Assembly: GCF_001653335.1 (NCBI RefSeq)
Contig: NZ_CP015079.1
Location: 2,790,001 to 2,854,000, forward strand
From: Nocardioides dokdonensis FR1436
Lineage (GTDB): Bacteria > Actinomycetota > Actinomycetes > Propionibacteriales > Nocardioidaceae
Reading direction: 5' to 3'
DNA length: 64,000 bases
Under the pieces are notes generated by a model, which was not told the DNA's origin, did no database searches, and saw nothing but the letters and a program-made list of their open reading frames with translations. This document shows positions 1-64,000 of the stretch, piece by piece. Within the stretch, counting starts at the first letter, position 1. Each line of letters opens with the position of its first letter. The position numbers and the translations under genes were made by a program.

Positions 1-796
1 GGAGGTCGGCCAGCAGGTTCTTGATGTCGGAGCTGTGCCCCAGGCGGGTGCGCTTCTTGACCGCACCGATCTGGATGATCCGGGCGAAGACGTGGGCCAG
101 CGGCAGGAACAGCAGCGTGGCGGCGCCCTCGGTGTCGAAGAGGGCGTCGAGCTCGTCGGTGGCCACGCCGAGCTCGAACATGAAGTTGCCGTGCGTCAGC
201 ATGCAGCCCTTGGGCCGCCCGGTGGTGCCCGAGGTGTAGATCAGGGTGGCCAGGTCCAGCGGCGTCGTCGCCGTACGCCGCGCCTCCAGCTGCGCGTCGT
301 CGACGTCCGCACCCAGGCGCGTGAGCACGTCGACCGCGTTGTCGGCGAAGGACCACAGGTGGTGGAGGTCGTCCAGCCCGCCGCGCACCGCCGCCACCCG
401 CGCGACGTGCTCGTCGCTCTCGGCGACGACCGCGCAGGCCCCGGAGTCGCGCAGGATCCAGGCGACCTGCTCCTCCGACGAGGTCTCGTAGACCGGCACG
501 GTGACCGCGCCGGCGAACCAGATCGCGTAGTCGAGCAGGGTCCACTCGTAGCGGGTCTTGGAGATCAGTGCGACCCGGTCGCCGGCCTCGACGCCGGCCG
601 CGACGAGTCCCTTCGCGACCCCGGTGACGTCCTCGAGGAACTGCGCCGCCGTGACGTCCTGCCACCCTGACCCGTCCGCCGCCGGGCGGCTGAACACGAC
701 CGCGTCCGGCGCCTGGGCGGCGTTCGTGACGATGTCGTCGGTGAGGTTCCCGGTCGCGGGGACCTCGATCGTCAGGGGCGTGGAGAACTCACGCAC
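1..796 (-). CDS. Long-chain acyl-CoA synthetase (FadD15-like), N-terminal part, cut by left edge
   Basis: AMP-forming ligase that activates fatty acids to acyl-CoA through an acyl-adenylate. About 265 codons are visible. The nucleotide-binding motif YTSGTTGRPKG lies near residues 186-196, followed by LTHGNF and FLPLAHVFAR, all typical of the long-chain FadD/FadD15 group; the C-terminal domain lies outside the window. I chose GTG at 796 (VREFSTPLT) because AAGGAG sits 6 bases upstream (802-807); ATG at 811 is the alternative but would place that ribosome site inside the gene. It diverges from the SRPBCC gene, an arrangement I recall from other actinobacteria. The family is secure, the substrate chain length is not. 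Confidence 0.88.
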   Translation of the reverse strand, partial: MREFSTPLTIEVPATGNLTDDIVTNAAQAPDAVVFSRPAADGSGWQDVTAAQFLEDVTGVAKGLVAAGVEAGDRVALISKTRYEWTLLDYAIWFAGAVTVPVYETSSEEQVAWILRDSGACAVVAESDEHVARVAAVRGGLDDLHHLWSFADNAVDVLTRLGADVDDAQLEARRTATTPLDLATLIYTSGTTGRPKGCMLTHGNFMFELGVATDELDALFDTEGAATLLFLPLAHVFARIIQIGAVKKRTRLGHSSDIKNLLADL

Positions 797-969
797 GTCT
801 GTCTCCTTCATGCTCACTTCTCAGGCCACGGTCTCGCCCGCTGCTGGTCGTGGCGGGACATCGTGCGGCACGTTACCGCCGCAAACGCGGGACGGCCCAT
901 CCGGTACAGTCGCCGCGCACTCGGGCGAGAGACCCGGGTCACCACCGGCAGGGACAGGGGGTCAGTGAA

Positions 970-1419
970 GTGGCCGAGCAGACCACGTCGTCGATCGTGA
1001 TCGACGCGACACCCGCGGAGGTCATGGCAGTGATCGCCGACTTCGCGGAGTACCCCACCTGGGCCAAGGGCGTGAAGGTCGCCGACGTGCGCTCCACGAT
1101 CGACGCGGGACCCGACGCCGGCCGCGCCCGGGAGGTCTTCTTCTCCCTCGACGTCTCGCCGATCAAGGACGAGTACACGCTGGCCTACGAGTGGGACGGC
1201 GACCGACAGGTCACCTGGACCCTCGTCGAGGGCAAGATGCTGCGTGCGCTCGACGGCGCCTACGTGCTGGCCGACCGGGGCGGCTCGACCGAGGTGACCT
1301 ACCGGCTCGCCCTCGACGTCTCCATCCCGCTGATCGGCATGCTCAAGCGCAAGGGCGAGAAGATCCTCATCGACACGGCGCTGAAGGGCTTGAAGAAGCG
1401 CGTCGAGTCGATCGGCTGA
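970..1419 (+). CDS. SRPBCC family (polyketide cyclase/START-like) protein
   Basis: A 149-residue helix-grip protein, expected to bind a lipid-like ligand in a hydrophobic cavity. The N-terminus (TTSSIVIDATPAEVMAVIADF, then YPTWAKGVKVADV) and the C-terminal helix (ILIDTALKGLKKRVESIG) match the SRPBCC proteins encoded next to fadD15-type genes in actinobacteria. GTG at 970 follows an AGGGGG site about 9 bases upstream. Longer in-frame starts upstream would run into the divergent promoter region. It is followed after 13 bases by the ArsA-like ATPase, so the two are probably co-transcribed. A TACAGT hexamer at 905-910 is a possible -10 box. The ligand is unknown. Confidence 0.8.
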   Translation: MAEQTTSSIVIDATPAEVMAVIADFAEYPTWAKGVKVADVRSTIDAGPDAGRAREVFFSLDVSPIKDEYTLAYEWDGDRQVTWTLVEGKMLRALDGAYVLADRGGSTEVTYRLALDVSIPLIGMLKRKGEKILIDTALKGLKKRVESIG

Positions 1420-1432
1420 CCGGGGCGGCTGC

Positions 1433-2641
1433 GTGCGCATCCTGCTGTTCACCGGCAAGGGCGGGGTAGGCAAGTCCACCGTCGCGGCCGGCACCGCGGC
1501 CCTGGCGGCCGCTGCCGGGCACCGCACCCTGGTGCTGTCCACCGACGCCGCGCACTCGCTGGCCGATGCCTTCGCCGTGGGTGCGGGCCCCGAGCCCACC
1601 GAGGTCGCCCCGCGGCTCTTCGTGCAGCAGGTCGACGCGCAGCTGCGCTTCCAGCAGTCGTGGGCCGAGGTGCAGCACTACCTCCTCTCCGTCCTCGACG
1701 TCGTCGGGGTCGACCCGGTGGCCGCCGAGGAGCTCACGGTCCTGCCCGGCGCCGAGGAGGTCCTGGCGCTGCTCGAGCTGCGCCACCAGGCCCTGTCGGG
1801 TGCCTGGGACGTCGTCGTCGTCGACTGCGCGCCGACCGCCGAGACGCTGCGGCTGCTGGCCCTGCCGGAGGCGCTGGGCTGGTACATGCAGCGCGTCTTC
1901 CCGGCCGAGCGACGCATCATCAAGGTGCTCAAGCCGGTGCTGACCCGCAGTGTGGGGGTGCCGATGCCCGGCGACCAGGTCTTCGACGCCGTCGAGCGGC
2001 TGCACGCCGAGCTCGACGAGGTGCGCGCGCTGCTGTCCGGCCCCGAGGCGAGCGTGCGGGTCGTGCTGACCCCGGAGAGCGTCGTGCTCGCCGAGGCGCG
2101 GCGCAGCTGGACCAACCTCTCGCTCTTCGGCTACCGCGTCGACGGGGTCGTGGCCAACCGGATCTTCCCCGAGGGCGCCGGCGACGAGTGGCGGGCCGGC
2201 TGGGTCGCCTCCCAGGCGGCCGTCCTCGAGCAGGTGGACCAGTCCTTCGCGGGCCTCCCGGTCTGGCGCTCGGAGTACCGCGGTGAGGAGCCCGTCGGCG
2301 TCGACGCGCTGCGGCGCCTCGCCGAGGAGGTGTACGCCGGCACCGACCCGCTGGCCGTGCCCGCCGGCGACGGCCCGTTCAGCGTGACCCGCACCGACAC
2401 CGGCGCCGTGCTGCGCCTGGCCCTGCCCTTCACCACCCGCGCCGAGGTCGACCTGGCTCGCAACGGCGACGAGCTGGTGCTCACCGTCGGCTCCTACCGA
2501 CGCCTGCTCACCCTGCCCGCCGGGCTCGCCCGGCTGCGGGTCGCCGGGGCCCGCGTGGAGTCGGGGAGCCTGCAGGTCCGCTTCGTCGAGGCCGAGCAGC
2601 GCCCGGCCGCCGGCGGCGTACGACGAGAGGCAGCGCGATGA
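1433..2641 (+). CDS. ArsA/GET3-family ATPase
   Basis: A 402-residue ATPase of the ArsA/TRC40 branch of deviant-Walker P-loop proteins. The signature GKGGVGKST is at residues 8-16, with the switch-like STDAAHSLADAF at about 36-47 and VVVDCAPTAETLRLL further on. The last ~80 residues (PFTTRAEVDLARNGDELVL onward) look like the C-terminal beta-sandwich domain often attached to actinobacterial ArsA-like ATPases. No arsB or arsenite-binding Cys cluster is nearby, so arsenic export is unlikely; a chaperone or partner-protein role is more plausible. The stop overlaps the next start (ATGA, 2638-2641), which suggests translational coupling. Confidence 0.85.
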   Translation: MRILLFTGKGGVGKSTVAAGTAALAAAAGHRTLVLSTDAAHSLADAFAVGAGPEPTEVAPRLFVQQVDAQLRFQQSWAEVQHYLLSVLDVVGVDPVAAEELTVLPGAEEVLALLELRHQALSGAWDVVVVDCAPTAETLRLLALPEALGWYMQRVFPAERRIIKVLKPVLTRSVGVPMPGDQVFDAVERLHAELDEVRALLSGPEASVRVVLTPESVVLAEARRSWTNLSLFGYRVDGVVANRIFPEGAGDEWRAGWVASQAAVLEQVDQSFAGLPVWRSEYRGEEPVGVDALRRLAEEVYAGTDPLAVPAGDGPFSVTRTDTGAVLRLALPFTTRAEVDLARNGDELVLTVGSYRRLLTLPAGLARLRVAGARVESGSLQVRFVEAEQRPAAGGVRREAAR

Positions 2642-3105
2642 ACGAGGACCACCGCCCCGGCGAGGGCGACGGAGCCGGTCAGGGGGGCCCGGGGGACGTC
2701 GGCTCGCTCGCCGAGGAGGCCGCGAAGCTCTTCGGCGCGCTCTCCGGCTGGGCGCAGGACCAGGCCCCCGACCTCGGCGCTGACGGCGACCTCGGCGACC
2801 TCGGCTCCCACCTGGCCGGGCTGGCCGCGCACGCCGTCGACGCGGCGACGCAGGTGCAGGCCCACCTGTCCGAGGCGCTGGAGGACAACCTCGCCACCGA
2901 CGACCCGGAGTGCCGGTGGTGCCCGGTGTGCCGCACCGTGCACGCGGCCCGGCTGCTCAGCCCGGAGGTCAAGGCGCACCTCGGCTCGGCGGCGTCCTCG
3001 CTCGTGCAGGCCGCTGCCTCCCTGATGGCGACCCCGCCGCCCTCCGGACGACGACGCGACGTCGAGACGATCGACCTGGACGACGACCCCGAGGACACCC
3101 CATGA
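2638..3105 (+). CDS. Conserved hypothetical protein with C-terminal Cys motif (DUF5304-like)
   Basis: A 155-residue soluble protein with an acidic, Gly-rich N-terminus, a helical middle (SLAEEAAKLFGALSGWAQDQ) and a short Cys-rich segment CRWCPVCRTVHAAR near residues 97-110, which could bind a metal. The C-terminal helix is followed by a basic-then-acidic tail. It resembles the small protein coded just before the ROK glucokinase in Streptomyces (DUF5304). That family name is from memory of synteny and motif layout, not a search. It overlaps the ArsA gene upstream and the ROK kinase downstream by 4 bases each, so it sits inside a tightly coupled operon. Function unknown. Confidence 0.7.
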   Translation: MNEDHRPGEGDGAGQGGPGDVGSLAEEAAKLFGALSGWAQDQAPDLGADGDLGDLGSHLAGLAAHAVDAATQVQAHLSEALEDNLATDDPECRWCPVCRTVHAARLLSPEVKAHLGSAASSLVQAAASLMATPPPSGRRRDVETIDLDDDPEDTP

Positions 3106-4043
3106 GCCTGACCTGCGGCATCGACATCGGCGGCACGAAGATCGCCGGCGGCGTCGTCGACGAGCAGGGCACGATCCTCGAAGAGCTGCGCGTGGAGTCC
3201 CCGGCCAGCTCCGAGGAGGCCATCGAGACCGCCGTCGCGGGACTGGTCCAGGAGCTGCGCACCCGTCACGAGGTCACCGCGGTCGGCGTCGGCGCTGCGG
3301 GCTACGTCGACCGGTCGCGCTCGGTGGTGATGTTCGCACCCAACATCGCCTGGCGCGACGTGGCGATGCGCGCCGACCTCGAGCAGCGCGTCGACCTGCC
3401 GGTGGTGATCGAGAACGACGCCAACGCCGCCGCCTGGGGCGAGTTCCGCTTCGGTGCCGGCCACGACGTCGACGACCTGCTGCTGGTCACCGTCGGCACC
3501 GGCGTGGGCGGGGGCCTCGTGCTCGGTGGTCGGCTGTACCGCGGGGCCTTCGGGGTGGGCGCCGAGATCGGCCACATGCGCGTCGTGCCGCACGGCATCC
3601 TGTGCGGCTGCGGCAACCGCGGCTGCTTCGAGCAGTACGGCTCCGGGACGGCGCTCGTCCGCGACGCCCGGGCCGCCGCGTCCGGCGGCTCGCTGCTGGC
3701 CCGCGGGGTCCTGGACCGCGCCGGCGGCGACCCCGAAGCCATCACCGGCCCGCTCATCACCGAGGCCGCCCGCGCCGGCGACCCCTTCGCCGTCGAGCAG
3801 CTCGCCGAGATCGGCCGCTGGCTCGGTGAGGGCATCGCGTCCCTGACCGCCGTGCTCGACCCGGCCGTCGTCGTCGTCGGCGGTGGCGTGAGCGAGGCCG
3901 GCGACCTGCTGCTCAACCCGGTCCGCGCCGCCTTCGCCGCGCAGCTGACCGGTCGCGGGCACCGGCCCAGCCTCGAGATCCGCAAGGCCCGCCTGGGCAA
4001 CCGCGCCGGCCTCATCGGCGCCGCCGACCTGGCCCGGATCTGA
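3102..4043 (+). CDS. ROK family glucokinase
   Basis: A 313-residue ROK kinase, predicted to phosphorylate glucose at O6. The N-terminal phosphate-binding loop is CGIDIGGTKIAGGVVDE; ENDANAAAWGE carries the ROK catalytic Asp; the zinc-binding ROK signature is present as HMRVVPHGILCGCGNRGCFEQYGSG (a His and three Cys). VVVVGGGVSEAGDLLL near the C-terminus is the adenosine-site motif. Position after the DUF5304-like gene matches glkA of Streptomyces, the enzyme linked to carbon repression there. ATG at 3102 overlaps the preceding stop (ATGA). A second ROK gene follows after 7 bases, so which of the two is the main glucokinase cannot be read from sequence. Confidence 0.88.
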   Translation: MSLTCGIDIGGTKIAGGVVDEQGTILEELRVESPASSEEAIETAVAGLVQELRTRHEVTAVGVGAAGYVDRSRSVVMFAPNIAWRDVAMRADLEQRVDLPVVIENDANAAAWGEFRFGAGHDVDDLLLVTVGTGVGGGLVLGGRLYRGAFGVGAEIGHMRVVPHGILCGCGNRGCFEQYGSGTALVRDARAAASGGSLLARGVLDRAGGDPEAITGPLITEAARAGDPFAVEQLAEIGRWLGEGIASLTAVLDPAVVVVGGGVSEAGDLLLNPVRAAFAAQLTGRGHRPSLEIRKARLGNRAGLIGAADLARI

Positions 4044-4050
4044 GCCGGCC

Positions 4051-5016
4051 GTGATCGACCCGGTCGTGATCGGCGTCGACGTGGGCGGCACCAAGGTGGT
4101 GGCCGCCGAGGTCGGTGTCGACGGCACCCTGGCCAGGGTCGCGCGGCGGCCGACCCCGGGCCGCCGGGTGGCGGTGGCCCTCCTCGAGGACGCCCTCACC
4201 GAGGCCGTCGAGGAGGTCGCGGCCGGTCGCCCGGTCGCGGGCGTGGGGCTGGCGGCGGCCGGGTTCGTCGACGCAGCGGGGGAGCGGGTCGCCTTCGCGC
4301 CGCACCTGCCGTGGCGGGGGGACCGGGTGCGGGCGAGGCTCACCCAGCGCTGGGGCGTGCCGGTCGCGCTCGACAACGACGCCAACTGCACGGCCCGCGC
4401 CGAGTCCGCGCACGGGATGGCCCAGGGGGTCGACGACGCGCTGGTCCTCACCGTCGGCACCGGGATCGGGGGCGCGATCGTGGTCGGCGGGCTGCTGCGC
4501 CGCGGACGCAACGGGATGGCCGGGGAGTTCGGGCACGCCCGCGTCGTGCCCGACGGACGCGGCTGCGAGTGCGGCGGCCGGGGCTGCTGGGAGCAGTACT
4601 GCAGCGGCAACGCGCTCGTGCGCACGGCCCGCGCCGGTCTGGAGGCGGCCGGTCAGGGCAGCGACGGCGCGCTGGCCCGGGCCTGTGGCGGCGACCCGGC
4701 CACGCTCACCGGACCGATGGTCACCCAGGGTGCCGCCGCGGGTGACCCCGTGGCGCTCGCGGCCTTCGCCGAGGTGGGCAGCTGGCTCGGGGTCGGCGTG
4801 GCCAACCTGGTCGCCGGCCTGGACCCCGCCGTGGTGGTCGTCGGCGGCGGCGTCTCGGCCGCGGGCGACCTGCTCCTCGAGCCCGCGCGCGCCGCGCTGA
4901 CAGGCTCGCTCGTCGGCGCCGAGCACCGCGTCGTACCCCCGCTGCTGCGCGCGCGCTTCGGGCCCGAGGCCGGCGTCGTCGGCGCGGCCGACCTCGTGCG
5001 CCGCCACCTGGCCTGA
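4051..5016 (+). CDS. ROK family sugar kinase, second paralogue
   Basis: A 321-residue ROK kinase starting at GTG 4051. It has the same landmarks as its upstream neighbour: GVDVGGTKVVAAEVG, DNDANCTARAE with the catalytic Asp, GTGIGGAIVVGG, the zinc motif CECGGRGCWEQYCSGNAL and VVVVGGGVSAAGDLLL. The two genes look like a tandem duplication that has diverged; the N-terminal substrate half differs most, so sugar preference may differ. It is the last gene of the run starting at 970 and is followed at once by a strong stem-loop (5017-5062). Confidence 0.86.
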   Translation: MIDPVVIGVDVGGTKVVAAEVGVDGTLARVARRPTPGRRVAVALLEDALTEAVEEVAAGRPVAGVGLAAAGFVDAAGERVAFAPHLPWRGDRVRARLTQRWGVPVALDNDANCTARAESAHGMAQGVDDALVLTVGTGIGGAIVVGGLLRRGRNGMAGEFGHARVVPDGRGCECGGRGCWEQYCSGNALVRTARAGLEAAGQGSDGALARACGGDPATLTGPMVTQGAAAGDPVALAAFAEVGSWLGVGVANLVAGLDPAVVVVGGGVSAAGDLLLEPARAALTGSLVGAEHRVVPPLLRARFGPEAGVVGAADLVRRHLA

Positions 5017-5062
5017 GTCGTGCGGGTCAGCGTGCGGCCGGAGTCACGCTGAGGGGCACGAC
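5017..5062. terminator. Bidirectional stem-loop between convergent genes
   Basis: A two-step perfect hairpin: GTCGTGC (5017-5023) pairs with GCACGAC (5056-5062), an internal GGG/GGG bulge follows, then TCAGCGTG (5027-5034) pairs with CACGCTGA (5045-5052) around a 10-base loop. It fills the whole gap between two convergent genes. It has no T-tract on either strand, as is common for high-GC actinobacterial terminators. A terminator role is inferred. Confidence 0.7.
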
Positions 5063-5063
5063 C

Positions 5064-5489
5064 TCAGATCCGGGAGCCGTCGTCCCACGGTGAGCGGGGC
5101 TCGCGCGGCATCTGGTGGACCAGGTAGACGAAGCCACCCACGAACCAGACCACCAGCAGCCAGCCGACCCAGGTCGGCAGGTCGATGCCGACCAGCAGCG
5201 AGACCAGCAGCACCACCGGAGCACCGAAGACACCGAGCCAGGCGATGCCGCGGTCGGGCGTCGGGATGGGCAGCGGGGCGGGGTCCGGCGGCACGAACCG
5301 GTCCTCGTCGTCCGGCACGGGCGCCGGGGGATCGACGTACGGCTCGGGGTCGGCCGGGCGGATCCGGTCCTCCTCGGGCACCGCGGGCGGCGGCGCGACC
5401 TCGGCGGCGCCGGCGTCGTCGAGATCGGCACGATCGCCGAAGTTCTCGACGATCGCGCGCCAGGCGTCGTCGTCGTTCTCGCGGGGCAC
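5064..5489 (-). CDS. Small membrane protein with acidic Pro-rich N-terminus
   Basis: A 141-residue protein from GTG 5489 (VPRENDDDAWRAIVENFGD). The first ~85 residues are acidic and proline-rich (PEEDRIRPADPEPYVDPP), then two membrane segments follow: GVFGAPVVLLVSLLVGIDL and WVGWLLVVWFVGGFVYLV. The C-terminus is short and charged. The layout (long acidic cytoplasmic part, two-helix hairpin at the end) is common in conserved actinobacterial proteins of unknown role. It lies downstream of the esterase on the same strand with a 23-base gap and may share its transcript. I do not recognise a named family. Confidence 0.65.
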   Translation of the reverse strand: MPRENDDDAWRAIVENFGDRADLDDAGAAEVAPPPAVPEEDRIRPADPEPYVDPPAPVPDDEDRFVPPDPAPLPIPTPDRGIAWLGVFGAPVVLLVSLLVGIDLPTWVGWLLVVWFVGGFVYLVHQMPREPRSPWDDGSRI

Positions 5490-5512
5490 CCTTCGAGCGT
5501 AGGCGGTGGTCC

Positions 5513-6319
5513 TCAGTCGGAGGTCACCCGGGCGATGAAGGCCGCCGACTCCTCGATGAGCAGCGGCAGGTCGTGGTCGAGCGTCGCCACGTGGTAGCTC
5601 TCGGGCAGGCGCAGCACGGTGACGTCGCGCGAGGAGACCTTCGAGGTGATCAACGGCTCCGACGACTCGTCGACCACGTGGTCCACGCTCGAGCGCGCGT
5701 AGAGCAGCGGCGCGGTGACCTGCGGCAGGTCGCGGACCAGGCCGGGCCAGGCCTGCATCATCGAGTGCACCGCCTTGAGCGGGGTGCGGGTGTAGCCGTG
5801 CTCGGAGACGCCGGGCTTCTTGATGTCGTCGGCGATGCCGGGGAACGAGGGCACCACGTGCTTGAGCACCGGCAGCAGCTTGACGTCGAGACGCTTGCTG
5901 GCCACGGCCGGGTTGACCACGACCACCCCCGCCACCTCGGTGGCCGAGGGCTTGTCGGCGGCCAGGCGCAGCACCAGCGCGCCGCCCATGGACAGCCCGG
6001 CGAGCACCACCACGTCGCACCGGTCGACGAGGCGACGGTGCGCGGCGCGCAGCTCGGCGTACCAGTCGTCCCAGCGGTAGGTGTTGAGGTCCTGCCAGGT
6101 GGTGCCGTGCCCGGGCAGGCGGGGTACCTCGACGGCGTAGCCCATCGCTGCGAGCGCCTCGGCCCACGGCCGCATCGAGGCGGGCTGGCCGGTGAAACCG
6201 TGGCTGAGCAGCACCCCGACCCGGCGCCCACCGGTCGAGGCGGGCTGCGCCTCGGTGGTGAACGGGGAGGCGAGCGGGTGCACCGGCGGCGCGGACTGAG
6301 GGGTCATGGCCGAGATCAT
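5513..6319 (-). CDS. Alpha/beta hydrolase, carboxylesterase/monoacylglycerol-lipase type
   Basis: A 268-residue serine hydrolase. The oxyanion HGFTG is at 40-44, the nucleophile motif GLSMGG places Ser at about 110, an acid is likely in SSVDHVVDE and the catalytic His in ESYHVATLDHD, close to the Est30-like carboxylesterases. It has no signal peptide, so it is cytoplasmic. Substrates are probably short or medium acyl esters. The start is uncertain: ATG 6319 (MISAMT) or ATG 6307 (MTPQSA); neither has a clear ribosome site. It diverges from the acyltransferase gene, and the two share an overlapping -10 region around CCTAGG (6320-6329). Confidence 0.85.
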   Translation of the reverse strand: MISAMTPQSAPPVHPLASPFTTEAQPASTGGRRVGVLLSHGFTGQPASMRPWAEALAAMGYAVEVPRLPGHGTTWQDLNTYRWDDWYAELRAAHRRLVDRCDVVVLAGLSMGGALVLRLAADKPSATEVAGVVVVNPAVASKRLDVKLLPVLKHVVPSFPGIADDIKKPGVSEHGYTRTPLKAVHSMMQAWPGLVRDLPQVTAPLLYARSSVDHVVDESSEPLITSKVSSRDVTVLRLPESYHVATLDHDLPLLIEESAAFIARVTSD

Positions 6320-6323
6320 GCCC

Positions 6324-6329
6324 TAGGCT
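6324..6329 (+). promoter_or_regulatory. -10 box TAGGCT for the acyltransferase transcript, overlapping a reverse-strand -10
   Basis: TAGGCT on the + strand shares its CTAG core with TAGGGC on the reverse strand (6325-6320), upstream of the divergent esterase. The + transcript would have a leader of roughly 90 bases before GTG 6427. Sequence match only. Confidence 0.4.
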
Positions 6330-6426
6330 GCCCCTCGGGTGGACCGACCGACACGTCGTGTCCGCGGCGGGCGCCCCAGGCGGCTCCCGTGGATGCTGTC
6401 GCACGTGGTCGGGGAGGGTTGTCTCG

Positions 6427-7155
6427 GTGTTCTACTGGTTCCTCAAGTGGGTGGCCATCGGTCCGTTGCTGCGGATCGTCTTCCGGCCCCAGGTCGAGGG
6501 CGGCGACCACGTGCCCGACGAGGGGCCGGCGATCCTGGCCAGCAACCACCTCTCGTACGCCGACTGGCTGTTCATGCCGCTCACGCTCTCGCGCCGGGTC
6601 ACCTTCGTGGCCAAGGCGGAGTACTTCACCGGCACCGGGGTCAAGGGCTGGCTGCAGAAGACCTTCTTCTCCGGCTCCGGCCAGGTGCCGATCGACCGCA
6701 CCGGCGCGGACGCTGCCGCCGGGGCCCTGCTGTCGGCCAAGCGCGTCCTCGGCGAGGGCGGCCTCTTCGGCATCTACCCCGAGGGCACCCGCTCGCACGA
6801 CGGGCGGCTCTACCGCGGCAAGACCGGCGTCGCACGCCTGGCCCTCGAGACCGGTGTGCCGGTGATCCCGGTCGCGGTGGTGGGCACCGACGTGGTCGCC
6901 CCGCCGGGCAAGAAGTTCGGCTCCTTCACGCGCCCGGTGGTGCGCTTCGGGCGCCCCCTGGACTTCTCCCGCTACGAGGGTCTCGAGAACGATCGCTACA
7001 TCCTGCGCTCGATCACCGACGAGATCATGTACGAGATCATGCGGCTCTCCGAGCAGGAGTACGTCGACATGTACGCCACCCGCGCCAAGGAGGAGTCCAA
7101 GCGGGCCGACGCCGCGGCCGCCGAGGCCGCTGCCGAGCAGAAGAAGGCGTCCTGA
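6427..7155 (+). CDS. 1-acylglycerol-3-phosphate acyltransferase family (PlsC-like)
   Basis: A 242-residue membrane-associated acyltransferase for phospholipid synthesis. NHLSYADWLF supplies the catalytic HX4D motif (about residues 39-44) and FGIYPEGTRSHDG the glycerol-phosphate-binding EGTR motif; PVIPVAVVG is the usual third block. A hydrophobic N-terminal segment (FYWFLKWVAIGPLLRIVF) may anchor it. I chose GTG 6427 because GGGAGGG lies 8 bases upstream; an upstream ATG at 6358 has no such site. The C-terminus is a charged Ala/Glu/Lys helix. The next gene (macS-like) starts within or just after its end, as in the syntenic Streptomyces region. Confidence 0.87.
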   Translation: MFYWFLKWVAIGPLLRIVFRPQVEGGDHVPDEGPAILASNHLSYADWLFMPLTLSRRVTFVAKAEYFTGTGVKGWLQKTFFSGSGQVPIDRTGADAAAGALLSAKRVLGEGGLFGIYPEGTRSHDGRLYRGKTGVARLALETGVPVIPVAVVGTDVVAPPGKKFGSFTRPVVRFGRPLDFSRYEGLENDRYILRSITDEIMYEIMRLSEQEYVDMYATRAKEESKRADAAAAEAAAEQKKAS

Positions 7156-7199
7156 CCCGCTTCGCGCTCTTCTTCCGCGGGGCCACCGACCCCGCGGCG

Positions 7200-8339
7200 G
7201 TGGCGGTCGAGGACCGGCTCTTCCAGGCCCTGGCCTGGCTGCGCTGGGTGGTGCTGGCCAACATGGTCGTCCTCAACGTCTACCGCTACGACAACTTCCA
7301 GCGCCCGATGCTCGGGATGGGGCTCGTCGGCCTGCTCGTGGTCTGGACCGTCCTGGCCGGCCACTGGTACGCCGCCCCCGCCCGACGCCGGTGGCCGCTG
7401 CTGAGCGCCGACCTCGCGCTGGCCGTCGTGGCGCTGCTGGCCAGCCCGCTGGTCAAGGGCACCGGCTTCAACGCCTCGGTCCCGGGCTTCTGGGTGATGG
7501 CCGCCCTCCTCGCCTGGGCCGTGCACCTGCGCTGGCAGGGCGGGCTGGTCGCGGCCGTCGTGCTGGCCGGCACCGACCTCGCAGTGCGCCAGGACGTCAG
7601 CCAGTCGGTCTACGGCAACGTCTTCCTGCTCCTCATCGGTGGCCCGATCGTCGGCTTCATGGCCGCCTCGCTGCAGCAGATGGCGACCGAGCGGGACCGG
7701 GCCGAGCGGGCCGCGGCGGTCGCGGCCGAACGCACCCGGCTGGCCCGGGCCGTGCACGACGGGGTGCTCCAGGTCCTCGCGCTGGTCCAGCGCCGAGGCC
7801 GGGAGCTGGGCGGGGACGGCGCCGAGCTGAGCCGCCTGGCCGGAGAGCAGGAGGTCGTGCTGCGCGGCCTGATCCGCACCCAGGACGCCGTCGACGGGAG
7901 CCCCTCCGGTGTCTCGGGCGACTCCGGCACGGCCGAGCGCACCGCCGACCTGGCGGCCGAGCTGGTCCGGCTCGACGCGCGCCCCGGGGTCGAGGTGGCG
8001 GTGCCGGCGGCGTCGGTGCGCCTGCCCGAGCACGTGGTGAGCGAGCTGGTCGCCGCGGTCGGGGCCTGCCTCGACAACGTGCAGCGCCACGTCCCGGCCC
8101 CGGCCGAGGGCGGGCCCGCACGGGCCTGGGTGCTGCTCGAGGCGCTGGCCGACCGGGTCGAGGTGTCGGTGCGCGACGAGGGCCCGGGCATCCCTGAGGG
8201 ACGTCTCGACGAGGCCGTGGGCGAGGGGCGGCTCGGGGTGAGCGGCTCGATCCGCGGGCGCCTCGAGGACCTCGGCGGCAGCGCCGGCCTGAGCACCGGC
8301 TCGTTCGGCACCGAGTGGGAGCTGGTGCTGCCGCGATGA
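7200..8339 (+). CDS. MacS-family sensor histidine kinase
   Basis: Membrane histidine kinase of the NarL/DesK-like class (HisKA_3). The N-terminal ~140 residues hold several membrane spans (VVLANMVVLNVY, GLVGLLVVWTVLAG, ADLALAVVALLASPLV, VFLLLIGGPIVGFMA). The phospho-acceptor box is RTRLARAVHDGVLQVLALV, and the ATP-lid region DEGPGIPEGR comes near the end. Start is uncertain: GTG 7200 is the first accepted start codon, but third-position GC bias and a CTG at 7152 overlapping the previous stop suggest the real protein may begin there. Its partner is the LuxR-type regulator at 8868. In Streptomyces the homologous MacRS pair affects morphogenesis and antibiotic output. Confidence 0.82.
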   Translation: MAVEDRLFQALAWLRWVVLANMVVLNVYRYDNFQRPMLGMGLVGLLVVWTVLAGHWYAAPARRRWPLLSADLALAVVALLASPLVKGTGFNASVPGFWVMAALLAWAVHLRWQGGLVAAVVLAGTDLAVRQDVSQSVYGNVFLLLIGGPIVGFMAASLQQMATERDRAERAAAVAAERTRLARAVHDGVLQVLALVQRRGRELGGDGAELSRLAGEQEVVLRGLIRTQDAVDGSPSGVSGDSGTAERTADLAAELVRLDARPGVEVAVPAASVRLPEHVVSELVAAVGACLDNVQRHVPAPAEGGPARAWVLLEALADRVEVSVRDEGPGIPEGRLDEAVGEGRLGVSGSIRGRLEDLGGSAGLSTGSFGTEWELVLPR

Positions 8340-8857
8340 CCATCCACGACACGCACCCCTTCGCCGACCCCGATCCCGACCCCGTACGCCGCCTCCGCGG
8401 GCGGCTCGGCGGCGCGGTCTCGCTGTGGGCCGCGGGCGAGGGCGCGCTGCGGGCCGGGTTGACGGTGACGTCGCAGGTGCTGGCGCACGGCGAGCCGGCC
8501 CGCATGCTGGGCCTGCTCGACCCCGAGGCCGACCTCACCGAGACCCTGCTCGACACCGGCCGGGCGGTGGTCGCGCTGCTGGCCTGGGAGCACCGCTACC
8601 TGGCCGACGCCTTCGCCGGCACCGTGCCGGCCCCCGGCGGCCCCTTCCGGCTCACCGACTTCGAGCAGACGCCGTGGGGCCCACGGCCGGTGTCCGCGCC
8701 CACCTGGGCCGGGGTGGAGCTGGAGGGCCACCGCGAGATCGGCTGGTCGCTCGAGGTGGCGTGCCGGCTGGTGCACGTCGAGGTCGGCGACGACGACGGT
8801 CCGGGCGGCGCGCTGGGGCACCGGCGCGGTCGCTATCTCCGCCTCGGCGCCCCCTAG
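8336..8857 (+). CDS. Flavin-reductase-like domain protein
   Basis: A 173-residue protein resembling the FMN-binding split-barrel flavin reductases: AVSLWAAGEGALRAGLTVTS at the start, GEPARMLGLLDPEADL, VVALLAWEHRYLADAFAG, then PTWAGVELEGHREIGWS. These follow the order of the family's conserved blocks. It may reduce or bind flavin, but no partner monooxygenase is adjacent. ATG 8336 overlaps the kinase stop (ATGA), and its TAG stop (8855-8857) doubles as the first half of the -10 box of the response regulator gene. Its placement between kinase and regulator genes suggests a redox input to that system; this is inference. Confidence 0.7.
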   Translation: MTIHDTHPFADPDPDPVRRLRGRLGGAVSLWAAGEGALRAGLTVTSQVLAHGEPARMLGLLDPEADLTETLLDTGRAVVALLAWEHRYLADAFAGTVPAPGGPFRLTDFEQTPWGPRPVSAPTWAGVELEGHREIGWSLEVACRLVHVEVGDDDGPGGALGHRRGRYLRLGAP

Positions 8858-8860
8858 GCT
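8855..8860 (+). promoter_or_regulatory. -10 box TAGGCT, leaderless promoter of the macR-like gene
   Basis: TAGGCT ends 7 bases before ATG 8868, the spacing expected when transcription starts at the A of the start codon. Its TAG is also the stop codon of the preceding gene. No ribosome site precedes the ATG. Confidence 0.6.
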
Positions 8861-8867
8861 CGACGCC

Positions 8868-9554
8868 ATGACCGCTGACCCCACCGTCGACGCCCCGACC
8901 ACCCCGCTGCGGGTGATGGTGGTCGACGACCACCCGATGTGGCGCGACGCGGTCGAGCGTGACCTGGCCGCCGCCGGGCACGACGTGGTCGCCGTGGCCG
9001 CCACGGGCGACCAGGCGCTGGCCCGGTTCCCCGCCGCGCGCCCCCAGGTCGTCGTGCTCGACCTGCAGATCCCCGGACCCAGCGGCGTCGAGGTCACCGC
9101 CGGCGTGCTGGGCGTCGACCCCTCAGCGCGGGTGCTGATCCTCTCGGCCTCCGGCGAGCAGGCCGACGTGCTGGCCGCGGTCAAGGCCGGCGCCACCGGC
9201 TACCTGGTGAAGTCGGCGTCCCGCGAGGAGCTGCTGGCCGCGGTCGCCGCGGTGGCGGTCGGCGACCCGGTGTTCACCCCGGGCCTGGCCGGGCTGGTGC
9301 TGGGGGAGTACCGCCGCCTCTCCGACACCCCCGACGACGACCCCGACGGCCACCCCGAGCTGACCGAGCGGGAGACCGAGGTGCTGCGGATGGTCGCCAA
9401 GGGCTGGTCCTACAAGCAGATCGCCGAGCGGCTCGTCCTGTCGCACCGCACCGTGCAGAACCACGTGCAGAACACGCTGCGCAAGCTGCAGATGCACAAC
9501 CGGGTCGAGCTGACCCGCTGGGCCATCGAGCGCGGCCTCGACGACGATGAGTGA
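8868..9554 (+). CDS. MacR-like response regulator, NarL/LuxR type
   Basis: A 228-residue two-component regulator. The receiver domain has acidic residues VVDDHP at 19-24, the phospho-acceptor Asp65 in VVVLDLQIPG and the conserved Lys in GYLVKSASREE. The LuxR-type helix-turn-helix at the C-terminus reads LTERETEVLRMVAKG followed by SYKQIAERLVLSHRTVQNHV. It is the partner of the kinase at 7200. It has its own leaderless-type promoter, so it can be made independently of the kinase. The stop overlaps the start of the next gene by 8 bases. Confidence 0.9.
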   Translation: MTADPTVDAPTTPLRVMVVDDHPMWRDAVERDLAAAGHDVVAVAATGDQALARFPAARPQVVVLDLQIPGPSGVEVTAGVLGVDPSARVLILSASGEQADVLAAVKAGATGYLVKSASREELLAAVAAVAVGDPVFTPGLAGLVLGEYRRLSDTPDDDPDGHPELTERETEVLRMVAKGWSYKQIAERLVLSHRTVQNHVQNTLRKLQMHNRVELTRWAIERGLDDDE

Positions 9555-10461
9555 CGACGCCGGGTCCGGGCCGGAGTCGTCGCTGCTCGACCTCGCCGAT
9601 CGGCTCTACGGACTGGCGCTCGCCGAGTTCACCGGGTCGAGGGACGCACTGGTCAAGCAGCACAGGGGCACCGACCTGGCCCGCGACCTCAAGGCCCTGC
9701 GCAAGCCGTCGACCGCGGCCTGGGTGGTCGACCTGCTGGTGCGCCACGAGACCGACCAGGTCGAGCAGGTGCTGGCCGTGGGGTCCGCCCTGCGCCGGGC
9801 CCAGGCCAGCATGTCGGCCGAGGAGCTGCGCACCCTGACCAAGCAGCGCCGTCAGCTCACGGCCGCGCTCACGACCACGGCGCGGGGGCTGGCCCGGGAG
9901 CACGGGCTGCGCGTCACCGAGGCCGTCGCCGAGCAGGTGCAGGCCACGCTCACCGCGGCCATCCTCGACGAGGACTGTGCCCGGGCGGTGCGCAGCGGCC
10001 TGCTGGTCGCCCCGCTCGCCACCACCGGGGTCGACGACGTCGACGTCGGCGCGGCGGTGGCGCTGCCCCAGGCGCTGGGCTTCGAGGCCCGGGCGGTCGA
10101 CCGGCAGGAGGCCGCGCCCCCGGCGCGCCCGGACCTGCGCGTCGTACCCGATCCGGAGGCGGGTGCCCGGGCCCGGGCACCCGCCCAGGAAGCGCTGGAG
10201 GCGGCCGAGGCCGAGCTGGCCCTGGCCAGGGCCGCCCACGACGAGGCCGGGGCTCGGGTCGCGGAGCTGGAGGCCCGCGGCCTGCAGGTGCAGTCGGAGA
10301 TGGACGAGCTGCGCCGCCGCCTCGCCGACCTCGAGGCGTCGTACGAGGACGTCGAGGAGGAGCTGGAGGACGCCGAGGAGGAGCGCGACGAGGCACAGGC
10401 CGCCCTCGAGGAGGCCCAGGCCGAGGTCGAGCGTGCCGGCGCCGCCGAAGCCCTCCGCTGA
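9547..10461 (+). CDS. Conserved hypothetical protein with long acidic coiled coil
   Basis: A 304-residue soluble protein. The first ~170 residues form a helical domain (DLADRLYGLALAEF, RDLKALRKPSTAAWVVDLLV, EELRTLTKQRRQLTAAL); from about residue 210 to the end there is a continuous Glu-rich coiled coil (ELRRRLADLEASYEDVEEEL). No catalytic motif is visible. Similar proteins of unknown role occur in actinobacteria near the macR position, as far as I recall. It overlaps macR by 8 bases, so translation is probably coupled. Its TGA stop is the first three bases of the 22-bp repeat array that follows. Confidence 0.7.
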   Translation: MSDDAGSGPESSLLDLADRLYGLALAEFTGSRDALVKQHRGTDLARDLKALRKPSTAAWVVDLLVRHETDQVEQVLAVGSALRRAQASMSAEELRTLTKQRRQLTAALTTTARGLAREHGLRVTEAVAEQVQATLTAAILDEDCARAVRSGLLVAPLATTGVDDVDVGAAVALPQALGFEARAVDRQEAAPPARPDLRVVPDPEAGARARAPAQEALEAAEAELALARAAHDEAGARVAELEARGLQVQSEMDELRRRLADLEASYEDVEEELEDAEEERDEAQAALEEAQAEVERAGAAEALR

Positions 10462-10530
10462 CCCGGCGCAGATATCGCTCTGACCCGGCGCATATCTGCG
10501 CCGACTCAGAGTGATATCTGCGCCGACTCG
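10459..10530. repeat. 22-bp repeat array, locus A (two forward, two reverse units)
   Basis: Forward units are 10459-10480 (tgacccggcgcagatatc + gctc) and 10481-10502 (tgacccggcgcatatctg + cgcc). Reading the other strand at the same 22-base step gives units at 10508-10487 and 10530-10509 with GAGTCGGCGCAGATAT. The block is therefore a long imperfect palindrome between two convergent genes. Both genes end at a unit boundary: TGA 10459-10461 on the + strand and TGA 10508-10506 on the - strand. Related units occur at 54283 and 63192. It could act as a bidirectional terminator or be a mobile repeat. Confidence 0.8.
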
Positions 10531-11729
10531 CGGGGGGTGAAGCGGCGGTCGAGGGGCCAGAGGTCGCGCAGCGCGTCGGTGGAGGGCCACAGCCCGGTGC
10601 CGAGGCCGGCGAGGTACGCCGCGCCCCGCGGGCCCGCGCCGGCGTGGTCCCGCGCCGCTCGCTCGACCGGGCGGCCGGTCCGGTCGGCCTGGAGCTGGCA
10701 CAGCAGGTCGTCAGCACTGGCGGGGCCGTCGACGCGCACCGAGGTGAGCACCGGCAGCGCTGCCAGGACGTCGCCCACCCCGGAGGCGACCGCCTCGACC
10801 GACTCGCCATCGGCGGCGGGGGCGGTGCCCTCGAGGGCGAAGGCGTCCCGGCCGGCCGGGGAGCGCCAGGCCGCGGTGGTCAGCAGCCCGCCGTCGGAGC
10901 GGACCGGCTCGGCGCCGGTGTGGGTCACGATCGTCGAGGCGGCGGCGTAGGTGCACTGGGTGTCGCCCGCGTCGAAGCAGGCCCGGCCGACGAGCGCCGC
11001 CGGTCCGTGGCCCGCGAGGCCCGTGACCGGCAGGGACAGGCCGAGGAACGAGCGCGGGTCGGTGGTGGCGACCTCCCCCCAGCTCGGCACGATCTCGGGC
11101 AGGGCGTCGCGAGGCACCCCGAACAGCGCGCACAGCTCGTCTGACCAGTCGCCGGTGGTGAGGTCGAGGAGCAGCGTGCGGGACGCGTTCGACACGTCGG
11201 TGACGTGCTCGACCCCGCGGGTCATCCGGGCCACGAGGTAGGAGCCGGCCGAGCCGACGGCGTACCGGTCCGCCTCGACGAGGCCCCAGGTGCGCGGCTC
11301 GTGCTCGGCGAGCCAGGTGAGCCGGGTGGCGGCGAAGCGCGGGTCGAGCGGCAGGCCGGTCAGCGCGCGGACCCGCGCCTCGTGTCCCTCGGCGCGCAGC
11401 CGCGCGCAGACCTGCGTCGTACGCCGGTCCTGCCCGCCGATGGCGCGCCGCGGGGCCCCCAGCGTCTCGCGGTCCCACAGGAGCAGGGTGTCGCGCTGGT
11501 CGGTGATCCCGATGCCGGTGAGGCCGGCGGCGTCGGTGCGAGCCAGCACCTGTCGCACCGCCTCGAGCGTGGCCTGCCAGATCTCCTCGGGTGCATGCTC
11601 CACGCATCCTGGCTCGGGGTGGTGCTGTGCGAGGTCCCGGCGGGCGTGGCTGCGGATCGAGCCGTCGACGTCCACGACGACCGCGGTGACCCCGGTGCTT
11701 CCGGCATCGATGCCCAGCACAGGGCTCAT
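10506..11729 (-). CDS. FGGY-family carbohydrate kinase homologue, degenerate glycerol-kinase type
   Basis: A 407-residue protein, about 90 shorter than usual FGGY kinases. The N-terminal GIDAGSTGVTAVVVD phosphate loop, DQRDTLLLWDRETLG and GQDRRT are recognisable, and the C-terminal core VRVDGPASADDLLCQLQAD and GAAYLAGLGTGLW is kept. The block GDQQ that carries the catalytic Asp in glycerol kinases reads GHGP here, the substrate Trp in VWQDRRT is Gly, and the segment before the C-terminal core is missing. It may be a pseudokinase or have another role. Its last seven residues (ESAQISL) are encoded by the 22-bp repeat. It starts inside the stop of the DUF1028 gene (ATGA), implying an operon. Confidence 0.72.
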   Translation of the reverse strand: MSPVLGIDAGSTGVTAVVVDVDGSIRSHARRDLAQHHPEPGCVEHAPEEIWQATLEAVRQVLARTDAAGLTGIGITDQRDTLLLWDRETLGAPRRAIGGQDRRTTQVCARLRAEGHEARVRALTGLPLDPRFAATRLTWLAEHEPRTWGLVEADRYAVGSAGSYLVARMTRGVEHVTDVSNASRTLLLDLTTGDWSDELCALFGVPRDALPEIVPSWGEVATTDPRSFLGLSLPVTGLAGHGPAALVGRACFDAGDTQCTYAAASTIVTHTGAEPVRSDGGLLTTAAWRSPAGRDAFALEGTAPAADGESVEAVASGVGDVLAALPVLTSVRVDGPASADDLLCQLQADRTGRPVERAARDHAGAGPRGAAYLAGLGTGLWPSTDALRDLWPLDRRFTPRESAQISL

Positions 11730-12547
11730 GCGGCTCCGCGGCGCACGACGGCCAGGATCCGCCGGTCGATCCAGGCCAGGTCGGGCGCGACCCGCATCTC
11801 GTAGTTCTCGGTGCCCACCCAGGCCCGGAAGTCGCGGTGCCCGGCGTCGGCGGCGAAGGCCTCGAGCTCGGCCTCGAGCTCCGGGGTGACCGGCACCTTC
11901 TCGTCCTCGGTGGAGGCGGTCAGGTAGAGCTCGTTGAGGTCGAGCAGCCGGGCCAGCTCGACCACCGGCGTGGGGTGGTCGTCGACGCGCAGGTCGACCT
12001 CGATGTCGTCCAGGCCGCCGTAGCCCGCCTCGTCGCGCACCACCAGCAGCGCCGCCGACTGCCGGCCGCGGCGGTCCCCGCCGGCGTCGTCGCCGGCGGC
12101 GAGCGCCGCCAGCAGCCGCGCCCCGAGCGGGGCGTCGGGGTCCGAGCCGAGGAAGGCGGTCTCCATCGCGGCGACCACCTCCTCACCGACCAGGACGTTG
12201 CCCTGGACGGCGTACCCGGCTCCGCTGCGCCCGCCGGCCCAGTCCAGGCACGCGGGACCGGTGAAGGTGGCGGCGCCGCCGTCGACGTCGACGATGCCCA
12301 CCTGGCGGTGCTCGCGCCCCTCGTCCTCCTCGAGCAGCCGGTCCAGCGCCACCGAGGCGGTGGCGCCCTCGTCGAGGTGGGAGAGGGCGAGCCCCTTGTA
12401 GGCGACGTTGGCGTCGGCCTGGGTCGCGATCGCGCCGACCTGGGCGACCGCCGCCGGCACCGCACTTCCGACCGCGAGGAACTTCGAGGCCACCGCCACC
12501 CCCCAGGACTCGCCGTCGGCGGACCGGGCCACGATCGAGAACGTCAT
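11726..12547 (-). CDS. DUF1028 family protein (Ntn-hydrolase-like)
   Basis: A 273-residue cytoplasmic protein. The N-terminus MTFSIVARSADGESWGVAV, then VGSAVPAAVAQVGAIATQA and YAVQGNVLVG, are the DUF1028 landmarks; the family resembles Ntn hydrolases of the isoaspartyl or acylase type, but its reaction is not established. The C-terminal ~90 residues (LDLNELYLTASTEDEKVPV) form the accessory domain seen in longer members. TAGAGT lies 6 bases before ATG 12547, so it is probably read as a leaderless message. It leads the two-gene operon with the degenerate FGGY kinase. Confidence 0.85.
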   Translation of the reverse strand: MTFSIVARSADGESWGVAVASKFLAVGSAVPAAVAQVGAIATQADANVAYKGLALSHLDEGATASVALDRLLEEDEGREHRQVGIVDVDGGAATFTGPACLDWAGGRSGAGYAVQGNVLVGEEVVAAMETAFLGSDPDAPLGARLLAALAAGDDAGGDRRGRQSAALLVVRDEAGYGGLDDIEVDLRVDDHPTPVVELARLLDLNELYLTASTEDEKVPVTPELEAELEAFAADAGHRDFRAWVGTENYEMRVAPDLAWIDRRILAVVRRGAA

Positions 12548-12553
12548 GCCGCG

Positions 12554-12559
12554 ACTCTA
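12554..12559 (-). promoter_or_regulatory. -10 box TAGAGT, leaderless promoter of the DUF1028 gene
   Basis: On the reverse strand TAGAGT is separated from ATG 12547 by 6 bases (CGCGGC) and there is no purine-rich ribosome site between them. Confidence 0.55.
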
Positions 12560-12611
12560 GCGATCCTGGGAGAGGTGGCGGTGCTGCCCACCCAGCGGTG
12601 AGGATGCTCGC

Positions 12612-13865
12612 GTGCCGCACCCGACCAGCTGGACCGATCGCATGGGGTGGCCCTCTCTCGGGGACCACCGCCGCTTCGTGACCGCCATCGCCATCGACGC
12701 CGTCGGCAGCGGCGTCTTCATGCCGGTGTCGGTCCTGTACTTCCTGGTCACCACCGACCTCGGCCTGGTCCGCGTCGGCGCCGCGCTCTCGCTGGCGGCG
12801 CTCGTCGCGCTGCCCGCCGGGCCCCTGCTCGGCGGGGTCGTCGACCGCTTCGGCGCCAAGACCGTGCTGCTGGTCGGCAACGCGCTCCAGGGCGTCGGGT
12901 TCCTGGCCTACCTCGTCACCGGGTCGTTCGCGGCGGTCGTGCTGTGGACCGTGGTCGTCACCCTGGGGCGCACGGCGTTCTGGGGCTCCTACGGCAACAT
13001 CGTCGCCGCCATCTCGCGCCCCGGCGAGCGCGAGCGCTGGTTCGGGTTCCTCAGTGCGCTGCGCAACGTCGGCTTCGCGCTCGGCGGGCTGGCGGCCGGG
13101 CTCGCGATCACGCTCGGCACCCCGACGGCGTACGCCGCGGTGGTCGTGGTCAACGCCGTCTCGTACGCCGTGGCCTTCGCGCTGCTGCTCTCGGTGCCGG
13201 CCACCGCGGCCGGCGGGCACCGGCCCGAGCCCGGCTCGTGGAGCACCGTGCTGCGCGACCGGCCCTACCGGTTGCTGGTGACCGGCCAGCTGGCCTACGC
13301 CCTGGCGATGATGGTGCTCAACGTGGCGATGCCCGTCTACGCCACCACCGTGCTGGGTCTGCCGGGCTGGGTGACCGGCGCGGTCTTCACCCTCAACACG
13401 GTGCTGGTGGGAGTCGGCCAGGGGCTGGTGGTGCGGGCGATGACCGGAGCCCGGCGGTGGCGGGTGCTGCTGCTGGCGCACATCACCTTCGCCCTCTCCT
13501 ACGGACTGCTGCTGCTCGCCGGGGCGCTGCCGGTGGCGTTCGCGGTGGTGGCGCTGCTGCTGGGCTCGGTCGTCTACACCGCCGGCGAGCTCCTCGGCGG
13601 GCCGGTGCACGGCGCCCTGTCGGCGGAAGCGGCGCCGGACCACCTGCGCGGTCGCTACCTCTCGCTGGTGCAGCTGGCCTGGAACGTCGCCGGCGCCGTG
13701 GCGCCGGTCAGCTTCGCGTGGCTGCTCGAGCGGGGGGTGTGGCCGATCTGGGCGGTGCTCGGCGTCGTCGCGCTCGTGGGTGCTGCGGTCGCGGTGCGCC
13801 TGGGCGAGGTGCTGCCGCTGGCGGCCGACCGGGTCTCCGACGCCCCCGAGCCGCTGGCCGTCTGA
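12612..13865 (+). CDS. MFS transporter
   Basis: A 417-residue major facilitator carrier with about 12 membrane spans. GGVVDRFGAKTVLLVGN between spans 2 and 3 matches the MFS loop signature (GxxxDRxGxk). The first span includes FVTAIAIDAVGSGVFMPVSVLYFLV. It is most like small drug or sugar efflux members, but the substrate cannot be read. GTG 12612 is used, with a GGTGAGG site about 7 bases upstream; ATG 12642 is an alternative 10 codons in. It diverges from the DUF1028 gene with a 64-base gap and is followed 18 bases later by the phosphofructokinase gene. Confidence 0.85.
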   Translation: MPHPTSWTDRMGWPSLGDHRRFVTAIAIDAVGSGVFMPVSVLYFLVTTDLGLVRVGAALSLAALVALPAGPLLGGVVDRFGAKTVLLVGNALQGVGFLAYLVTGSFAAVVLWTVVVTLGRTAFWGSYGNIVAAISRPGERERWFGFLSALRNVGFALGGLAAGLAITLGTPTAYAAVVVVNAVSYAVAFALLLSVPATAAGGHRPEPGSWSTVLRDRPYRLLVTGQLAYALAMMVLNVAMPVYATTVLGLPGWVTGAVFTLNTVLVGVGQGLVVRAMTGARRWRVLLLAHITFALSYGLLLLAGALPVAFAVVALLLGSVVYTAGELLGGPVHGALSAEAAPDHLRGRYLSLVQLAWNVAGAVAPVSFAWLLERGVWPIWAVLGVVALVGAAVAVRLGEVLPLAADRVSDAPEPLAV

Positions 13866-13870
13866 GGGGC

Positions 13871-13876
13871 TAGGGT
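13871..13876 (+). promoter_or_regulatory. -10 box TAGGGT, leaderless promoter of the phosphofructokinase gene
   Basis: TAGGGT ends 7 bases before ATG 13884. This placement argues for ATG 13884 over the in-frame GTG at 13878, which would lie upstream of the predicted transcript start. Confidence 0.55.
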
Positions 13877-13883
13877 CGTGGAC

Positions 13884-14912
13884 ATGCGAGTCGGAGTCCT
13901 GACCGGAGGCGGGGACTGCCCCGGCCTCAACGCCGTGATCCGCGCCGTCGTGCGCCGTGGGGTCCGTGACCACGGGTTCGAGATGCTCGGCTACCGCAAC
14001 GGGTGGCAGGGCCCCCTCGAGGGCCTGACCATGCCGTTGGGGATCGAGCAGTGCCGCGGGATCCTGCCGCGCGGCGGCACCATCCTGGGGTCGTCACGCA
14101 CCAACCCCTTCGCCCTCGAGCACGGCGTGGAGCGCATCCGGGAGAACCTGGCCGCCGACGGCGTCGACGCCCTCGTCGCGATCGGCGGCGAGGACACCCT
14201 CGGGGTGGCCACCAAGCTCGCCGACCTCGGGGTGCACGTCGTGGGCGTGCCGAAGACCATCGACAACGACCTGTCCGGCACCGACTTCACCTTCGGCTTC
14301 GACACCGCGGTCAACATCGCCACCGAGGCGATCGACCGCCTGCACACCACGGCCGAGTCGCACCACCGCGTCCTCGTGGTCGAGGTGATGGGCCGCCACG
14401 CCGGGTGGATCGCCCTGCACGCCGGGATGGCCGGGGGCGCGAGCGCGATCCTCATCCCCGAGCAGCCCTTCGACATCGAGGCGGTCTGCGACCACGTGCT
14501 GACCCGCTTCGAGAGCGAGTACGCCCCGATCATCGTCGTCTCCGAGGGCGCGGTGCCCCGGGACGGCGGCGACATGACGGTCTCGTCGGGGGCCAAGGAC
14601 GCCTTCGGGCACGTGCGGCTGGGCGGCATCGGCGACCGGCTCGCCCACGAGATCGAGCAGCGCACCGGCAAGGAGGCGCGGGCGGTCGTGCTGGGCCACA
14701 TCCAGCGCGGCGGCACCCCGACCGCCTTCGACCGCTGGCTCGCGACCCGCTTCGGCATCCACGCCGCCGACGCGGTCGCGGCGGGTGACTTCGGCACGAT
14801 GATGGCGCTGCGCGGCACCCGCATCGAGCGGGTCCCGCTGCTCGAGGGCACCGGCGAGCTCAAGACCGTCAGCGCCGCCGAGTTCGCCGAGGCCGAGGTC
14901 TTCTTCGGCTGA
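13884..14912 (+). CDS. 6-phosphofructokinase, signature residues of the PPi-dependent type
   Basis: A 342-residue PFK that phosphorylates fructose 6-phosphate in glycolysis. MRVGVLTGGGDCPGLNAVIR is the usual start. In the nucleotide site the motif GGEDT places Asp at 104 and PKTIDND places Lys at 124. ATP-using PFKs usually have Gly at 104, whereas Asp104 with Lys124 is the pattern of PPi-using enzymes such as that of Amycolatopsis methanolica. The active-site TIDND and MGRHAGWIAL are intact. It is read from a leaderless-type promoter and ends before a convergent MFS gene. The family is certain, the phosphate donor is inferred. Confidence 0.9.
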   Translation: MRVGVLTGGGDCPGLNAVIRAVVRRGVRDHGFEMLGYRNGWQGPLEGLTMPLGIEQCRGILPRGGTILGSSRTNPFALEHGVERIRENLAADGVDALVAIGGEDTLGVATKLADLGVHVVGVPKTIDNDLSGTDFTFGFDTAVNIATEAIDRLHTTAESHHRVLVVEVMGRHAGWIALHAGMAGGASAILIPEQPFDIEAVCDHVLTRFESEYAPIIVVSEGAVPRDGGDMTVSSGAKDAFGHVRLGGIGDRLAHEIEQRTGKEARAVVLGHIQRGGTPTAFDRWLATRFGIHAADAVAAGDFGTMMALRGTRIERVPLLEGTGELKTVSAAEFAEAEVFFG

Positions 14913-14951
14913 GGCGCACGTCGCAGAGGGCCAGGACCCCGCAGGGAGGAC

Positions 14952-16517
14952 TCAGTGCCCCGCGGAGACGTCGAGGTCCCGCGGCGCCAGGCGGGCGACC
15001 AGCACCGCGGCGAGCAGCATCAGCACGCTGCCGGCCAGGCCGGCGCCGGCCAGGGCCTCGGTGAAGGCGCCCTGGGCGGTCACCAGCAGCTCCGCGGTGC
15101 CCGGTCCACCCTGGGAGGCGACCTCGACCGCGCCGCCGATCGACTCGCGAGCGGTCACGGCGTCAGCAGCCGGGAGCCCGCCGAGCGCACTCGTGGGGAG
15201 GCCGGAGCGATAGACCGATGCGGCCAGGCTGCCGAGCACGGCCACGCCCAGGACGGCGCCCAGCTCGTAGCTCGACTCCTCGATCGCGGCCGCGCTGCCG
15301 GCGTGGTCGGCCGGGGCGGCGGACATGATCACCGCGGAGGCGACCGCCAGCGAGGCGGTGCCCAGCCCCACGAGGCCCAGCCCGATGGCGACCCCGACGT
15401 AGGGCAGCGGTGGGGGCAGCACGCCGATCAAGCCGAAGCCCAGGCCGCCGGAGACGAGTCCGCCCACCAGCACGGCGCGCGCCCCGATCCGGGCCGCGAG
15501 GGCGGGGGCGAGCGGTCCGGCCAGCACGCCGGTGACCGCCGCCGGCAGCAGCGCCAGGCCCGACTGCAGCGGTGACCAGCCCTGCACCAGCTGCAGCCAC
15601 TGGCTGACGAGCAGGAACACCGCGGCCATCGCGATGCTCGTGACCAGGGCGGTGACGACGCCGGCGCCGAAGGTGCGCTGACCCAGCAGCCGCACCTCGA
15701 GCATGGGCCGGTCGACGACCAGGTTGCGGCGCACGAACGCGGTGATCAGGACGATGCTCAGCACCAGCGCCGTGAGGGGGAGGAGCTCCGCGCCGTCCTG
15801 GGCCACCTGCTTGACGCCGTAGACGAAGCCGACCATGCCCAGTGCCGAGAGCGCCACCGAGACCGGGTCGAGGCGACCGGGCCTCGCCGACCGGCTCTCG
15901 GGCAGCAGCGTCCAGGCGGCGACCAGCGCCAGCGCCATGACGGGGACGTTGACCAGGAACGCGGCGTGCCAGCTCCAGTGCTCGAGCAGGAGACCACCCG
16001 CGATCGGGCCGACGGCGGCGCCGACCGCCGCGGTGGAGCCCCAGACCCCCAGGGCGGTGGCCCGCTCGCGGGGGTCGCTGAAGAGGGTGCGGACCAGCGA
16101 CAGCGTCGACGGCATGATCATCGCGCCGCCGGCGCCGAGCAGGGCGCGTACGGCGATCAGCCCGGCCGGGCCGGTGACGACCAGGGCGCCGAGCGAGGCC
16201 AGGGCGAACAGCGCGAAGCCGGTCATCAGCACCCGCCGGCGGCCCCACCGGTCGCCGAGGACGCTGGCGGTCACCAGCAGCCCGGCCAGCGCCAGCGGGT
16301 AGGCGTCGACCATCCACAGCAGCTCGACGGAGTCGGGGCGCAGGTCGCGGGTGATCGAGGGCAGGGCCAGGTTGAGGATCGTCATGTCCATCACCACGAC
16401 GAGCAGGCTGGCGCTGAGCACCGCCAGGCCGGCCCAGCGCCGCCGGCGCGAGAGCGGGGCCGCGGGGCCCGGTGCCGGGGTCGGCCGGGGCGGCGTGGTC
16501 GAGGTGCGCGTGCTCAT
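14952..16517 (-). CDS. MFS drug-efflux transporter, EmrB/QacA (14-span) type
   Basis: A 521-residue proton-driven efflux carrier with about 14 membrane spans. The motif LVVVMDMTILNLALPSITRDL in span 1 and ASVLGDRWGRRRVLMTG after span 2 are those of the DHA2 family; VWGSTAAVGAAVGPIAGGLL is the antiporter motif C of span 5. The N-terminal 30 residues are Thr/Pro/Arg-rich and cytoplasmic. ATG 16517 overlaps the stop of the TetR gene upstream (ATGA), the usual arrangement of a pump controlled by its own repressor. The substrate is probably a drug-like compound or dye. Confidence 0.88.
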   Translation of the reverse strand: MSTRTSTTPPRPTPAPGPAAPLSRRRRWAGLAVLSASLLVVVMDMTILNLALPSITRDLRPDSVELLWMVDAYPLALAGLLVTASVLGDRWGRRRVLMTGFALFALASLGALVVTGPAGLIAVRALLGAGGAMIMPSTLSLVRTLFSDPRERATALGVWGSTAAVGAAVGPIAGGLLLEHWSWHAAFLVNVPVMALALVAAWTLLPESRSARPGRLDPVSVALSALGMVGFVYGVKQVAQDGAELLPLTALVLSIVLITAFVRRNLVVDRPMLEVRLLGQRTFGAGVVTALVTSIAMAAVFLLVSQWLQLVQGWSPLQSGLALLPAAVTGVLAGPLAPALAARIGARAVLVGGLVSGGLGFGLIGVLPPPLPYVGVAIGLGLVGLGTASLAVASAVIMSAAPADHAGSAAAIEESSYELGAVLGVAVLGSLAASVYRSGLPTSALGGLPAADAVTARESIGGAVEVASQGGPGTAELLVTAQGAFTEALAGAGLAGSVLMLLAAVLVARLAPRDLDVSAGH

Positions 16518-17074
16518 CGGGCGGACACCCCGTCCAGGAAGGTGGAGATGACGATGTCCTCGAGCGGGCGGCGGGCCACGTCGCCGGCGCGCAGGGCGTT
16601 GCGGGAGCCGATCATCAGGCCCCAGACCGCGTGGCTGAGCCAGGCGGCGGGCAGGTCGTTGCGCAGCACCCCGGCCTGCTGCGCCGCGGCGTACATCGCG
16701 ACGTCCCGCGTCTCCAGGTCGGTCGCCCGCTCGACGAGCGCGGGGGAGTGCGACAGGAAGTGGTCGGTGAGCGCGAAGCCGAACTCCTCGGCGTCGGCTA
16801 CGCAGTCGCGCAGGTGCTCCTCGATGCAGGCGCGCAGCCGGACCGGGTCGCCCGAGGCGATCGCGGCTGCCTGCTCGGAGCGCTGCTGCGACTCCTCCCA
16901 GCTGTCGAGCGAGGCGCTGCCGATCTCGGTGAGGAGCGCCTCGCGCGTGGAGAAGTGCCGGTGCAGGGTGGCGCGGGCGATGCCGATGCGGGCGGCGAGG
17001 TCGCCGAGGCTGAGCGTGGGGTCCTCGTTGAGGTGGCGCCGTGCGGCGTCGCGGGCGTCGTCGCGCTGGGTCAT
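16514..17074 (-). CDS. TetR-family transcriptional regulator
   Basis: A 186-residue repressor. The N-terminal helix-turn-helix reads LSLGDLAARIGIARATLHRHFSTREALL, followed by an all-helical ligand domain. I chose ATG 17074 because AGGAG stands 8 bases upstream; a longer reading from further upstream would cross the operator palindrome. It is co-transcribed with the MFS pump whose start it overlaps, and is expected to repress this operon until the pump substrate binds. The perfect palindrome at 17107-17122 is the likely operator. Confidence 0.88.
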   Translation of the reverse strand: MTQRDDARDAARRHLNEDPTLSLGDLAARIGIARATLHRHFSTREALLTEIGSASLDSWEESQQRSEQAAAIASGDPVRLRACIEEHLRDCVADAEEFGFALTDHFLSHSPALVERATDLETRDVAMYAAAQQAGVLRNDLPAAWLSHAVWGLMIGSRNALRAGDVARRPLEDIVISTFLDGVSAR

Positions 17075-17106
17075 GGTCGAGCTCCTGGGACAAGTGTGTC
17101 GCTGTT

Positions 17107-17122
17107 GAGACATAAGTGTCTC
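17107..17122. promoter_or_regulatory. Candidate TetR operator palindrome
   Basis: GAGACATAAGTGTCTC is a 16-base inverted repeat (arms GAGACA/TGTCTC). A second, weaker one, GACAAGTGTGTC, lies nearer the TetR gene at 17089-17100. Both sit 15-48 bases upstream of the TetR start. Autorepression is inferred from position. Confidence 0.55.
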
Positions 17123-17223
17123 ATTCGCGGTCGCAGGAGCGGCATCCACGCAGATGGTCCGTTTGAGGCGGGTCGCCTGGTGGGCAGAGTGTCCCCACCA
17201 GCGCCACGGCAACCGGAGGACCC

Positions 17224-18681
17224 ATGGGGACGCAGACCGCCACCGAGCAGGTGGGCAGCAGTGACCAGGGCGGGCTCAAACGGGTCATCGGCCCGCGGCT
17301 GCTGCTCTTCTTCATCATCGGCGACATCATCGGAGCCGGCGTGTTCGCCATCACCGGGGACGTCGCAGGTGAGGTCGGCGGCGTCGCCTGGGTGCCGTTC
17401 CTGGTCGCCTTCTCGGTGGCCGCGCTCACCGCCATGTCCTACCTCGAGCTGGTCACCAAGCACCCGCAGGCGGCCGGGGCGGCGCTCTTCGTGCACAAGG
17501 CCTTCGGCGTGCACTTCCTGACCTTCATCGTCGCCTTCGCGGTCGTCTGCTCGGGCATCACCAGCGCCTCCACCTCCTCGGGCCTGGTCGCCTCCAACCT
17601 GCTCCTCGGCCTCGACGGGCTGGTCGGCGGCGTGCCGACCGGGGACACCGCCACCCTGCTCGTGGCCCTGGGCTTCATGGTGCTGCTGGCGCTGGTGAAC
17701 CTGCGCGGCGTCGGCGAGAGCGTGAAGTTCAACGTGGTGCTGACCTCCGTGGTGGTGCTCGCGCTCGGCGTGATCATCGCCATCGGCTTCTGGGCGATGG
17801 CCTCCGACGGCGACGTCGGGCGGATCGTGGTCTTCGAGTCCTCGGGGGACAAGAACGTCTTCGTCGCCATCACCATCGCCACCACCGTGGCGTTCTTCGC
17901 GATGGTGGGCTTCGAGGACTCGGTGAACATGGTCGAGGAGGTCGAGGACCCCGGGCGCACCTTCCCGCGGGTCATGCTCACCGGCCTGGGGATCTGTGCG
18001 GTGATCTACGTGCTGGTCGCCATCACCGTGGTGGTGGTCATCCCGCCCGGCGACATCGCCGACCCGGTCAACCCCGAGGCAGGCATCCTGCTCGACGTCG
18101 TGCGCGTCGGCGCCCCGGGCCTGCCCATCGACGACATCTTCCCGTTCCTCACCGTCTTCGCGGTCGCCAACACGGCCCTGATCAACATGCTGATGGCCAG
18201 CCGGCTCATCTACGGGATGGCCAAGCAGGACGTGCTGCCGCGCTCGCTGTCCGCCGTCCTCCCCGGGCGCCGCTCACCGTGGGCCGCGATCGTGTTCACC
18301 ACACTGATGGCGCTGGGCCTGATCACCTTCGTGCGGCTGCGCTCCGACAGCGACATCGTCGTGGCCCTGGCCGGCACGACCGGACTCCTGCTCCTGGCGG
18401 TCTTCACGGTGGTCAACATCGCCTGCCTGGTGCTGCGCCGCGACACCCGCACCGAGCCCGTCTTCCGGGCCCCCGGCTGGGTGCCGTACGCCGGTGCCGT
18501 CACCGCGGCGTTCCTGGTCGGGCCGTGGGCCCGCAACGACGACGACTACATCCAGTACTCCATCGCCGGCTACCTCCTGCTCATCGGCGTGGCCCTGTGG
18601 CTGCTGTCCTGGCTGACCAACCGGGGGGTGCGGGCCAAGAAGACCGGGTTCCGCGACATCGACCACCTCGAGGAGCAGTGA
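17224..18681 (+). CDS. APC superfamily amino-acid permease
   Basis: A 485-residue permease with about 12-13 membrane spans. The first span and unwound loop read LLLFFIIGDIIGAGVFAITGDVAGEVGG, the consensus region of APC carriers (GxGIF-like). AFFAMVGFEDSVNMVEEVEDPGRTFPR is the conserved span 6 and following loop. The C-terminal tail is charged (RAKKTGFRDIDHLEEQ). It probably takes up amino acids or amines by cation symport. A good ribosome site CGGAGGA precedes ATG 17224 at 3-4 bases. It diverges from the TetR gene and stands alone, with an 80-base gap before the DAHP synthase gene. Confidence 0.87.
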   Translation: MGTQTATEQVGSSDQGGLKRVIGPRLLLFFIIGDIIGAGVFAITGDVAGEVGGVAWVPFLVAFSVAALTAMSYLELVTKHPQAAGAALFVHKAFGVHFLTFIVAFAVVCSGITSASTSSGLVASNLLLGLDGLVGGVPTGDTATLLVALGFMVLLALVNLRGVGESVKFNVVLTSVVVLALGVIIAIGFWAMASDGDVGRIVVFESSGDKNVFVAITIATTVAFFAMVGFEDSVNMVEEVEDPGRTFPRVMLTGLGICAVIYVLVAITVVVVIPPGDIADPVNPEAGILLDVVRVGAPGLPIDDIFPFLTVFAVANTALINMLMASRLIYGMAKQDVLPRSLSAVLPGRRSPWAAIVFTTLMALGLITFVRLRSDSDIVVALAGTTGLLLLAVFTVVNIACLVLRRDTRTEPVFRAPGWVPYAGAVTAAFLVGPWARNDDDYIQYSIAGYLLLIGVALWLLSWLTNRGVRAKKTGFRDIDHLEEQ

Positions 18682-18749
18682 GGATCCGGCCAGCGGGTGA
18701 GCCGCGTCCCACGACCGGGCCGCGAATCGGAGGGGCGCCCGGACAGACG

Positions 18750-18755
18750 TAGGCT
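18750..18755 (+). promoter_or_regulatory. -10 box TAGGCT, leaderless promoter of the class II DAHP synthase gene
   Basis: TAGGCT ends 6 bases before GTG 18762 with no ribosome site in between. Confidence 0.6.
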
Positions 18756-18761
18756 GGCACG

Positions 18762-20111
18762 GTGAGCGCCATCCCCGACCTCGAGAGCCTGCACGCCCGC
18801 GGAGCGGCCCAGCAGCCGTCGTACCCCGACCGTGCCGCTGTCGACACCGCCGTCCAGAAGCTGCGCACCATGCCCCCGCTGGTCTTCGCGGGTGAGTGCG
18901 ACGACCTGACCGAGAAGATCGCCGCGGTCACCCGCGGCGAGGCCTTCCTGCTCCAGGGCGGCGACTGCGCCGAGACCTTCGCCGGCGTCACCGCCGACAA
19001 CGTCCGCAACAAGCTGCGCGTGCTGCTGCAGATGGCTGTCGTGCTGACGTACGCCGCCTCCGTGCCGGTGGTCAAGGTCGGTCGCCTCGCGGGCCAGTAC
19101 GCCAAGCCGCGCTCCTCCGACAACGAGACCCGCGTCGTCGACGGCCAGAGCATCACGCTGCCGGCCTACCGCGGCGACGCCGTCAACGGCTACGAGTTCA
19201 ACGAGGCCTCGCGGATCCCCGACCCGCAGCGCCTCGTCGACGTCTACAACTCCTCCGCGGCCACCCTCAACCTGGTGCGCGCCTTCGTCACCGGTGGCTA
19301 CGCCGACCTGCGCCAGGTGCACACCTGGAACACCGACTTCGTGCGCTCCAGCCCCGCCGGGCAGCGCTACGAGACGATGGCCGGCGAGATCGAGCGCGCG
19401 CTGACCTTCATGCACGCCATCGGCGCCGACCCCGACGAGTTCCGCCGCGTCGACTTCCACTCCAGCCACGAGGCGCTGGTGCTGGAGTACGAGCACGCCA
19501 TGACCCGCATCGACTCGCGCACCGACGCGCCGTACGACGTCTCGGGCCACTTCGTGTGGATCGGCGAGCGCACCCGCCAGCTCGACGGCGCCCACGTCGA
19601 GCTGCTCAGCAGGATCCGCAACCCGATCGGTGTGAAGCTGGGCCCCACGACCTCCGCCGACGACGCGATCGCGTTGGCCGCCAAGCTCAACCCCGACAAC
19701 ACGCCGGGTCGCCTGACCTTCATCACCCGCTTCGGCGCGGGCAAGATCCGCGACGGCCTGCCCGACCTGGTCGAGAAGGTCACGGCCGCCGGCCTGCACG
19801 TCGCCTGGGTCTGCGACCCGATGCACGGCAACACCTTCGAGGCCTCCTCGGGCTACAAGACCCGCAAGTTCGAGGACGTCATCGACGAGCTGCAGGGCTT
19901 CTTCGACGTGCACCGCTCGCTGGGCACCTGGCCCGGCGGCATCCACATCGAGCTCACCGGCGACGACGTCACCGAGTGCGTCGGTGGTGGCGAGGAGCTG
20001 GCCGAGATGGACCTCGGCAACCGCTACGAGTCGGTCTGCGACCCGCGGCTCAACCGGGTGCAGTCCCTGGAGACGGCGTTCCTGGTCGCGGAGATGCTGC
20101 GCGACGCCTGA
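18762..20111 (+). CDS. 3-deoxy-7-phosphoheptulonate synthase, class II
   Basis: A 449-residue plant-type (class II) DAHP synthase: condenses phosphoenolpyruvate and erythrose 4-phosphate, the first step of aromatic amino-acid synthesis. Seen are FLLQGGDCAETF (metal-binding Cys), VKVGRLAGQYAKPRS, DFHSSHEALVLEYE, GERTRQLDGAHVELL and VCDPMHGNTFE. The protein is close to the Streptomyces and mycobacterial enzymes in length. A second, unrelated class I enzyme is encoded at 24926-25975. Its stop overlaps the threonine aldolase start by one base (TGATG), so those two are likely co-translated. Confidence 0.93.
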   Translation: MSAIPDLESLHARGAAQQPSYPDRAAVDTAVQKLRTMPPLVFAGECDDLTEKIAAVTRGEAFLLQGGDCAETFAGVTADNVRNKLRVLLQMAVVLTYAASVPVVKVGRLAGQYAKPRSSDNETRVVDGQSITLPAYRGDAVNGYEFNEASRIPDPQRLVDVYNSSAATLNLVRAFVTGGYADLRQVHTWNTDFVRSSPAGQRYETMAGEIERALTFMHAIGADPDEFRRVDFHSSHEALVLEYEHAMTRIDSRTDAPYDVSGHFVWIGERTRQLDGAHVELLSRIRNPIGVKLGPTTSADDAIALAAKLNPDNTPGRLTFITRFGAGKIRDGLPDLVEKVTAAGLHVAWVCDPMHGNTFEASSGYKTRKFEDVIDELQGFFDVHRSLGTWPGGIHIELTGDDVTECVGGGEELAEMDLGNRYESVCDPRLNRVQSLETAFLVAEMLRDA

Positions 20112-21103
20112 TGATCGACCTCCGCAGCGACACCGTCACGAAGCCGACCGAGTCGATGCGGGCCGCCATGGCCCGCGCCGAGGTGGGCGACGACGTGTAC
20201 GGCGAGGACCCGACCGTCCTCGACCTCGAGGAGCACGTCGCGGGGCTGCTCGGCCACGAGGCGGCGCTGTTCATGCCCACCGGGTCGATGGCCAACGTGC
20301 TGGCCGTGCGCGCCCTGGTGGAGCCCGGCCAGGAGGTGCTGTGCGAGGCCTCCGCGCACATCGCGCGGGCCGAGCTCGGCGCCCACGCCGCGATCTCCGG
20401 GCTGACCATGCGCACCTGGATCCACCCGCGCGGGCAGCTCGACCTCGGCGCCGTGGCCTCGCTGGTCGCCCCGGACATGGGCCCGTTCTTCGTGCGCACC
20501 GCGGCGGTCTCGGTCGAGAACACCCACAACTTCGCGGGCGGCACGGTGCTGCCGATGAGCGACCTGCGCGACCTGCGCGAGCTCGCTGACGGCGCCGGCA
20601 TCGCCGTGCACATGGACGGCGCCCGGCTGTGGAACGCCCACGTCGCGACCGGCACCCCGCTGGCGGAGTACGGCGCCGTCGCCGACACGATGGCGGTCTG
20701 CCTGTCCAAGGGCCTCGGCGCCCCGGTCGGCTCGCTGATGGTCGGCAGCGCCGACGCCATGGTCGAGGCGCGGGTGCGCCGCAAGCGGATGGGCGGCGGG
20801 ATGCGGCAGGTCGGCATCCTGGCCGCGGCCGGGCGGCACGCCCTCGACCACCACCTCGACCGGCTGGCCGACGACCACGAGCACGCCCGGCTGCTGGCCG
20901 AGGCCTGCGGCGTCGACCCCGCCGGCGTGGACACCAACATCGTGGTCGTGCCGCACGACGACGCCCCCGACTTCGTCGCTCGCGCCGCCGACGCCGGCGT
21001 CCGGGTGGCCACCGTCGGGCCGCGGACGGTGCGCCTGGTGACCCATCTCGGAGTCACGAGGGCCGACGCCGAGAAGGCCGCGGCGGTGCTGGCCGGCCTC
21101 TGA
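20111..21103 (+). CDS. Low-specificity L-threonine aldolase family (PLP enzyme)
   Basis: A 330-residue fold-type I PLP enzyme that cleaves L-threonine or allo-threonine to glycine and acetaldehyde. Seen are MIDLRSDTVTKPTESM, GDDVYGEDPTV, FMPTGSMAN, HMDGARLWNA with the PLP-ring Asp, and CLSKGLGAPVGS with the Schiff-base Lys at residue 200. ATG 20111 uses the last base of the DAHP synthase stop. It is followed 11 bases later by a convergent regulator gene. Strict stereochemical preference cannot be told. Confidence 0.9.
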   Translation: MIDLRSDTVTKPTESMRAAMARAEVGDDVYGEDPTVLDLEEHVAGLLGHEAALFMPTGSMANVLAVRALVEPGQEVLCEASAHIARAELGAHAAISGLTMRTWIHPRGQLDLGAVASLVAPDMGPFFVRTAAVSVENTHNFAGGTVLPMSDLRDLRELADGAGIAVHMDGARLWNAHVATGTPLAEYGAVADTMAVCLSKGLGAPVGSLMVGSADAMVEARVRRKRMGGGMRQVGILAAAGRHALDHHLDRLADDHEHARLLAEACGVDPAGVDTNIVVVPHDDAPDFVARAADAGVRVATVGPRTVRLVTHLGVTRADAEKAAAVLAGL

Positions 21104-21114
21104 CCGGAGGGGCG

Positions 21115-22740
21115 TCAGACCAGGTCGTGCTCGTAGGCGAACGCAGCGGCCGCGGTGCGGGAGCCCACGCCGAGCTTGGTGAAGATGTTGCTCAGGTGCC
21201 GGGCCACGGTCTTCTCGCTGAGCACCAGCTCGGCTGCGATCTGCGCGTTGCTGTGCCCGACCGCGACCAGGGCCAGCACCTCGACCTCGCGTGCGGTCAG
21301 GCTGCCGGGCAGGACCTGCGGGTGCCGCAGCCGGTCCACCTCGGCGAGCGCCGGACCCGCGCCGAGCCCGGTGAAGGTGCGGCGGGCGGCGTCCAGCTCG
21401 GCCAGCGACGACTCGCGGTCGCCCAGCGCCTCCAGGGCACGGGACACCTGCACCCGCACCCGGCCGACCTCGTAGGGACAGCCGAGGGCCGCCCAGGCGG
21501 TGGACGCCTTGCGCAGGTAGGGCAGGGCGCCGGCGGCGTCACCTGCCGCCAGCTCGACGGCGCCGTGCGCGGCCGCGGCCGCGGCGAGCAGCCCTGCGCA
21601 GCCGAAGTCCTCGGCGAGCCGGTCCAGCTCGTCGACCAGCTCCCGGGCCCGCTGGTGCTCCGCGCACTCGAGCAGCACCTCCACCGCGGCCGGCAGCAGC
21701 CGGGAGCGCTGGACCGGCCCGCCGGTCTCGTCCAGCAGCCGTCCGACCGCCGCCCGGGCGGCCGCGGTGCGTCCGCGGTCGACCCACAGCAGCGCCAGCC
21801 CCGGTTGCGGGTCGTAGCCCCGGTCCGCCGCCAGGGCGTAGGCCTCCTCGGCCGCCGTGTGGTCGCCCTGCAGGCGCAGCACCTCCCCTCGCTCGTACGA
21901 CGCCGCCCCGGCGGCGTCGGGTGCCTGCACCTGCTCGTAGCGCCGGCAGGCGAGCTCGAGCTCGGCGAGCGCCCCGCCCCACTGCCCGTGCAGGCGCATC
22001 AGCTGGCCGCGGTGCACGGAGCACTGGCCGGTGAAGGCCAGCAGCCCCGGTTGCCGGGTGCACCACTGCTCCAGCGCGGCGGTCCACTCCGCCACCCGGG
22101 CGAGGTCACCGACCTCCTGGCACCCCTCGATCGCCGTGCAGTAGACGTGGCCCGCGATCACCGGCGACGCCTCGCCCGCCACCACCCGCACCATGGCCTC
22201 GTCGAGCAGGGCCAGGCCGGCGGGAACCCGGCCGGCATACATCGCGATCCGCCCCTGCGCACAGGTGCCCATGGCGACCAGGTCGGGGTCGCGGAGGCGG
22301 TGCCCGGCCTCGGTGACCCGGTCCGCGCAGGCGCCGGCCTCCGCGAAGGCCCCGGCGCCCAGGGCTCGGAACATCCGCAGGAACGCGACCCAGCCGTGCT
22401 CGGCCGCTGCCTCGTCCAGCTCCGCGACGAGCCCCTCCGCCCGGGCCGCCCACCCGGCCGACAGGGCAGGCTGTCCGTGCGCGGCCGTGTTCATCGCCAG
22501 CCGGAAGGCGTACCGCACGGCCGCGGGCAGGTCGGCCGCGTCGTGGCTGCGGGTGAAGGCCCGCTGCAGCGCCGCCACCGTCTCGGCGTGCCGGCCCACC
22601 AGCTCCGCAGCGGTGGCGAGGTCGCCGAGGTCGGACGTCGACATCGACTCGGGGGAGGTCGCTGCCCAGGCGGCGTGCGCCGCTGCCCAGTCGCCGCGCT
22701 CGAAGTCGGCGCGGGCCTGCTCCAACCGGGTCACGCTCAT
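21115..22740 (-). CDS. LuxR-family regulator with TPR-like helical N-terminus
   Basis: A 541-residue regulator. The N-terminal ~450 residues are a run of helical TPR-like repeats (for example [18 protein letters not shown] and [19 protein letters not shown]) without any nucleotide-binding motif. The C-terminal 65 residues are a LuxR helix-turn-helix: [20 protein letters not shown] then [20 protein letters not shown]. Such regulators usually sense a ligand or protein through the helical domain. It lies 34 bases downstream of the flavin monooxygenase on the same strand, so it may be in its operon and control it. The ligand is unknown. Confidence 0.83.
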
Positions 22741-22774
22741 CGTGGGGTGTCCTCCCCACCGAGAGTAGGCCCGT

Positions 22775-23911
22775 TCAGGCGACCGCGTCGAGGCTCGTAC
22801 GACGCCGGCGCGCGGCGATCCGGTCGACGACGTGGCCGGCGTCCCTGCCGGCGCCGGCCAGCAGCATCGAGGTGAACGAGTACTGGAAGCACAGTCCCCC
22901 GAAGAAGAGCCCCGGCGCGTCGGTGGCCACCCCCCGCATCTCCCGCGGCCAGCCGTCGTCGCCCAGGACGGGCAGGTGGATCCAGTCGTAGGTCTGTCGG
23001 AAACCCGTCGCCCAGACCACGGTGGCCACGTCGCGCGGGGTGCCGTCGACGACCGGGCGCCCGTCCTCGACGGCCTCGACCCGGGAGGTCACCCGCTCGA
23101 CACCGCGGTCCGCGAGGTCCGAGCGCTTGACCCGGAGCATCGGGCCGCCGTGGTGACGGATGTGGGGCATCGCCCGACGCCCGACCGGGGTACGGCGGTT
23201 GAGCACGTGGTTCCACACGAGCATCAGCACCGGGAAGAGCAGGCGCATCTTCGCGGTGTCCAACCGGGGCGGGATCTGTCCGCAGTCCCGGCCGGCCAGG
23301 ATGGTGGTGCGGGTCGCGGCGGCCTCGTAGGCGATGTCGGAGCCGGAGTGGCTCGCACCGACCACCAGGACGGGGCCGTCACGGAGCTGGCCGGGGCGGC
23401 GGTACTCGCTGGAGTGCAGCTGCAGGATGGACGGGTCGAGCCGGTCGGCGAGGTCGGGGACGTGCGGGGTCCGGCCGAACGTCCCGGTCGCGACCACCAC
23501 GTTGCTGCAGTGGTGGTCGCCGGTGTCGGTGCGCACGACGTAGCCTCCCGCCCCGTCGGCCTCGAGGGTGCGGACCCGGGTGCGCAGCCGGACCGGGAGG
23601 TCGAAGTGCTGCGCGTAGGACTCGAGGTAGTCGGCGACCTGGTCCTTGCCGGGGTAGGACCACGCGGGGGCGGGGAAGGCCATCCCGGGCAGGGCGTCGT
23701 ACCGGGCGGGGGAGTAGAGCCGCAGCGAGTCCCACTGGTGGCGCCAGCCGTCGCCCACGCGGTCGGCGGCGTCGAGGATGACGAAGGGCAGGCCGCGGCG
23801 CTGCAGGTGGTAGCCGGTCGCCAGGCCGGACTGGCCGGCGCCGATGATGACGGTGTCGATGGCGGTGTCGATGGCGGCGTCGGTGGTGCCGTCGGTGGGG
23901 GTGGTGCTCAT
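22775..23911 (-). CDS. FAD/NAD(P)-dependent flavoprotein monooxygenase
   Basis: A 378-residue class B-like flavin monooxygenase. The FAD-binding motif [17 protein letters not shown] is at about 20-36, the second Rossmann motif [16 protein letters not shown] binds NAD(P)H, and [14 protein letters not shown] is the C-terminal ATG motif. The Thr/Asp-rich first 18 residues are a low-complexity leader. GGAGGAG stands 3 bases before ATG 23911, and a TAGCGT -10 box lies at 23949-23944. It could oxidise a soft nucleophile or a ketone; the substrate is unknown. Repeated ACCCATC boxes upstream hint at a dedicated regulator. Confidence 0.85.
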
Positions 23912-23943
23912 GGCTCCTCCAGGTGGGTGCGGGTGGGCTCCTC

Positions 23944-23949
23944 ACGCTA
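23944..23949 (-). promoter_or_regulatory. -10 box TAGCGT for the flavin monooxygenase
   Basis: TAGCGT on the reverse strand would give a transcript start near 23937, leaving a leader of about 26 bases with the GGAGGAG ribosome site before ATG 23911. Confidence 0.45.
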
Positions 23950-24003
23950 GGAGCCGCGCCGCGCGGTCCGCGTCGGTCGGACCACCCATCCGGGCCGACG
24001 TGA

Positions 24004-24023
24004 GATGGGTGCTGGCACCCATC
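24004..24023. promoter_or_regulatory. Palindrome GATGGGTGC-TG-GCACCCATC, operator or terminator
   Basis: Perfect 9-base arms with a 2-base centre. A further ACCCATC half-site lies at 23984-23990. The palindrome is about 95 bases upstream of the flavin monooxygenase start and only 12 bases downstream of the stop codon of the gene at 24036, so it could be an operator for the former or a terminator for the latter. Confidence 0.5.
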
Positions 24024-24035
24024 ACCCGCCGGTGC

Positions 24036-24929
24036 TCAGTCCAGGAACCCGGTGAATGCCACGTCGCTGATCGCGGTGGTGTCGCGGGCCGCCGGACCCG
24101 CGCCGGGCTCGGTGACCGACTCCACCCGCAGGCGTACCGTGCGCGTGGTCACCGCGCCGAGGTCGAGCGTCTGCGGCTCACGGGTCTCGTCCAGCTCCTG
24201 GCGCACCGGGGGAGCGTCGTCAAGCAGCCAGGTGACCGCGGTGATGCGCCGGCCGCCGGCGTAGAGGTCGAAGGTGGTGCCGTCGGAGTCGACGGAGGTC
24301 TTCGCGTAGCCGTTGACCAGTCCCACCGAGGTCAGCACCACCGGCTCCTCGAAGGTGAAGGTCAGCTCCGTGCCCGTCGCCGCGCCACGCACCCGCCAGG
24401 CGGTCGTCGGGTCGGCGTCGAGCAGGTTGCTCGCGTCGTACGTCGTGGTCTCGCCGGAGGCGATGTCGACGCTGTCGGCGTCCTGGGTCGGCGCCGAGGC
24501 CTCGGCCCGACGGGTGAGGTCGGCGGGGTCGCCCGAGGAGGCGTCCGTCCGCTCGGAGCCTGATGGGTCGTCGTCGCCACCGAGCGTGACGGCCAGCGTC
24601 ACAGCCAGCGCCACGACCAGCGCCACGACGCCCAGCACCAGCAGCGCCGCGAGCAACCGGCGGCGGCGCCGGGGGGCACGGTGCGGAGCGGGGTCAGGTC
24701 GGGGGGCGGGGCCGGGGACGACCGGCAGACCGGTCTCCGTGGGCTGCGACCAGGAGGGGGGCGCCGGCGGCGGCTGCTCGGCGTACAGGGGGTAGCGCAC
24801 GGGCGTGGGCTGCGCGCTCGGCAGCGGGGCGGCGACCTCGGGGGCGTCGTCGCGCGGCCGGCCGCAGCCGGTGCAGTAGCGCCCGACGTCGACCGCGGGC
24901 GTGCCGCAACCGGGGCAGTGCACCGTCAC
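24036..24929 (-). CDS. Zinc-ribbon, single-span membrane protein with discoidin/NADase-type glycan-binding domain
   Basis: A 297-residue protein. The N-terminal zinc ribbon has two CxxC knuckles (CPGCG at about 5-9, CTGCG at about 19-23); a Pro-rich linker follows, then one membrane span LLAALLVLGVVALVVALAVTLAV, so the C-terminus is outside. The outer part (SGETTTYDASNLLDADPTTAWRV, then LTFTFEEPVVLTSVGLVNGY) is a beta-sandwich of the discoidin-like, NADase-type glycan-binding group. GTG 24929 overlaps the stop of the DAHP synthase gene (GTGA). It may bind cell wall or an external sugar. Linkage to aromatic synthesis is not obvious. Confidence 0.78.
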   Translation of the reverse strand: MTVHCPGCGTPAVDVGRYCTGCGRPRDDAPEVAAPLPSAQPTPVRYPLYAEQPPPAPPSWSQPTETGLPVVPGPAPRPDPAPHRAPRRRRRLLAALLVLGVVALVVALAVTLAVTLGGDDDPSGSERTDASSGDPADLTRRAEASAPTQDADSVDIASGETTTYDASNLLDADPTTAWRVRGAATGTELTFTFEEPVVLTSVGLVNGYAKTSVDSDGTTFDLYAGGRRITAVTWLLDDAPPVRQELDETREPQTLDLGAVTTRTVRLRVESVTEPGAGPAARDTTAISDVAFTGFLD

Positions 24930-25975
24930 GAGGTGCGGATGCGCTCACCGGCGTCGACCCGGCCGACGACCGGGGGCAGCCGGCGGACCGCGGAGGCCAG
25001 CGCGCGCAGGTCGGTGCCGAGCAGTGCCTGCGGGCCGTCGCACAGCGCGGTCTCGGGGTCGGGGTGGACGTCGACGATGATGCCGTCGGCGCCGACCGCG
25101 ATCGCGGCCCGCGACAGCGGCACCACCAGGTCCTTGCGGCCGGCGGCGTGCGAGGGGTCGACGATCACCGGCAGGTGGCTGGTGGCCTGCACCACCGGAA
25201 CCGCGGAGATGTCGAGGGTGTTGCGGGTGGCGGGCTCGAAGGTGCGGATGCCGCGCTCGCACAGCACGATGTCGAGGTTGCCGCGCTGGGCGACGTACTC
25301 GGCCGCCATCAGCCACTCCTCGATCGTCGCGGTCATCCCGCGCTTGAGCAGCACCGGCTTGCCGGCGTCGCCCACGGCCTGCAGCAGCCCGAAGTTGGCC
25401 ATGTTGCGGGTGCCGACCTGCAGCATGTCGGCGTACTCCGCGACCACGGCGACGTCGCGGGCGTCCACGACCTCGGTGACCACCGGCAGCCCGGTCGCCT
25501 CGCGCACGTCGGCGAGGATCTCGAGCCCCCGCAGGCCCAGGCCCTGGAACGCGTACGGCGAGGTGCGCGGCTTGAACGCGCCGCCGCGCAGGATCGTGGC
25601 ACCGGCCGAGGCGGCCATCTGCGCTGCCTCGAGGGTCTGCGAGGGCGTCTCCACGGCACACGGTCCGGCCAGGAACGTGAACGTGTCGGGACCGATCGGC
25701 ACCTGGTGCCCCGCGGGACCGACCCAGACCGTGGACCGGTCGGAGTGGTGCTGACGGCTGACCAGCTTGTAGGGGTCGGAGATCCGGTGCACGTCGGCGA
25801 CCCCGCGCAGGGTGCGCAGGTTGAGGTGGTGGAAGGACTCGATGTCCCCGACCAGGCCGATGATCGTGCGGAGCACGCCCTTGCTGACGAAGGCCTCGCC
25901 ACCGACTTCCTCGACCCGCGCGACGACGTGCGCCACGTCCTCGTCGGTGGCCTCGGGAGACATGACGACGACCAT
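24926..25975 (-). CDS. 3-deoxy-7-phosphoheptulonate synthase, class I
   Basis: A 349-residue class I-beta (KDPS-related) DAHP synthase. An N-terminal ferredoxin-like regulatory part (MSPEATDEDVAHVVARVEE, VLRTIIGLVGD) precedes the barrel: FLAGPCAVETPSQ, LRGGAFKPRTSPYAFQG, LQVGTRNMANF, VLLKRGMTATIEEWL and PVIVDPSHAAG are the PEP, metal and phosphate motifs. It duplicates the activity of the non-homologous class II enzyme at 18762. TAGGCT 6 bases before ATG 25975 makes it another leaderless-type gene. Its stop overlaps the zinc-ribbon gene start. Confidence 0.92.
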   Translation of the reverse strand: MVVVMSPEATDEDVAHVVARVEEVGGEAFVSKGVLRTIIGLVGDIESFHHLNLRTLRGVADVHRISDPYKLVSRQHHSDRSTVWVGPAGHQVPIGPDTFTFLAGPCAVETPSQTLEAAQMAASAGATILRGGAFKPRTSPYAFQGLGLRGLEILADVREATGLPVVTEVVDARDVAVVAEYADMLQVGTRNMANFGLLQAVGDAGKPVLLKRGMTATIEEWLMAAEYVAQRGNLDIVLCERGIRTFEPATRNTLDISAVPVVQATSHLPVIVDPSHAAGRKDLVVPLSRAAIAVGADGIIVDVHPDPETALCDGPQALLGTDLRALASAVRRLPPVVGRVDAGERIRTS

Positions 25976-25981
25976 GGGTCG

Positions 25982-25987
25982 AGCCTA
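25982..25987 (-). promoter_or_regulatory. -10 box TAGGCT, leaderless promoter of the class I DAHP synthase gene
   Basis: On the reverse strand TAGGCT is followed by CGACCC and then ATG 25975 (6-base spacing). It is the same hexamer as before the class II gene. Confidence 0.6.
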
Positions 25988-26044
25988 GGTGGCACCCGGT
26001 GGGTCGGCGCGGACCTTTCCACCCCGCGAGACCGGGCTGCGGGC

Positions 26045-26995
26045 TCAGACCGCGATGTGCGGCACCTGGCCCTCGATCGGGCCGTCGTCGGGGTCGGGGT
26101 GCGGGCCGCCGGGACCCTGGGAGCGGGGCGGGCGCAGCTCGACGACGAGCATCGCGGTGAGCACCATCAGCCCGCCGCCGATCATCCTCGACGTCGTGGC
26201 CTCCCCGCCGAGCCAGACCGCGAAGGTGGCGGCGAAGACCGGCTCCATGCTCATGATGACCGCCGTGCGCGTGGGGGACAGGTGCGCCTGCGCCCAGGTC
26301 TGGCCGAGCAGCGCCAGCGCGCCGGCGACCAGGGCCATGTAGACCACCGAGGCCCAGTCGCCGCCGGTCTGCGGGAGCACGATCCCGTCGGGGGCGGTGG
26401 CCACCGTGCACACCACCGCGATCACCCCGATCTGCACGATCGACATGCCCAGCGCCTGGCGGGCGTCGGACCAGGCGCCGAGGCCGACGATGTGCAGGGC
26501 GTAGAGGATCGCGGAGACGAACGTGATCGCCTCGCCGTAGCCGACCGAGAGCCCGTCGAGGCTCAGCACCGCGAGGCCACCGGTGGCCAGCGCCACCGCG
26601 GTCCACGTCATCGCACCGATCCGGGTGCGCAGCAGCACGGCCGCCAGCAGCGGGGTGAGCACGACGTACATGCCGGTGATGAAGCCCGAGACGCTGGCCG
26701 GGGTGTGCGCCAGCCCCGCGGTCTGCAGGATCTGGGCCAGGCCGTAGACCAGGCCCAGCACCATCGCGTGGCGCCGGGACTCGCGCGAGAGCCGGCTCAC
26801 CGCTCGCGGCGCGACGATCACCATGGCGAGCGTGGCGATCGCGAACCGGACGGCCAGGAAGTCCAGGGTCGGCACCCGCTCGAGCAGGTCCTTGATGAGG
26901 AAGAAGGTGCTGCCCCAGCTCGCCGTCATCCCCAGCAGCGCGAGGGTGGCCAGCAGCGACGTGCGCCGGCTGACGACGGCGCCCGCGGGGCTCAC
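26045..26995 (-). CDS. EamA/DMT-family transporter
   Basis: A 316-residue carrier with about ten membrane spans in two EamA repeats (GMTASWGSTFFLIKDLL in repeat 1; YMALVAGALALLGQTWAQAHL and MSMEPVFAATFAVWLGGE in repeat 2). These are the landmarks of drug/metabolite exporters such as amino-acid or purine effluxers. The C-terminus is a Pro-rich cytoplasmic tail. GTG 26995 overlaps the endonuclease IV stop (GTGA), so it is translated from the nfo transcript. The substrate is unknown. Confidence 0.87.
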   Translation of the reverse strand: MSPAGAVVSRRTSLLATLALLGMTASWGSTFFLIKDLLERVPTLDFLAVRFAIATLAMVIVAPRAVSRLSRESRRHAMVLGLVYGLAQILQTAGLAHTPASVSGFITGMYVVLTPLLAAVLLRTRIGAMTWTAVALATGGLAVLSLDGLSVGYGEAITFVSAILYALHIVGLGAWSDARQALGMSIVQIGVIAVVCTVATAPDGIVLPQTGGDWASVVYMALVAGALALLGQTWAQAHLSPTRTAVIMSMEPVFAATFAVWLGGEATTSRMIGGGLMVLTAMLVVELRPPRSQGPGGPHPDPDDGPIEGQVPHIAV

Positions 26996-27915
26996 GGGGC
27001 GCCCACCGCTGCCGCGTGGGCGTCGGCGCGCAGCTGCTTGAGCAGCGCGATGTCGGGGTTGTCGTCGTCGCGCGACCCGGGTGTCTCCAGCACGAACGGC
27101 ACCCCGGCGGTGGCCGGGTGGGCGAAGAGCTCGGTGAAGGCACCGGTGCCGATGTGGCCCTCGCCGATCCGCTCGTGGCGGTCCTTGAACGCCCCGCGCA
27201 CGTCCTTGGAGTCGTTGGCGTGCACCAGCCGCAACCGGCCCGGGCCGCCGATCTCCACGACCCGGTCGAGGGTCGCGGTGGCGCCTCCGGGCTCGTCGAG
27301 CGGCGCGCCGGCGGCGAACACGTGGCAGGTGTCGAGGCAGATGCCCGCGCGCGGGTGGTGCTCCAGCACCTCGAGGTAGGCGGACAGGTCCTCGACACCG
27401 GCGCACAGCGACCGGCCCTGGCCCGCGGTCGGCTCGAGCAGCAGCCACGGCCCGTCCTCGCCCAGGGCCTCCAGCAGCGGCAGGAGCCCCTCGCGGACCT
27501 GGGTCAGCGCGGCCGCGTGCCGGTCGGCCGCGCCCTGGGGGTCGCCCGAGGGGTCGACGTACGAACCGGTGTGCACGACGACACCCTCCGCACCGATCTC
27601 GGCGGCGCGGCGCAGGTTGTGCGCGAGCACCGCGACGCTGTTCTCGTAGGTCTTCGGGGTGGGCGAGCCGAGGTTGACCAGGTAGGGGGAGTGGATGAAG
27701 GTGCGGACGCCGCGCTCGGCGGTCGCCGCGCGGAACGCCTCGTCCTCGGCGGGCCTGCCGGGGCTCAGCGCCCAGCCGCGCGGGTTGCCCACGAAGACCT
27801 GCAGCGTCTCGCACCCCAGCCGCTCGGCGTCGGCCAGCGCGCCGGCCACCAGGCCCTTGCCCACCAGGACGTGGGTGCCGATGGGGCTGCGCAGGGCGAG
27901 GTCGCTCGGGTTCAC
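26992..27915 (-). CDS. nfo: Deoxyribonuclease IV (endonuclease IV)
   Basis: A 307-residue AP endonuclease of base-excision repair, a TIM barrel with three zinc ions. Motifs in order: IGTHVLVGKGL, TLQVFVGNPRGW, FIHSPYLVNLGSP, VVVHTGSYVD, LLLEPTAGQG (metal Glu), ICLDTCHVFAAG, LVHANDSKDVRGAFKDRHE and GEGHIGTGAF; all metal His/Asp/Glu positions are present. TAGCGT lies 6 bases before GTG 27915, a leaderless arrangement. The EamA gene overlaps its end. No SOS box is visible here. Confidence 0.92.
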   Translation of the reverse strand: MNPSDLALRSPIGTHVLVGKGLVAGALADAERLGCETLQVFVGNPRGWALSPGRPAEDEAFRAATAERGVRTFIHSPYLVNLGSPTPKTYENSVAVLAHNLRRAAEIGAEGVVVHTGSYVDPSGDPQGAADRHAAALTQVREGLLPLLEALGEDGPWLLLEPTAGQGRSLCAGVEDLSAYLEVLEHHPRAGICLDTCHVFAAGAPLDEPGGATATLDRVVEIGGPGRLRLVHANDSKDVRGAFKDRHERIGEGHIGTGAFTELFAHPATAGVPFVLETPGSRDDDNPDIALLKQLRADAHAAAVGAP

Positions 27916-27921
27916 GGGAGC

Positions 27922-27927
27922 ACGCTA
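27922..27927 (-). promoter_or_regulatory. -10 box TAGCGT, leaderless promoter of nfo
   Basis: TAGCGT is followed by GCTCCC and then GTG 27915 on the reverse strand; there is no ribosome site. Confidence 0.55.
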
Positions 27928-27959
27928 GAAGAGCACCCCTGGCGCACCCAATCCGCGGG

Positions 27960-29996
27960 TCAGACGAGGTAGAGGGTGATGGTGGAGCCCTTGGGGACCA
28001 GCGTGCCGGCGCCGGGGTCGGTGCGGAACACGTAGCCGAGGCCGAGGTAGTCGCTGATGTTCTTGACCTCCACGACGAAGCCGAGGGCCTCCAGCTCGGA
28101 ACGGGCCGAGTCGACGCCCTGGGCGCGGACCCCGGGCACCTCGACGAGCTCGGGGCCCTTCGAGACGGTGAGCGTCACGGTGTCGCCCTTGAACAGTGAT
28201 CCGCCGGCGGGCTCCTGCGCCACGACGTCGCCCTCGGCGACGTCGTCGGAGAAGACCTCGGAGGCACGCTCGACGACCAGGCCCTTGCGCGCGAGGGTGC
28301 GTTCGGCCTCGTCCGCGGACCTGCCGACCCAGTCGCCCACGTTGACCGGCTTGCGGCCCTTGCTCACGACGAGGTCGACCGCGGCGCCGGGCCGCAGCTC
28401 CTTGCCGCGAGCGGGTGTGCTGCGCACGACCTGGCCGGCGGGGATCTTCTCGGAGAACTTCTCCTTGACCCTGCCGACCTCGAGCTGCACCTCGCCCAGC
28501 GCCGCCTCGGCGTCCTCGAGGGTGCGCCCGACCAGCTTCGGCACGGGGTAGAGCTCGACGCCGAGGCTCAGCACGATCGTGACCTCGTCGCCCTCGAGCG
28601 CCCGGCTGCCCGCACCGGGGTCGGCGCTGACGACGCGACCCTCGGGCACCTTGTTGCTGAAGACGCCGTCACCGACCACGACCTCGAAGCCCGCGTCCTC
28701 CAGCTCGGCGACCGCCGAGGTCCGGTTCTGCTCGAGCACGCTGGGCACCGTCGTGTAGCGCGCCCACCCGAACCACCAGGCACCCAGTCCGAGGGTGCTG
28801 GCCAGCAGCAGGGCCAGCAGGACCAGCAACGGTCCGCGCCAGCGGCGCCCGCGCCGAGGGACGGTCGGGGCCGTCGACGCGGCGGCGTGCGGGGGCGGCG
28901 GGGTGCTCGCGCGCAGGAACGAGGTCGGCTCCTCGTCGCTCCCGTACGCCGCAGCCACGGCGCCGGCGGGTCCGGGGCCGGCGCCGGGGCCGGTCGCCGG
29001 CACGGGCTCCTCGATGACGGGGGCGCCGGTGTCGGGGTGCAGCAGCAACGGGGCGAGGTCCTGGGTCAGCTCCGGGTCCTCCCGCACGCCCTCGGCGAGA
29101 GCGTGGGAGACCCGGTGGAGGTGGTGCAGCAGCACACCGGCGTCGGAGGGGCGCAGGCTGCGGTCCCGGGCCGTGGCCCGGGCCACCAGCGCGTCGACGT
29201 ACCCGGGCAGCCCGGGCACCCGCACCGACGGCGGGGCGACGTCCTCGTGCACGTGCTTGTAGGCGACCTGGATCGGGCTCTCGCCCTCGTGCGGCTTGAC
29301 GCCGGTGAGCAGCTCGTAGAGCAGGACCCCGACGGCGTACACGTCGGCGCGGGCGTCGCTGATCCCCTCGGAGACGAGCTCGGGTGCGAGGTAGGAGACG
29401 GTGCCGATGAGGACGCCACCGGTCGCGGTGTGCTGGGTGTCGGTGCCGACCGCCTTGGCGAGGCCGAAGTCGGCGACCTTCACCCGACCGTCGTCGGCGA
29501 TCAGGACGTTCTCGGGCTTGACGTCGCGGTGCACGATGCCGGCGCGGTGCGCGGCGGCCAGCGCCGAGACCACCGGCTCGACGAGCGCGAGCACCCGCGC
29601 GGGCGACATCGGGGCCTCCTTGGCGATGACGTCGCGCAGCGTGTGCCCCTCGATGAGCTCCATGGCCAGGAACACGGTGCCGTCGTCGGCGCCCTGGTCG
29701 TAGACGGCGACCACGTGGGGGTGGGTCAGTCGGGCAGCGGCGCGGGCCTCGCGCACGAAGCGGGCCGCGAACTCCTCGTCGTCGCCCAGGCCGACGTGCA
29801 TCACCTTGACCGCCACCACCCGGTCCAGGCGCAGGTCGGTGGCCTCGTAGACGCTGGCCATCCCGCCGCGGGCGATGCGCGGCCCGATCCGGTAGCGACC
29901 GTCGAGCAGCCGCCCGGTCATGGGGTCGCTCGCGGGGCCGGACGTGCCCTGGCGGGCCGGCCGGACGTCCTCGTGCGGGTGCCGGTCTGGCGGCAC
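27960..29996 (-). CDS. Ser/Thr protein kinase with four PASTA domains (PknB/PknL-like)
   Basis: A 678-residue membrane kinase. The kinase domain starts at about residue 30 (GRYRIGPRIARGGMASVYE), with VAVKVMH, the catalytic HRDVKPENV, DFGLA and APELV. A Pro/Ala linker leads to one span (LLVLLALLLASTLGLGAWWFGW), then four extracellular PASTA repeats, which bind muropeptides or lipid II in this family. GTG 29996 is chosen because a perfect AGGAGG is 5 bases upstream; ATG 29921 is 25 codons inside. It diverges from an Rv2175c-like gene; in Mycobacterium the neighbouring PknL phosphorylates Rv2175c. Confidence 0.92.
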   Translation of the reverse strand: MPPDRHPHEDVRPARQGTSGPASDPMTGRLLDGRYRIGPRIARGGMASVYEATDLRLDRVVAVKVMHVGLGDDEEFAARFVREARAAARLTHPHVVAVYDQGADDGTVFLAMELIEGHTLRDVIAKEAPMSPARVLALVEPVVSALAAAHRAGIVHRDVKPENVLIADDGRVKVADFGLAKAVGTDTQHTATGGVLIGTVSYLAPELVSEGISDARADVYAVGVLLYELLTGVKPHEGESPIQVAYKHVHEDVAPPSVRVPGLPGYVDALVARATARDRSLRPSDAGVLLHHLHRVSHALAEGVREDPELTQDLAPLLLHPDTGAPVIEEPVPATGPGAGPGPAGAVAAAYGSDEEPTSFLRASTPPPPHAAASTAPTVPRRGRRWRGPLLVLLALLLASTLGLGAWWFGWARYTTVPSVLEQNRTSAVAELEDAGFEVVVGDGVFSNKVPEGRVVSADPGAGSRALEGDEVTIVLSLGVELYPVPKLVGRTLEDAEAALGEVQLEVGRVKEKFSEKIPAGQVVRSTPARGKELRPGAAVDLVVSKGRKPVNVGDWVGRSADEAERTLARKGLVVERASEVFSDDVAEGDVVAQEPAGGSLFKGDTVTLTVSKGPELVEVPGVRAQGVDSARSELEALGFVVEVKNISDYLGLGYVFRTDPGAGTLVPKGSTITLYLV

Positions 29997-30001
29997 AGCG
30001 A

Positions 30002-30007
30002 CCTCCT
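30002..30007 (-). promoter_or_regulatory. Ribosome site AGGAGG deciding the kinase start
   Basis: A complete anti-Shine-Dalgarno match 5 bases before GTG 29996. A TACGAT -10-like hexamer is at 30047-30042. Confidence 0.6.
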
Positions 30008-30144
30008 GCGGGGCCGGACGGGGAAGGGAACCGGCGCGACCATCGTAGGTGGAACGGCCCCTGGGGCCGGGCAACGGCGGTCGGCGGCGGGTCGCCGTGG
30101 CGCGCGTTTGGTGGCCTGTTGGCCTGAGGTGGGAGCATGGGGGC

Positions 30145-30522
30145 ATGGACGAGACAACCCTGGCCGAGCAGGACCTGGCCGCCCTGGTCGACGACTGGAT
30201 CGATTGGGCCGAGGCCGCCAAGCGCCTCGAGGTGAGCGTGAGCAAGGTCCGCACGATGATCCGCACCCATGAGCTGGCCGCTGCAGTGCCCGTGGCGGGC
30301 GAGGGACAGAAGATCCCCGCTGCCTTCATCGACGAGGAGCTGAGGCTCCCGGTCAAGGGGCTGCCCGGTCTGCTCACCATGCTGCACGACGGACGCTTCG
30401 ACGACCGCGAGTGCATCGCCTGGCTCTTCCTCGACCTCGGTCTGCCCGGCCGCCCGATCGACGCGCTGCGGGAGAACCGCGGCTCCGAGGTCAAGCGCCG
30501 CGCCCAGGCGATGGCCCTCTAG
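30145..30522 (+). CDS. Rv2175c-like DNA-binding protein (winged HTH)
   Basis: A 125-residue protein: WIDWAEAAKRLEVSVSKVRTMIRTHELA is a helix-turn-helix and IPAAFIDEELRLPVKGLPGLLTMLHDGRFDDRECIAWLF the conserved C-terminal part of the Rv2175c family. In M. tuberculosis this protein is phosphorylated near its flexible N-terminus by PknL, which weakens DNA binding. Here the N-terminus has two adjacent Thr (MDETTLAEQ) and the kinase gene is divergent next door, so the same pairing is likely. ATG 30145 is used; an upstream in-frame ATG at 30049 lies in the shared promoter region. Confidence 0.87.
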   Translation: MDETTLAEQDLAALVDDWIDWAEAAKRLEVSVSKVRTMIRTHELAAAVPVAGEGQKIPAAFIDEELRLPVKGLPGLLTMLHDGRFDDRECIAWLFLDLGLPGRPIDALRENRGSEVKRRAQAMAL

Positions 30523-30543
30523 GTCCTCACCTGAGTCGGCACC

Positions 30544-31005
30544 GTGGTCTACCGCGTGTCACCCGAGAACGTCCGCCCCCCGCGGGGCGGCCCCACCGGG
30601 CTGCTCGCGCTGCTCGTGGTGCTCGCCCTGACCCTCGCCATCTGGTTGGCGGCCGGGCGCGATCCCGGCACCCCCACCTTCGGGGGCCGGGACCCGGACA
30701 GCAGGTCCGCACCGAACGAGGCCCCGGCCACCGACCCGGTCAGCGGCCTGCCCTGGGTGGCGGCCGCCGAGCTGACCCCGCTCGGCATCGAGGTGCTGGC
30801 CCGGCTCAGCACCGGTCGGCCGCTGCCTGACGCCGTGCAGCGGCGCCCGTTCGACAACGCCATCGGGTTGCTGCCGGCGCAGGCCGCGCCCGGCTACTAC
30901 ACCGAGCTCGTCGTCGGCAGCGGCACGCTGCTCGTCACCGGTGTGCGTGGGGAGCGGTACTGGAGCGACGACGCCGGGGTGTCCTTCGAGCGCGTCGGGC
31001 CCTGA
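30544..31005 (+). CDS. Membrane-anchored barnase/RNase-N1-fold protein lacking catalytic Arg and His
   Basis: A 153-residue protein with one N-terminal span (LLALLVVLALTLAIWLAAG, about 20-38) and an exported C-terminal domain. PWVAAAELTPLGIEVLARLSTG, PFDNAIGLLPAQAAPGYYTELVV and GERYWSDDAGVSFERV match, block by block, the barnase/RNase Sa layout (FQNREGLLP, GYYREYTV, YWTEDHYASF). The catalytic Glu in YYTELVV is kept, but the active-site Arg strand reads TLLVTG and the catalytic His position reads Asp/Ala (SDDAGVSF). It is therefore predicted to be an inactive or altered guanyl-RNase. No barstar gene is adjacent. GTG 30544 start is tentative. Confidence 0.68.
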   Translation: MVYRVSPENVRPPRGGPTGLLALLVVLALTLAIWLAAGRDPGTPTFGGRDPDSRSAPNEAPATDPVSGLPWVAAAELTPLGIEVLARLSTGRPLPDAVQRRPFDNAIGLLPAQAAPGYYTELVVGSGTLLVTGVRGERYWSDDAGVSFERVGP

Positions 31006-31009
31006 CGGA

Positions 31010-31028
31010 GCCCGCGCCGGGCGCGGGC
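31010..31028. terminator. Perfect hairpin between convergent genes
   Basis: GCCCGCGCC (31010-31018) and GGCGCGGGC (31020-31028) are exact complements around one base, in the 29-base gap between the RNase-like gene and the convergent reductase gene. There is no T-tract. Confidence 0.55.
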
Positions 31029-31034
31029 CGGGGC

Positions 31035-31601
31035 TCAGCGCCCGGTCTCGTACCTGGTCATCAGCACGCCGCCGGGGAACGCCCGGGTCTCCACCAGGTC
31101 CAGGTGCACCCAGGTGCCCAGGACCGGGAAGAACGGCGTGCCGCCGCCCACCAGGACCGGGTGCGTGACGAGCACGTACTCGTCGACCAGCCCGGCCCGC
31201 ACGGCCGCGGCGGCGAGGGTGGCGCCGCCGACGTCGATCGTGCCTCCCGCCTCCGCCTTGAGCCGGGCGATCTCGGTGACGGCGTCGGCGGTGACGAGGC
31301 GGGCGTTCCAGTCGACCGCGACGCCGGTCGTCGACGAGAACACCACCTTCGGCAGGTCCCGCCAGCGGCGGGCGAACTGGATCTGCGCCGGTGTCGCGCC
31401 GGGCTGCTGGTCGGCGGTGGGCCAGTGGGAGCTCATCGACTCCCACAACCGGCGCCCGTACAGCGCCACGTCCGTCGCCGCGACCCGGTCGGACCACCAC
31501 TGGAACAGCTCGTCGCTCGGCACGCCCCAGCCCAGGTCGTCGCCCGGCGTGGCGATGTAGCCGTCCAGGCTCACGTTCATCGCGAAGGTCAGTGTGCGCA
31601 T
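31035..31601 (-). CDS. Dihydrofolate reductase/RibD C-terminal family protein
   Basis: A 188-residue NADPH-binding reductase-like protein: MRTLTFAMNVSLDGYIATPGDD, VALYGRRLWESM, GGTIDVGGATLAAAAVRAGLVDE and VLVTHPVLVGGGTPFF are landmarks of the RibD_C/DHFR-like group (YyaP-like). The substrate is unknown; it is neither a full RibD (no deaminase domain) nor a classical FolA. I chose ATG 31601, the typical family start; ATG 31634 would add 11 residues. It stands alone between convergent and same-strand genes. Confidence 0.83.
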   Translation of the reverse strand: MRTLTFAMNVSLDGYIATPGDDLGWGVPSDELFQWWSDRVAATDVALYGRRLWESMSSHWPTADQQPGATPAQIQFARRWRDLPKVVFSSTTGVAVDWNARLVTADAVTEIARLKAEAGGTIDVGGATLAAAAVRAGLVDEYVLVTHPVLVGGGTPFFPVLGTWVHLDLVETRAFPGGVLMTRYETGR

Positions 31602-31668
31602 GGCGTCAAGACCGCCACGGCGAGCGGGACTCATCGCTCCGACCGGCTGCCCGGGTGGGCACCGCCCG

Positions 31669-32754
31669 TCAGACCACGCGCTGGGTGGCCGCCGTGGCGA
31701 GCTCGGCCAGCACGGAGCGCGCGGCGGGGTCGAGGCCGCTGTGGTCGAGGGAGTCCGTGGCGCGTCGGGTCAGCGCGGTGATGACCTCCTCGACCTGGGC
31801 CTGGGCCCCGGAGTCGGTGATGATCGTGCGCAGCCGCGCGACCTGCTCCTCGTCGAGGGGCCGCCCCAGCGCCCGGTCGAGCAGGGCGGCGTCGTCGTCG
31901 GGCGCCCCGTCGAGCGCGAGGGCGACCAGCACCGTGCGCTTGCCCTCCACGAGGTCGTCGCCGGCGGGCTTGCCGGTGGTGGCGGGGTCGCCGTAGACAC
32001 CGAGCAGGTCGTCGCGCAGCTGGAAGGCCTCACCCAGCGGCAGGCCGAAGGCGCTGAGCGCCTCCAGCGCACCGGTGCCGGCCCCGGCGAGCGCAGCGCC
32101 GACCTGCAGCGGACGCTCGATCGAGTACTTCGCCGACTTGTAGCGCAGCACCGTCATCGCGGTGTCGACGTCGGCGCGACCGCGTGCCTGCACCGACACG
32201 TCGAGGAACTGGCCGGCGATGACCTCGGTGCGGCACAGGTCGAGCACCTCGAGCGCCGCCAGCACCCCGGACGCGGGGAGTCCGCAGCCGCGCAGCATCT
32301 CGTCGGACCAGCTGAGCAGGAGGTCGCCGAGCAGGATCGCCGCGGCGGCACCGTACTGCTCGGGGTCGCCGCGCCAGGCGACCGAGCGGTGCTCGCGCTC
32401 GAAGGCGCGGTGCGTCGCGGGCCGGCCGCGTCGGGTGTCGGAGGCGTCCATCAGGTCGTCGTGGACCAGCGCGCTGGCGTGCAGCAGCTCCAGCGCCGCG
32501 CACGCCCGCAGCAGCGCGTCCTCGTCGGCGGCGGGGGCCACCGAGAGGTAGCCCCACCAGCAGAAGGCGGCGCGCAGCCGCTTGCCGCCCGACACGACGG
32601 TACGGGCCTCGGCGAGCAGCCGTGCGGCGTCGCCGCCGAGCGGGGTCAGCCGCTCGGCCTGCCGGTCGAGGAACTCGTCGAGGGCGCTCTGGACACGGTC
32701 GCGGAAGTCGGCGGCGTCCCAGGTGGTCGCGGCGGGGGCGGGGGAGTCGCTCAC
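31669..32754 (-). CDS. Polyprenyl diphosphate synthase (geranylgeranyl/farnesyl type)
   Basis: A 361-residue trans-isoprenyl diphosphate synthase. The first Asp-rich motif is HDDLMDASDTRRGRP, the second FQLRDDLLGVYGDPATTGK; VVSGGKRLRAAFCWW holds the IPP-binding Gly-Lys-Arg. It makes C15-C20 chains for quinones, carotenoids or lipid carriers. The desaturase-like gene 1 kb away could use a C20 or C40 product, but no phytoene synthase is in the window. TACTGT stands 6 bases before GTG 32754, and the promoter is back-to-back with that of metF. Confidence 0.9.
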   Translation of the reverse strand: MSDSPAPAATTWDAADFRDRVQSALDEFLDRQAERLTPLGGDAARLLAEARTVVSGGKRLRAAFCWWGYLSVAPAADEDALLRACAALELLHASALVHDDLMDASDTRRGRPATHRAFEREHRSVAWRGDPEQYGAAAAILLGDLLLSWSDEMLRGCGLPASGVLAALEVLDLCRTEVIAGQFLDVSVQARGRADVDTAMTVLRYKSAKYSIERPLQVGAALAGAGTGALEALSAFGLPLGEAFQLRDDLLGVYGDPATTGKPAGDDLVEGKRTVLVALALDGAPDDDAALLDRALGRPLDEEQVARLRTIITDSGAQAQVEEVITALTRRATDSLDHSGLDPAARSVLAELATAATQRVV

Positions 32755-32760
32755 CCGATC

Positions 32761-32766
32761 ACAGTA
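32761..32766 (-). promoter_or_regulatory. -10 box TACTGT, leaderless promoter of the prenyl synthase gene
   Basis: TACTGT is followed by GATCGG and GTG 32754 on the reverse strand; no ribosome site lies between. Confidence 0.5.
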
Positions 32767-32828
32767 GGCCGCGCCCGGCGACCGGGCGCCGCTGGGTGGA
32801 CGGGTGAGGGAGGGATGCCAGGGCTCTT

Positions 32829-32834
32829 TAGACT
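32829..32834 (+). promoter_or_regulatory. -10 box TAGACT, leaderless promoter of metF
   Basis: TAGACT ends 7 bases before ATG 32842. Confidence 0.55.
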
Positions 32835-32841
32835 CCCTGCC

Positions 32842-33732
32842 ATGACCATTGGCCGCGGACACGCGCTCACCGACCTGATCGCCGCCGGCGGGCGCTCGTT
32901 CTCGTTCGAGTTCTTCCCGCCCAAGGACGAGGCCGGCGAGGCGCAGCTGTGGGACGCCGTGCGCGCCCTGGAGCCCTACAAGCCCACGTTCGTCTCGGTC
33001 ACCTACGGCGCCGGCGGGAGCAGCCGCGGCACCACGGTGCGCCTGACCGGGCGGATCGCCCGCGAGACCTCGATGCTGCCGATGGCCCACCTGACCTGCG
33101 TCGGGCACACCCGTCGGGAGCTAGAGGAGATCCTCGAGGAGTACGCCGCCGCCGGCGTGCACCACGTGATGGCCCTGCGCGGCGACCCGGCCGAGGGTCC
33201 GCGCGCGGACTGGACGCCGACCGAGGGCGGCCTCGACCACGCCGACCAGCTGGTCGAGCTCGTCGCCTCGCGGGGGCAGTTCCGGATCGGCGTGGCCGCC
33301 TTCCCCGAGCGGCACCCCTCGTCGGCCTCGCTCGACCACGACGCCGACGTGCTGGTCGCCAAGGCCCGCGCCGGCGCGGAGTTCGCGGTCACCCAGATGT
33401 TCTTCCGGGCCTCCGACTACTTCGGGCTCGTCGAGCGGGTCCGGGCGCGCGGCGTGGACCTGCCGATCCTGCCGGGCATCATGCCGATCCTGAACCTGCA
33501 GGCCATCCGTCGCCAGGGCGAGCTGATCGGCACCGACGTGCCCGCCGACGTGGTGGCCCGCATCAGCGCCCACGACGGCGACCCGGTCTCGATGCGGGCC
33601 GAGGGCATCGCGCAGGCCGCCGAGCTGTGCCAGGAGCTGCTCGACGGCGGTGCGCCGGGGCTGCACTTCTACACGCTGAACCGGTCCAAGGCCACGCGCG
33701 AGATCTTCGAGAAGCTGCACGTCACTCCCTGA
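32842..33732 (+). CDS. metF: 5,10-methylenetetrahydrofolate reductase
   Basis: A 296-residue FAD enzyme that makes 5-methyl-THF for methionine synthesis. FSFEFFPPKDEAGEAQLWDA carries the catalytic Glu and the FFPPK signature; FVSVTYGAGGSSRGTTV, HLTCVGHTRRELEE, ALRGDPAEGP, FAVTQMFFRASDY and LPGIMPI follow in the family order, and LHFYTLNRS is the closing strand. Length is normal for bacterial MetF. It is read from a leaderless-type promoter and faces a convergent desaturase gene with a hairpin in between. Confidence 0.95.
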   Translation: MTIGRGHALTDLIAAGGRSFSFEFFPPKDEAGEAQLWDAVRALEPYKPTFVSVTYGAGGSSRGTTVRLTGRIARETSMLPMAHLTCVGHTRRELEEILEEYAAAGVHHVMALRGDPAEGPRADWTPTEGGLDHADQLVELVASRGQFRIGVAAFPERHPSSASLDHDADVLVAKARAGAEFAVTQMFFRASDYFGLVERVRARGVDLPILPGIMPILNLQAIRRQGELIGTDVPADVVARISAHDGDPVSMRAEGIAQAAELCQELLDGGAPGLHFYTLNRSKATREIFEKLHVTP

Positions 33733-33735
33733 GGC

Positions 33736-33750
33736 GCCCGGCCGCCGGGC
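33736..33750. terminator. Hairpin between convergent metF and desaturase-like gene
   Basis: GCCCGGC-C-GCCGGGC is a perfect 7-base inverted repeat starting 4 bases after the metF stop and 10 bases before the facing gene's stop. It lacks a T-tract. Confidence 0.5.
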
Positions 33751-33759
33751 AGGGAGGCG

Positions 33760-35067
33760 TCAGGCCGGTCCGACGCGCTGGGCCACCAGCGCGGCCGACA
33801 GTCCCACGAAGGGCAGGCCGGAGCCGGGGGTGGAGTGCGCGCCGGCGGCGTACACGCCCGGGACGGGGGTGTCGGGGCCCAGGCGTCGGTGCACGGTCGA
33901 GCGGCCCTGCCACAGCACGCCCAGCGGGGAGCCACCCCACGCCTCGACGAGGTCGCGCGGCGAGCGGTCGATGCGGGTGACGACCTGGGCGCGGACGTCG
34001 ATCCGGTGCCGGGCCAGGGCGCGCAGGAGGTCCTCGGCCAGGCGGCCTCGGCCGTGGATCGTCCACGCGGCGCCACCCTCGGGGGCCTGCCCGCCGGTGC
34101 GCACCACCAGCACCGGGTCGCCGTGCAGCACCAGCTCGTGCGGCAGGTCGGGCACGTCGCCGGTGAGCCCGACGTGGCAGACCACCGGCGGGATGGCGGG
34201 CATCGTGCGCTCGACCAGGCCGGCCAGCGTGGGCAGGCGGCGCGGGTCGATGGCGCACACCACGACGTCGGCGTCGACCTCGCCGTGGTCGGTGCGCACC
34301 GCGACGGCACGACCACCGCGCACGACGACGTCCTCGACGCGCGTGCCCAGGCGTACGTCGACTCCGCGGGTGAGCATGCGTGCGGCGAGGACCTCGCCGA
34401 TGCGGGCCATCCCGCCCGGGACGGTCCAGGCGCCGAAGCGCTGCTCGAGGTAGGCGACCAGGCCCATCCAGGCCGGCACGTTGCGGGTCTCGTGGCCGTC
34501 GGCGACGAAGGGGTGCGCCGCCACGTCGCGCAGCCGCTCGTCCTTGAACGTCCTGCGCAGGCGCCGGTGCAGGGTCTCGCGGGAGTCCAGCAGGGAGCCC
34601 AGCTCGCGGGGCAGCGCGCCGCGCTCCCAGGGCTCCTCGAGGTAGTGGCGCCGCAGCACCTCCCAGTCGTCGGTGTAGGCGGCGACGTGGTCGAGCCAGC
34701 CCTGCCCCTGGCCGGGGGCGAGCTCCTCGACGGCGCGCAGCTGTGCCGAGCGGGAGCCGCCCGGAAGGGCGAGCTCGGTGCCGTCGATGAAGCGGTGGGT
34801 GCGCACGGTCTCGAGGGGGACGAGGTCGAGCTCGCGCTCCAGCGGACGCCCGGTCTTGCGGAACAGGTCGCGCAGCACCGCCGGCAGCAGGGTGGTGCTG
34901 GGTCCGGCGTCCCAGGTGTAGCCCTCGGCGCTCACCGAGCCCAGGGCGCCGCCGAGGGCCTCGGAGCGCTCGAGGAGGGTGACGTCGTGCCCGGTCTTGG
35001 CCAGGCGGCCGGCCGTGGCGAGACCGGCGTACCCACCTCCGACCACCACGACCCGCGCCACGCGCAC
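33760..35067 (-). CDS. Phytoene desaturase-like FAD-dependent oxidoreductase
   Basis: A 435-residue flavoprotein of the CrtI/amine-oxidase group. The FAD motif is VVVVGGGYAGLATAGRLAKTG with the acidic end LLERSEALGG; WDAGPSTTLLPAVL is the following CrtI-type block; PGVYAAGAHSTPGSGLPFVGLSAAL is the C-terminal flavin motif. It is about 60 residues shorter than typical CrtI and no other carotenoid gene is present, so the substrate may be another polyene or prenyl lipid. GTG 35067 starts 3 bases after the YbaK stop, so the two genes form an operon. Confidence 0.83.
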   Translation of the reverse strand: MRVARVVVVGGGYAGLATAGRLAKTGHDVTLLERSEALGGALGSVSAEGYTWDAGPSTTLLPAVLRDLFRKTGRPLERELDLVPLETVRTHRFIDGTELALPGGSRSAQLRAVEELAPGQGQGWLDHVAAYTDDWEVLRRHYLEEPWERGALPRELGSLLDSRETLHRRLRRTFKDERLRDVAAHPFVADGHETRNVPAWMGLVAYLEQRFGAWTVPGGMARIGEVLAARMLTRGVDVRLGTRVEDVVVRGGRAVAVRTDHGEVDADVVVCAIDPRRLPTLAGLVERTMPAIPPVVCHVGLTGDVPDLPHELVLHGDPVLVVRTGGQAPEGGAAWTIHGRGRLAEDLLRALARHRIDVRAQVVTRIDRSPRDLVEAWGGSPLGVLWQGRSTVHRRLGPDTPVPGVYAAGAHSTPGSGLPFVGLSAALVAQRVGPA

Positions 35068-35070
35068 ACC

Positions 35071-35550
35071 CTAGGGGGTCTCGACGTCCACCACGCTCGC
35101 GCCGGTCAGGGCGAGCAGCTCCTCGAAGGTGGTGGAGAAGACCGCCGCCGGGTGCCCGGCGGCGGCCCACACGACCTCGTGCCGGGCCAGCCACGCGTCG
35201 AGGTACGTCGGCACCGGTCTCGGGTGCGCGAGGGGCGAGACGCCCCCGATGACCTGGCCGGTGTGCTCGCGCACGAACTCCGGCTTCGCCCGGTCGAGGC
35301 GCTCGACGCCGATGCGCTCGGCGAGCGCGCGCACGTCGACGCGGTGCGCGCCCGAGGTCAGCACCAGCACCGGCGACCCGGCGGCGTCGAAGAGCAGGCT
35401 GTTGGCGATCGCGCCCACCTCGCAGCCCAGCGCCTCGGCCGCGAGCGCGGCGGTGTGCACGGCGTCGGGGAGGACCACGATCTCGCCGCGCCCTCCTCTG
35501 CTGACCAGCTCGGCTCGGAAGCGGACGATGCCCGGGTGCTCGGTGCTCAT
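35071..35550 (-). CDS. YbaK/EbsC-family aminoacyl-tRNA deacylase
   Basis: A 159-residue trans-editing protein that hydrolyses mischarged tRNA (Cys-tRNAPro type in YbaK). EALGCEVGAIANSLLFDAAGSPVLVLTSGAHRVD and VIGGVSPLAHPRPVPTYLD, containing the GGVSP motif and catalytic-region Lys in LDRAKPEFV, are the family hallmarks. ATG 35550 is preceded by TAGGGT at 7 bases (leaderless layout). It leads the operon with the desaturase-like gene; the link between the two functions is unclear. Confidence 0.88.
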   Translation of the reverse strand: MSTEHPGIVRFRAELVSRGGRGEIVVLPDAVHTAALAAEALGCEVGAIANSLLFDAAGSPVLVLTSGAHRVDVRALAERIGVERLDRAKPEFVREHTGQVIGGVSPLAHPRPVPTYLDAWLARHEVVWAAAGHPAAVFSTTFEELLALTGASVVDVETP

Positions 35551-35557
35551 GGCTGCG

Positions 35558-35567
35558 ACCCTAGAGT
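35558..35567. promoter_or_regulatory. Overlapping divergent -10 boxes sharing CTA
   Basis: On the reverse strand TAGGGT (35563-35558) serves ybaK at 7-base spacing. On the forward strand TAGAGT (35562-35567) would serve the membrane protein at 35601 with a short leader and a ribosome site. The two hexamers overlap by two bases, so the promoters should exclude each other. Confidence 0.5.
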
Positions 35568-35600
35568 TCGCCTCGAGACCACGCACGAGAGAGGGCCGTC

Positions 35601-36107
35601 ATGGACGACGACCGGCTGGACCCGCCCCGCGCGCTGAGGCTGTGCCTGCGGCTGCACCTGCTGCTGCTGGCACTGGGCGCGGTGACCGTGACGCTGACCG
35701 CGGTGCTGCGCGACGACCTGGTCCTCGAGTGGGCCCGTGGCCACCGCTCGGCCGCCGAGATCCTGGAGCGCCAGGGACTCGACTACCTCATCGAGGAGCA
35801 GCCGATCGCGGTGCCGCAGTTCTTCCCGGTCGCCGCGGTGCTCTTCGTGGTGATGGTGCTGCTCATCGGCGTGCTGATGGTCTTCTTCAGCAACGGGCAC
35901 CACTGGGCCCGCGTGTGCCTGGCCGTGCTGGTGGTGATGACCGCGGTCGCCACTCTCAGCGGCATCCGGGTCGGGCCCCCGCAGGTCTTCGTGGTGCTGA
36001 GCTACCTCTCGCTCGTCGTCGACGTCGCGATCCTGGCGACGATGTTCCATCCGGACACCAACGCCTACCTGCGCCGCACCCACGAGCGGATCTCCGCCAC
36101 CGCCTGA
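35601..36107 (+). CDS. Four-span membrane protein, unknown function
   Basis: A 168-residue integral membrane protein. Spans are visible at LCLRLHLLLLALGAVTVTLTAV, FFPVAAVLFVVMVLLIGVLMVFF, ARVCLAVLVVMTAVATLSGI and VFVVLSYLSLVVDVAILATMF, with an outer loop after span 1 (RGHRSAAEILERQGLDYLIEE). No catalytic motif is seen. A GAGAGGG ribosome site precedes ATG 35601. It is divergent from ybaK and is followed by the SOS-box region, which belongs to the next operon. Confidence 0.7.
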   Translation: MDDDRLDPPRALRLCLRLHLLLLALGAVTVTLTAVLRDDLVLEWARGHRSAAEILERQGLDYLIEEQPIAVPQFFPVAAVLFVVMVLLIGVLMVFFSNGHHWARVCLAVLVVMTAVATLSGIRVGPPQVFVVLSYLSLVVDVAILATMFHPDTNAYLRRTHERISATA

Positions 36108-36173
36108 GGGCCCCGGGGGCTCCCGCGCTTCCTTGACGGCTTGTCGGTGGGCGCGTGTACCTTGGGAACAAGT

Positions 36174-36189
36174 TCGAACACAGGTTCGA
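36174..36189. promoter_or_regulatory. LexA/SOS box upstream of DUF6504-HEPN-nuclease operon
   Basis: TCGAACACAGGTTCGA matches the actinobacterial LexA consensus TCGAAC-N4-GTTCGA exactly in both arms. It lies about 90 bases before the first gene. Damage-induced expression of the three following genes is inferred from this site. Confidence 0.85.
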
Positions 36190-36278
36190 ACTCGCTCTCC
36201 GACGGGGGCGACCTCGACCCCGTCCCCGCCGGGGAGCGACCCGGCGGTCCTGGCGCCCACAGCGCCGGAGAGGTGGCA

Positions 36279-36659
36279 GTGGTGGAGCTGATGAGACGGT
36301 ACGACGAGCCGGTCGAGGTCCGGTGCGGCCTGCTGGCCGGCACCGAGACCGAGGTCCCCGAGCAGTTCCTGTGGCGGGGCCGGCTGTGGAAGGTGCGCTC
36401 GGTGCTCGAGCACTGGGTGGAGACCGGGGAGTGGTGGCGCCACGCCGGAGTGCGTGCGGTGATCGGCTCCGACGAGCCCACCGGCGACCAGCCGGCCCGA
36501 CCGCGTCCGCTGGAGGACCTGCTCGCCGAGCGTGCGGTGTGGCGGGTGGAGGCCGGTCGGGGGGCGGCGGTGCGCGGTCTCGAGGACGCCGGCGGTGTCT
36601 TCGACCTCGCGCTCGACGTCGACGCCCGGCGCTGGCAGCTCGTCGGCTGCGCGGACTGA
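36279..36659 (+). CDS. DUF6504 family protein
   Basis: A ~126-residue small protein: MRRYDEPVEVRCGLLAGTETEVPEQFLWRGRLWKVRSVLEHWVETGEWW is the DUF6504 core, which is found beside dnaE2/imuB in many actinobacteria. Its biochemical role is not known. The start is uncertain among GTG 36279 (GGAGAGG 5 bases upstream), GTG 36282 and ATG 36291. It is the first gene after the SOS box and is followed by the HEPN gene after 11 bases. Confidence 0.82.
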   Translation: MVELMRRYDEPVEVRCGLLAGTETEVPEQFLWRGRLWKVRSVLEHWVETGEWWRHAGVRAVIGSDEPTGDQPARPRPLEDLLAERAVWRVEAGRGAAVRGLEDAGGVFDLALDVDARRWQLVGCAD

Positions 36660-36670
36660 GGGGGAGGACC

Positions 36671-37129
36671 ATGACCACGATGGCTGCGCGGACGTCCGAG
36701 GCTCCGCACCCCTACGCCCTGCCCGCGACGACCCACTCCTACCTCGCCCGTGCGGCGGAGTCGCTGAGCGAGGCGATGGCCACGCCGGAGGTGCCGGCGC
36801 GCTACGCCTGCGCCCACGTCTCGGCGCTGCGCTCGGCCGCGGCACTGCTCTCGGCGCGCGCCCGCCCGGTCGCGGCGCGTCGGCGCCCCCAGAAGAACGC
36901 CTGGGTGCTGCTGGCCGAGGTGGCTCCCGAGCTGGTCGAGTGGGCCACGTTCTTCTCCGCGGGCGCCGCCAAGCGGGCCGCGGCCGAGGCGGGCTCCTCG
37001 CGGGCGGTCTCGGAGCGGGAGGCCGACGACCTCGTGCGCGACGCCGACCGGTTCCTGGCCGTGGTCGAGCAGTGCCTCGGGCTGGTGCCGCACCCTCCGG
37101 TCCTGGAGCGCATCACCCGAGCGGGGTGA
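36671..37129 (+). CDS. SAV_6107-family HEPN-domain protein
   Basis: A 152-residue, mostly helical protein. TTHSYLARAAESLSEAMATPEVPARYACAHVSALRSAAALL and QKNAWVLLAEVAPELVEWATFFSAGAAKRAAAEAG are the helical blocks of the SAV_6107 group, which has a HEPN-like four-helix fold and is regularly linked to the SOS translesion cassette. The RX4-6H RNase motif of active HEPN toxins is not evident. A strong site GGGGAGGACC precedes ATG 36671. It is probably a regulatory or structural partner of the damage response. Confidence 0.82.
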   Translation: MTTMAARTSEAPHPYALPATTHSYLARAAESLSEAMATPEVPARYACAHVSALRSAAALLSARARPVAARRRPQKNAWVLLAEVAPELVEWATFFSAGAAKRAAAEAGSSRAVSEREADDLVRDADRFLAVVEQCLGLVPHPPVLERITRAG

Positions 37130-37143
37130 GGCAGGCTGGCCCC

Positions 37144-38400
37144 GTGCTGCTCTCCTCCTCGAGCCCCGGGGCCCGTCGTGCGCGGACCCCTGGTGCCGTC
37201 CTGCTCCTCGTCGCCCTGCTCTCGGCCCTGCTCGCCTGTGGCGGCGGGGGTGAGGTCGGCACGAGCGAGCGGACGTCCCTGCTGGGTGCCGAGCAGCTCG
37301 CGGAGGCGACCACGGTGGCCGAGGCCCTGGCGCTCGGCGACGGGGCGGCGCTGAGCGTGCGCGGGCACGTGGTGGGTCAGCCCACGGCCCCCGGCGAGGT
37401 GGCCTTCGACGGGTTCCCCGACGACCTGGCCCTGGCGTTGGCCGACCGGCCCGACGAGCGCGACCCCGCCCGGATGCTGCTGGTGCAGGTCCCCGACGAG
37501 CTCCGCAGCACCTGGGGGCTGCGCTCGCACCCGGACCTGCTCGGTCGGGAGGTGGTGCTGCGCGGCACCCGGTCGACGTACTTCTCGGGTCCGGGGCTCA
37601 AGCAGGTCTCGGCGATCGCCTCGGTCGACGGACAGGCTGTCCCGACGGTCCCGACGGACCCGACCGGCCCGACGGCCCCCGCCGGGGGAGGCCTGCCGGC
37701 CGAGGTGCAGCAGTACTACGCCGACGCGGAGGGTCGCACCGGCGCCGACCTCGCGCAGGCGCTGCACGAGATCATCTCCACCGACGTCGAGCGGCTGCAC
37801 TACGACGAGCTGTGGGAGGCGCTGCGCGACACCGACGCCGACCCGGACGCTCCGGGCCGGGTCATCGAGCTCTACACCGGCGACAGCGTGCCGGGCGACG
37901 CCCATGGCGGCGACCCCGATCAGTGGAACCGCGAGCACGTGTGGCCGCAGAGCCGCGGCGGCTTCGGCACCAGCGCCGGACCGGGCACCGACCTGCACCA
38001 CGTCCGCCCCGCCGACGTCAGCGTCAACGGTGACCGTTCCAGCCTCGACTTCGACGACGGGGGCGGTCCGCAGGGCGAGGCGGAGGACACCTACCGCGAC
38101 GAGGACTCCTGGGAGCCGCGCGACGAGGTGAAGGGGGACGTGGCCCGGATGGTCCTCTACATGGCGGTGCGCTACGAGGGTGGCGACGGCTTCGCCGACC
38201 TGGAGGTCTCCGAGCAGGTGGGTCGCCGCGAGCTCGACGCCCTGGGCTACCTCGGTCGGCTCTCGACGCTGCTGCGCTGGCACGAGCAGGACCCTCCCGA
38301 CGCCTTCGAGCGGGCCCGCAACGACACGATCTTCGAAACCTGGCAGGGCAACCGCAACCCCTTCGTCGACCGCCCGGAGTGGGTCTCCGCGATCTGGTGA
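37144..38400 (+). CDS. Secreted lipoprotein nuclease, endonuclease I family
   Basis: A 418-residue exported DNase-like protein. A lipoprotein signal ends in LLAC with Cys32. Residues ~50-165 look like an OB-type domain (AEALALGDGAALSVRGHVVGQ). After a Pro/Thr linker comes the endonuclease I domain: DQWNREHVWPQSRGGFG, TDLHHVRPADVSVNGDRSSL and GNRNPFVDRPEW supply the catalytic His, second His and Asn metal ligand of the His-Me finger. It lies 14 bases after the HEPN gene, inside the SOS-box operon, which is unusual for an exported nuclease. It would act outside the membrane on DNA or RNA. Confidence 0.83.
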   Translation: MLLSSSSPGARRARTPGAVLLLVALLSALLACGGGGEVGTSERTSLLGAEQLAEATTVAEALALGDGAALSVRGHVVGQPTAPGEVAFDGFPDDLALALADRPDERDPARMLLVQVPDELRSTWGLRSHPDLLGREVVLRGTRSTYFSGPGLKQVSAIASVDGQAVPTVPTDPTGPTAPAGGGLPAEVQQYYADAEGRTGADLAQALHEIISTDVERLHYDELWEALRDTDADPDAPGRVIELYTGDSVPGDAHGGDPDQWNREHVWPQSRGGFGTSAGPGTDLHHVRPADVSVNGDRSSLDFDDGGGPQGEAEDTYRDEDSWEPRDEVKGDVARMVLYMAVRYEGGDGFADLEVSEQVGRRELDALGYLGRLSTLLRWHEQDPPDAFERARNDTIFETWQGNRNPFVDRPEWVSAIW

Positions 38401-38446
38401 GGGTGGGTTGGCGCGCGTGGCGCGACGGGGTTAGGCTGATGCCTTC

Positions 38447-38462
38447 TCGAACATGAGTTCGA
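38447..38462. promoter_or_regulatory. LexA/SOS box upstream of dnaE2
   Basis: TCGAACATGAGTTCGA is a second exact TCGAAC-N4-GTTCGA site, 35 bases before dnaE2. A TAGGCT -10 box at 38432-38437 lies just upstream, so LexA bound here would cover the transcript start. Confidence 0.88.
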
Positions 38463-38496
38463 GAGATTCTTCGTCAGGGTCGAGCCGACGCGAGAG

Positions 38497-41400
38497 GTGG
38501 CCCGACCCGTGCCCGACCCGTTCCCGCACCTGCACGTCGCCTCCGGCTACTCCCTGCAGCACGGCGCCTCGATGCCGCACCTGCTGGTCCAGCGCGCCGC
38601 CGAGCACGGCATGGACGTGCTGGCCCTGACCGACCGGGACGGCACCTACGGAGCGGTGAAGTTCGCCAAGGCCTGCCTCCAGGCGGGCATCACCCCGGTC
38701 CTCGGGGTCGACCTGGCCTACCGGCCGGCCCGGTCGGGGACCGGGCACGACCTCGGGCCCGCCCGGGGCCGCACCCCCGTGCGCGGGGGTGCCTTCCGGG
38801 ACCAGCGGCTGCCCCGGGTCACGCTGCTGGCGCACGCCGCCGGCCCCGGCGGGGGGCGCGGCGGGTGGGCGGCGCTGTGCCGGTTGCTCTCGACCACCCA
38901 CCTCACCGGGGAGCGCGGCACCCCGGTCCTCGATCCCGAGGACCCCGAGGTCGCGGTCCTGCTGGCCTCCGGCGACCTGGTGGTGCTGCTCGGCCCGGCC
39001 TCCGAGGTCGGCGCGGCCGCCGCCCTGCGCCGCCGCGACCACGCGCAGGTGGCGCTGGCGCGCTGGCGCGCCCTGGTGGCCCCCGAGAACCTCCAGGTCG
39101 AGGTGGTCTCGCACCGCCTGGCCGGCGACGGACCCGGGTCGTCGCGCCACGCCGCCCGGATGCTCGCGCTGGCCGAGGACAGCGGGGTCGGCTCGGTGCT
39201 GACCAACGCGGTGCGCTACGCCGAGCGCCGCGACGCCCCCACCGTCGACGTGCTCGACGCGGCCCGGCGCCTGGTGGCCCTCGACCGGCGCCACGTCGAC
39301 CGGCGCAACGCCGAGGGCCACCTGAAGTCCGGCCCGCAGATGCGCGAGGTGGCCGAGGAGGTCGTGCGCGGCGCCGGGGCCGGGACCGGGCGCGAGGCGC
39401 TGCGCCTGCTGGCACGCACCCGCACGCTGGCCGAGCGCTGCGCCCTCGACCCCCGCGCCGACCTGGGCCTGGGGGAGGTGCACTTCCCCGAGTTCGGCCT
39501 CTCCACCGACCACCCCAGCGCCGACGTCGCGCTGCGAGCCCGCTGCGAGGGCGCCATCGGCGACCGCTACGGCAGCAGCCGGCTGGCGGTGGTCTGGAAG
39601 CGTCTCGACGACGAGCTGGAGGTGGTCCGCGACCTGGGCTACGCGTCGTACTTCCTGACCGTCGGCGACGTCACCGACCTGATCAAGGAGATGGGGGTGC
39701 GGGTCGCGGCCCGCGGCTCGGGCGCCGGCAGCCTGGTCAACTACCTGCTCGGCATCTCCGGGGTCGACCCGATCCGCCACCAGCTGCTGATGGAGCGCTT
39801 CCTCTCCCCGCTGCGCCAGGCGCTGCCCGACATCGACGTCGACGTGGAGTCCGACCGACGCACCGAGGTCTACGAACGGATCCTCGACCGCTACGGCGGG
39901 GAGCGGTGCGTGTGCGTCTCGATGATGGACACCTACCGGGTGCGCCACGCGGTGCGCGACGTCGGCGCCGCGCTCGGGATGCCGCCGGCCGAGACCGACG
40001 CCATCGCCAAGGCCTTCCCGCACATCCGGGCGCGCGATGCCCGGGCGGCGCTGGCCGAGCTGCCCGAGCTGCGCGCCAGCGGGCTCGGCGAGGCCCGCCT
40101 CGACCTGATGTTCCAGCTCGTCGAGCGCCTCGACGGACTGCCGCGCCACGTGGCGGTGCACCCGTGCGGGGTGCTGCTCTCCGACGCCACCCTGCTCGAC
40201 CGCACGCCCGTCGAGGCGTCGTACGCCGGCTTCCCGATGAGCCAGTTCGACAAGGACGACGTCGAGGACCTCGGCCTGCTCAAGCTCGACGTGCTCGGCA
40301 TCCGGATGCAGTCGGCGATGGCGCACGCGCTCACCGAGGTCGAGCGGGTGGAGGGGGTCCGCATCGACCTCGAGGACGAGGAGCAGGTGCCCTTCGACGA
40401 CCCCGCGACCTACCGGATGATCTCGGCGGCGCGCACCCTCGGGGTCTTCCAGATCGAGTCCCCGGGCCAGCGCGAGCTGGTCGGCAAGTCCGGCATCGAG
40501 ACCTTCGAGGACATCATCACCGACATCTCGCTGTTCCGGCCCGGCCCGGTCAAGAGCGACATGATCACCCCCTACCTCGAGGTCAAGCACGGCTGGCGCG
40601 AGCCGCGCTACCTGCACGACACCCTGCGCCCGATCCTGGCCCCCACCCGCGGGGTGGTGGTCTTCCACGAGCAGGTCATCGAGATCATCAGCGTCTTCAC
40701 CGGCATCTCCTACGCCGAGGCCGACGAGAAGCGGCGCGCCCTCGGTGACGCCGAGGGGATGGCGCAGACCCGGACCTGGTTCTTCCCGCGGGCCCTGGGT
40801 CGCGGCTACCCGCTGGGCGTGGTGGAGGAGGTCTGGAGCGTCCTGGAGGCCTTCGCCTCCTTCGGCTTCTGCAAGGCGCACGCGGCGGCGTTCGCGCTGC
40901 CCACCTACCAGTCGGCCTGGCTCAAGGCGCACTGGCCGGCGCACTTCCTGTCCGGGGTGCTGACCCACGACCCGGGGATGTACCCCAAGCGACTGATCCT
41001 CGAGGACGCCCGCCGCCTCGGCGTGGCGGTGCTCGGCCTCGACGTCAACGCCTCCGAGCAGGCCTACGTCGTCGAGCCGGTCGAACCCACCGGCGCCCAC
41101 CCGGGCCCCGACGTGCCCGACGGCCGGCCGTGGGGCATCCGGCTCGCGCTGGCCGAGGTCAAGGGCATCAGCGAGGCCGAGGTCTCGCGCATCGTCGCCG
41201 CCCGGCCCTACCACTCGCTGCCCGACTTCTGGGCGCGTGCGCGGGTCTCGCGCCCGGTCGTCGAACGGCTCGTGCTGGCCGGCGCCTTCGACAGCACCTA
41301 CGCCATCGGTGCCTCCGTCGGCAGCGACGTACGCCGTCGTGGCGTGCTGACCCGGCGCGACCTGCTGCTGCAGGTCGCCGAGCTCGACCGGCAGGGCCGC

Positions 41401-42459
41401 GCGCTCGAGCGGGCCTCCCGCGGGCGGGGCCTGGCCGGGCGCAAGTCCTGGAGCGGCACCACCGCACGGGCCCGGCAGGTCGCGGAGGCAGCGGCCGCGC
41501 GCAACAGCACCGACCTCGCCGTGCGCGAGCGCCAGCAGTCGGGGGAGAGCGCCGCCGAGACCGACCGCCGGCGCGACCGCCGCCCCGGCGACCAGGGCGA
41601 GGACTACCGCGACGACCGGGGCACCCCGGTGCGGGAGGGGGTCTGGGGCCGCTCGGTCGCCCAGGCCCGTACCGCGCCTGCGCCGCCCCCGGTCGACTCG
41701 GTGCAGCTGAGCCTCGACCTCGGTGACGCGCCGGGGGAGGGCGGGGTCTCCGGCCTGCCCGAGATGACCGCCGAGGAGCAGATGCGCGCCGAGCTCGAGA
41801 TCCTCGGCCTCGACGCCAGCCGGCACGTCGTCGACACCTACGGCCCCTTCCTCGACGCGCTCGGGGCGACCCGCAGCGAGGACCTGCTGGGTCAGCGCAG
41901 CAAGGCCGAGCTGCTGGTGGCCGGGGTCAAGGTCGCCACCCAGACCCCGCCCATCCGCTCCGGGCGCCGGGTGGTCTTCCTGACCCTCGACGACGGCACC
42001 GGCCCGGTCGACGCGACCTTCTTCGAGGACGCCCAGGGCCCCTACGCCGCCACCGTCTTCCACTCGTGGCTGCTCGTCGTGCGCGGCGAGCTGCGCCGCA
42101 CCGGGCACCGGGGGGTCTCCCTGCGCGCGACCGGCTGCTGGGAGCTGCCCGCACTGCACGAGCTGTGGCGCTCCCAGGGGATCGAGGCGGTGCGCGCGCA
42201 GATGGCTGTGGTCCCCGAGGGTTTCGGCGGGGTCGGCGTCGAGCTCGCCGGCCAGGGGGCCGCGGAGAGCCGGGCCCCGCGCCCGGTCATGTCCCGTCCC
42301 GACGGGCCGGGCGCGGCGGGCGGGATGGGACGCCGCCGCGTCCTGGTGCACTCCAGCGGCTTCAAGCTCTCGCCGTACGCCGACATCAAGCCCGCCGGCG
42401 AGGAGACCCGCGACGTGGCGCGCAAGCTGTGGCACCGCAGCTCGGGGAGCCCGGGGTGA
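38497..42459 (+). CDS. dnaE2: Error-prone DNA polymerase III alpha subunit
   Basis: A 1320-residue C-family polymerase for damage-induced mutagenesis. The PHP domain begins FPHLHVASGYSLQHGASMPHLL; the polymerase core has ARGSGAGSLVNYLLGI and the catalytic PDIDVDVESDRR; CKAHAAAFALPTYQSAWLKAHWP is a DnaE2 hallmark; the C-terminal OB fold includes VVFLTLDDGTGPVDATFFED. An Arg-rich insertion at about 1000-1065 is poorly conserved. GTG 38497 is given; GTG 38509 is an alternative. The normal partner genes imuA-prime and imuB are not adjacent; a DinB polymerase follows one gene later. Confidence 0.95.
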   Translation: MARPVPDPFPHLHVASGYSLQHGASMPHLLVQRAAEHGMDVLALTDRDGTYGAVKFAKACLQAGITPVLGVDLAYRPARSGTGHDLGPARGRTPVRGGAFRDQRLPRVTLLAHAAGPGGGRGGWAALCRLLSTTHLTGERGTPVLDPEDPEVAVLLASGDLVVLLGPASEVGAAAALRRRDHAQVALARWRALVAPENLQVEVVSHRLAGDGPGSSRHAARMLALAEDSGVGSVLTNAVRYAERRDAPTVDVLDAARRLVALDRRHVDRRNAEGHLKSGPQMREVAEEVVRGAGAGTGREALRLLARTRTLAERCALDPRADLGLGEVHFPEFGLSTDHPSADVALRARCEGAIGDRYGSSRLAVVWKRLDDELEVVRDLGYASYFLTVGDVTDLIKEMGVRVAARGSGAGSLVNYLLGISGVDPIRHQLLMERFLSPLRQALPDIDVDVESDRRTEVYERILDRYGGERCVCVSMMDTYRVRHAVRDVGAALGMPPAETDAIAKAFPHIRARDARAALAELPELRASGLGEARLDLMFQLVERLDGLPRHVAVHPCGVLLSDATLLDRTPVEASYAGFPMSQFDKDDVEDLGLLKLDVLGIRMQSAMAHALTEVERVEGVRIDLEDEEQVPFDDPATYRMISAARTLGVFQIESPGQRELVGKSGIETFEDIITDISLFRPGPVKSDMITPYLEVKHGWREPRYLHDTLRPILAPTRGVVVFHEQVIEIISVFTGISYAEADEKRRALGDAEGMAQTRTWFFPRALGRGYPLGVVEEVWSVLEAFASFGFCKAHAAAFALPTYQSAWLKAHWPAHFLSGVLTHDPGMYPKRLILEDARRLGVAVLGLDVNASEQAYVVEPVEPTGAHPGPDVPDGRPWGIRLALAEVKGISEAEVSRIVAARPYHSLPDFWARARVSRPVVERLVLAGAFDSTYAIGASVGSDVRRRGVLTRRDLLLQVAELDRQGRALERASRGRGLAGRKSWSGTTARARQVAEAAAARNSTDLAVRERQQSGESAAETDRRRDRRPGDQGEDYRDDRGTPVREGVWGRSVAQARTAPAPPPVDSVQLSLDLGDAPGEGGVSGLPEMTAEEQMRAELEILGLDASRHVVDTYGPFLDALGATRSEDLLGQRSKAELLVAGVKVATQTPPIRSGRRVVFLTLDDGTGPVDATFFEDAQGPYAATVFHSWLLVVRGELRRTGHRGVSLRATGCWELPALHELWRSQGIEAVRAQMAVVPEGFGGVGVELAGQGAAESRAPRPVMSRPDGPGAAGGMGRRRVLVHSSGFKLSPYADIKPAGEETRDVARKLWHRSSGSPG

Positions 42460-42477
42460 TCAGCGCCGGCGTGGCCC

Positions 42478-42483
42478 TAGGCT
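42478..42483 (+). promoter_or_regulatory. -10 box TAGGCT, leaderless promoter of the methyltransferase gene
   Basis: TAGGCT ends 7 bases before ATG 42491, within the short gap after dnaE2. Confidence 0.55.
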
Positions 42484-42490
42484 GGGTCCC

Positions 42491-43237
42491 ATGCGCCCCA
42501 GCGAACGCCCTGAGCGACCCAGCGAGCGTCGGGCCGCGGCCCGCACGGCCGTGGTGTGGGACGCCCTGCGCCCGGTCCTCGAGCAGCCCGGCGCCGCCCC
42601 CCTCGACGTCCTCGACATCGGTGGCGGCACCGGCGGCTTCGCGGTGCGGGTGGCCGAGCTCGGCCACCGGGTCACCGTCGTCGACCCCAGCCCCGACGCC
42701 CTCGCCTCGCTCGGCCGCCGCGCCCGTGAGTGCGGGGTCGAGGTCACCGGGGTCCAGGGCGAGGTCTCGACCCTGCTCGACGTGGCCGGCGCCGACAGCG
42801 CCGACGTGGTGCTGTGCCACGGCGTCCTCGAGCACGTCGGTGACCCCGCGTCGGCCCTCGGGGTGCTGCGCGAGGCCGTACGACCCGGCGGCACCCTCAG
42901 CCTGCTCGTCGCCCAGCGCCACGCCGCCGTCCTGGCCCGCGCGATGGCCGGCCACTTCGGCCAGGCGCGCGCGCTGCTCGACCCCGTCGACCCCACCGTC
43001 GACCCCGGTCGGGCCGGGCACCGCTACACCAGCGACGAGCTGGTCGCGCTGCTGGCCGCAGCCGACCTGCACATCGAGCAGGTCCACGGGGTGCGGGTCT
43101 TCGCCGACCTGGTCCCCGCCGCCCTGCTCGACCTCGAGCCCGGTGCCACCGCTGCCCTCGTCGAGCTCGAGCAGGCCGTCTCGACCCGTCCCGAGTACCT
43201 CCCGCTCGCCACGCAGCTGCACGTGCTCGCCCGCTGA
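42491..43237 (+). CDS. Class I SAM-dependent methyltransferase
   Basis: A 248-residue methyltransferase. VLDIGGGTGGFAVRVAELGH is the SAM-binding motif I, VTVVDPSPDALASL motif II, and ADVVLCHGVLEHVGDPASALGVLREAVRPGGTLSLLV covers the post-motif region. It resembles small-molecule or tRNA-type (SmtA/CmoA-like) enzymes; the acceptor is unknown. It has its own leaderless-type promoter and lies between dnaE2 and dinB, with 18 bases before dinB, so it may be co-transcribed with the latter. Confidence 0.87.
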   Translation: MRPSERPERPSERRAAARTAVVWDALRPVLEQPGAAPLDVLDIGGGTGGFAVRVAELGHRVTVVDPSPDALASLGRRARECGVEVTGVQGEVSTLLDVAGADSADVVLCHGVLEHVGDPASALGVLREAVRPGGTLSLLVAQRHAAVLARAMAGHFGQARALLDPVDPTVDPGRAGHRYTSDELVALLAAADLHIEQVHGVRVFADLVPAALLDLEPGATAALVELEQAVSTRPEYLPLATQLHVLAR

Positions 43238-43255
43238 GTCGCCGCGGGGGCGGAG

Positions 43256-44461
43256 ATGACCTCCGCCGGCGGCCCGACCACCCCGATCCTCCACATCGAC
43301 ATGGACGCCTTCTACGCCTCGGTCGCGGTCCGGGACCGTCCCGAGCTGTGGGAGGTGCCGGTGATCGTGGGCGGCGGGTACCGCGGCGTGGTGCTCTCGG
43401 CCAACTACCTGGCCCGCGAGCACGGCGTCCGCTCCGGCATGCCCGCCACCCGGGCCCGTCGGCTGTGTCCCCAGGCCGTCGTGGTGCCGCCCGACCACGA
43501 CCTCTTCGCCAGCGTCTCCACCGCGGTCATCGAGTGCTTCCGCCGGGTCACGCCCGTGGTCGAGGTGGTCTCGCTCGACGAGGCCTTCCTCGACGTCAGC
43601 GGGTCGGTGCGTCGTCTCGGCCAGCCCGCGGAGATCGCCGAGCAGGTGCGCGCCACCATCCACGACGAGCAGGCGATCACCTGCTCGGTCGGGGTGGCGG
43701 CCACCATCTCGGTGGCCAAGCTGGCCAGCAAGCGCGCCAAGCCCGACGGCGTCCTCGTCGTGCCGCCCGAGGAGATCACCACCTTCCTGCACCCGCTCGA
43801 CGTCGGTGAGCTCTACGGCGTGGGGGAGAAGACCCGCTCGATGCTGCACCGCCTGGGCCTGGTCACCGTCGGCGACGTCGCGCACACCCCGTTGCGCACC
43901 CTGCAGCGCGCGGTCGGCGACCACCTCGGCCGCCACCTGCACGAGCTGGCCTGGGGCGACGACCGCCGCGAGGTGGTCGCGCGCTCCAGCTCGGCGTTCG
44001 GCCTCGGCGCCGGGGAGCCCGAGCGGTCCATGGGGGCGCAGGAGACCTTCGCCCGCGACATCGACGACCGGGCCGTGGTGCTGCGCGAGGTGCTGCGGCT
44101 CACCAGCACCGTCACCGGCCGGATGCGGGTGGCCGGCGTCGCGGGACGCACCGTCACCCTCACCGTCCGGTTCGCCGACTTCACCACCATCACCCGCTCG
44201 CGCACGATGAGCGAGGCCAGCGACGTCACCCAGGAGATCTACCGCACCGCCACCGGCCTGTACGACGCCCTCGGGCTGCAGCGGGCCCGCCTGCGACTGG
44301 TGGGGGTGCGGGTCGAGGGACTCGCGCCGCGCGAGAGCGTGCACCACCAGCACGTGCTGGGCGAGCGCGAGCACGGGTGGTCCGAGGCCGACCGGGCGGT
44401 GGACCGGGCGACCCGGCGCTTCGGCTCGGCCGCGGTCCGCCCGGCCAGCCTGCTGTCCTGA
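43256..44461 (+). CDS. dinB: DNA polymerase IV
   Basis: A 401-residue Y-family translesion polymerase. ILHIDMDAFYASVAVRD and VVEVVSLDEAFLDVSG carry the catalytic Asp and Asp-Glu residues; YGVGEKTRSMLHRLGLVTVGDVAH is the helix-hairpin-helix thumb; the little-finger domain follows from about residue 235 (RSMGAQETFARDIDD). It is full length, with a C-terminal tail lacking a clear beta-clamp motif. No SOS box is visible within 800 bases upstream, in contrast to dnaE2. Confidence 0.94.
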   Translation: MTSAGGPTTPILHIDMDAFYASVAVRDRPELWEVPVIVGGGYRGVVLSANYLAREHGVRSGMPATRARRLCPQAVVVPPDHDLFASVSTAVIECFRRVTPVVEVVSLDEAFLDVSGSVRRLGQPAEIAEQVRATIHDEQAITCSVGVAATISVAKLASKRAKPDGVLVVPPEEITTFLHPLDVGELYGVGEKTRSMLHRLGLVTVGDVAHTPLRTLQRAVGDHLGRHLHELAWGDDRREVVARSSSAFGLGAGEPERSMGAQETFARDIDDRAVVLREVLRLTSTVTGRMRVAGVAGRTVTLTVRFADFTTITRSRTMSEASDVTQEIYRTATGLYDALGLQRARLRLVGVRVEGLAPRESVHHQHVLGEREHGWSEADRAVDRATRRFGSAAVRPASLLS

Positions 44462-44515
44462 GGGTCCGTATCCGCAAAATGTATGAGCCGCCTACCGTCC
44501 CGGCGAGGGCCTGCC

Positions 44516-44521
44516 TAGACT
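44516..44521 (+). promoter_or_regulatory. -10 box TAGACT for the DUF3040 gene
   Basis: TAGACT lies 55 bases before GTG 44577. The predicted leader contains the stem-loop at 44528-44552 and the ribosome site GGAGG at 44568-44572. Confidence 0.45.
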
Positions 44522-44527
44522 TGCCTT

Positions 44528-44552
44528 GCCGACACCGCCCCGAGGTGTCGGC
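44528..44552 (+). promoter_or_regulatory. Leader stem-loop upstream of the DUF3040 gene
   Basis: GCCGACACC and GGTGTCGGC form a perfect 9-bp stem with a 7-base loop. It sits between the -10 box and the ribosome site, 15 bases before GGAGG, so it would be at or near the 5' end of the message. Its role (stability, attenuation) is unknown. Confidence 0.55.
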
Positions 44553-44576
44553 CGTGCGTGACCCCTTGGAGGAACG

Positions 44577-45029
44577 GTGCCACTCTCGGAAGAGGAGCTG
44601 CGACTGCTCGAGCAGATGGAGCGTGCTCTCTCCGAGGAGGATCCCAAGTTCGCCTCCACCCTGCGCGGCACCTCGCTGCGCCGGGTCGCGCGTCGCCGGG
44701 CAGTGGCTGCCGGCGCCGTCTTCGCGCTCGGGATCGTCCTGCTGATGACCGGCGCCGTCTCCCAGATCTGGGCCATCGGCATCGTCGGGTTCATCGTCAT
44801 GCTCGGCTCGGCCACGTTCGGCCTCAACGCGTTGCGCAGCCAGACCCAGGCCGGTCCCGCCGGCGAGGCCGGTCACGCGCACGACGACCAGGGCTCGCGG
44901 TCCTTCACGGTCATCGACGGCGGCCGCAGGTCCCGCTCGCGCTCGCGGCGCAACCAGAGCAGCGGCAGCTTCATGGAGCGGATGGACGAGCGGTGGCGTC
45001 GCCGCCGCGAGGAGAACGGCGGCTTCTGA
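44577..45029 (+). CDS. DUF3040 membrane protein
   Basis: A 150-residue protein: MPLSEEELRLLEQMERALSEEDPKFASTL is the diagnostic DUF3040 N-terminus, followed by two membrane spans (AVAAGAVFALGIVLLMTGAV and IWAIGIVGFIVMLGSATFGL) and a basic C-terminus with SRSRSRRNQSSGSFMERMDERWRRRREE. The family is found just before the dcw cluster in many actinobacteria and its role is unknown. GTG 44577 has the ribosome site GGAGG 4 bases upstream. Confidence 0.88.
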   Translation: MPLSEEELRLLEQMERALSEEDPKFASTLRGTSLRRVARRRAVAAGAVFALGIVLLMTGAVSQIWAIGIVGFIVMLGSATFGLNALRSQTQAGPAGEAGHAHDDQGSRSFTVIDGGRRSRSRSRRNQSSGSFMERMDERWRRRREENGGF

Positions 45030-45064
45030 GCCACGTGCTCGTCGGCTGACCGGCTGAGCCGCGC

Positions 45065-47446
45065 TCAGCGCACGTGGTCGACGACCCCGCCGCGGTACTC
45101 CAGCGCCTCGGTCTCCGGCTGTGCCGGCACGCTCGTGCGACGCGTGGGTCGCAGCAGCGTGCGCGGCAGCCAGGTGGCGCGACGCCGGGCCCGCGGGGTG
45201 GCACCGTCGCCCAGGGTCTCGACGACCAGCGCGCCGTCGTCCTGCCAGCCGCTGTCGGCACCGGGGCCGCCCGCCGCGCCCGAACCGGGAGCCGCGTAGC
45301 GCAGCCGCTCCAGGGCACCGGCGAGCCGCTGCAGTGCCTCGACGGCCCGGGGGGCGAAGCTCAGGTGGTCGGCCATCGTGGCGGCGGTCTCCCGGGGCGA
45401 GCGGTGGTCGACGTAGAGCAGGCCGAGATCGCGTGCGGTGTCGCGCAGCTCGTCCCAGACCTCCTCGGGGCCGGCACCGAGCCGGTGCTCGCGCCGGCGA
45501 CGCCGCACGGCACGCGGGGTCAGGGCCAGGACCAGGAGCAGAAGTGCGACCAGGAGCCCGGCCAGGACCGGCCCCCACGGCACACCGCCGTCGCCGGTGT
45601 CGGCGGCGGCGGCCGCGTCGGGGTCCTGCTCCTCCGGGTCGGGGGCAGTGCTCGGCTGGCCGTTGCGGTCGGGCAGCTGCTCGTCGGCGCTGCCGCTCGG
45701 TCCGTCGACCCCGGGCTGCTGCAGGTCGACGGCGCCACGGGTGTAGGACGGGGCCGCGCCGGTGCGGTCCGACGGGGTGGGCTCGAAGGGCACCCACCCG
45801 GAGCCGGCGATGAACAGCTCGGGCCAGGCGTGCAGGTCGTCGGAGGAGTACTCGTAGACGCCGTCGTCGATCTCCTCGGGCGTCAGGAAGCCGACGGCGA
45901 CCCGGGCCGGGATGCCGAGCTGGCGGGCCATGACGGCCATCGCGCTGGCGAACTGCTCGCAGTAGCCGGTGCGGGCGTACTCGCCGTCGGGGCTGAGGAA
46001 CTCGACCAGCTCGTCGGTGCCGTTGCCGGGCGGGACCTGCTGCAACGAGTACTCGAACTCCTCGCGGAACCAGTCCTGCAGGGCCACGGCCTTCTGGAAG
46101 CGGGTCGGGGCGCCGGCGGTGACCTGGTTGGCGAGCTGGGAGATCATCGGCGGCATGTCAGCGGGCAGGTCGGTGTAGTCAGCGGAGACCATGCCGGCCG
46201 ACGAGGGTGCGTCGGCGAGCTCCTGGGCGGACAGGTCGAGGTCGACGCCGGTCATCGACCAGGTGGTGCCGGCGACATCGAGGTCCTCGCCCCCGGCGAG
46301 GAAGTCCATCGTCGCCTCGTCGAAGCGCCAGTCGCCGGACGCCTCCACGCTGCTCACCGGGGCGAAGGTCGGCAGCCACCGGGAGTGGAACGTGTCGTAG
46401 GCCTCGATCCGGTAGTCCAAGGTGCGTCGTGGCACCGACGGGCTGACCCCGCTCAGCGGCGGCATCGCGCCGTCGGGCTGGTTCTCGACGGGGATCTCGC
46501 GGTCGCCGGGGCTCCACTCGTTCTGGGAGAACCGGTTCAGCGCCGAGATGCGCAGGTACTCGGGTTCCACCTTCTCGCTGCGCACCTGCAGCAGCGGGGT
46601 GTCGTCGGGACGGTTCAGGTCGCGGACCAGGTCGAGCATCGGGTTGTCGATGCTGATCTCGGTGCTCCCGCCGGGGCCACGCCCGATGTCGAACAGCTCG
46701 ACGTCGAGGGTGGGGATCGCCAACGGCACCACGACGGCCAGGGCCGTGGCCAGGCCACCCACGGCCAGGGCATGGACCCGCACCGTCGTGGTGTGCACCC
46801 CCAGGCCGCTGCTGCGCACGTCCGGGTCGGGGCCGCCTAGGTCGGAGAGCGTGCGTCCCCAGCGGGCCACCTGCTCGCTCTCCTGCAGGTAGAGCAGCGC
46901 GAGGAAGCCCAGGGCCGACAGCGCGAACACCCACCAGGTCAGGTCGGTGTCGAGCAGGCTGACCGGCACGCTGTAGACCGTCAGCAGCGGCAGGCCGGCC
47001 AGGGAGACCCGGCGCAGCCCGCAGGCGAGCAGGTCGACCAGCAGCAGGCACCCCAGGCCGCCGGCGAGCAGCAGCGGCTCCACCGCGGCCTCGGAGGTGG
47101 GGACCGGTGGGGCGTAGACCCGGGCGTCGCCGGCGGCGTCGGAGAAGACCAGCAGCAGCGCGTCCCACGCGGACCCCACCGGCAGCGGCGACCCGACCAG
47201 GATCCAGCTCAGCGCGATCCCGCCGAGCAGGAGCTGGAGGCCGAGCACGGACAGGGCCCCGAGCCGCGACCAGCGACCCACGGCGCCGACGCCCGCGACG
47301 AGCAGGCCGAGACCGAGCAGGGGCGCGAGGAAGGTCGAGGGCGCATCGGTGAAGCCGCGCCACGACAGGATGGAGACCCAGGTGGTCAGGGCCGCGGCGC
47401 TCGACAGCACCAGACCGGCGCCGAGGCTGCTGCGCGGCGCGCTCAC
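45065..47446 (-). CDS. Transglutaminase-like membrane protein (TgpA/DUF3488 type)
   Basis: A 793-residue membrane protein. About six N-terminal spans (residues 1-260) are followed by a large outer domain with the transglutaminase-like triad: TGYCEQFASAMAVMARQLGIPARVAVGF holds the catalytic Cys, SSDDLHAWPELFIAGSGWVPFEPTP the His and Asp. One more span (VPWGPVLAGLLVALLLLVLALTP) precedes a cytoplasmic C-terminal domain. GTG 47446 overlaps the DUF58 stop (GTGA). With MoxR and DUF58 upstream it forms the widespread MoxR-DUF58-TgpA operon, of uncertain envelope function. Confidence 0.9.
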   Translation of the reverse strand: MSAPRSSLGAGLVLSSAAALTTWVSILSWRGFTDAPSTFLAPLLGLGLLVAGVGAVGRWSRLGALSVLGLQLLLGGIALSWILVGSPLPVGSAWDALLLVFSDAAGDARVYAPPVPTSEAAVEPLLLAGGLGCLLLVDLLACGLRRVSLAGLPLLTVYSVPVSLLDTDLTWWVFALSALGFLALLYLQESEQVARWGRTLSDLGGPDPDVRSSGLGVHTTTVRVHALAVGGLATALAVVVPLAIPTLDVELFDIGRGPGGSTEISIDNPMLDLVRDLNRPDDTPLLQVRSEKVEPEYLRISALNRFSQNEWSPGDREIPVENQPDGAMPPLSGVSPSVPRRTLDYRIEAYDTFHSRWLPTFAPVSSVEASGDWRFDEATMDFLAGGEDLDVAGTTWSMTGVDLDLSAQELADAPSSAGMVSADYTDLPADMPPMISQLANQVTAGAPTRFQKAVALQDWFREEFEYSLQQVPPGNGTDELVEFLSPDGEYARTGYCEQFASAMAVMARQLGIPARVAVGFLTPEEIDDGVYEYSSDDLHAWPELFIAGSGWVPFEPTPSDRTGAAPSYTRGAVDLQQPGVDGPSGSADEQLPDRNGQPSTAPDPEEQDPDAAAAADTGDGGVPWGPVLAGLLVALLLLVLALTPRAVRRRRREHRLGAGPEEVWDELRDTARDLGLLYVDHRSPRETAATMADHLSFAPRAVEALQRLAGALERLRYAAPGSGAAGGPGADSGWQDDGALVVETLGDGATPRARRRATWLPRTLLRPTRRTSVPAQPETEALEYRGGVVDHVR

Positions 47447-48708
47447 GGCGTCACCTGCGCGACGGGCGAGGGACGGCGACCCGAACGGCCGACCGCGCCG
47501 AGCTCCTGCCACCGGGTGTCGAGCCGGTCGTGCGGTCCGAGCGTCGCCACCCGCCAGCCCTGCTGGGCCAGCACCGCGGTCGAGGCCGGGCCGGGGTCGC
47601 CGACCCACGCGTCCACGTCGAGCGCCAGGGCCAGGGCGCTGCCCTGGTGCGAGAGCATCCGTCGCAGCACCGGCGCATCGTGGTGCTGCACGGCCCCGAG
47701 GACCGCGACCAGCAGACCGCCACGGCCCGACTCGCCGAGCCAGGCCGTGTCCAGGCGGGGCGCCTCGTGCGCGTGCAGCACGGCCAGCGACTCCAGGAGC
47801 GGAGCAGCGCTCGGGTCGCCGCCGCGCTCGTGCCACGCCTGGGAGCGGTCCTCCCCGGCGGCGGTGACCAGGCGGACGGCGTACCCGCGTCGGGTCAGGT
47901 GCACCGCGACGGAGGCGGCTGCGACGACAGCGGTCTCCAGCGAGGACGCGATGCCCTGCCCGCGGTGCGCGACCGCGCGGTTGTCGATGAAGACGGTGGC
48001 TCGGGAGTGCCAGGGCTGCTCCTCGCGACGCACCATCAGCTCGCCCGTGCGGGCCGAGCTGGGCCAGTGCACGCGGCGAAGGTCGTCGCCGCGGTGGTAC
48101 TCGCGCACCGTGACGTCCTCGGCGCTGCCGATCGCGAACGCCCGCGGTCGGTTCTCGCCCGACCCGCTCTCGGATCCGCCGAGCGTGATGGGGGGCAGCG
48201 CGACGGTGCGCGGGGTGACGGTGAGGACCGAGGTGGTGTGGAAGGCGCGGCCGAGCTCGACGAGGCCGAAGGGGTCGCTCACCCGCACCGTCATCGGGCC
48301 CACCTCGAAGCGGCCGCGCACGTCGGAGCGGACCTGGTAGGCGACCTGGCGGTGCCAGCCGTGGCCGATGCCCTCGAGGACGAAGCGGGGGCGGGTGCCC
48401 AGGACGTAGGGCACGTGGTCCTCGAGCAGCAGCACCCCGCTCGGGGTGCGGCCCTCGTTGCTCAGCGACAGCGTCACCCGCGCCTGCTGGCCCGCGGCGA
48501 CGAGCGGGGGAGCGACGGTGCGCACCAGCGCCAGCCGGTAGCGGCTGCGCCCCAGCACCAGGGCCGTGACCAGCGGCAGTGCGAGCACCAGCACCCCCAC
48601 CCGGGTCAGGGCGGGCTGGCCGAGCAGGACGGCGCAGACCACCGCGGTGACGCCGGCGGCGATGAACGCCCGCCCCCGCACCGTCAGCCCGGCCAGCGCC
48701 TCGCGCAC
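47443..48708 (-). CDS. DUF58 domain protein (vWA-like)
   Basis: A 421-residue protein with two N-terminal spans (FIAAGVTAVVCAVLLGQPAL and GVLVLALPLVTALVLG), then a beta-rich part and the DUF58 core EDVTVREYHRGDDLRRVHWPSSARTGELMVRREEQPW, followed by a von Willebrand A-like fold with ATVFIDNRA in place of a full MIDAS. It is expected to work with the MoxR ATPase upstream. GTG 48708 is preceded by GAGGAG at 6 bases. The gap to moxR is 10 bases. Confidence 0.9.
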   Translation of the reverse strand: MREALAGLTVRGRAFIAAGVTAVVCAVLLGQPALTRVGVLVLALPLVTALVLGRSRYRLALVRTVAPPLVAAGQQARVTLSLSNEGRTPSGVLLLEDHVPYVLGTRPRFVLEGIGHGWHRQVAYQVRSDVRGRFEVGPMTVRVSDPFGLVELGRAFHTTSVLTVTPRTVALPPITLGGSESGSGENRPRAFAIGSAEDVTVREYHRGDDLRRVHWPSSARTGELMVRREEQPWHSRATVFIDNRAVAHRGQGIASSLETAVVAAASVAVHLTRRGYAVRLVTAAGEDRSQAWHERGGDPSAAPLLESLAVLHAHEAPRLDTAWLGESGRGGLLVAVLGAVQHHDAPVLRRMLSHQGSALALALDVDAWVGDPGPASTAVLAQQGWRVATLGPHDRLDTRWQELGAVGRSGRRPSPVAQVTP

Positions 48709-48718
48709 CTGCCGCTCC

Positions 48719-49696
48719 TCAGCTGTGGGTGCCGTCGGGCACCGGCACGGCGGCGACCAGGCGTTCGAGGATGTCGCCGGTCGAGCGTCCGTTCATCGAC
48801 GCCTCCACGCTCGGCAGCAGCCGGTGGGTCAGCACCCGGGGCGCCAGCTCGCGCACGTCGTCGGGCAGCACGTAGTCGCGCCCGTGCAGGGCGGCGTACG
48901 CCTTGGCGGCGCGCACGAGGTGGAGGGTGGCGCGCGGTGAGGCGCCCAGCACCAGCTCGTCGGTGCGCCGCGTGCTCGAGGTGAGCGCGACGGTGTAGCG
49001 GCGCACCGCCTCGGCGACGTAGACCTGCTGGACGATCGCGGTGAGCTTGCGGATCTCGGCGGCGTCGGTGACGTGCTCGAGGTCGTCGAGGGGGCTGCCC
49101 TCGGTGTGGCCGGCGATCATCGCCAGCTCGGCGGCCTCGACGGGGTAGCCCATCGAGGTGCGCACCATGAAGCGGTCGCGCTGGGCCTCGGGCAGGGCGT
49201 AGGTGCCCTCCATCTCGACGGGGTTCTGGGTGGCGATGACCATGAACGGCGTCTCGAGCTGGTAGGTCGCGTTGTCGACGGTGACCTGACGCTCCTCCAT
49301 GCACTCCAGGAGCGCCGACTGGGTCTTCGGCGAGGCGCGGTTGATCTCGTCGCCGACCACGATGTTGGCGAAGACCCCACCGGGCCGGAACTCGAACTGC
49401 CGGGTGTCCTGGTTGAACACCGACACGCCCGTCACGTCCGAGGGCAGCAGGTCGGGGGTGAACTGGATGCGACGCACGGTGCTGTCGATCGAGCGGGCCA
49501 GGGCCTTGCTGAGCATGGTCTTGCCCACCCCCGGCACGTCCTCGATGAGCAGGTGCCCCTCGGCCAGCAGCACCACGAGGGCGGACGAGACGACCTCGGG
49601 CTTGCCCTCGATGACCCGTTCCACGTTGCTGCGCACGCGTCCCATGACGCGCGCCAACGTCTCGAGGTCGGCGCCTCCTGCGGTCGGAGATCCCAC
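48719..49696 (-). CDS. MoxR-family AAA+ ATPase
   Basis: A 325-residue AAA+ chaperone-like ATPase. Walker A is EDVPGVGKTMLSKALA, Walker B VVGDEINRASPKTQSALLE, sensor 1 VIATQNPVEMEGTYALPEAQRDRF, and the lid domain includes GASPRATLHLVRAAKAYAA. It probably remodels or assembles the vWA-type DUF58 partner. GTG 49696 follows AAGGGA. Transcription starts in the 245-base gap shared with the divergent mraZ gene. Confidence 0.92.
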   Translation of the reverse strand: MGSPTAGGADLETLARVMGRVRSNVERVIEGKPEVVSSALVVLLAEGHLLIEDVPGVGKTMLSKALARSIDSTVRRIQFTPDLLPSDVTGVSVFNQDTRQFEFRPGGVFANIVVGDEINRASPKTQSALLECMEERQVTVDNATYQLETPFMVIATQNPVEMEGTYALPEAQRDRFMVRTSMGYPVEAAELAMIAGHTEGSPLDDLEHVTDAAEIRKLTAIVQQVYVAEAVRRYTVALTSSTRRTDELVLGASPRATLHLVRAAKAYAALHGRDYVLPDDVRELAPRVLTHRLLPSVEASMNGRSTGDILERLVAAVPVPDGTHS

Positions 49697-49855
49697 GAGC
49701 GGTCCCTTCAGCTGGTGCCGGGGCTCCGGCAGTGCTTCTCAACCGTATGTCGTCACGGCAACCGCTGGCGACAAGGCGGGCGGAGCGTCGGGTGGACACG
49801 GGGACGGGGGAGCGGGGGGCGGACGGGGGCGCGTGGGGGTGGAAGGGGGTGAATA

Positions 49856-49900
49856 GTGGTTGACGGTGGAGGGTTGTGGAGTAGAGTGGTGGAAAGTGGA
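49856..49900 (+). promoter_or_regulatory. MraZ operator: five GTGG boxes at 10-bp spacing
   Basis: GTGG occurs at 49856, 49866, 49876, 49886 and 49896, one per helical turn, mostly as GTGGA or GTGGT. MraZ is known to bind direct GTGG-type repeats at this spacing in its own promoter. The array starts at the -35 box and ends past the predicted transcript start, so autorepression is expected. Confidence 0.75.
49860..49887 (+). promoter_or_regulatory. mraZ promoter (TTGACG - 16 bp - TAGAGT)
   Basis: A -35 hexamer TTGACG (49860-49865) and -10 hexamer TAGAGT (49882-49887) are 16 bases apart. The transcript would start near 49894, about 48 bases before mraZ. The promoter is fully overlapped by the phased GTGG boxes. 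Confidence 0.6.
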
Positions 49901-49941
49901 GCGAGTGACCGTCCTGGCCCTCGTCGACGTGGAGGTGCGAT

Positions 49942-50367
49942 GTGTTCTTCATGGGCACCTACACCCCCAAGGTCGACGAGAAGGGGCGTCTCTTCCTCCC
50001 GGCCAAGTTCAGGGACTCGCTGTCGGAGGGACTCGTGATCACGCAAGGACAGGAGAACTGCCTGACCGTGTGGCCCGAGGCGACCTTCATGGCCGAGGCC
50101 AAGCGGGCCCAGGAGACGCCGATGACGAACAAGGACGCACGCGACTACCGCCGCGTCCTGTTCGCCGGGGCGGAGCAGGGCACGCCCGACAAGCAGGGCC
50201 GGATCGGCATCCCGCCGATCCTGCGGGCCAGTGCAGGCATCGAGCGCGACGTGGTCGTGGCCGGTGTGGGTGACCGGGTCGAGATCTGGAACCCCGAGCG
50301 CTGGGCCGAGTACTCCAGCGGCGCCCAGGCCAAGTTCGCCGAGCTCGACGAGGCACCGCCGCTCTGA
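49942..50367 (+). CDS. mraZ: Transcriptional regulator MraZ
   Basis: A 141-residue AbrB-like ring-forming DNA-binding protein, first gene of the division and cell wall cluster. Two SpoVT/AbrB repeats are visible: YTPKVDEKGRLFLPAKFRDSL with the DXXGR motif (DEKGR) and GTPDKQGRIGIPPILRASAG (DKQGR). GTG 49942 is preceded by GGAGG at 6 bases (49931-49935). Its operator array lies just upstream. It is followed by an unusual 266-base gap before the next gene. Confidence 0.94.
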   Translation: MFFMGTYTPKVDEKGRLFLPAKFRDSLSEGLVITQGQENCLTVWPEATFMAEAKRAQETPMTNKDARDYRRVLFAGAEQGTPDKQGRIGIPPILRASAGIERDVVVAGVGDRVEIWNPERWAEYSSGAQAKFAELDEAPPL

Positions 50368-50443
50368 GCACCACCCCACGGCTCCCCACAACTGAACAGC
50401 GATCCGCAGGGCCCGGTCTCGGCCCGCTCCCCACCCCGTCTTC

Positions 50444-50504
50444 TGGGACACCTTCCCCGGCCCCAGACGACTACCGGCTCTGAGGCACCTTCCCCGGTCC
50501 CAGA
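50444..50504 (+). repeat. Pair of 19-bp direct repeats, each able to form a TCTGGG/CCCAGA hairpin
   Basis: CACCTTCCCCGG(C/T)CCCAGA occurs at 50449-50467 and 50486-50504, differing at one base and 37 bases apart. In the first copy TCTGGG just upstream pairs with CCCAGA at its end; the second copy has TCTGAGG in the same place. This could be a tandem terminator or processing signal after mraZ. Confidence 0.5.
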
Positions 50505-50558
50505 ACCCCTTGAACCACCGGCGAGCGGGCAGGGACCAGACCTTGCGGATCGATCTCC

Positions 50559-50591
50559 TCCACCCACGCTCCACCCACGCTCCACCTACCC
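50559..50591 (-). repeat. Three 11-bp repeats carrying GTGG boxes on the reverse strand
   Basis: TCCACCCACGC is repeated at 50559-50569 and 50570-50580, with a partial third copy (TCCACCTACCC) from 50581. On the reverse strand each unit reads GCGTGGGTGGA, that is GTGG/GGTGGA boxes like those of the mraZ operator, but at 11-bp steps. They lie 43 bases before the 60-codon ORF and could be a second MraZ site or a promoter element of the rsmH operon. Confidence 0.55.
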
Positions 50592-50633
50592 AGCAGCACG
50601 ACCAGGCAGCAATCTCCCGATGGGGTCGAGACC

Positions 50634-50816
50634 ATGAGCAGCATCCAGGTGAACGGACTGACCGGCAGCGCCCCCGGCGCCCGGTCCGCCCCGGGCGCCC
50701 CGTTGCCGCGGGTGCGCCACCAGGCCCAGGACGCCCTGCGGCTGATGGCCTTCTCGGCCGTCATGTCGCTCAGCGCAGCGATCGCCTTCACGCTCCTGAC
50801 GAGCCTGGGCCGCTGA
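50634..50816 (+). CDS. Small (60-residue) membrane protein between mraZ and rsmH
   Basis: [20 protein letters not shown] begins a 60-residue protein whose second half ([26 protein letters not shown]) forms one membrane span. The ORF keeps the local GC-rich third-position bias, ends one base before the rsmH start codon, and ATG 50634 follows GGGG-TCGAG. These points support a real gene coupled to rsmH. I recognise no family; by position it could act in cell division. Confidence 0.62.
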
Positions 50817-50817
50817 G

Positions 50818-51798
50818 GTGGCCCGCCCCTCGCACGTCCCGGTGCTCCTCGACCGGGTCGTGGCGCTGCTCAGCCCCGCCCTCGACCGGCCCGGGTCGGT
50901 GCTCGTCGACTGCACGCTCGGACTCGGTGGGCACACCGAGGCCGTCCTCGAGCGCCTCGGGCAGGCCCGCGTCATCGGCATCGACCGCGACCCCGCCGCC
51001 CTCGACCTCGCCGGTCAGCGCCTGGCGGCGTACGGCGACCGGTTCACGGCCGTGCACGCGGTCTACGACGAGATCCCCGAGGTCCTCGACGACCTCGGCC
51101 TCGACCACGTCGACGCGATCTTCTTCGACCTCGGTGTCTCCTCGATGCAGCTCGACGTGCGCGAGCGCGGCTTCGCCTACGCCGAGGACGCCCCGCTCGA
51201 CATGCGGATGGGCAGCACCGGCCCCACGGCCGCCGACGTCCTCAACACCTACTCTGCCCCCGAGCTGACCCGGGTGCTGCGCGACTACGGCGAGGAGAAG
51301 TTCGCCCGCAAGATCGCCGGTGCCGTCGTGCGCCGCCGCGAGAGCGAGCCGTTCACCACCTCGGCGGCCCTCGTCGAGCTGCTGTACGCCGAGATCCCGG
51401 CGCCCGCGCGACGTACCGGCGGGCACCCGGCCAAGCGCACCTTCCAGGCGTTGCGCATGGAGGTCAACGACGAGCTCGCCGTGCTGCGCCGCGCGCTCCC
51501 GGCGGCCATCGACGCGATCGGGGTCGGTGGCCGCGTGGTCGTCGAGTCCTACCACTCCCTCGAGGACCGCCTGGTCAAGCAGGCCTTCACCGCCGCCACC
51601 CGGTCCGAGGTCCCCGAGGACCTGCCGTTCGTTCCCGAGGGCAGCGAGCCGGCCCTGCGCCTGGTGACCCGAGGTTCCGAGAAGGCCGACGCCTCCGAGA
51701 TCGAGGCCAACCCCCGCGCAGCATCGGTGCGCCTGCGCGCCGTCGAGCGCGTGCGACCCACCACCCCCACCGCCACCGGAAGGCGAGCAGCCCGATGA
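50818..51798 (+). CDS. rsmH: 16S rRNA (cytosine(1402)-N(4))-methyltransferase
   Basis: A 326-residue SAM methyltransferase (MraW/RsmH) modifying C1402 in the ribosomal P site. [29 protein letters not shown] (SAM motif), [47 protein letters not shown] and [13 protein letters not shown] are the family blocks in order. GTG 50818 begins 1 base after the small ORF. Its stop overlaps ftsL (ATGA), as usual in dcw clusters. Confidence 0.95.
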
Positions 51799-52418
51799 GC
51801 AGTCTCTACAGCACCCAGGGGCCCGCGCGGAGCCGGATGCCCCGCATCGCCGGCGCCGCGGTCGAGCGGGCCCGCCTCACGGTGGTGCCGGTCGCCCGGA
51901 CCCGCGCCGCCAAGGTGCCCTTCGTGACCCTGGTGACCGTCCTGCTCCTCGGTGGGGTGGTCGGCCTGTTGCTGTTCAACACCTCGATGCAGCAGTCGGC
52001 CTTCACCGCGACCGCGCTCGAGCAGCGTGCCACCGTGCTGTCGGCGCGCCAGGAGGCGCTCTCCACCAAGCTCGAGCGGCTCCGCGAGCCGCAGGAGATC
52101 GCCCGCCGTGCCCAGAAGATGGGCATGCAGGTGCCCGCCGCACCGCTGTTCCTCGACCTCGCCGACGGGTCGGTCTCCGGCGACCCCAGCGGCGCGACCA
52201 CCGGCGCCGCGCTCCCGCTCGACCCGCTGCCCCCGGCCCGGCCCTCGCAGCTCGACCCGCCCGCGGTCGTGGTGACCCCGCCCGAGGGCGTGCTGGCCGA
52301 TGCGCGTGGCAACCGGGACGGCGACGGTGCTGGGGGTAGGAACAGCGACAAGCAGGACAAGCAGGACAAGAACAAGAAGTCGGACAAGAAGAAGCAGAGC
52401 CAGGGCCCGGACGCCTGA
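51795..52418 (+). CDS. ftsL: Cell division protein FtsL-like, with long charged tail
   Basis: A 207-residue bitopic division protein. One span ([21 protein letters not shown], about 42-62) is followed by the leucine-zipper-like outer coil [43 protein letters not shown]. It is nearly twice the usual FtsL length: after the coil comes a Pro-rich stretch and then a Lys/Asp/Gln repeat ([16 protein letters not shown]) whose codons are much poorer in GC than the rest. Position between rsmH and ftsI fixes the identity. It should recruit FtsI/FtsW with FtsQ. Confidence 0.85.
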
Positions 52419-52473
52419 CCCACCGCCCCACCCCCCACCAGCACACCCAGCAGCCAGCACCCGAAGGAGCCTC

Positions 52474-54285
52474 GTGCCGACCACGCAGCCGTCGCCGAGC
52501 AGGGCCAGCACCATCCGCCGCGGGCACCCGCACGTCCGGCTGCGGGTCGGGTTCGTGCTGATCGCGATGGTGCTCTCGCTCTTCGCCGCGCGCCTGGTCC
52601 AGCTGCAGGGCATCGACCCCAAGGCCTACGCCGAGATGGCGGCCGCCGAGGGGCTGGAGGAGGTCGTGCTGCCCGCTGAGCGGGGTGCGATCCTCGACCG
52701 CTTCGGTGAGCCGCTGGCCGAGTCGGCGGACGGGTTGATGGTCGTGGCCGACCCGGCGCTGGTGAACACCGACGAGGAGGGCCGCGAGGTCGACCGGGCC
52801 CCCGAGGTGGCCAAGCTGCTCTCGTCCAAGCTCGACGTCGACTACTTCACCCTGCTGAAGCGGCTGCGCACCGAGAGCCGGTTCCAGTACGTCGCCCGGG
52901 GCGTGCCCGCGGCGCAGGCCACCAAGGCGGTGGCCCGGGCCCGCGAGCTGGGCTACCAGGGCCTGTCCACCCATCGCGACCCGGTGCGCCAGTACCCCGC
53001 CGACGACGTGGCCGCCAACCTGGTCGGATTCCTGGGCACCCCGCTGGCCGACGGCACCCCGCAGCCGCTGGCCGGGTTCGAGCGCTCCTTCGACGGGCTG
53101 CTCTCCGGCACCGACGGCTCGGCGACCTTCGCCTCGGCCGCGGGCAACAAGGTCCCGCTGGGGGAGTCCACCGTCGTGGAGGCCCGTGACGGTCAGGACC
53201 TCACGACCACCATCGACCGCGAGCTGCAGTGGTACGCCCAGCGGGTGCTGCGCCAGACGGTGCAGCAGGCCCGCGGCGACTCCGGCGTCGCGGTCGTGCT
53301 GGACTCGCGCACCGGTGAGGTGCTGGCGCTGGCCGACCACCCGACGTTCGACGCGAACGCGCCGCTGGAGTCCGACGAGGCCGACCTCGGCTCGCGCGCG
53401 GTGAGCGACGTCTACGAGCCGGGCTCGGTCTCCAAGGTGCTGACCCTCTCCGCCCTCATCGACGCCGGGAAGGTCACTCCGCGCACCCGGCTGACGGTCC
53501 CGGGCTCGCTGGCCCGCCAGGACCGGACCATCGGCGACTGGTTCCCCCACGACACGATCCGGCTGACCCTGGCCGGGGTGCTGGCCAAGTCCTCCAACAT
53601 CGGCACGGTGCTCGCCTCCGACAAGTTCGACGACGGCCAGATGCGCCGCTACCTGGCGGCCTTCGGGCTCGGCTCGGCCACCGGCGCCGGCGTCCGCGGC
53701 GAGTCCGCCGGCATCCTGCCGGACCCCTCGCTGTGGACCAGCCAGACCCAGGACCGCATCGCCTTCGGCCAGTCGGTCTCGGTCAACGCGCTGCAGATGA
53801 CGGCCGCGGTCAACGCGATCGCCAACGACGGCGTCCGGATCGACCCGAGCCTGGTGCTCGGCAGTGCGACCACCGACTCCGGCGAGCAGATCGGCACCGA
53901 CCAGGCCACCACCAGCCAGGTCATCAGCTCCGACGCCGCGCGCAAGACGGCGCTGATGATGGAGCGGGTCGTCGACCCCGAGGCCGGCGTCGCCCCGGGC
54001 GCGCAGGTGCCCGGCTACCGCGTCGCCGGCAAGACCGGCACCGCGCAGCGCGCCAACTCCGAGTGCGGCTGCTACGACGGCACCTTCACGGTCTCCTTCG
54101 CCGGCTTCGCCCCCGCCGACGACCCGCGCTTCACCGTCTACGTCGTGGTCCAGAACCCCCGCAACGGTGGCGGCGGTGGGTCGGTCGCCGGCCCCGCGTT
54201 CGCCAAGATCACCGGGTACGCGCTGCGTCGCTACGCGGTGCCCCCCACCGGCACCCCCGCCTCGGACCTCCCTGTCGAGTGGTGA
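52474..54285 (+). CDS. ftsI: Penicillin-binding protein 3, septal transpeptidase FtsI
   Basis: A 603-residue class B PBP that crosslinks septal peptidoglycan. One N-terminal span (VGFVLIAMVLSLFAARLVQL) leads to the dimerisation domain (LPAERGAILDRFGEPLAES) and the transpeptidase domain: active-site SVSK at about 318-321, SSN at about 372 and KTGTA at about 519. GTG 52474 is preceded by AAGGAG at 4 bases. Its TGA stop (54283-54285) is the first three bases of a 22-bp repeat array. Confidence 0.95.
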   Translation: MPTTQPSPSRASTIRRGHPHVRLRVGFVLIAMVLSLFAARLVQLQGIDPKAYAEMAAAEGLEEVVLPAERGAILDRFGEPLAESADGLMVVADPALVNTDEEGREVDRAPEVAKLLSSKLDVDYFTLLKRLRTESRFQYVARGVPAAQATKAVARARELGYQGLSTHRDPVRQYPADDVAANLVGFLGTPLADGTPQPLAGFERSFDGLLSGTDGSATFASAAGNKVPLGESTVVEARDGQDLTTTIDRELQWYAQRVLRQTVQQARGDSGVAVVLDSRTGEVLALADHPTFDANAPLESDEADLGSRAVSDVYEPGSVSKVLTLSALIDAGKVTPRTRLTVPGSLARQDRTIGDWFPHDTIRLTLAGVLAKSSNIGTVLASDKFDDGQMRRYLAAFGLGSATGAGVRGESAGILPDPSLWTSQTQDRIAFGQSVSVNALQMTAAVNAIANDGVRIDPSLVLGSATTDSGEQIGTDQATTSQVISSDAARKTALMMERVVDPEAGVAPGAQVPGYRVAGKTGTAQRANSECGCYDGTFTVSFAGFAPADDPRFTVYVVVQNPRNGGGGGSVAGPAFAKITGYALRRYAVPPTGTPASDLPVEW

Positions 54286-54348
54286 CCCGGCCCAGATATC
54301 GCGCTGACCCGGCCCAGATATCGCGCTGACCCGGCCCACATGTCGCGC
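54283..54348 (+). repeat. 22-bp repeat array, locus B (three tandem forward units)
   Basis: Units at 54283-54304 and 54305-54326 are identical (tgacccggcccagatatc + gcgc); the third at 54327-54348 differs at two bases (acatgt for agatat). The array starts exactly at the ftsI stop codon and ends 3 bases before the murE -10 box. Confidence 0.9.
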
Positions 54349-54351
54349 TGC

Positions 54352-54357
54352 TAGCCT
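54352..54357 (+). promoter_or_regulatory. -10 box TAGCCT, leaderless promoter of murE
   Basis: TAGCCT ends 6 bases before ATG 54364, directly after the repeat array. murE and the genes behind it can thus be read apart from ftsI. Confidence 0.55.
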
Positions 54358-54363
54358 CCCGGC

Positions 54364-55956
54364 ATGCCTCGCCCCGACGTCCCGGCAACCCGTCCCGCTG
54401 ACCCTCCCCGCACCCCGGTGGGCGAGCTGGTCGGATGGGCCCGCCAGGCGCTGGCCATGGTCGAGCACCGAGGCGCCGACCCCGTCCTGAGCGGGGTCAG
54501 CCTCAGCAGCCAGCGCATCCGCGCCGGCGACCTGTACGCCGCCCTGCCGGGCGCCCGGGCGCACGGCGCCGACTTCGCCACGGACGCGCTCGAGGCCGGT
54601 GCGGTCGCGGTGCTGACCGACCCCGCGGGCGCGGAGCGGGTGCCGGCCGGCGTACCGCTGCTGGTGACCGAGGACCCGCGACGGATCCTGGGCCGCCTCA
54701 GCGCCCGGGTCTACGGCAACCCGGCGGAGAAGCTGACGATGATCGGGGTGACCGGCACCCAGGGCAAGACGACCACCACCCGCCTGCTCGAGGGCGGTCT
54801 GGTCGAGGCGGGGCTGGTCGGGGCGGTCATCGGCACGGTCGGCACCCGGGTGGCCGGCCGCGACGTCGTGACCTCGCTGACGACACCGGAGGCGCCCGAC
54901 CTGCACGGCTTGTTCGCGGTGATGGTCGAGCAGGGCGTCGACGTGTGTGCGATGGAGGTCTCCAGCCACGCGCTGGTGCTGGGACGGGTGGACGGGGTGG
55001 TCTTCGACCTCGCCGTGTTCTTGAACCTCGGGCGCGACCACCTCGACTTCCACGACACCGTCGAGGAGTACTACGCGGCCAAGGCATCGCTCTTCACCCC
55101 GGAGCGCGCCCGGCGCGCCCTGGTCAACCTCGACGACGAGCACGGGCGGCGCCTGGCGCAGGAGACCACGCTGCCGGTCGCGACCTTCTCCACCACCGGC
55201 GCCCCGGCCGACTGGGGCGTCACCGAGATCGCCGCCTCACCCAGCCGCACCGACTTCCGGGTCCTGGGCCCGGCCCACCGCGCCTTCGTCGCGGGGGTGC
55301 CGCTCGCGGGCTCCTTCAACGTCTCCAACGCACTCGCGGCGGTCGCCGCGGTGGGGGAGTCCGGGGCCGGTGACGCCGATCCGCTCGACGTCGCGGCCCA
55401 GGTCGCCGCCGGCATCAGCGGGCTCCCCGGCGTTCCCGGGCGCCTGGAGAGCGTCGAGGCCGGCCAGGACTTCGAGATCGTCGTCGACTACGCCCACAAG
55501 CCCGACGCGGTCGAGGCCGCGCTGGGGGCGCTGCGCCCGCTGACCGCGCAGCAGCTGGTCCTGGTCATCGGTGCCGGAGGTGACCGCGACACCGGCAAGC
55601 GAGCGGTGATGGGCGAGATCGGTGCCCGCCTGGCCGACGTCATCGTCGTCACCGACGACAACCCCCGCACCGAGGACCCCGCAGCCATCCGGGCGGCCGT
55701 GCTCGAGGGAGCCGGACAGGTGCCGGAGGCCGCGAGGGCCGAGGTGCTCGAGGTGGGCGACCGACGGGCCGCGATCGAGGCCGCGCTGCGCCGGGCCGGC
55801 ACGGGCGACATCGTTCTCGTGGCCGGCAAGGGTCACGAGTCGGGCCAGGAGGTGGCCGGCGTGGTGCACCCCTTCGACGACCGCCTGGTCTGCGCCGAGC
55901 TCGTGCGCACCCTCGGCCTCGGCGCCGGGCTCGTCGGCGAGGCGTCCTCGGGGTGA
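54364..55956 (+). CDS. murE: UDP-N-acetylmuramoyl-tripeptide synthase MurE
   Basis: A 530-residue Mur ligase adding the third stem residue. GVTGTQGKTTTTRLLEG is the ATP loop, TTPEAPDL and AMEVSSHALVLGRV the substrate blocks, VFLNLGRDHLDFH the Mg region. DNPRTEDP near the C-terminus is the motif for diaminopimelate (Lys-type enzymes differ here), as expected for Nocardioides-type DAP walls; GKGHESGQEV is the carboxyl-end signature. Its stop is overlapped by GTGATC of a five-codon mini-ORF, where murF would normally begin. Confidence 0.94.
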   Translation: MPRPDVPATRPADPPRTPVGELVGWARQALAMVEHRGADPVLSGVSLSSQRIRAGDLYAALPGARAHGADFATDALEAGAVAVLTDPAGAERVPAGVPLLVTEDPRRILGRLSARVYGNPAEKLTMIGVTGTQGKTTTTRLLEGGLVEAGLVGAVIGTVGTRVAGRDVVTSLTTPEAPDLHGLFAVMVEQGVDVCAMEVSSHALVLGRVDGVVFDLAVFLNLGRDHLDFHDTVEEYYAAKASLFTPERARRALVNLDDEHGRRLAQETTLPVATFSTTGAPADWGVTEIAASPSRTDFRVLGPAHRAFVAGVPLAGSFNVSNALAAVAAVGESGAGDADPLDVAAQVAAGISGLPGVPGRLESVEAGQDFEIVVDYAHKPDAVEAALGALRPLTAQQLVLVIGAGGDRDTGKRAVMGEIGARLADVIVVTDDNPRTEDPAAIRAAVLEGAGQVPEAARAEVLEVGDRRAAIEAALRRAGTGDIVLVAGKGHESGQEVAGVVHPFDDRLVCAELVRTLGLGAGLVGEASSG

Positions 55957-55970
55957 TCATCACCACCTGA
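55953..55970 (+). other. Five-codon mini-ORF at the expected start of murF
   Basis: GTG-ATC-ATC-ACC-ACC-TGA (VIITT, stop) overlaps the murE stop in the GTGA style of a coupled downstream gene. No further murF coding follows; 124 bases later mraY begins. It may be the residue of a deleted murF or a chance feature. Confidence 0.4.
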
Positions 55971-56094
55971 CCGGCGAGGCGTGGTCGTGGTGCCGCGCCA
56001 GGTGCGCCAAGATGTTCGGTGCCGGTGAGCCGGCGCGGGCGGCGTACGGCACCCGCGAGGACCAGACACAGACTGGGAACGAGGTGCGTGGGCC

Positions 56095-57183
56095 GTGAGG
56101 GCGATCCTGCTGGGCGGAGGCCTGGCTCTGTTGATCTCGCTGATCGGCACCCGTTTCGCGATCAAGCAGTTCACCCGGTGGGGCTACGGCCAGGAGGTCC
56201 GCGACGACGGACCCACCACCCACCACGTCAAGCGCGGCACCCCGACCATGGGCGGCGTCGCCATCATCGGCGCGACCGTGCTCGGCTACTTCGGGGCGAA
56301 GCTGATCACGCTGTCCCCGCCGACGGCCTCTGCGCTGCTCCTGCTGCTGCTCTTCGTCGGCATCGGTGCCGTCGGCTTCCTCGACGACTTCATCAAGATC
56401 TACAAGCAGCGCAGCCTCGGGTTGCGCAGCAAGGCCAAGATCGTCGGCCAGACCGTCGTCGGCCTCACCTTCGGCATCCTGGCCCTGAGCCCGTTGCTCG
56501 AGGACGACCGCGGCCAGCGGCCGGCGTCGTTCTCGCTGTCCTTCATCCGTGACCTCGACAGCTTCGTGCTGCCGGCGGTCGCGGTCGTCGTGCTGATCCT
56601 GGTCATGGTCATCGCCACCAGCAACGCCACCAACCTCACCGACGGTGCCGACGGTCTGCTGACCGGCTGCAGCATGATGGTCTTCGGCGCCTACACGATC
56701 GTGAACATCTGGCAGAACAACCAGTGGTGCGGCCAGTCCGACATCACCTACGGCAAGTGCTACGAGGTGCGTGACCCGCTCGACCTGGCGATCGTGGCGG
56801 CGGCCATCACCGGCGCCTGCTTCGGCTTCCTGTGGTGGAACGCCTCGCCGGCCCAGATCTTCATGGGCGACACCGGGTCGCTGGCGCTCGGCGCCGCGCT
56901 CGCCGGCCTGGCCGTGCTGACCCGTACCGAGCTGCTGCTGGTGATCGTCGGTGGCGTCTTCGTCATGGAGACCGTCTCGGTGATGCTGCAGGTGTCCTGG
57001 TTCAAGCTCAGCAGACGCCTCACCGGCACGCCCAAGCGGCTCTTCCGGATGGCTCCGATCCACCACACGTTCGACATGGCGTGGGGCGAGGTCACCATGG
57101 TGATCCGCTTCTGGATCCTCACCGGCCTGTGCGTCGCGGGCGGCCTCGGCATCTTCTACGCCGAGTGGGTGGCCGGCACGTGA
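56095..57183 (+). CDS. mraY: Phospho-N-acetylmuramoyl-pentapeptide transferase
   Basis: A 362-residue membrane enzyme with about ten spans that makes lipid I from UDP-MurNAc-pentapeptide and undecaprenyl phosphate. HHVKRGTPTMGG, the catalytic FLDDFIKIY, NATNLTDGADGL and FMGDTGSLALG are the family motifs; APIHHTFDMAWGE is the HHH-region end. GTG 56095 has a GAGGTG site about 10 bases upstream. It stands directly behind murE; murF is absent here. It overlaps murD (GTGA). Confidence 0.95.
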   Translation: MRAILLGGGLALLISLIGTRFAIKQFTRWGYGQEVRDDGPTTHHVKRGTPTMGGVAIIGATVLGYFGAKLITLSPPTASALLLLLLFVGIGAVGFLDDFIKIYKQRSLGLRSKAKIVGQTVVGLTFGILALSPLLEDDRGQRPASFSLSFIRDLDSFVLPAVAVVVLILVMVIATSNATNLTDGADGLLTGCSMMVFGAYTIVNIWQNNQWCGQSDITYGKCYEVRDPLDLAIVAAAITGACFGFLWWNASPAQIFMGDTGSLALGAALAGLAVLTRTELLLVIVGGVFVMETVSVMLQVSWFKLSRRLTGTPKRLFRMAPIHHTFDMAWGEVTMVIRFWILTGLCVAGGLGIFYAEWVAGT

Positions 57184-58649
57184 GCGCGCCACGCGACCTG
57201 GACGGGCTCGACCAGACCAGCTCCTGGGACGGCGTGCGCGCCGTGGTGGCCGGCTTCGGCGTCTCCGGCTTCGCTGCCGCCGACAACCTCAACCACCTCG
57301 GCGCCGCCGTCACCGCGCTCGACGAGTCCGCGACCGGCAAGGAGGAGAAGGCCGAGCTGCTCGAGGTGCTCGGCGCCACGATCACGCTGGGCCCCGGCGC
57401 GACGGCTCGGCTGCCCGACGACGTCGACGTCGTGGTCACCTCGCCCGGCTGGCGCCCCGACAGCCCGCTGCTCGTCCAGGCGCGCGACCGCGGCGTCCCG
57501 GTGTGGGGCGAGGTCGAGCTGGCCTGGCGGCTGCGCCACCCCGAGCACGCCGCCCCGTGGCTCGCGGTCACCGGCACCAACGGCAAGACCACGACCGTGC
57601 AGATGCTCGACGCGATCCTGCGCGCGGCCGGGCTGCGCAGCGTCGCTGCCGGCAACGTGGGCCTGCCGATCGTCGAGGCGGTCATGGACCCGACGCCGTA
57701 CGACGTGCTGGCCGTGGAGCTCTCCAGCTTCCAGCTGCACTACACGAGCTCGATGAGCGCCGAGTCCGCCGTCGTGCTCAACGTGGCCGAGGACCACCTC
57801 GACTGGTACCCCTCGATGAGCGAGTACGCCGCCGACAAGGGCCGCGTCTACGAGCGGGTCCAGCGCGCCTGCGTCTACAACGTCGCCGACCCGGTGACCG
57901 AGGAGCTGGTGCGTGCGGCCGACGTCGTCGAGGGCGCCCGTGCGGTCGGGTTCACCCTCGGCATGCCCGGCGTCGGGATGCTCGGCCTGGTCGAGGACAT
58001 CCTCGTCGACCGCGCCTTCATCGAGCAGCGCACCGACAGCGCCGCCGAGCTGGTCACCGTAGGCGAGCTGGCCAGCAGCGCCCCGCACTACGTCGCCAAC
58101 GCGCTCGCGGCCGCCGCCCTGGCCCGCGCCCACGGCGTCTCCCAGCAAGCGGTCCGCGACGGGCTGCGCGCCTTCCGGCCCGACGGTCACCGCATCGCCG
58201 AGGTGGCCCGCCACGACGACGTCACCTGGGTCGACGATTCCAAGGCCACCAACCCGCACGCCGCCCTGGCGTCGCTGCGGGCCTACGACAGCGTCGTGTG
58301 GGTGGCCGGGGGACTGGCCAAGGGCGCGCGCTTCGAGGAGCTCGTCGCCGCGGTGCGCGACCGGTTGCGTGGCGTGGTGCTCCTGGGCCGCGACCGCCAC
58401 GTCGTCGCCGAGGCACTTGCGCGACACGCACCGGATGTACCCGTGATCGATGTTGGGGCGGATGAGACTGGTGTGACTGACGATGAGCACGCTCCGATGG
58501 GACGTGTCGTCGAGGCCGCAGCGGGTCTCGCCCAGCCGGGCGACACCGTGCTGCTGGCCCCGGGATGCGCCTCGCAGGACATGTTCACCGACTACGGCGC
58601 TCGCGGTGACGCGTTCGCCGCAGCAGTACGGGCCCGGACCGGCCCCTAG
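57180..58649 (+). CDS. murD: UDP-N-acetylmuramoyl-L-alanine--D-glutamate ligase
   Basis: A 489-residue Mur ligase adding D-Glu. VVAGFGVSGFAAADNL is the UDP-binding loop, AVTGTNGKTTTVQML the ATP loop, AVELSSFQLHYTSS and LNVAEDHLDWY follow, and DDSKATNPHA is the C-terminal domain signature. GTG 57180 overlaps the mraY stop. A patch at 58438-58492 (VIDVGADETGVTDDEH) uses GAT, GTT and ACT codons unlike the rest of the gene. A 30-base gap precedes ftsW. Confidence 0.94.
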   Translation: MSAPRDLDGLDQTSSWDGVRAVVAGFGVSGFAAADNLNHLGAAVTALDESATGKEEKAELLEVLGATITLGPGATARLPDDVDVVVTSPGWRPDSPLLVQARDRGVPVWGEVELAWRLRHPEHAAPWLAVTGTNGKTTTVQMLDAILRAAGLRSVAAGNVGLPIVEAVMDPTPYDVLAVELSSFQLHYTSSMSAESAVVLNVAEDHLDWYPSMSEYAADKGRVYERVQRACVYNVADPVTEELVRAADVVEGARAVGFTLGMPGVGMLGLVEDILVDRAFIEQRTDSAAELVTVGELASSAPHYVANALAAAALARAHGVSQQAVRDGLRAFRPDGHRIAEVARHDDVTWVDDSKATNPHAALASLRAYDSVVWVAGGLAKGARFEELVAAVRDRLRGVVLLGRDRHVVAEALARHAPDVPVIDVGADETGVTDDEHAPMGRVVEAAAGLAQPGDTVLLAPGCASQDMFTDYGARGDAFAAAVRARTGP

Positions 58650-58679
58650 GAGCGAGCAGAACCAGGAGAGGGGCCTCAG

Positions 58680-59951
58680 GTGACGACAGCCGTCCCCGAC
58701 GACGCGGGGTTCGCGGGTCGCCCGGGCTCCCTCCGCACCTCGCTGAGGACGCTGCGTGAGGCCTTCGACCGGCCGCTGACGTCGTACTACCTGCTGCTCG
58801 GTGCCTCCGCGCTGCTGCTGACCATCGGGCTGATCATGGTCCTCTCGGCCTCGAGCGTGTGGTCCTACAAGTACAGCGGCGGGGACTCCTACTCCGTGGT
58901 GCGCCGCCAGATGCTCTGGCTGGCGATCGGGCTGCCTGCGGCGTTCGTGGCGAGCCGGCTCCCGATGCGCTGGATCCGTGCCCTGGCCTACCCGGCGTAC
59001 CTGTTCTCGCTGGTGCTGCTGCTCCTGACCGCGTTCCTGGGCACCGAGGTCAACGGCAACCAGAACTGGCTCGGCGTCGGGTCGTTGGCGATCCAGCCCT
59101 CCGAGGTCGCCAAGCTGGCGCTGGTGCTCTGGGCCGCGCACATCTACGCCAACAAGGAGCGCCGCCTCCACAGCCTGCACCAGCTCGTGGTGCCGGTCGT
59201 GCCGGGCCTGCTGCTCGCGACCCTGCTCGTCGTCGCCGGCCGGGACCTGGGCACCGCCCTGGTCTTCTTCGCGATCCTGCTCGGCATGCTCTGGGTCGTG
59301 GGTGCTCCGGGCCGGCTGTTCGGGCTAGCGCTCTCCGTGATCGCCGTGGCGGCCATCGGGCTCGCCTCGACCGACACCGAGCGGGTCGCGCGGATCACGA
59401 CCTTCGTCGACCCCTTCCAGGACTACCACGACACCGGCTGGCAGCCCGCGCACGGCCTCTACGCGCTCTCCTCGGGCGGCTGGTTCGGCCAGGGCATCGG
59501 CGCCAGCCAGCAGAAGTGGGGCGACCTGCCCGAGGCACACACCGACTTCATCTTCGCCGTCCTGGGCGAGGAGCTCGGCCTCGTCGGCACCCTGCTGGTC
59601 GTGGGCCTGTTCCTCACCATCGCGCTCGCGGCGCTGCGGGTCGCACACCACACCCAGGAGCCGTTCGTCCGCTACGCCAGCTTCGGCATCGTGGTCTGGT
59701 TGATCGGCCAGATGATCATCAACGTCGGGATGGTCCTGGCGCTGCTGCCGGTCATCGGCATCCCGCTCCCGCTCGTCTCGTACGGCGGCTCCTCGCTGCT
59801 GCCGTCGCTGGTGGCCCTGGGCCTCCTGATCGGCTTCGCGCGCCGCGAGCCCGAGGCCGCGCAGGCCCTGGCCGCCCGTCGGCGCGGACGGGCCGCGGGC
59901 GTCGCGGCCGGCGCCCCGGGCGCGGACCACCCCAGCACGACCGCCCACTAG
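58680..59951 (+). CDS. ftsW: Lipid II polymerase FtsW (SEDS family)
   Basis: A 423-residue peptidoglycan glycosyltransferase with ten spans, partner of FtsI. LTIGLIMVLSASSVWSYKY, VNGNQNWLGVGSLAIQPSEVAKLALVLWAAH with the catalytic-region Asp/Glu context, RDLGTALVFFAILLGML and GIPLPLVSYGGSSLL are the SEDS hallmarks. The C-terminus is an Ala/Arg-rich tail. GTG 58680 follows AGGAGAGGGG. Its TAG stop doubles as the first half of the murG -10 box. Confidence 0.94.
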   Translation: MTTAVPDDAGFAGRPGSLRTSLRTLREAFDRPLTSYYLLLGASALLLTIGLIMVLSASSVWSYKYSGGDSYSVVRRQMLWLAIGLPAAFVASRLPMRWIRALAYPAYLFSLVLLLLTAFLGTEVNGNQNWLGVGSLAIQPSEVAKLALVLWAAHIYANKERRLHSLHQLVVPVVPGLLLATLLVVAGRDLGTALVFFAILLGMLWVVGAPGRLFGLALSVIAVAAIGLASTDTERVARITTFVDPFQDYHDTGWQPAHGLYALSSGGWFGQGIGASQQKWGDLPEAHTDFIFAVLGEELGLVGTLLVVGLFLTIALAALRVAHHTQEPFVRYASFGIVVWLIGQMIINVGMVLALLPVIGIPLPLVSYGGSSLLPSLVALGLLIGFARREPEAAQALAARRRGRAAGVAAGAPGADHPSTTAH

Positions 59952-59954
59952 GTT
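59949..59954 (+). promoter_or_regulatory. -10 box TAGGTT, leaderless promoter of murG
   Basis: TAGGTT ends 7 bases before ATG 59962, and its TAG is the ftsW stop codon. Confidence 0.5.
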
Positions 59955-59961
59955 GGTCCCG

Positions 59962-61062
59962 ATGCGCATCCTCCTCGCCGGTGGCGGTACCGCCGGCCAC
60001 ACCTCGCCCCTGCTCGCGACCGCGGACGCCCTGCGCCGCCTCGACCCCACGGTCGAGATCACCTGCCTGGGCACCCCTCGCGGCCTCGAGAACACCGTCG
60101 TGCCCGCGGCCGGCTACCCGTTGGAGCTGGTGCCGCCGGTGCCGCTGCCCCGCAAGCCCGGCCTCGACCTGCTGCGGGTGCCGGGTCGCATCCGCCGCGC
60201 GGTCCGTGAGACCCACGCCGTGCTCGACCGCGTCGACCCCGACGTCGTGGTCGGCTACGGCGGCTACGTCTCGGTCCCGGCCTACCTCGCCGCCCGCAAG
60301 CGCCGTCTGCCCGTCGTCGTGCACGAGCAGAACGCGCTGCCCGGCCTCGGCAACAAGCTCGGCGCCCGCGTGGCCGCCCGCCGTGGCGGCCGGGTCGCGG
60401 TCAGCTTCCCCGACACCCCGCTGCCCGGTGCCGAGTACGTCGGCCTGCCGATCCGCCGGATGATCTCCACCCTCGACCGCGACGCGCTGCGGGCCGAGGC
60501 GCGCGCGTTCTTCGGTCTCGACCCCGACCGGCCCACCCTCGTGGTCACCGGCGGCTCCCAGGGCGCCCGCCGGCTCAACCAGGCCGTGTCCGGCGCCGTC
60601 CGGCAGCTCGGTGCGGCCGGGGTGCAGGTGCTGCACGTCATCGGCCCGAAGGGCGAGATCGACCCCGGCGCCGCCACCGCGACCGGCACGCCGTACGTCG
60701 TGGAGCACTTCGTGGACCGCATGGACTACGCGCTCGCCGCCGCCGACCTGATGGTGTGCCGCAGCGGCGCCAACAGCGTCGTGGAGGCGGCCGCCACCGG
60801 CGTCCCGGCGGTCTTCGTGCCGCTGCCGATCGGCAACGGCGAGCAGGAGCTCAACGCCCGTCCGGTGGTCGACGCCGGAGGAGCGCTGCTGGTGCGCGAC
60901 GAGGAGCTGACCACCGGCTGGGTGGTCGAGCACGTCGTGCCGCTGGTCACCGACGCGGCGCGCCTCGCCACGATGAGCGCCGCCGCGCGCCACCTCGTCC
61001 CGCGCGACGCCGACGAGACGCTGGCCCGCATCGTGCTCGAGGCCGGGGGAGCGCGGCGATGA
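59962..61062 (+). CDS. murG: UDP-GlcNAc:lipid I GlcNAc transferase
   Basis: A 366-residue GT-B glycosyltransferase that converts lipid I to lipid II on the inner membrane face. MRILLAGGGTAGHTSPLLATADAL is the first Gly-rich loop, VVGYGGYVSVPAYLAA the second, VVTGGSQGARRLN the third; CRSGANSVVEAAATGVPAVFVPLP is the UDP-GlcNAc site. ATG 59962 is preferred over 59953 because of the -10 spacing. Its stop overlaps the murC start (ATGA). Confidence 0.94.
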   Translation: MRILLAGGGTAGHTSPLLATADALRRLDPTVEITCLGTPRGLENTVVPAAGYPLELVPPVPLPRKPGLDLLRVPGRIRRAVRETHAVLDRVDPDVVVGYGGYVSVPAYLAARKRRLPVVVHEQNALPGLGNKLGARVAARRGGRVAVSFPDTPLPGAEYVGLPIRRMISTLDRDALRAEARAFFGLDPDRPTLVVTGGSQGARRLNQAVSGAVRQLGAAGVQVLHVIGPKGEIDPGAATATGTPYVVEHFVDRMDYALAAADLMVCRSGANSVVEAAATGVPAVFVPLPIGNGEQELNARPVVDAGGALLVRDEELTTGWVVEHVVPLVTDAARLATMSAAARHLVPRDADETLARIVLEAGGARR

Positions 61063-63194
61063 GGCTGCCGGTCCCTGACGCCATCCCCGGCGTGGCCGAG
61101 CTTGGGCGGGTGCACTTCATCGGCATCGGCGGTGCCGGGCTGTCCGCCATCGCCCGGATCATGGCGGCCCGCGGTGTCACCGTCACCGGCAGCGACGACC
61201 AGGACACCCCGTTCCTGCCCTCGTTGCGCGAGCTCGGCGTCACCTGCCACCTCGGCTACGACGCCTCCCACCTCGGCGACCTGGGCCCCGACGACGCCGT
61301 CGTGGTGACCACCGCCGCACGGGAGGACAACCCCGAGGTGCTCGAGGCCCGCCGCCGCGGCCTGCGGCTGCTGCCGCGCTCGGCCGGCCTGGCCTCGGTG
61401 ATGGCCGACCGGCGGGTCCTGGCCGTCGCGGGCACGCACGGCAAGACCACCACCACCTCCCTGCTCACGGTCGCCCTGCTGGCCTGCGACACCGACCCGA
61501 CGTACGCCGTCGGTGGCGTTCTCTCGGCCACCGGCCGCAACGCCGACGCGGGCTCGGGTGAGCTGTTCGTCGCCGAGGCCGACGAGAGCGACGGGGCCTT
61601 CCTGGTCTACCGCCCGCACGCCGCGATCGTGACCAACGTCGGGGCCGACCACCTCGACACCTGGGGCACCGAGGAGGCCTACCGGGCCGCCTTCACCGAG
61701 TTCGTGGCCACCATCGACGCCGACGGGTTCCTGGTCGCCTGCGTCGACGACCCGGGGGCCGAGGCGCTGCGCCCCGTCGCCGAGGCCCGCGGGCTCACCT
61801 TCGTGGGCGTGGGGGAGGGCGAGCACGCCGACCTGCGCGCGCTGGACGTGGTCCTCGAGGGGACCACCTCCACCTTCACCGTCGTCGACCGCGGCACCGA
61901 GCTGGGGCGGGTGCGCCTGGCGATCCCGGGCCGCCACTACGTGCTCGACGCGCTCGCCGCGCTGGGTGTCGGGCTGCGCCTGGGCCTGCCCTTCGAGGGC
62001 CTGAAGGCCGGGCTCGAGGCCTTCGGCGGCACCGGTCGTCGCATGGAGGCCAAGGGAGAGGCCGGCGGCGTGCGCGTCTACGACTCCTACGCCCACCAGC
62101 CCATCGAGATCGCCGGCGACCTCGAGGCCGCCCGCTCCGTCGCCGGGCAGGGCCGCGTGATCGTGGCCTTCCAGCCGCACCTGGTCTCGCGCACCCGGAT
62201 CTTCGGTGCGCGTATGGGCGAGGCGCTCGGTGCCGCCGACGAGGTGGTCGTCCTCGGCGTCTACCTCGCCCGCGAGGACGCCGACCCCGCCGTCACCGGC
62301 GCCCTGGTCGCCGACCACGTGCCGCTGCCCGCCGAGCGGGTCGCCTTCGTGCCCGACCTCGACGACGTGCCCGCAGCGCTGGTGGCCCGGGCCCGGCCCG
62401 GCGACCTGGTGCTCACGCTGGGTGCCGGCAGCGTCACCGAGATCGGCCCCGGGTCCTCGCACTGCTGCGGGAGGGCAGCGGTGGCTGAGTCCTCACGGCG
62501 CCGGTTCGCCCGGCGCCAGTGGGCCCGGCGCTGGCTGCGGCTGCGGTACGTCGTCATCGGCGTGCTCACTCTCGCGCTGCTCGCTGTGGGCGCGTGGGCG
62601 CTGTGGTTCTCGTCGTTGCTGGCCGTCGAGAAGGTCGAGGTCGTGGGCGCCGACGTGCTCTCCGCCGAGGAGGTCGAGGCCGCGGCCGCGGTGCCGATGG
62701 GGGACCCCGTCGCGCGCGTCGACCTCGACGCGGTCCGGGCCCGGGTCGAGTCGTTGGCCGTGGTGCGCAGCGCCGACGTGACCCGGGCGTGGCCCGACGG
62801 CGTCCGGGTGGCCGTCGAGGAGCGGGTGGCCGTCGCCGTCGTGCGCATCGGCGCCGTGCTGCGCGGGATGGACTCCGACGGCGTGGTCTTCCGCGACTAC
62901 CGCGAGCCGCCCGGCGACCTGCCCCGCGTCGACGCGCTCTCCGGGGTGACCAGCGAGGCGCTGCGCGAGGGCGCAGCCGTCGTCTCGGCGCTGCCCGAGG
63001 ACCTCGCCGCCGGCGTCGACCACGTCCAGGTCGGCTCCGTCGACCAGATCCGCCTCGTCCTGCGCGACGGGCGGCAGGTGGTCTGGGGGAGCGCCTCGGA
63101 CTCCGAGCAGAAGGCGGCGGTCCTCGAGGTCCTCCTGCAGCAGGACGGGAAGGTCTTCGACGTCTCCGTGCCCGCCACCCCCACCACCCGCTGA
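61059..63194 (+). CDS. murC: MurC running in frame into FtsQ (single open frame)
   Basis: The first ~462 codons are UDP-MurNAc--L-alanine ligase: VHFIGIGGAGLSAIARIM, AVAGTHGKTTTTSLL near residue 124, FVAEADESDGAFLVYRPHAAI and GGTGRRMEAKGEAGGVRVYDSYAHQP are intact. After TEIGP the frame reads GSSHCCGRAAVAESS and continues into FtsQ without a stop (711 codons in total). In the -1-shifted frame the same DNA reads RVLALLREGSGG and stops at 62486-62488, the normal MurC end. A one-base loss in the CCCCGGG run (62447-62453) explains this. It is either a true fusion, a frameshift site or a base-call error. Confidence 0.85.
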   Translation: MRLPVPDAIPGVAELGRVHFIGIGGAGLSAIARIMAARGVTVTGSDDQDTPFLPSLRELGVTCHLGYDASHLGDLGPDDAVVVTTAAREDNPEVLEARRRGLRLLPRSAGLASVMADRRVLAVAGTHGKTTTTSLLTVALLACDTDPTYAVGGVLSATGRNADAGSGELFVAEADESDGAFLVYRPHAAIVTNVGADHLDTWGTEEAYRAAFTEFVATIDADGFLVACVDDPGAEALRPVAEARGLTFVGVGEGEHADLRALDVVLEGTTSTFTVVDRGTELGRVRLAIPGRHYVLDALAALGVGLRLGLPFEGLKAGLEAFGGTGRRMEAKGEAGGVRVYDSYAHQPIEIAGDLEAARSVAGQGRVIVAFQPHLVSRTRIFGARMGEALGAADEVVVLGVYLAREDADPAVTGALVADHVPLPAERVAFVPDLDDVPAALVARARPGDLVLTLGAGSVTEIGPGSSHCCGRAAVAESSRRRFARRQWARRWLRLRYVVIGVLTLALLAVGAWALWFSSLLAVEKVEVVGADVLSAEEVEAAAAVPMGDPVARVDLDAVRARVESLAVVRSADVTRAWPDGVRVAVEERVAVAVVRIGAVLRGMDSDGVVFRDYREPPGDLPRVDALSGVTSEALREGAAVVSALPEDLAAGVDHVQVGSVDQIRLVLRDGRQVVWGSASDSEQKAAVLEVLLQQDGKVFDVSVPATPTTR
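62481..63194 (+). CDS. ftsQ: Cell division protein FtsQ, internal start
   Basis: A 237-residue bitopic division protein if started at GTG 62481, which has a strong GGGAGGG ribosome site 5 bases upstream. A basic cytoplasmic tail (SSRRRFARRQWARRWLRLR) precedes one span (YVVIGVLTLALLAVGAWALWF); the POTRA domain follows (LLAVEKVEVVGADVLSAEEVE) and then the beta domain (VALRGMDSDGVVF-like region, LRDGRQVVWG). It joins FtsL and FtsB-type proteins in the divisome. In this sequence it is also the C-terminal part of the murC frame. Its stop begins another 22-bp repeat array. Confidence 0.9.
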   Translation: MAESSRRRFARRQWARRWLRLRYVVIGVLTLALLAVGAWALWFSSLLAVEKVEVVGADVLSAEEVEAAAAVPMGDPVARVDLDAVRARVESLAVVRSADVTRAWPDGVRVAVEERVAVAVVRIGAVLRGMDSDGVVFRDYREPPGDLPRVDALSGVTSEALREGAAVVSALPEDLAAGVDHVQVGSVDQIRLVLRDGRQVVWGSASDSEQKAAVLEVLLQQDGKVFDVSVPATPTTR

Positions 63195-63268
63195 CCCGGC
63201 CCGCATGTCGCGCCGACCCGGCGAGAAATGACGCGGGTCGCGGGCGTGTCGGCGCGATGCGGGGTCGG
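63192..63268. repeat. 22-bp repeat array, locus C (two forward units, one degenerate reverse unit)
   Basis: The unit 63192-63213 (tgacccggcccgcatgtc + gcgc) differs by one base from the third unit at locus B, and again begins with the stop TGA, that of ftsQ. A diverged unit follows at 63214-63235, and a reverse-orientation remnant (CGGCGCGATGCGGGGTCGG) at about 63250-63268. Confidence 0.7.
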
Positions 63269-63280
63269 GCGGTCCTTACT

Positions 63281-63294
63281 GTCGTGATCACGAC
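63281..63294. promoter_or_regulatory. Perfect 14-bp palindrome upstream of ftsZ
   Basis: GTCGTGATCACGAC is its own reverse complement. It overlaps a TACTGT -10-like box (63277-63282) and lies just before TTGACA (63299-63304). Operator role is inferred. Confidence 0.45.
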
Positions 63295-63298
63295 GAGG

Positions 63299-63337
63299 TT
63301 GACATAACTATAACCCTCTACCTGAGGGTCAGAGTTG
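63299..63337 (+). promoter_or_regulatory. AT-rich ftsZ promoter region with inverted repeat
   Basis: TTGACA at 63299-63304 and TATAAC at 63309-63314 are promoter-like hexamers, but they are too close together to be one -35/-10 pair. AACTATAACCCTC (63306-63318) and GAGGGTCAGAGTT (63324-63336) form an imperfect inverted repeat, matching at 11 of 13 positions around a 5-base centre. It sits about 85 bases before the ftsZ start. Confidence 0.5.
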
Positions 63338-63418
63338 AGACACAGATCCTCCCGTCGCCCCAGACTCCGCACCAGCCAGCACGACACCCAACCAGCACTC
63401 AGTGAGAGGCGAGCCACC

Positions 63419-64000
63419 GTGGCAGCAGCGCAGAACTACCTGGCCATCATCAAGGTCGTAGGCATCGGCGGCGGTGGTGTCAACGCCGTCAACCGGATGA
63501 TCGAGGTCGGCCTCAAGGGCGTCGAGTTCATCGCGATCAACACCGACGCCCAGGCGCTGCTGATGAGCGACGCCGACGTGAAGCTCGACATCGGCCGCGA
63601 GCTCACCCGCGGTCTCGGCGCCGGCGCGAACCCCGAGGTGGGTGCCCGGGCGGCCGAGGACCACGCCGACGAGATCGAAGAGGTCATCAAGGGCGCCGAC
63701 ATGGTCTTCGTGACCGCCGGCGAGGGTGGCGGCACCGGCACCGGCGGCGCTCCCGTCGTGGCCCGGATCGCGCGCTCGCTCGGGGCGCTGACCATCGGAG
63801 TCGTCACCCGCCCGTTCTCCTTCGAGGGGCGCCGCAGGGCCAACTCCGCCGAGGAGGGCATCGCCGGGCTGCGCGACGAGGTCGACACCCTCATCGTGAT
63901 CCCCAACGACCGGCTGCTCTCGATCAGCGACCGCAACGTCTCGGTCCTCGACGCCTTCAAGCAGGCCGACCAGGTCCTGCTGCAGGGTGTCTCGGGCATC
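63419..64000 (+). CDS. ftsZ: Cell division protein FtsZ, N-terminal part, cut by right edge
   Basis: Tubulin-like GTPase that forms the division ring. The visible 194 codons start at GTG 63419 ([20 protein letters not shown]), with [23 protein letters not shown] and the GTP signature [15 protein letters not shown] near residue 100, then [20 protein letters not shown]. The ribosome site is a loose GAGAGGCGAG about 10 bases upstream. It has its own AT-rich promoter region in the 224-base gap after ftsQ, as in other actinobacteria. Confidence 0.95.

Follow-up and report, generated by a model that had tools for sequence, protein, structure and literature searches.

The closest described systems to the repeat studied here are the REPs and the MIRU of Mycobacterium tuberculosis. 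In the portions of the published accounts that were available, REPs are described as short extragenic elements that are present in more than 100 copies and act as landing sites for insertion sequences (PMC1525189, PMC2817692), those that target them being IS3, IS110, IS4, IS256 and IS5 (PMC1525189). The same portions describe a GTAG/GGAG-type head in an imperfect palindrome, and state that REPs facilitate Rho-dependent termination (PMC2817692) and that they are not specific terminators (PMC1525189). The MIRU are described in the available text as units of 40–100 bp at 41 places (PMC2734929).

The array located between ftsI and murE of Nocardioides dokdonensis FR1436, within a 64,000-nucleotide stretch of the chromosome that was analysed as a whole (the window), belongs to a REP/MIRU-like dispersed extragenic repeat that nevertheless fails the defining tests of both systems because of the form of the unit, RAYT, and the unit length. 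Set against the available descriptions, the likeness to REP/BIME consists of short, extragenic, high-copy elements with facing copies, on which specific insertion sequences land. However, the Nocardioides arrays are direct 22-bp tandem units and not palindromes, they have no GTAG/GGAG-type head, their first unit often serves as a stop codon, and no Y1 transposase was found in the four genomes searched. The insertion sequences concerned are of the ISL3 and IS30 types, which are outside the list in the available part of PMC1525189. The REPs hit by IS1397 or IS621 in that same part resemble these arrays in that insertion occurs at a fixed place of the repeat, whereas here two unrelated insertion-sequence families use two places of one 22-bp unit. 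With MIRU and VNTR, as far as the available text describes them, the arrays share an actinobacterial host, dispersal, tandem arrangement, intergenic position and variable unit number; they differ from the 40–100 bp MIRU in having a 22-bp unit, in being oriented with the upstream gene, in lying mostly between convergent genes, and in a unit sequence that has shifted between species. Searches of the open-access literature brought up no account of arrays of this kind from Nocardioides.

The ftsI-murE locus

Read directly from the window, the array consists of two copies of TGACCCGGCCCAGATATCGCGC followed by TGACCCGGCCCACATGTCGCGC, which has two changes, at positions 54283–54348. The description in the earlier note of three 22-bp units, two identical and one altered twice, is thus correct, and the array is the strongest tandem repeat of the window, with a TRF period of 22, 3.1 copies and a score of 122 that is the highest of 120 rows. 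The same note placed the array between ftsI and murE. Strictly, it does not follow ftsI but overlaps it: the ftsI reading frame ends at 54285, and unit 1 opens with the three bases of its TGA stop. When units are counted from GA, the last of the three reaches 54349, and the murE ATG (54364) follows 14 bp on. The features of the locus and of the other family members are listed in Table 1. The best NCBIfam matches of the ftsI reading frame were families of penicillin-binding proteins, below their curated cut-offs.

Table 1. Features of the ftsI-murE locus, other family members in the window, and full insertion-sequence copies in the chromosome (window positions, except where G000, the source genome, is named)
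Feature	Position	Strand	Remarks
ftsI, class B penicillin-binding protein	52300..54285	+	ORF; start possibly further in
ftsI TGA stop	54283..54285	+	also start of unit 1
ftsI-murE tandem array, three 22-bp units	54283..54350	+	reads in ftsI direction
Unit 1, from GA	54284–54305	+	
Unit 2, from GA	54306–54327	+	
Unit 3, from GA	54328–54349	+	
TAGCCT, putative −10 of a leaderless murE promoter	54352..54357	+	6 nt before ATG
murE	54364..55956	+	NF001124, 576 bits, cut-off 476
Second window member, one forward unit facing two reverse	10460..10529	.	reverse units 10486–10529
Third window member, single unit	63193..63214	+	its TGA ends the murC-ftsQ ORF (60756–63194)
ISL3-type insertion sequence	G000 1983968–1985413, 2150494, 4213814, 4260967		PF01610 transposase
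IS30-type insertion sequence	G000 1985460–1986702, 3013980, 3985395		HTH_38 + rve

An intrinsic terminator at ftsI-murE was considered and rejected. A scan of 54100–54600, which covered this locus only, found no GC-rich hairpin with a T run, an Rfam search of 52000–57000 returned no family match, and the fold of the array was nothing unusual against shuffled sequence (z +0.14). The leaderless-type murE promoter that had been proposed fits the TANNNT motif before the start, and in 24 of 36 murE loci a promoter-like TANNNT precedes a candidate start by 6–10 nt, a count made with a permissive pattern and no shuffle control. A sigma-70 consensus scan found nothing.

Among the relatives, each species being represented by one genome, the same place holds two units in the sister species G013, two in N. 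cremeus SOB44 (G185) and five in G221, against three in G000, with alike flanks. The unit count is therefore not invariant, and the expectation that it would vary holds at the level of species, from two to five units among these four. Of 37 murE loci of relatives, 34 lack any tandem pair of the head. The suggestion that the identical units reflect a recent expansion is compatible with these data, but the units of G000 are alike across loci, so that the identity of neighbours need not date the ftsI-murE array.

A dispersed family of direct 22-bp units

The ftsI-murE array is one member of a dispersed 22-bp tandem family with dozens of arrays in the chromosome. A DNA search of G000 gave 61 matches, and GACCCGGCNCANATNTCGCGCT, with up to 3 mismatches allowed, gave 184 matches in all (106 forward and 78 reverse, with places given for 100 of the 184), compared to 4 for the reversed control. 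Within the window the unit pattern, also with up to 3 mismatches, was matched 5 times, compared to 0.04 expected from shuffles. A profile applied at score 12 to 489,746 bp of G000 called 255 units in 73 clusters, while the reversed profile called 2; this sequence comprises the window and 46 further stretches of G000 that were picked for holding matches, and unit densities in it are therefore not genome averages. The view of the ftsI-murE array as a special element of that locus accordingly gives way to that of one cluster among 73 in 490 kb.

The profile consensus of the unit in G000 is GASYCGGCSCARATRTCNCGCY. The distance between neighbouring units is exactly 22 bp in 153 of 153 pairs, and the units abut without spacers, in runs of 1–9; a CRISPR test likewise found no unique spacers. 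The bases A2, C5-G6-G7-C8, C10 and A13 are near-invariant, with variable positions between them. The unit is bipartite: its GACCCGGC head is shared with other Nocardioides, while the sequence of its 14-nt half depends on the species or clade and shifts in step over loci. In the second window member, the TGA of the forward unit at 10460 is the stop of the reading frame 9547–10461, and the glycerol-kinase-like reading frame at 10506 has its end inside the array, in contrast to the cases in which the native stop is kept. At the place of the single unit at 63193, three units were called in G013.

Gene ends and the stop codon

Genes were called with a simple home-made codon-usage caller. A gene reads into the array in 72 of 102 same-strand runs of G000, and its stop falls at the first unit in 37 of these, 2–30 nt upstream in 27, and inside or beyond the array in 8. 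A stop at the first unit is made up of the base before the unit and the first two bases of the unit. Arrays thus read along the gene that they follow, and the first unit gives the TGA stop in about half. The register is also apparent from the gene ends themselves: among the 66 that have a unit within 40 nt, TGACCCGGC runs from the stop in 39, compared to 3 of 358 array-less ends, and TGACC stands at the stop in 53, compared to 70 of the 358 background ends. The ends of MIRU overlap stop and start codons as well. A translational safety net of stops in three frames was rejected as a purpose of the arrays: only 78 of the 256 units have T at position 22, so that the TGA is not kept within arrays.

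In terms of gene context, 40 of the 69 clusters that lie outside gene calls are between convergent genes; among all 442 gene pairs, 89 are convergent. Where a single-direction cluster is flanked by codirectional genes, it runs with them in 14 of 15 cases, and seven further codirectional clusters contain units of both directions. The rule of stop and orientation is broken by seven of the 69 clusters, whose neighbouring genes were called as divergent (three of these clusters adjoin an insertion sequence), and by four of the 73 clusters, all of them single units, which lie within gene calls.

Where this could be checked, the proteins are not truncated by the array. FtsI ends in V(E/D/V)W-stop at 21 of 34 array-less murE loci of relatives (18 of them VEW-stop), as it does in the four array-bearing species, and its end was not recognised at the other 13. 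At locus 1448096 the reading frame of G000 ends in ..LVS-TGACCCGG and that of the array-less G013 in ..LVS-TAG, with the same final residues.

The stop offset was surveyed in the relatives for runs of at least two units into which a gene reads. It was as in G000 in 21 of 27 runs of G013, 4 of 4 of G164, 5 of 9 of G185 and 5 of 9 of G224, and in a minority of runs of G221 (3/10) and G008 (3/8); it was seen in 0 of 2 runs of G294. In G177 the stop stood 10 nt upstream of the array in 4 of 5 runs. Reversed-control hits in this survey numbered 8 against 131 units in G013, 5 against 33 in G008 and 4 against 48 in G224.

Conserved sites and changing sequence in relatives

Among the 57 relatives searched, only the sister species G013, whose MurE is 86% identical to that of G000, gave a strong match. 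The matches in G026 and G042 were weak, and no tandem repeat was found in the stretch of G026 examined. Across 341 genomes of the family, G000 included, tandem pairs of the head were counted 156 times in G013, 165 in G221, 126 in G185 and 95 in G000, where the control is high (36) because the reversed pattern CGGCCCAG occurs within the unit. Fewer were counted in G347 (13), G177 and G224 (12 each), and G164 and G008 (8 each); any such pair was present in 66 of the 341 genomes, mostly once or twice. In the seven species examined besides G013, the head and pitch were again present, and the 14-nt half was most divergent in G177 (RTCYGTCASSYCGA), N. acrostichi CBS4Y-1 (G164; RCSAGTTTTCRSGT) and N. 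nematodiphilus R-N-C8 (G224; CCTCSSRCACCGCY). The search pattern demanded GACCCGGC at 22 bp, so that a common head and pitch are in part built into the result, and any family with another head would have escaped it.

The sites are conserved between the sister species. When the flanks of the G000 clusters were located in G013, an array was found at 19 of 22 sites, a fraction that is inflated because all 14 of the first G013 stretches had been chosen for arrays, 10 of them overlapping array stretches of G000. In a fairer subset, reached only by G013 stretches placed by synteny from G000 arrays, 7 of 9 sites were occupied, with a G013 unit near the expected place already seen for three of the clusters. 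The 22 sites include 2867006, counted on one flank, and exclude 871691 (one weak flank) and seven clusters matched only through an insertion sequence; the G013 profile used here, at a low threshold, gave 16 reversed-control hits against 139 units. The remaining three sister loci are empty, so the array is not indispensable.

The sequence at these conserved sites has turned over. At 18 orthologous loci the identity of units between G000 and G013 is 0.719, compared to 0.714 for non-orthologous loci, and 820 of 5000 permutations were as high. Unit identity within species is 0.778 in G000 and 0.724 in G013; the latter is hardly higher than that between species, so that, judged on mean identity, only the units of G000 are clearly homogeneous. 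Firm evidence of a coordinated change comes from unit position 15, which across loci is a purine in 0.89 of the units of G000 and a pyrimidine in 0.95 of those of G013, with smaller shifts at positions 11, 12 and 14.

Insertion sequences

Two unrelated families of insertion sequences target the arrays. The chromosome of G000 contains four full copies of an ISL3-type element and three of an element with the domain pair HTH_38 and rve, which we take to be of the IS30 type; other matches genome-wide are short and partial. Units were found at the flanks of all 7 of 7 full copies. The ISL3 element lies in the unit head, at the same place within one base in 4 of 4 copies, with a target duplication of 7–8 bp (CGACTCGG, CGAGTCGG, CGACCCGG and TCAGTCGG), and 3 of 3 copies of the IS30-type element lie at about unit positions 18–19, flanked by a duplication of 2 bp. 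An IS30-type copy in G013 (523492–524731), 87% identical, has units at its flanks too. That the units are excision footprints of insertion sequences was rejected, the 14-nt half being by eye unlike the ends of the elements.

RNA folding and strand composition

Facing arrays fold far better than shuffled sequence (mean z −8.1, n = 29), while single-direction arrays fold slightly better (mean z −1.7, n = 33), with 6 of the 33 below −3. A hairpin maintained by compensatory change was rejected, as paired units showed no clear excess of identity: in 52 unit pairs from the arms of facing arrays, 16.60 of 22 positions are identical, compared to 16.30 ± 0.21 when shuffled, and the identity per position in 28 array pairs ranges from z −1.7 to +2.3. 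The arms do not covary, and selection for the hairpin is therefore unsupported. Most simply, every gene end would carry a forward array of its own, and a hairpin would arise wherever two arrays meet. In the facing arms, unit position 18 is the same in 9 of 52 pairs, compared to 16.6 expected (z −1.7 per locus); a mismatch there is perhaps kept, weakening perfect palindromes, but the tendency is too slight to support a conclusion.

The array strand is C-rich. Its C-G skew is 0.166 (n = 66), a small excess over the 0.053 of the comparison set (n = 337), and YC dinucleotides number 16.4 per 66 nt in arrays and 13.0 in the comparison set. A strand of this composition might suit Rho, although the indication is weak.

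Possible roles and origin of the arrays

Of the roles considered, that of a transcript 3′ boundary at gene ends is the most likely, and we infer it tentatively. C-rich forward units placed directly after the stop, the point at which ribosomes come off, would promote termination by Rho or by a bound protein; between convergent genes, two facing arrays would add a long hairpin; and at ftsI-murE, the array would lower read-through into murE, a gene that may possess a leaderless promoter of its own. The position behind the stop, the orientation with transcription, the convergent context, the C-rich strand and the hairpins of meeting arrays all favour such a boundary, while the lack of an unusual fold in the ftsI-murE array and in most single arrays, the lack of covariation between arms, the empty orthologous sites and the divergent contexts oppose it. 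Close behind comes the quite possible reading that the repeat is selfish or neutral and has no function, spreading by joining at TGACC(C) and surviving at stops because insertions elsewhere are purged. The excess of TGACC at array-bearing stops is what a target-site model predicts, and the absence of a locus signature in orthologous arrays is what ongoing turnover predicts; the native C-termini that have been kept and the landing of two insertion sequences in the arrays point the same way. However, positions have been kept at 19 of 22 loci despite the turnover of units, a search that covered Y1 transposases identified no mobilising gene, and very different 14-nt halves occur with one and the same head and 22-bp pitch, which suggests that the head is recognised, although both features were demanded by the search. 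If the arrays instead served a DNA-binding protein, as a nucleoid organiser or a roadblock to polymerase, their units would lie on one helix face every two turns, and protein and unit would coevolve. The invariant spacing, the scatter of near-invariant bases among variable ones and the purine-to-pyrimidine change at position 15 between G000 and G013 are consistent with this, but a purely binding role leaves the coincidence of the first unit with the stop codon unexplained, and we consider it rather improbable.

The reading of the earlier note, in which the array is an insulator specific to ftsI-murE, has in its favour the promoter-like TANNNT just before the murE start and the presence of an array between these genes in four related species. 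It is very unlikely given the 73 clusters in the stretches of G000 examined, the 34 of 37 murE loci of relatives that are without a tandem pair, and the missing fold or terminator at the locus itself. Hardly credible is a classical REP/BIME mobilised by RAYT. The high copy number, the extragenic position, the facing arrays and the insertion-sequence hot spots do recall REPs as the available parts of PMC1525189 and PMC2817692 describe them, but PF01797 (Y1, the IS200/IS605-type transposase) was matched in 0 of 4 genomes (G000, G013, G185 and G221) while its control was positive in 5 of 14 named genomes, and the unit is non-palindromic, without a GTAG-type head, in arrays of direct repeats. Identity with RAYT/REP is contradicted, and mobilisation by RAYT is excluded as far as PF01797 goes. 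A more speculative and somewhat doubtful proposal is that the arrays propagate themselves throughout the genus, joining exactly at native TGACC stops, where the repeat then supplies the stop codon, and being overwritten by new copies that retain the GACCCGGC head and the 22-bp pitch. Continual overwriting at the same sites would make the arrays of a genome change sequence together.

Were self-propagation of this kind true, it would imply either machinery, so far undescribed, for writing short tandem DNA at the ends of genes, or a factor acting in trans that holds the arrays in step. REPs and other well-known families are palindromic and RAYT-linked, whereas the Nocardioides family is direct and stop-registered, with no Y1 transposase in four genomes. 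The joint shift of array sequence between species is unusual. With a change that has come about at sites which two sister species share, the family is a natural system in which to ask how bacteria keep dispersed short repeats alike. With regard to the favoured 3′-boundary role, the arrays provide a large set of candidate 3′-end boundary elements in a high-GC genus, in which terminators without T-runs are poorly understood. They also provide two insertion sequences with a defined target.

Other repeats and the murE neighbourhood

Several minor observations were made alongside. In the window, murF is absent from the gap between murE and mraY (55956–56095), which is its usual place in such clusters. 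The single reading frame at 60756–63194 matches MurC (119–564) and then FtsQ (582–811), an apparent murC-ftsQ fusion. Another short repeat, CGCCACGCCTG, stands upstream of murE in relatives, twice in G011 and G001 and as one copy in G015, behind a reading frame whose end is unlike FtsI. The head-and-pitch pattern taken three times matched 91 contig stretches, many of them of N. cremeus, with single ones from Streptomyces and other taxa. A second short repeat of G000, GACCGGTCGGTGGTGCANA, has four matches at three places (3106599, 871845 and 1496923), two of the copies being 22 bp apart directly behind an array of the main family. G042, a genome from a different family of the order, has an array that starts with TGACCCGGCCC and is made up of three 20-bp units TGACCCGGCCCACCGAGCAC, with the same head at a different pitch.
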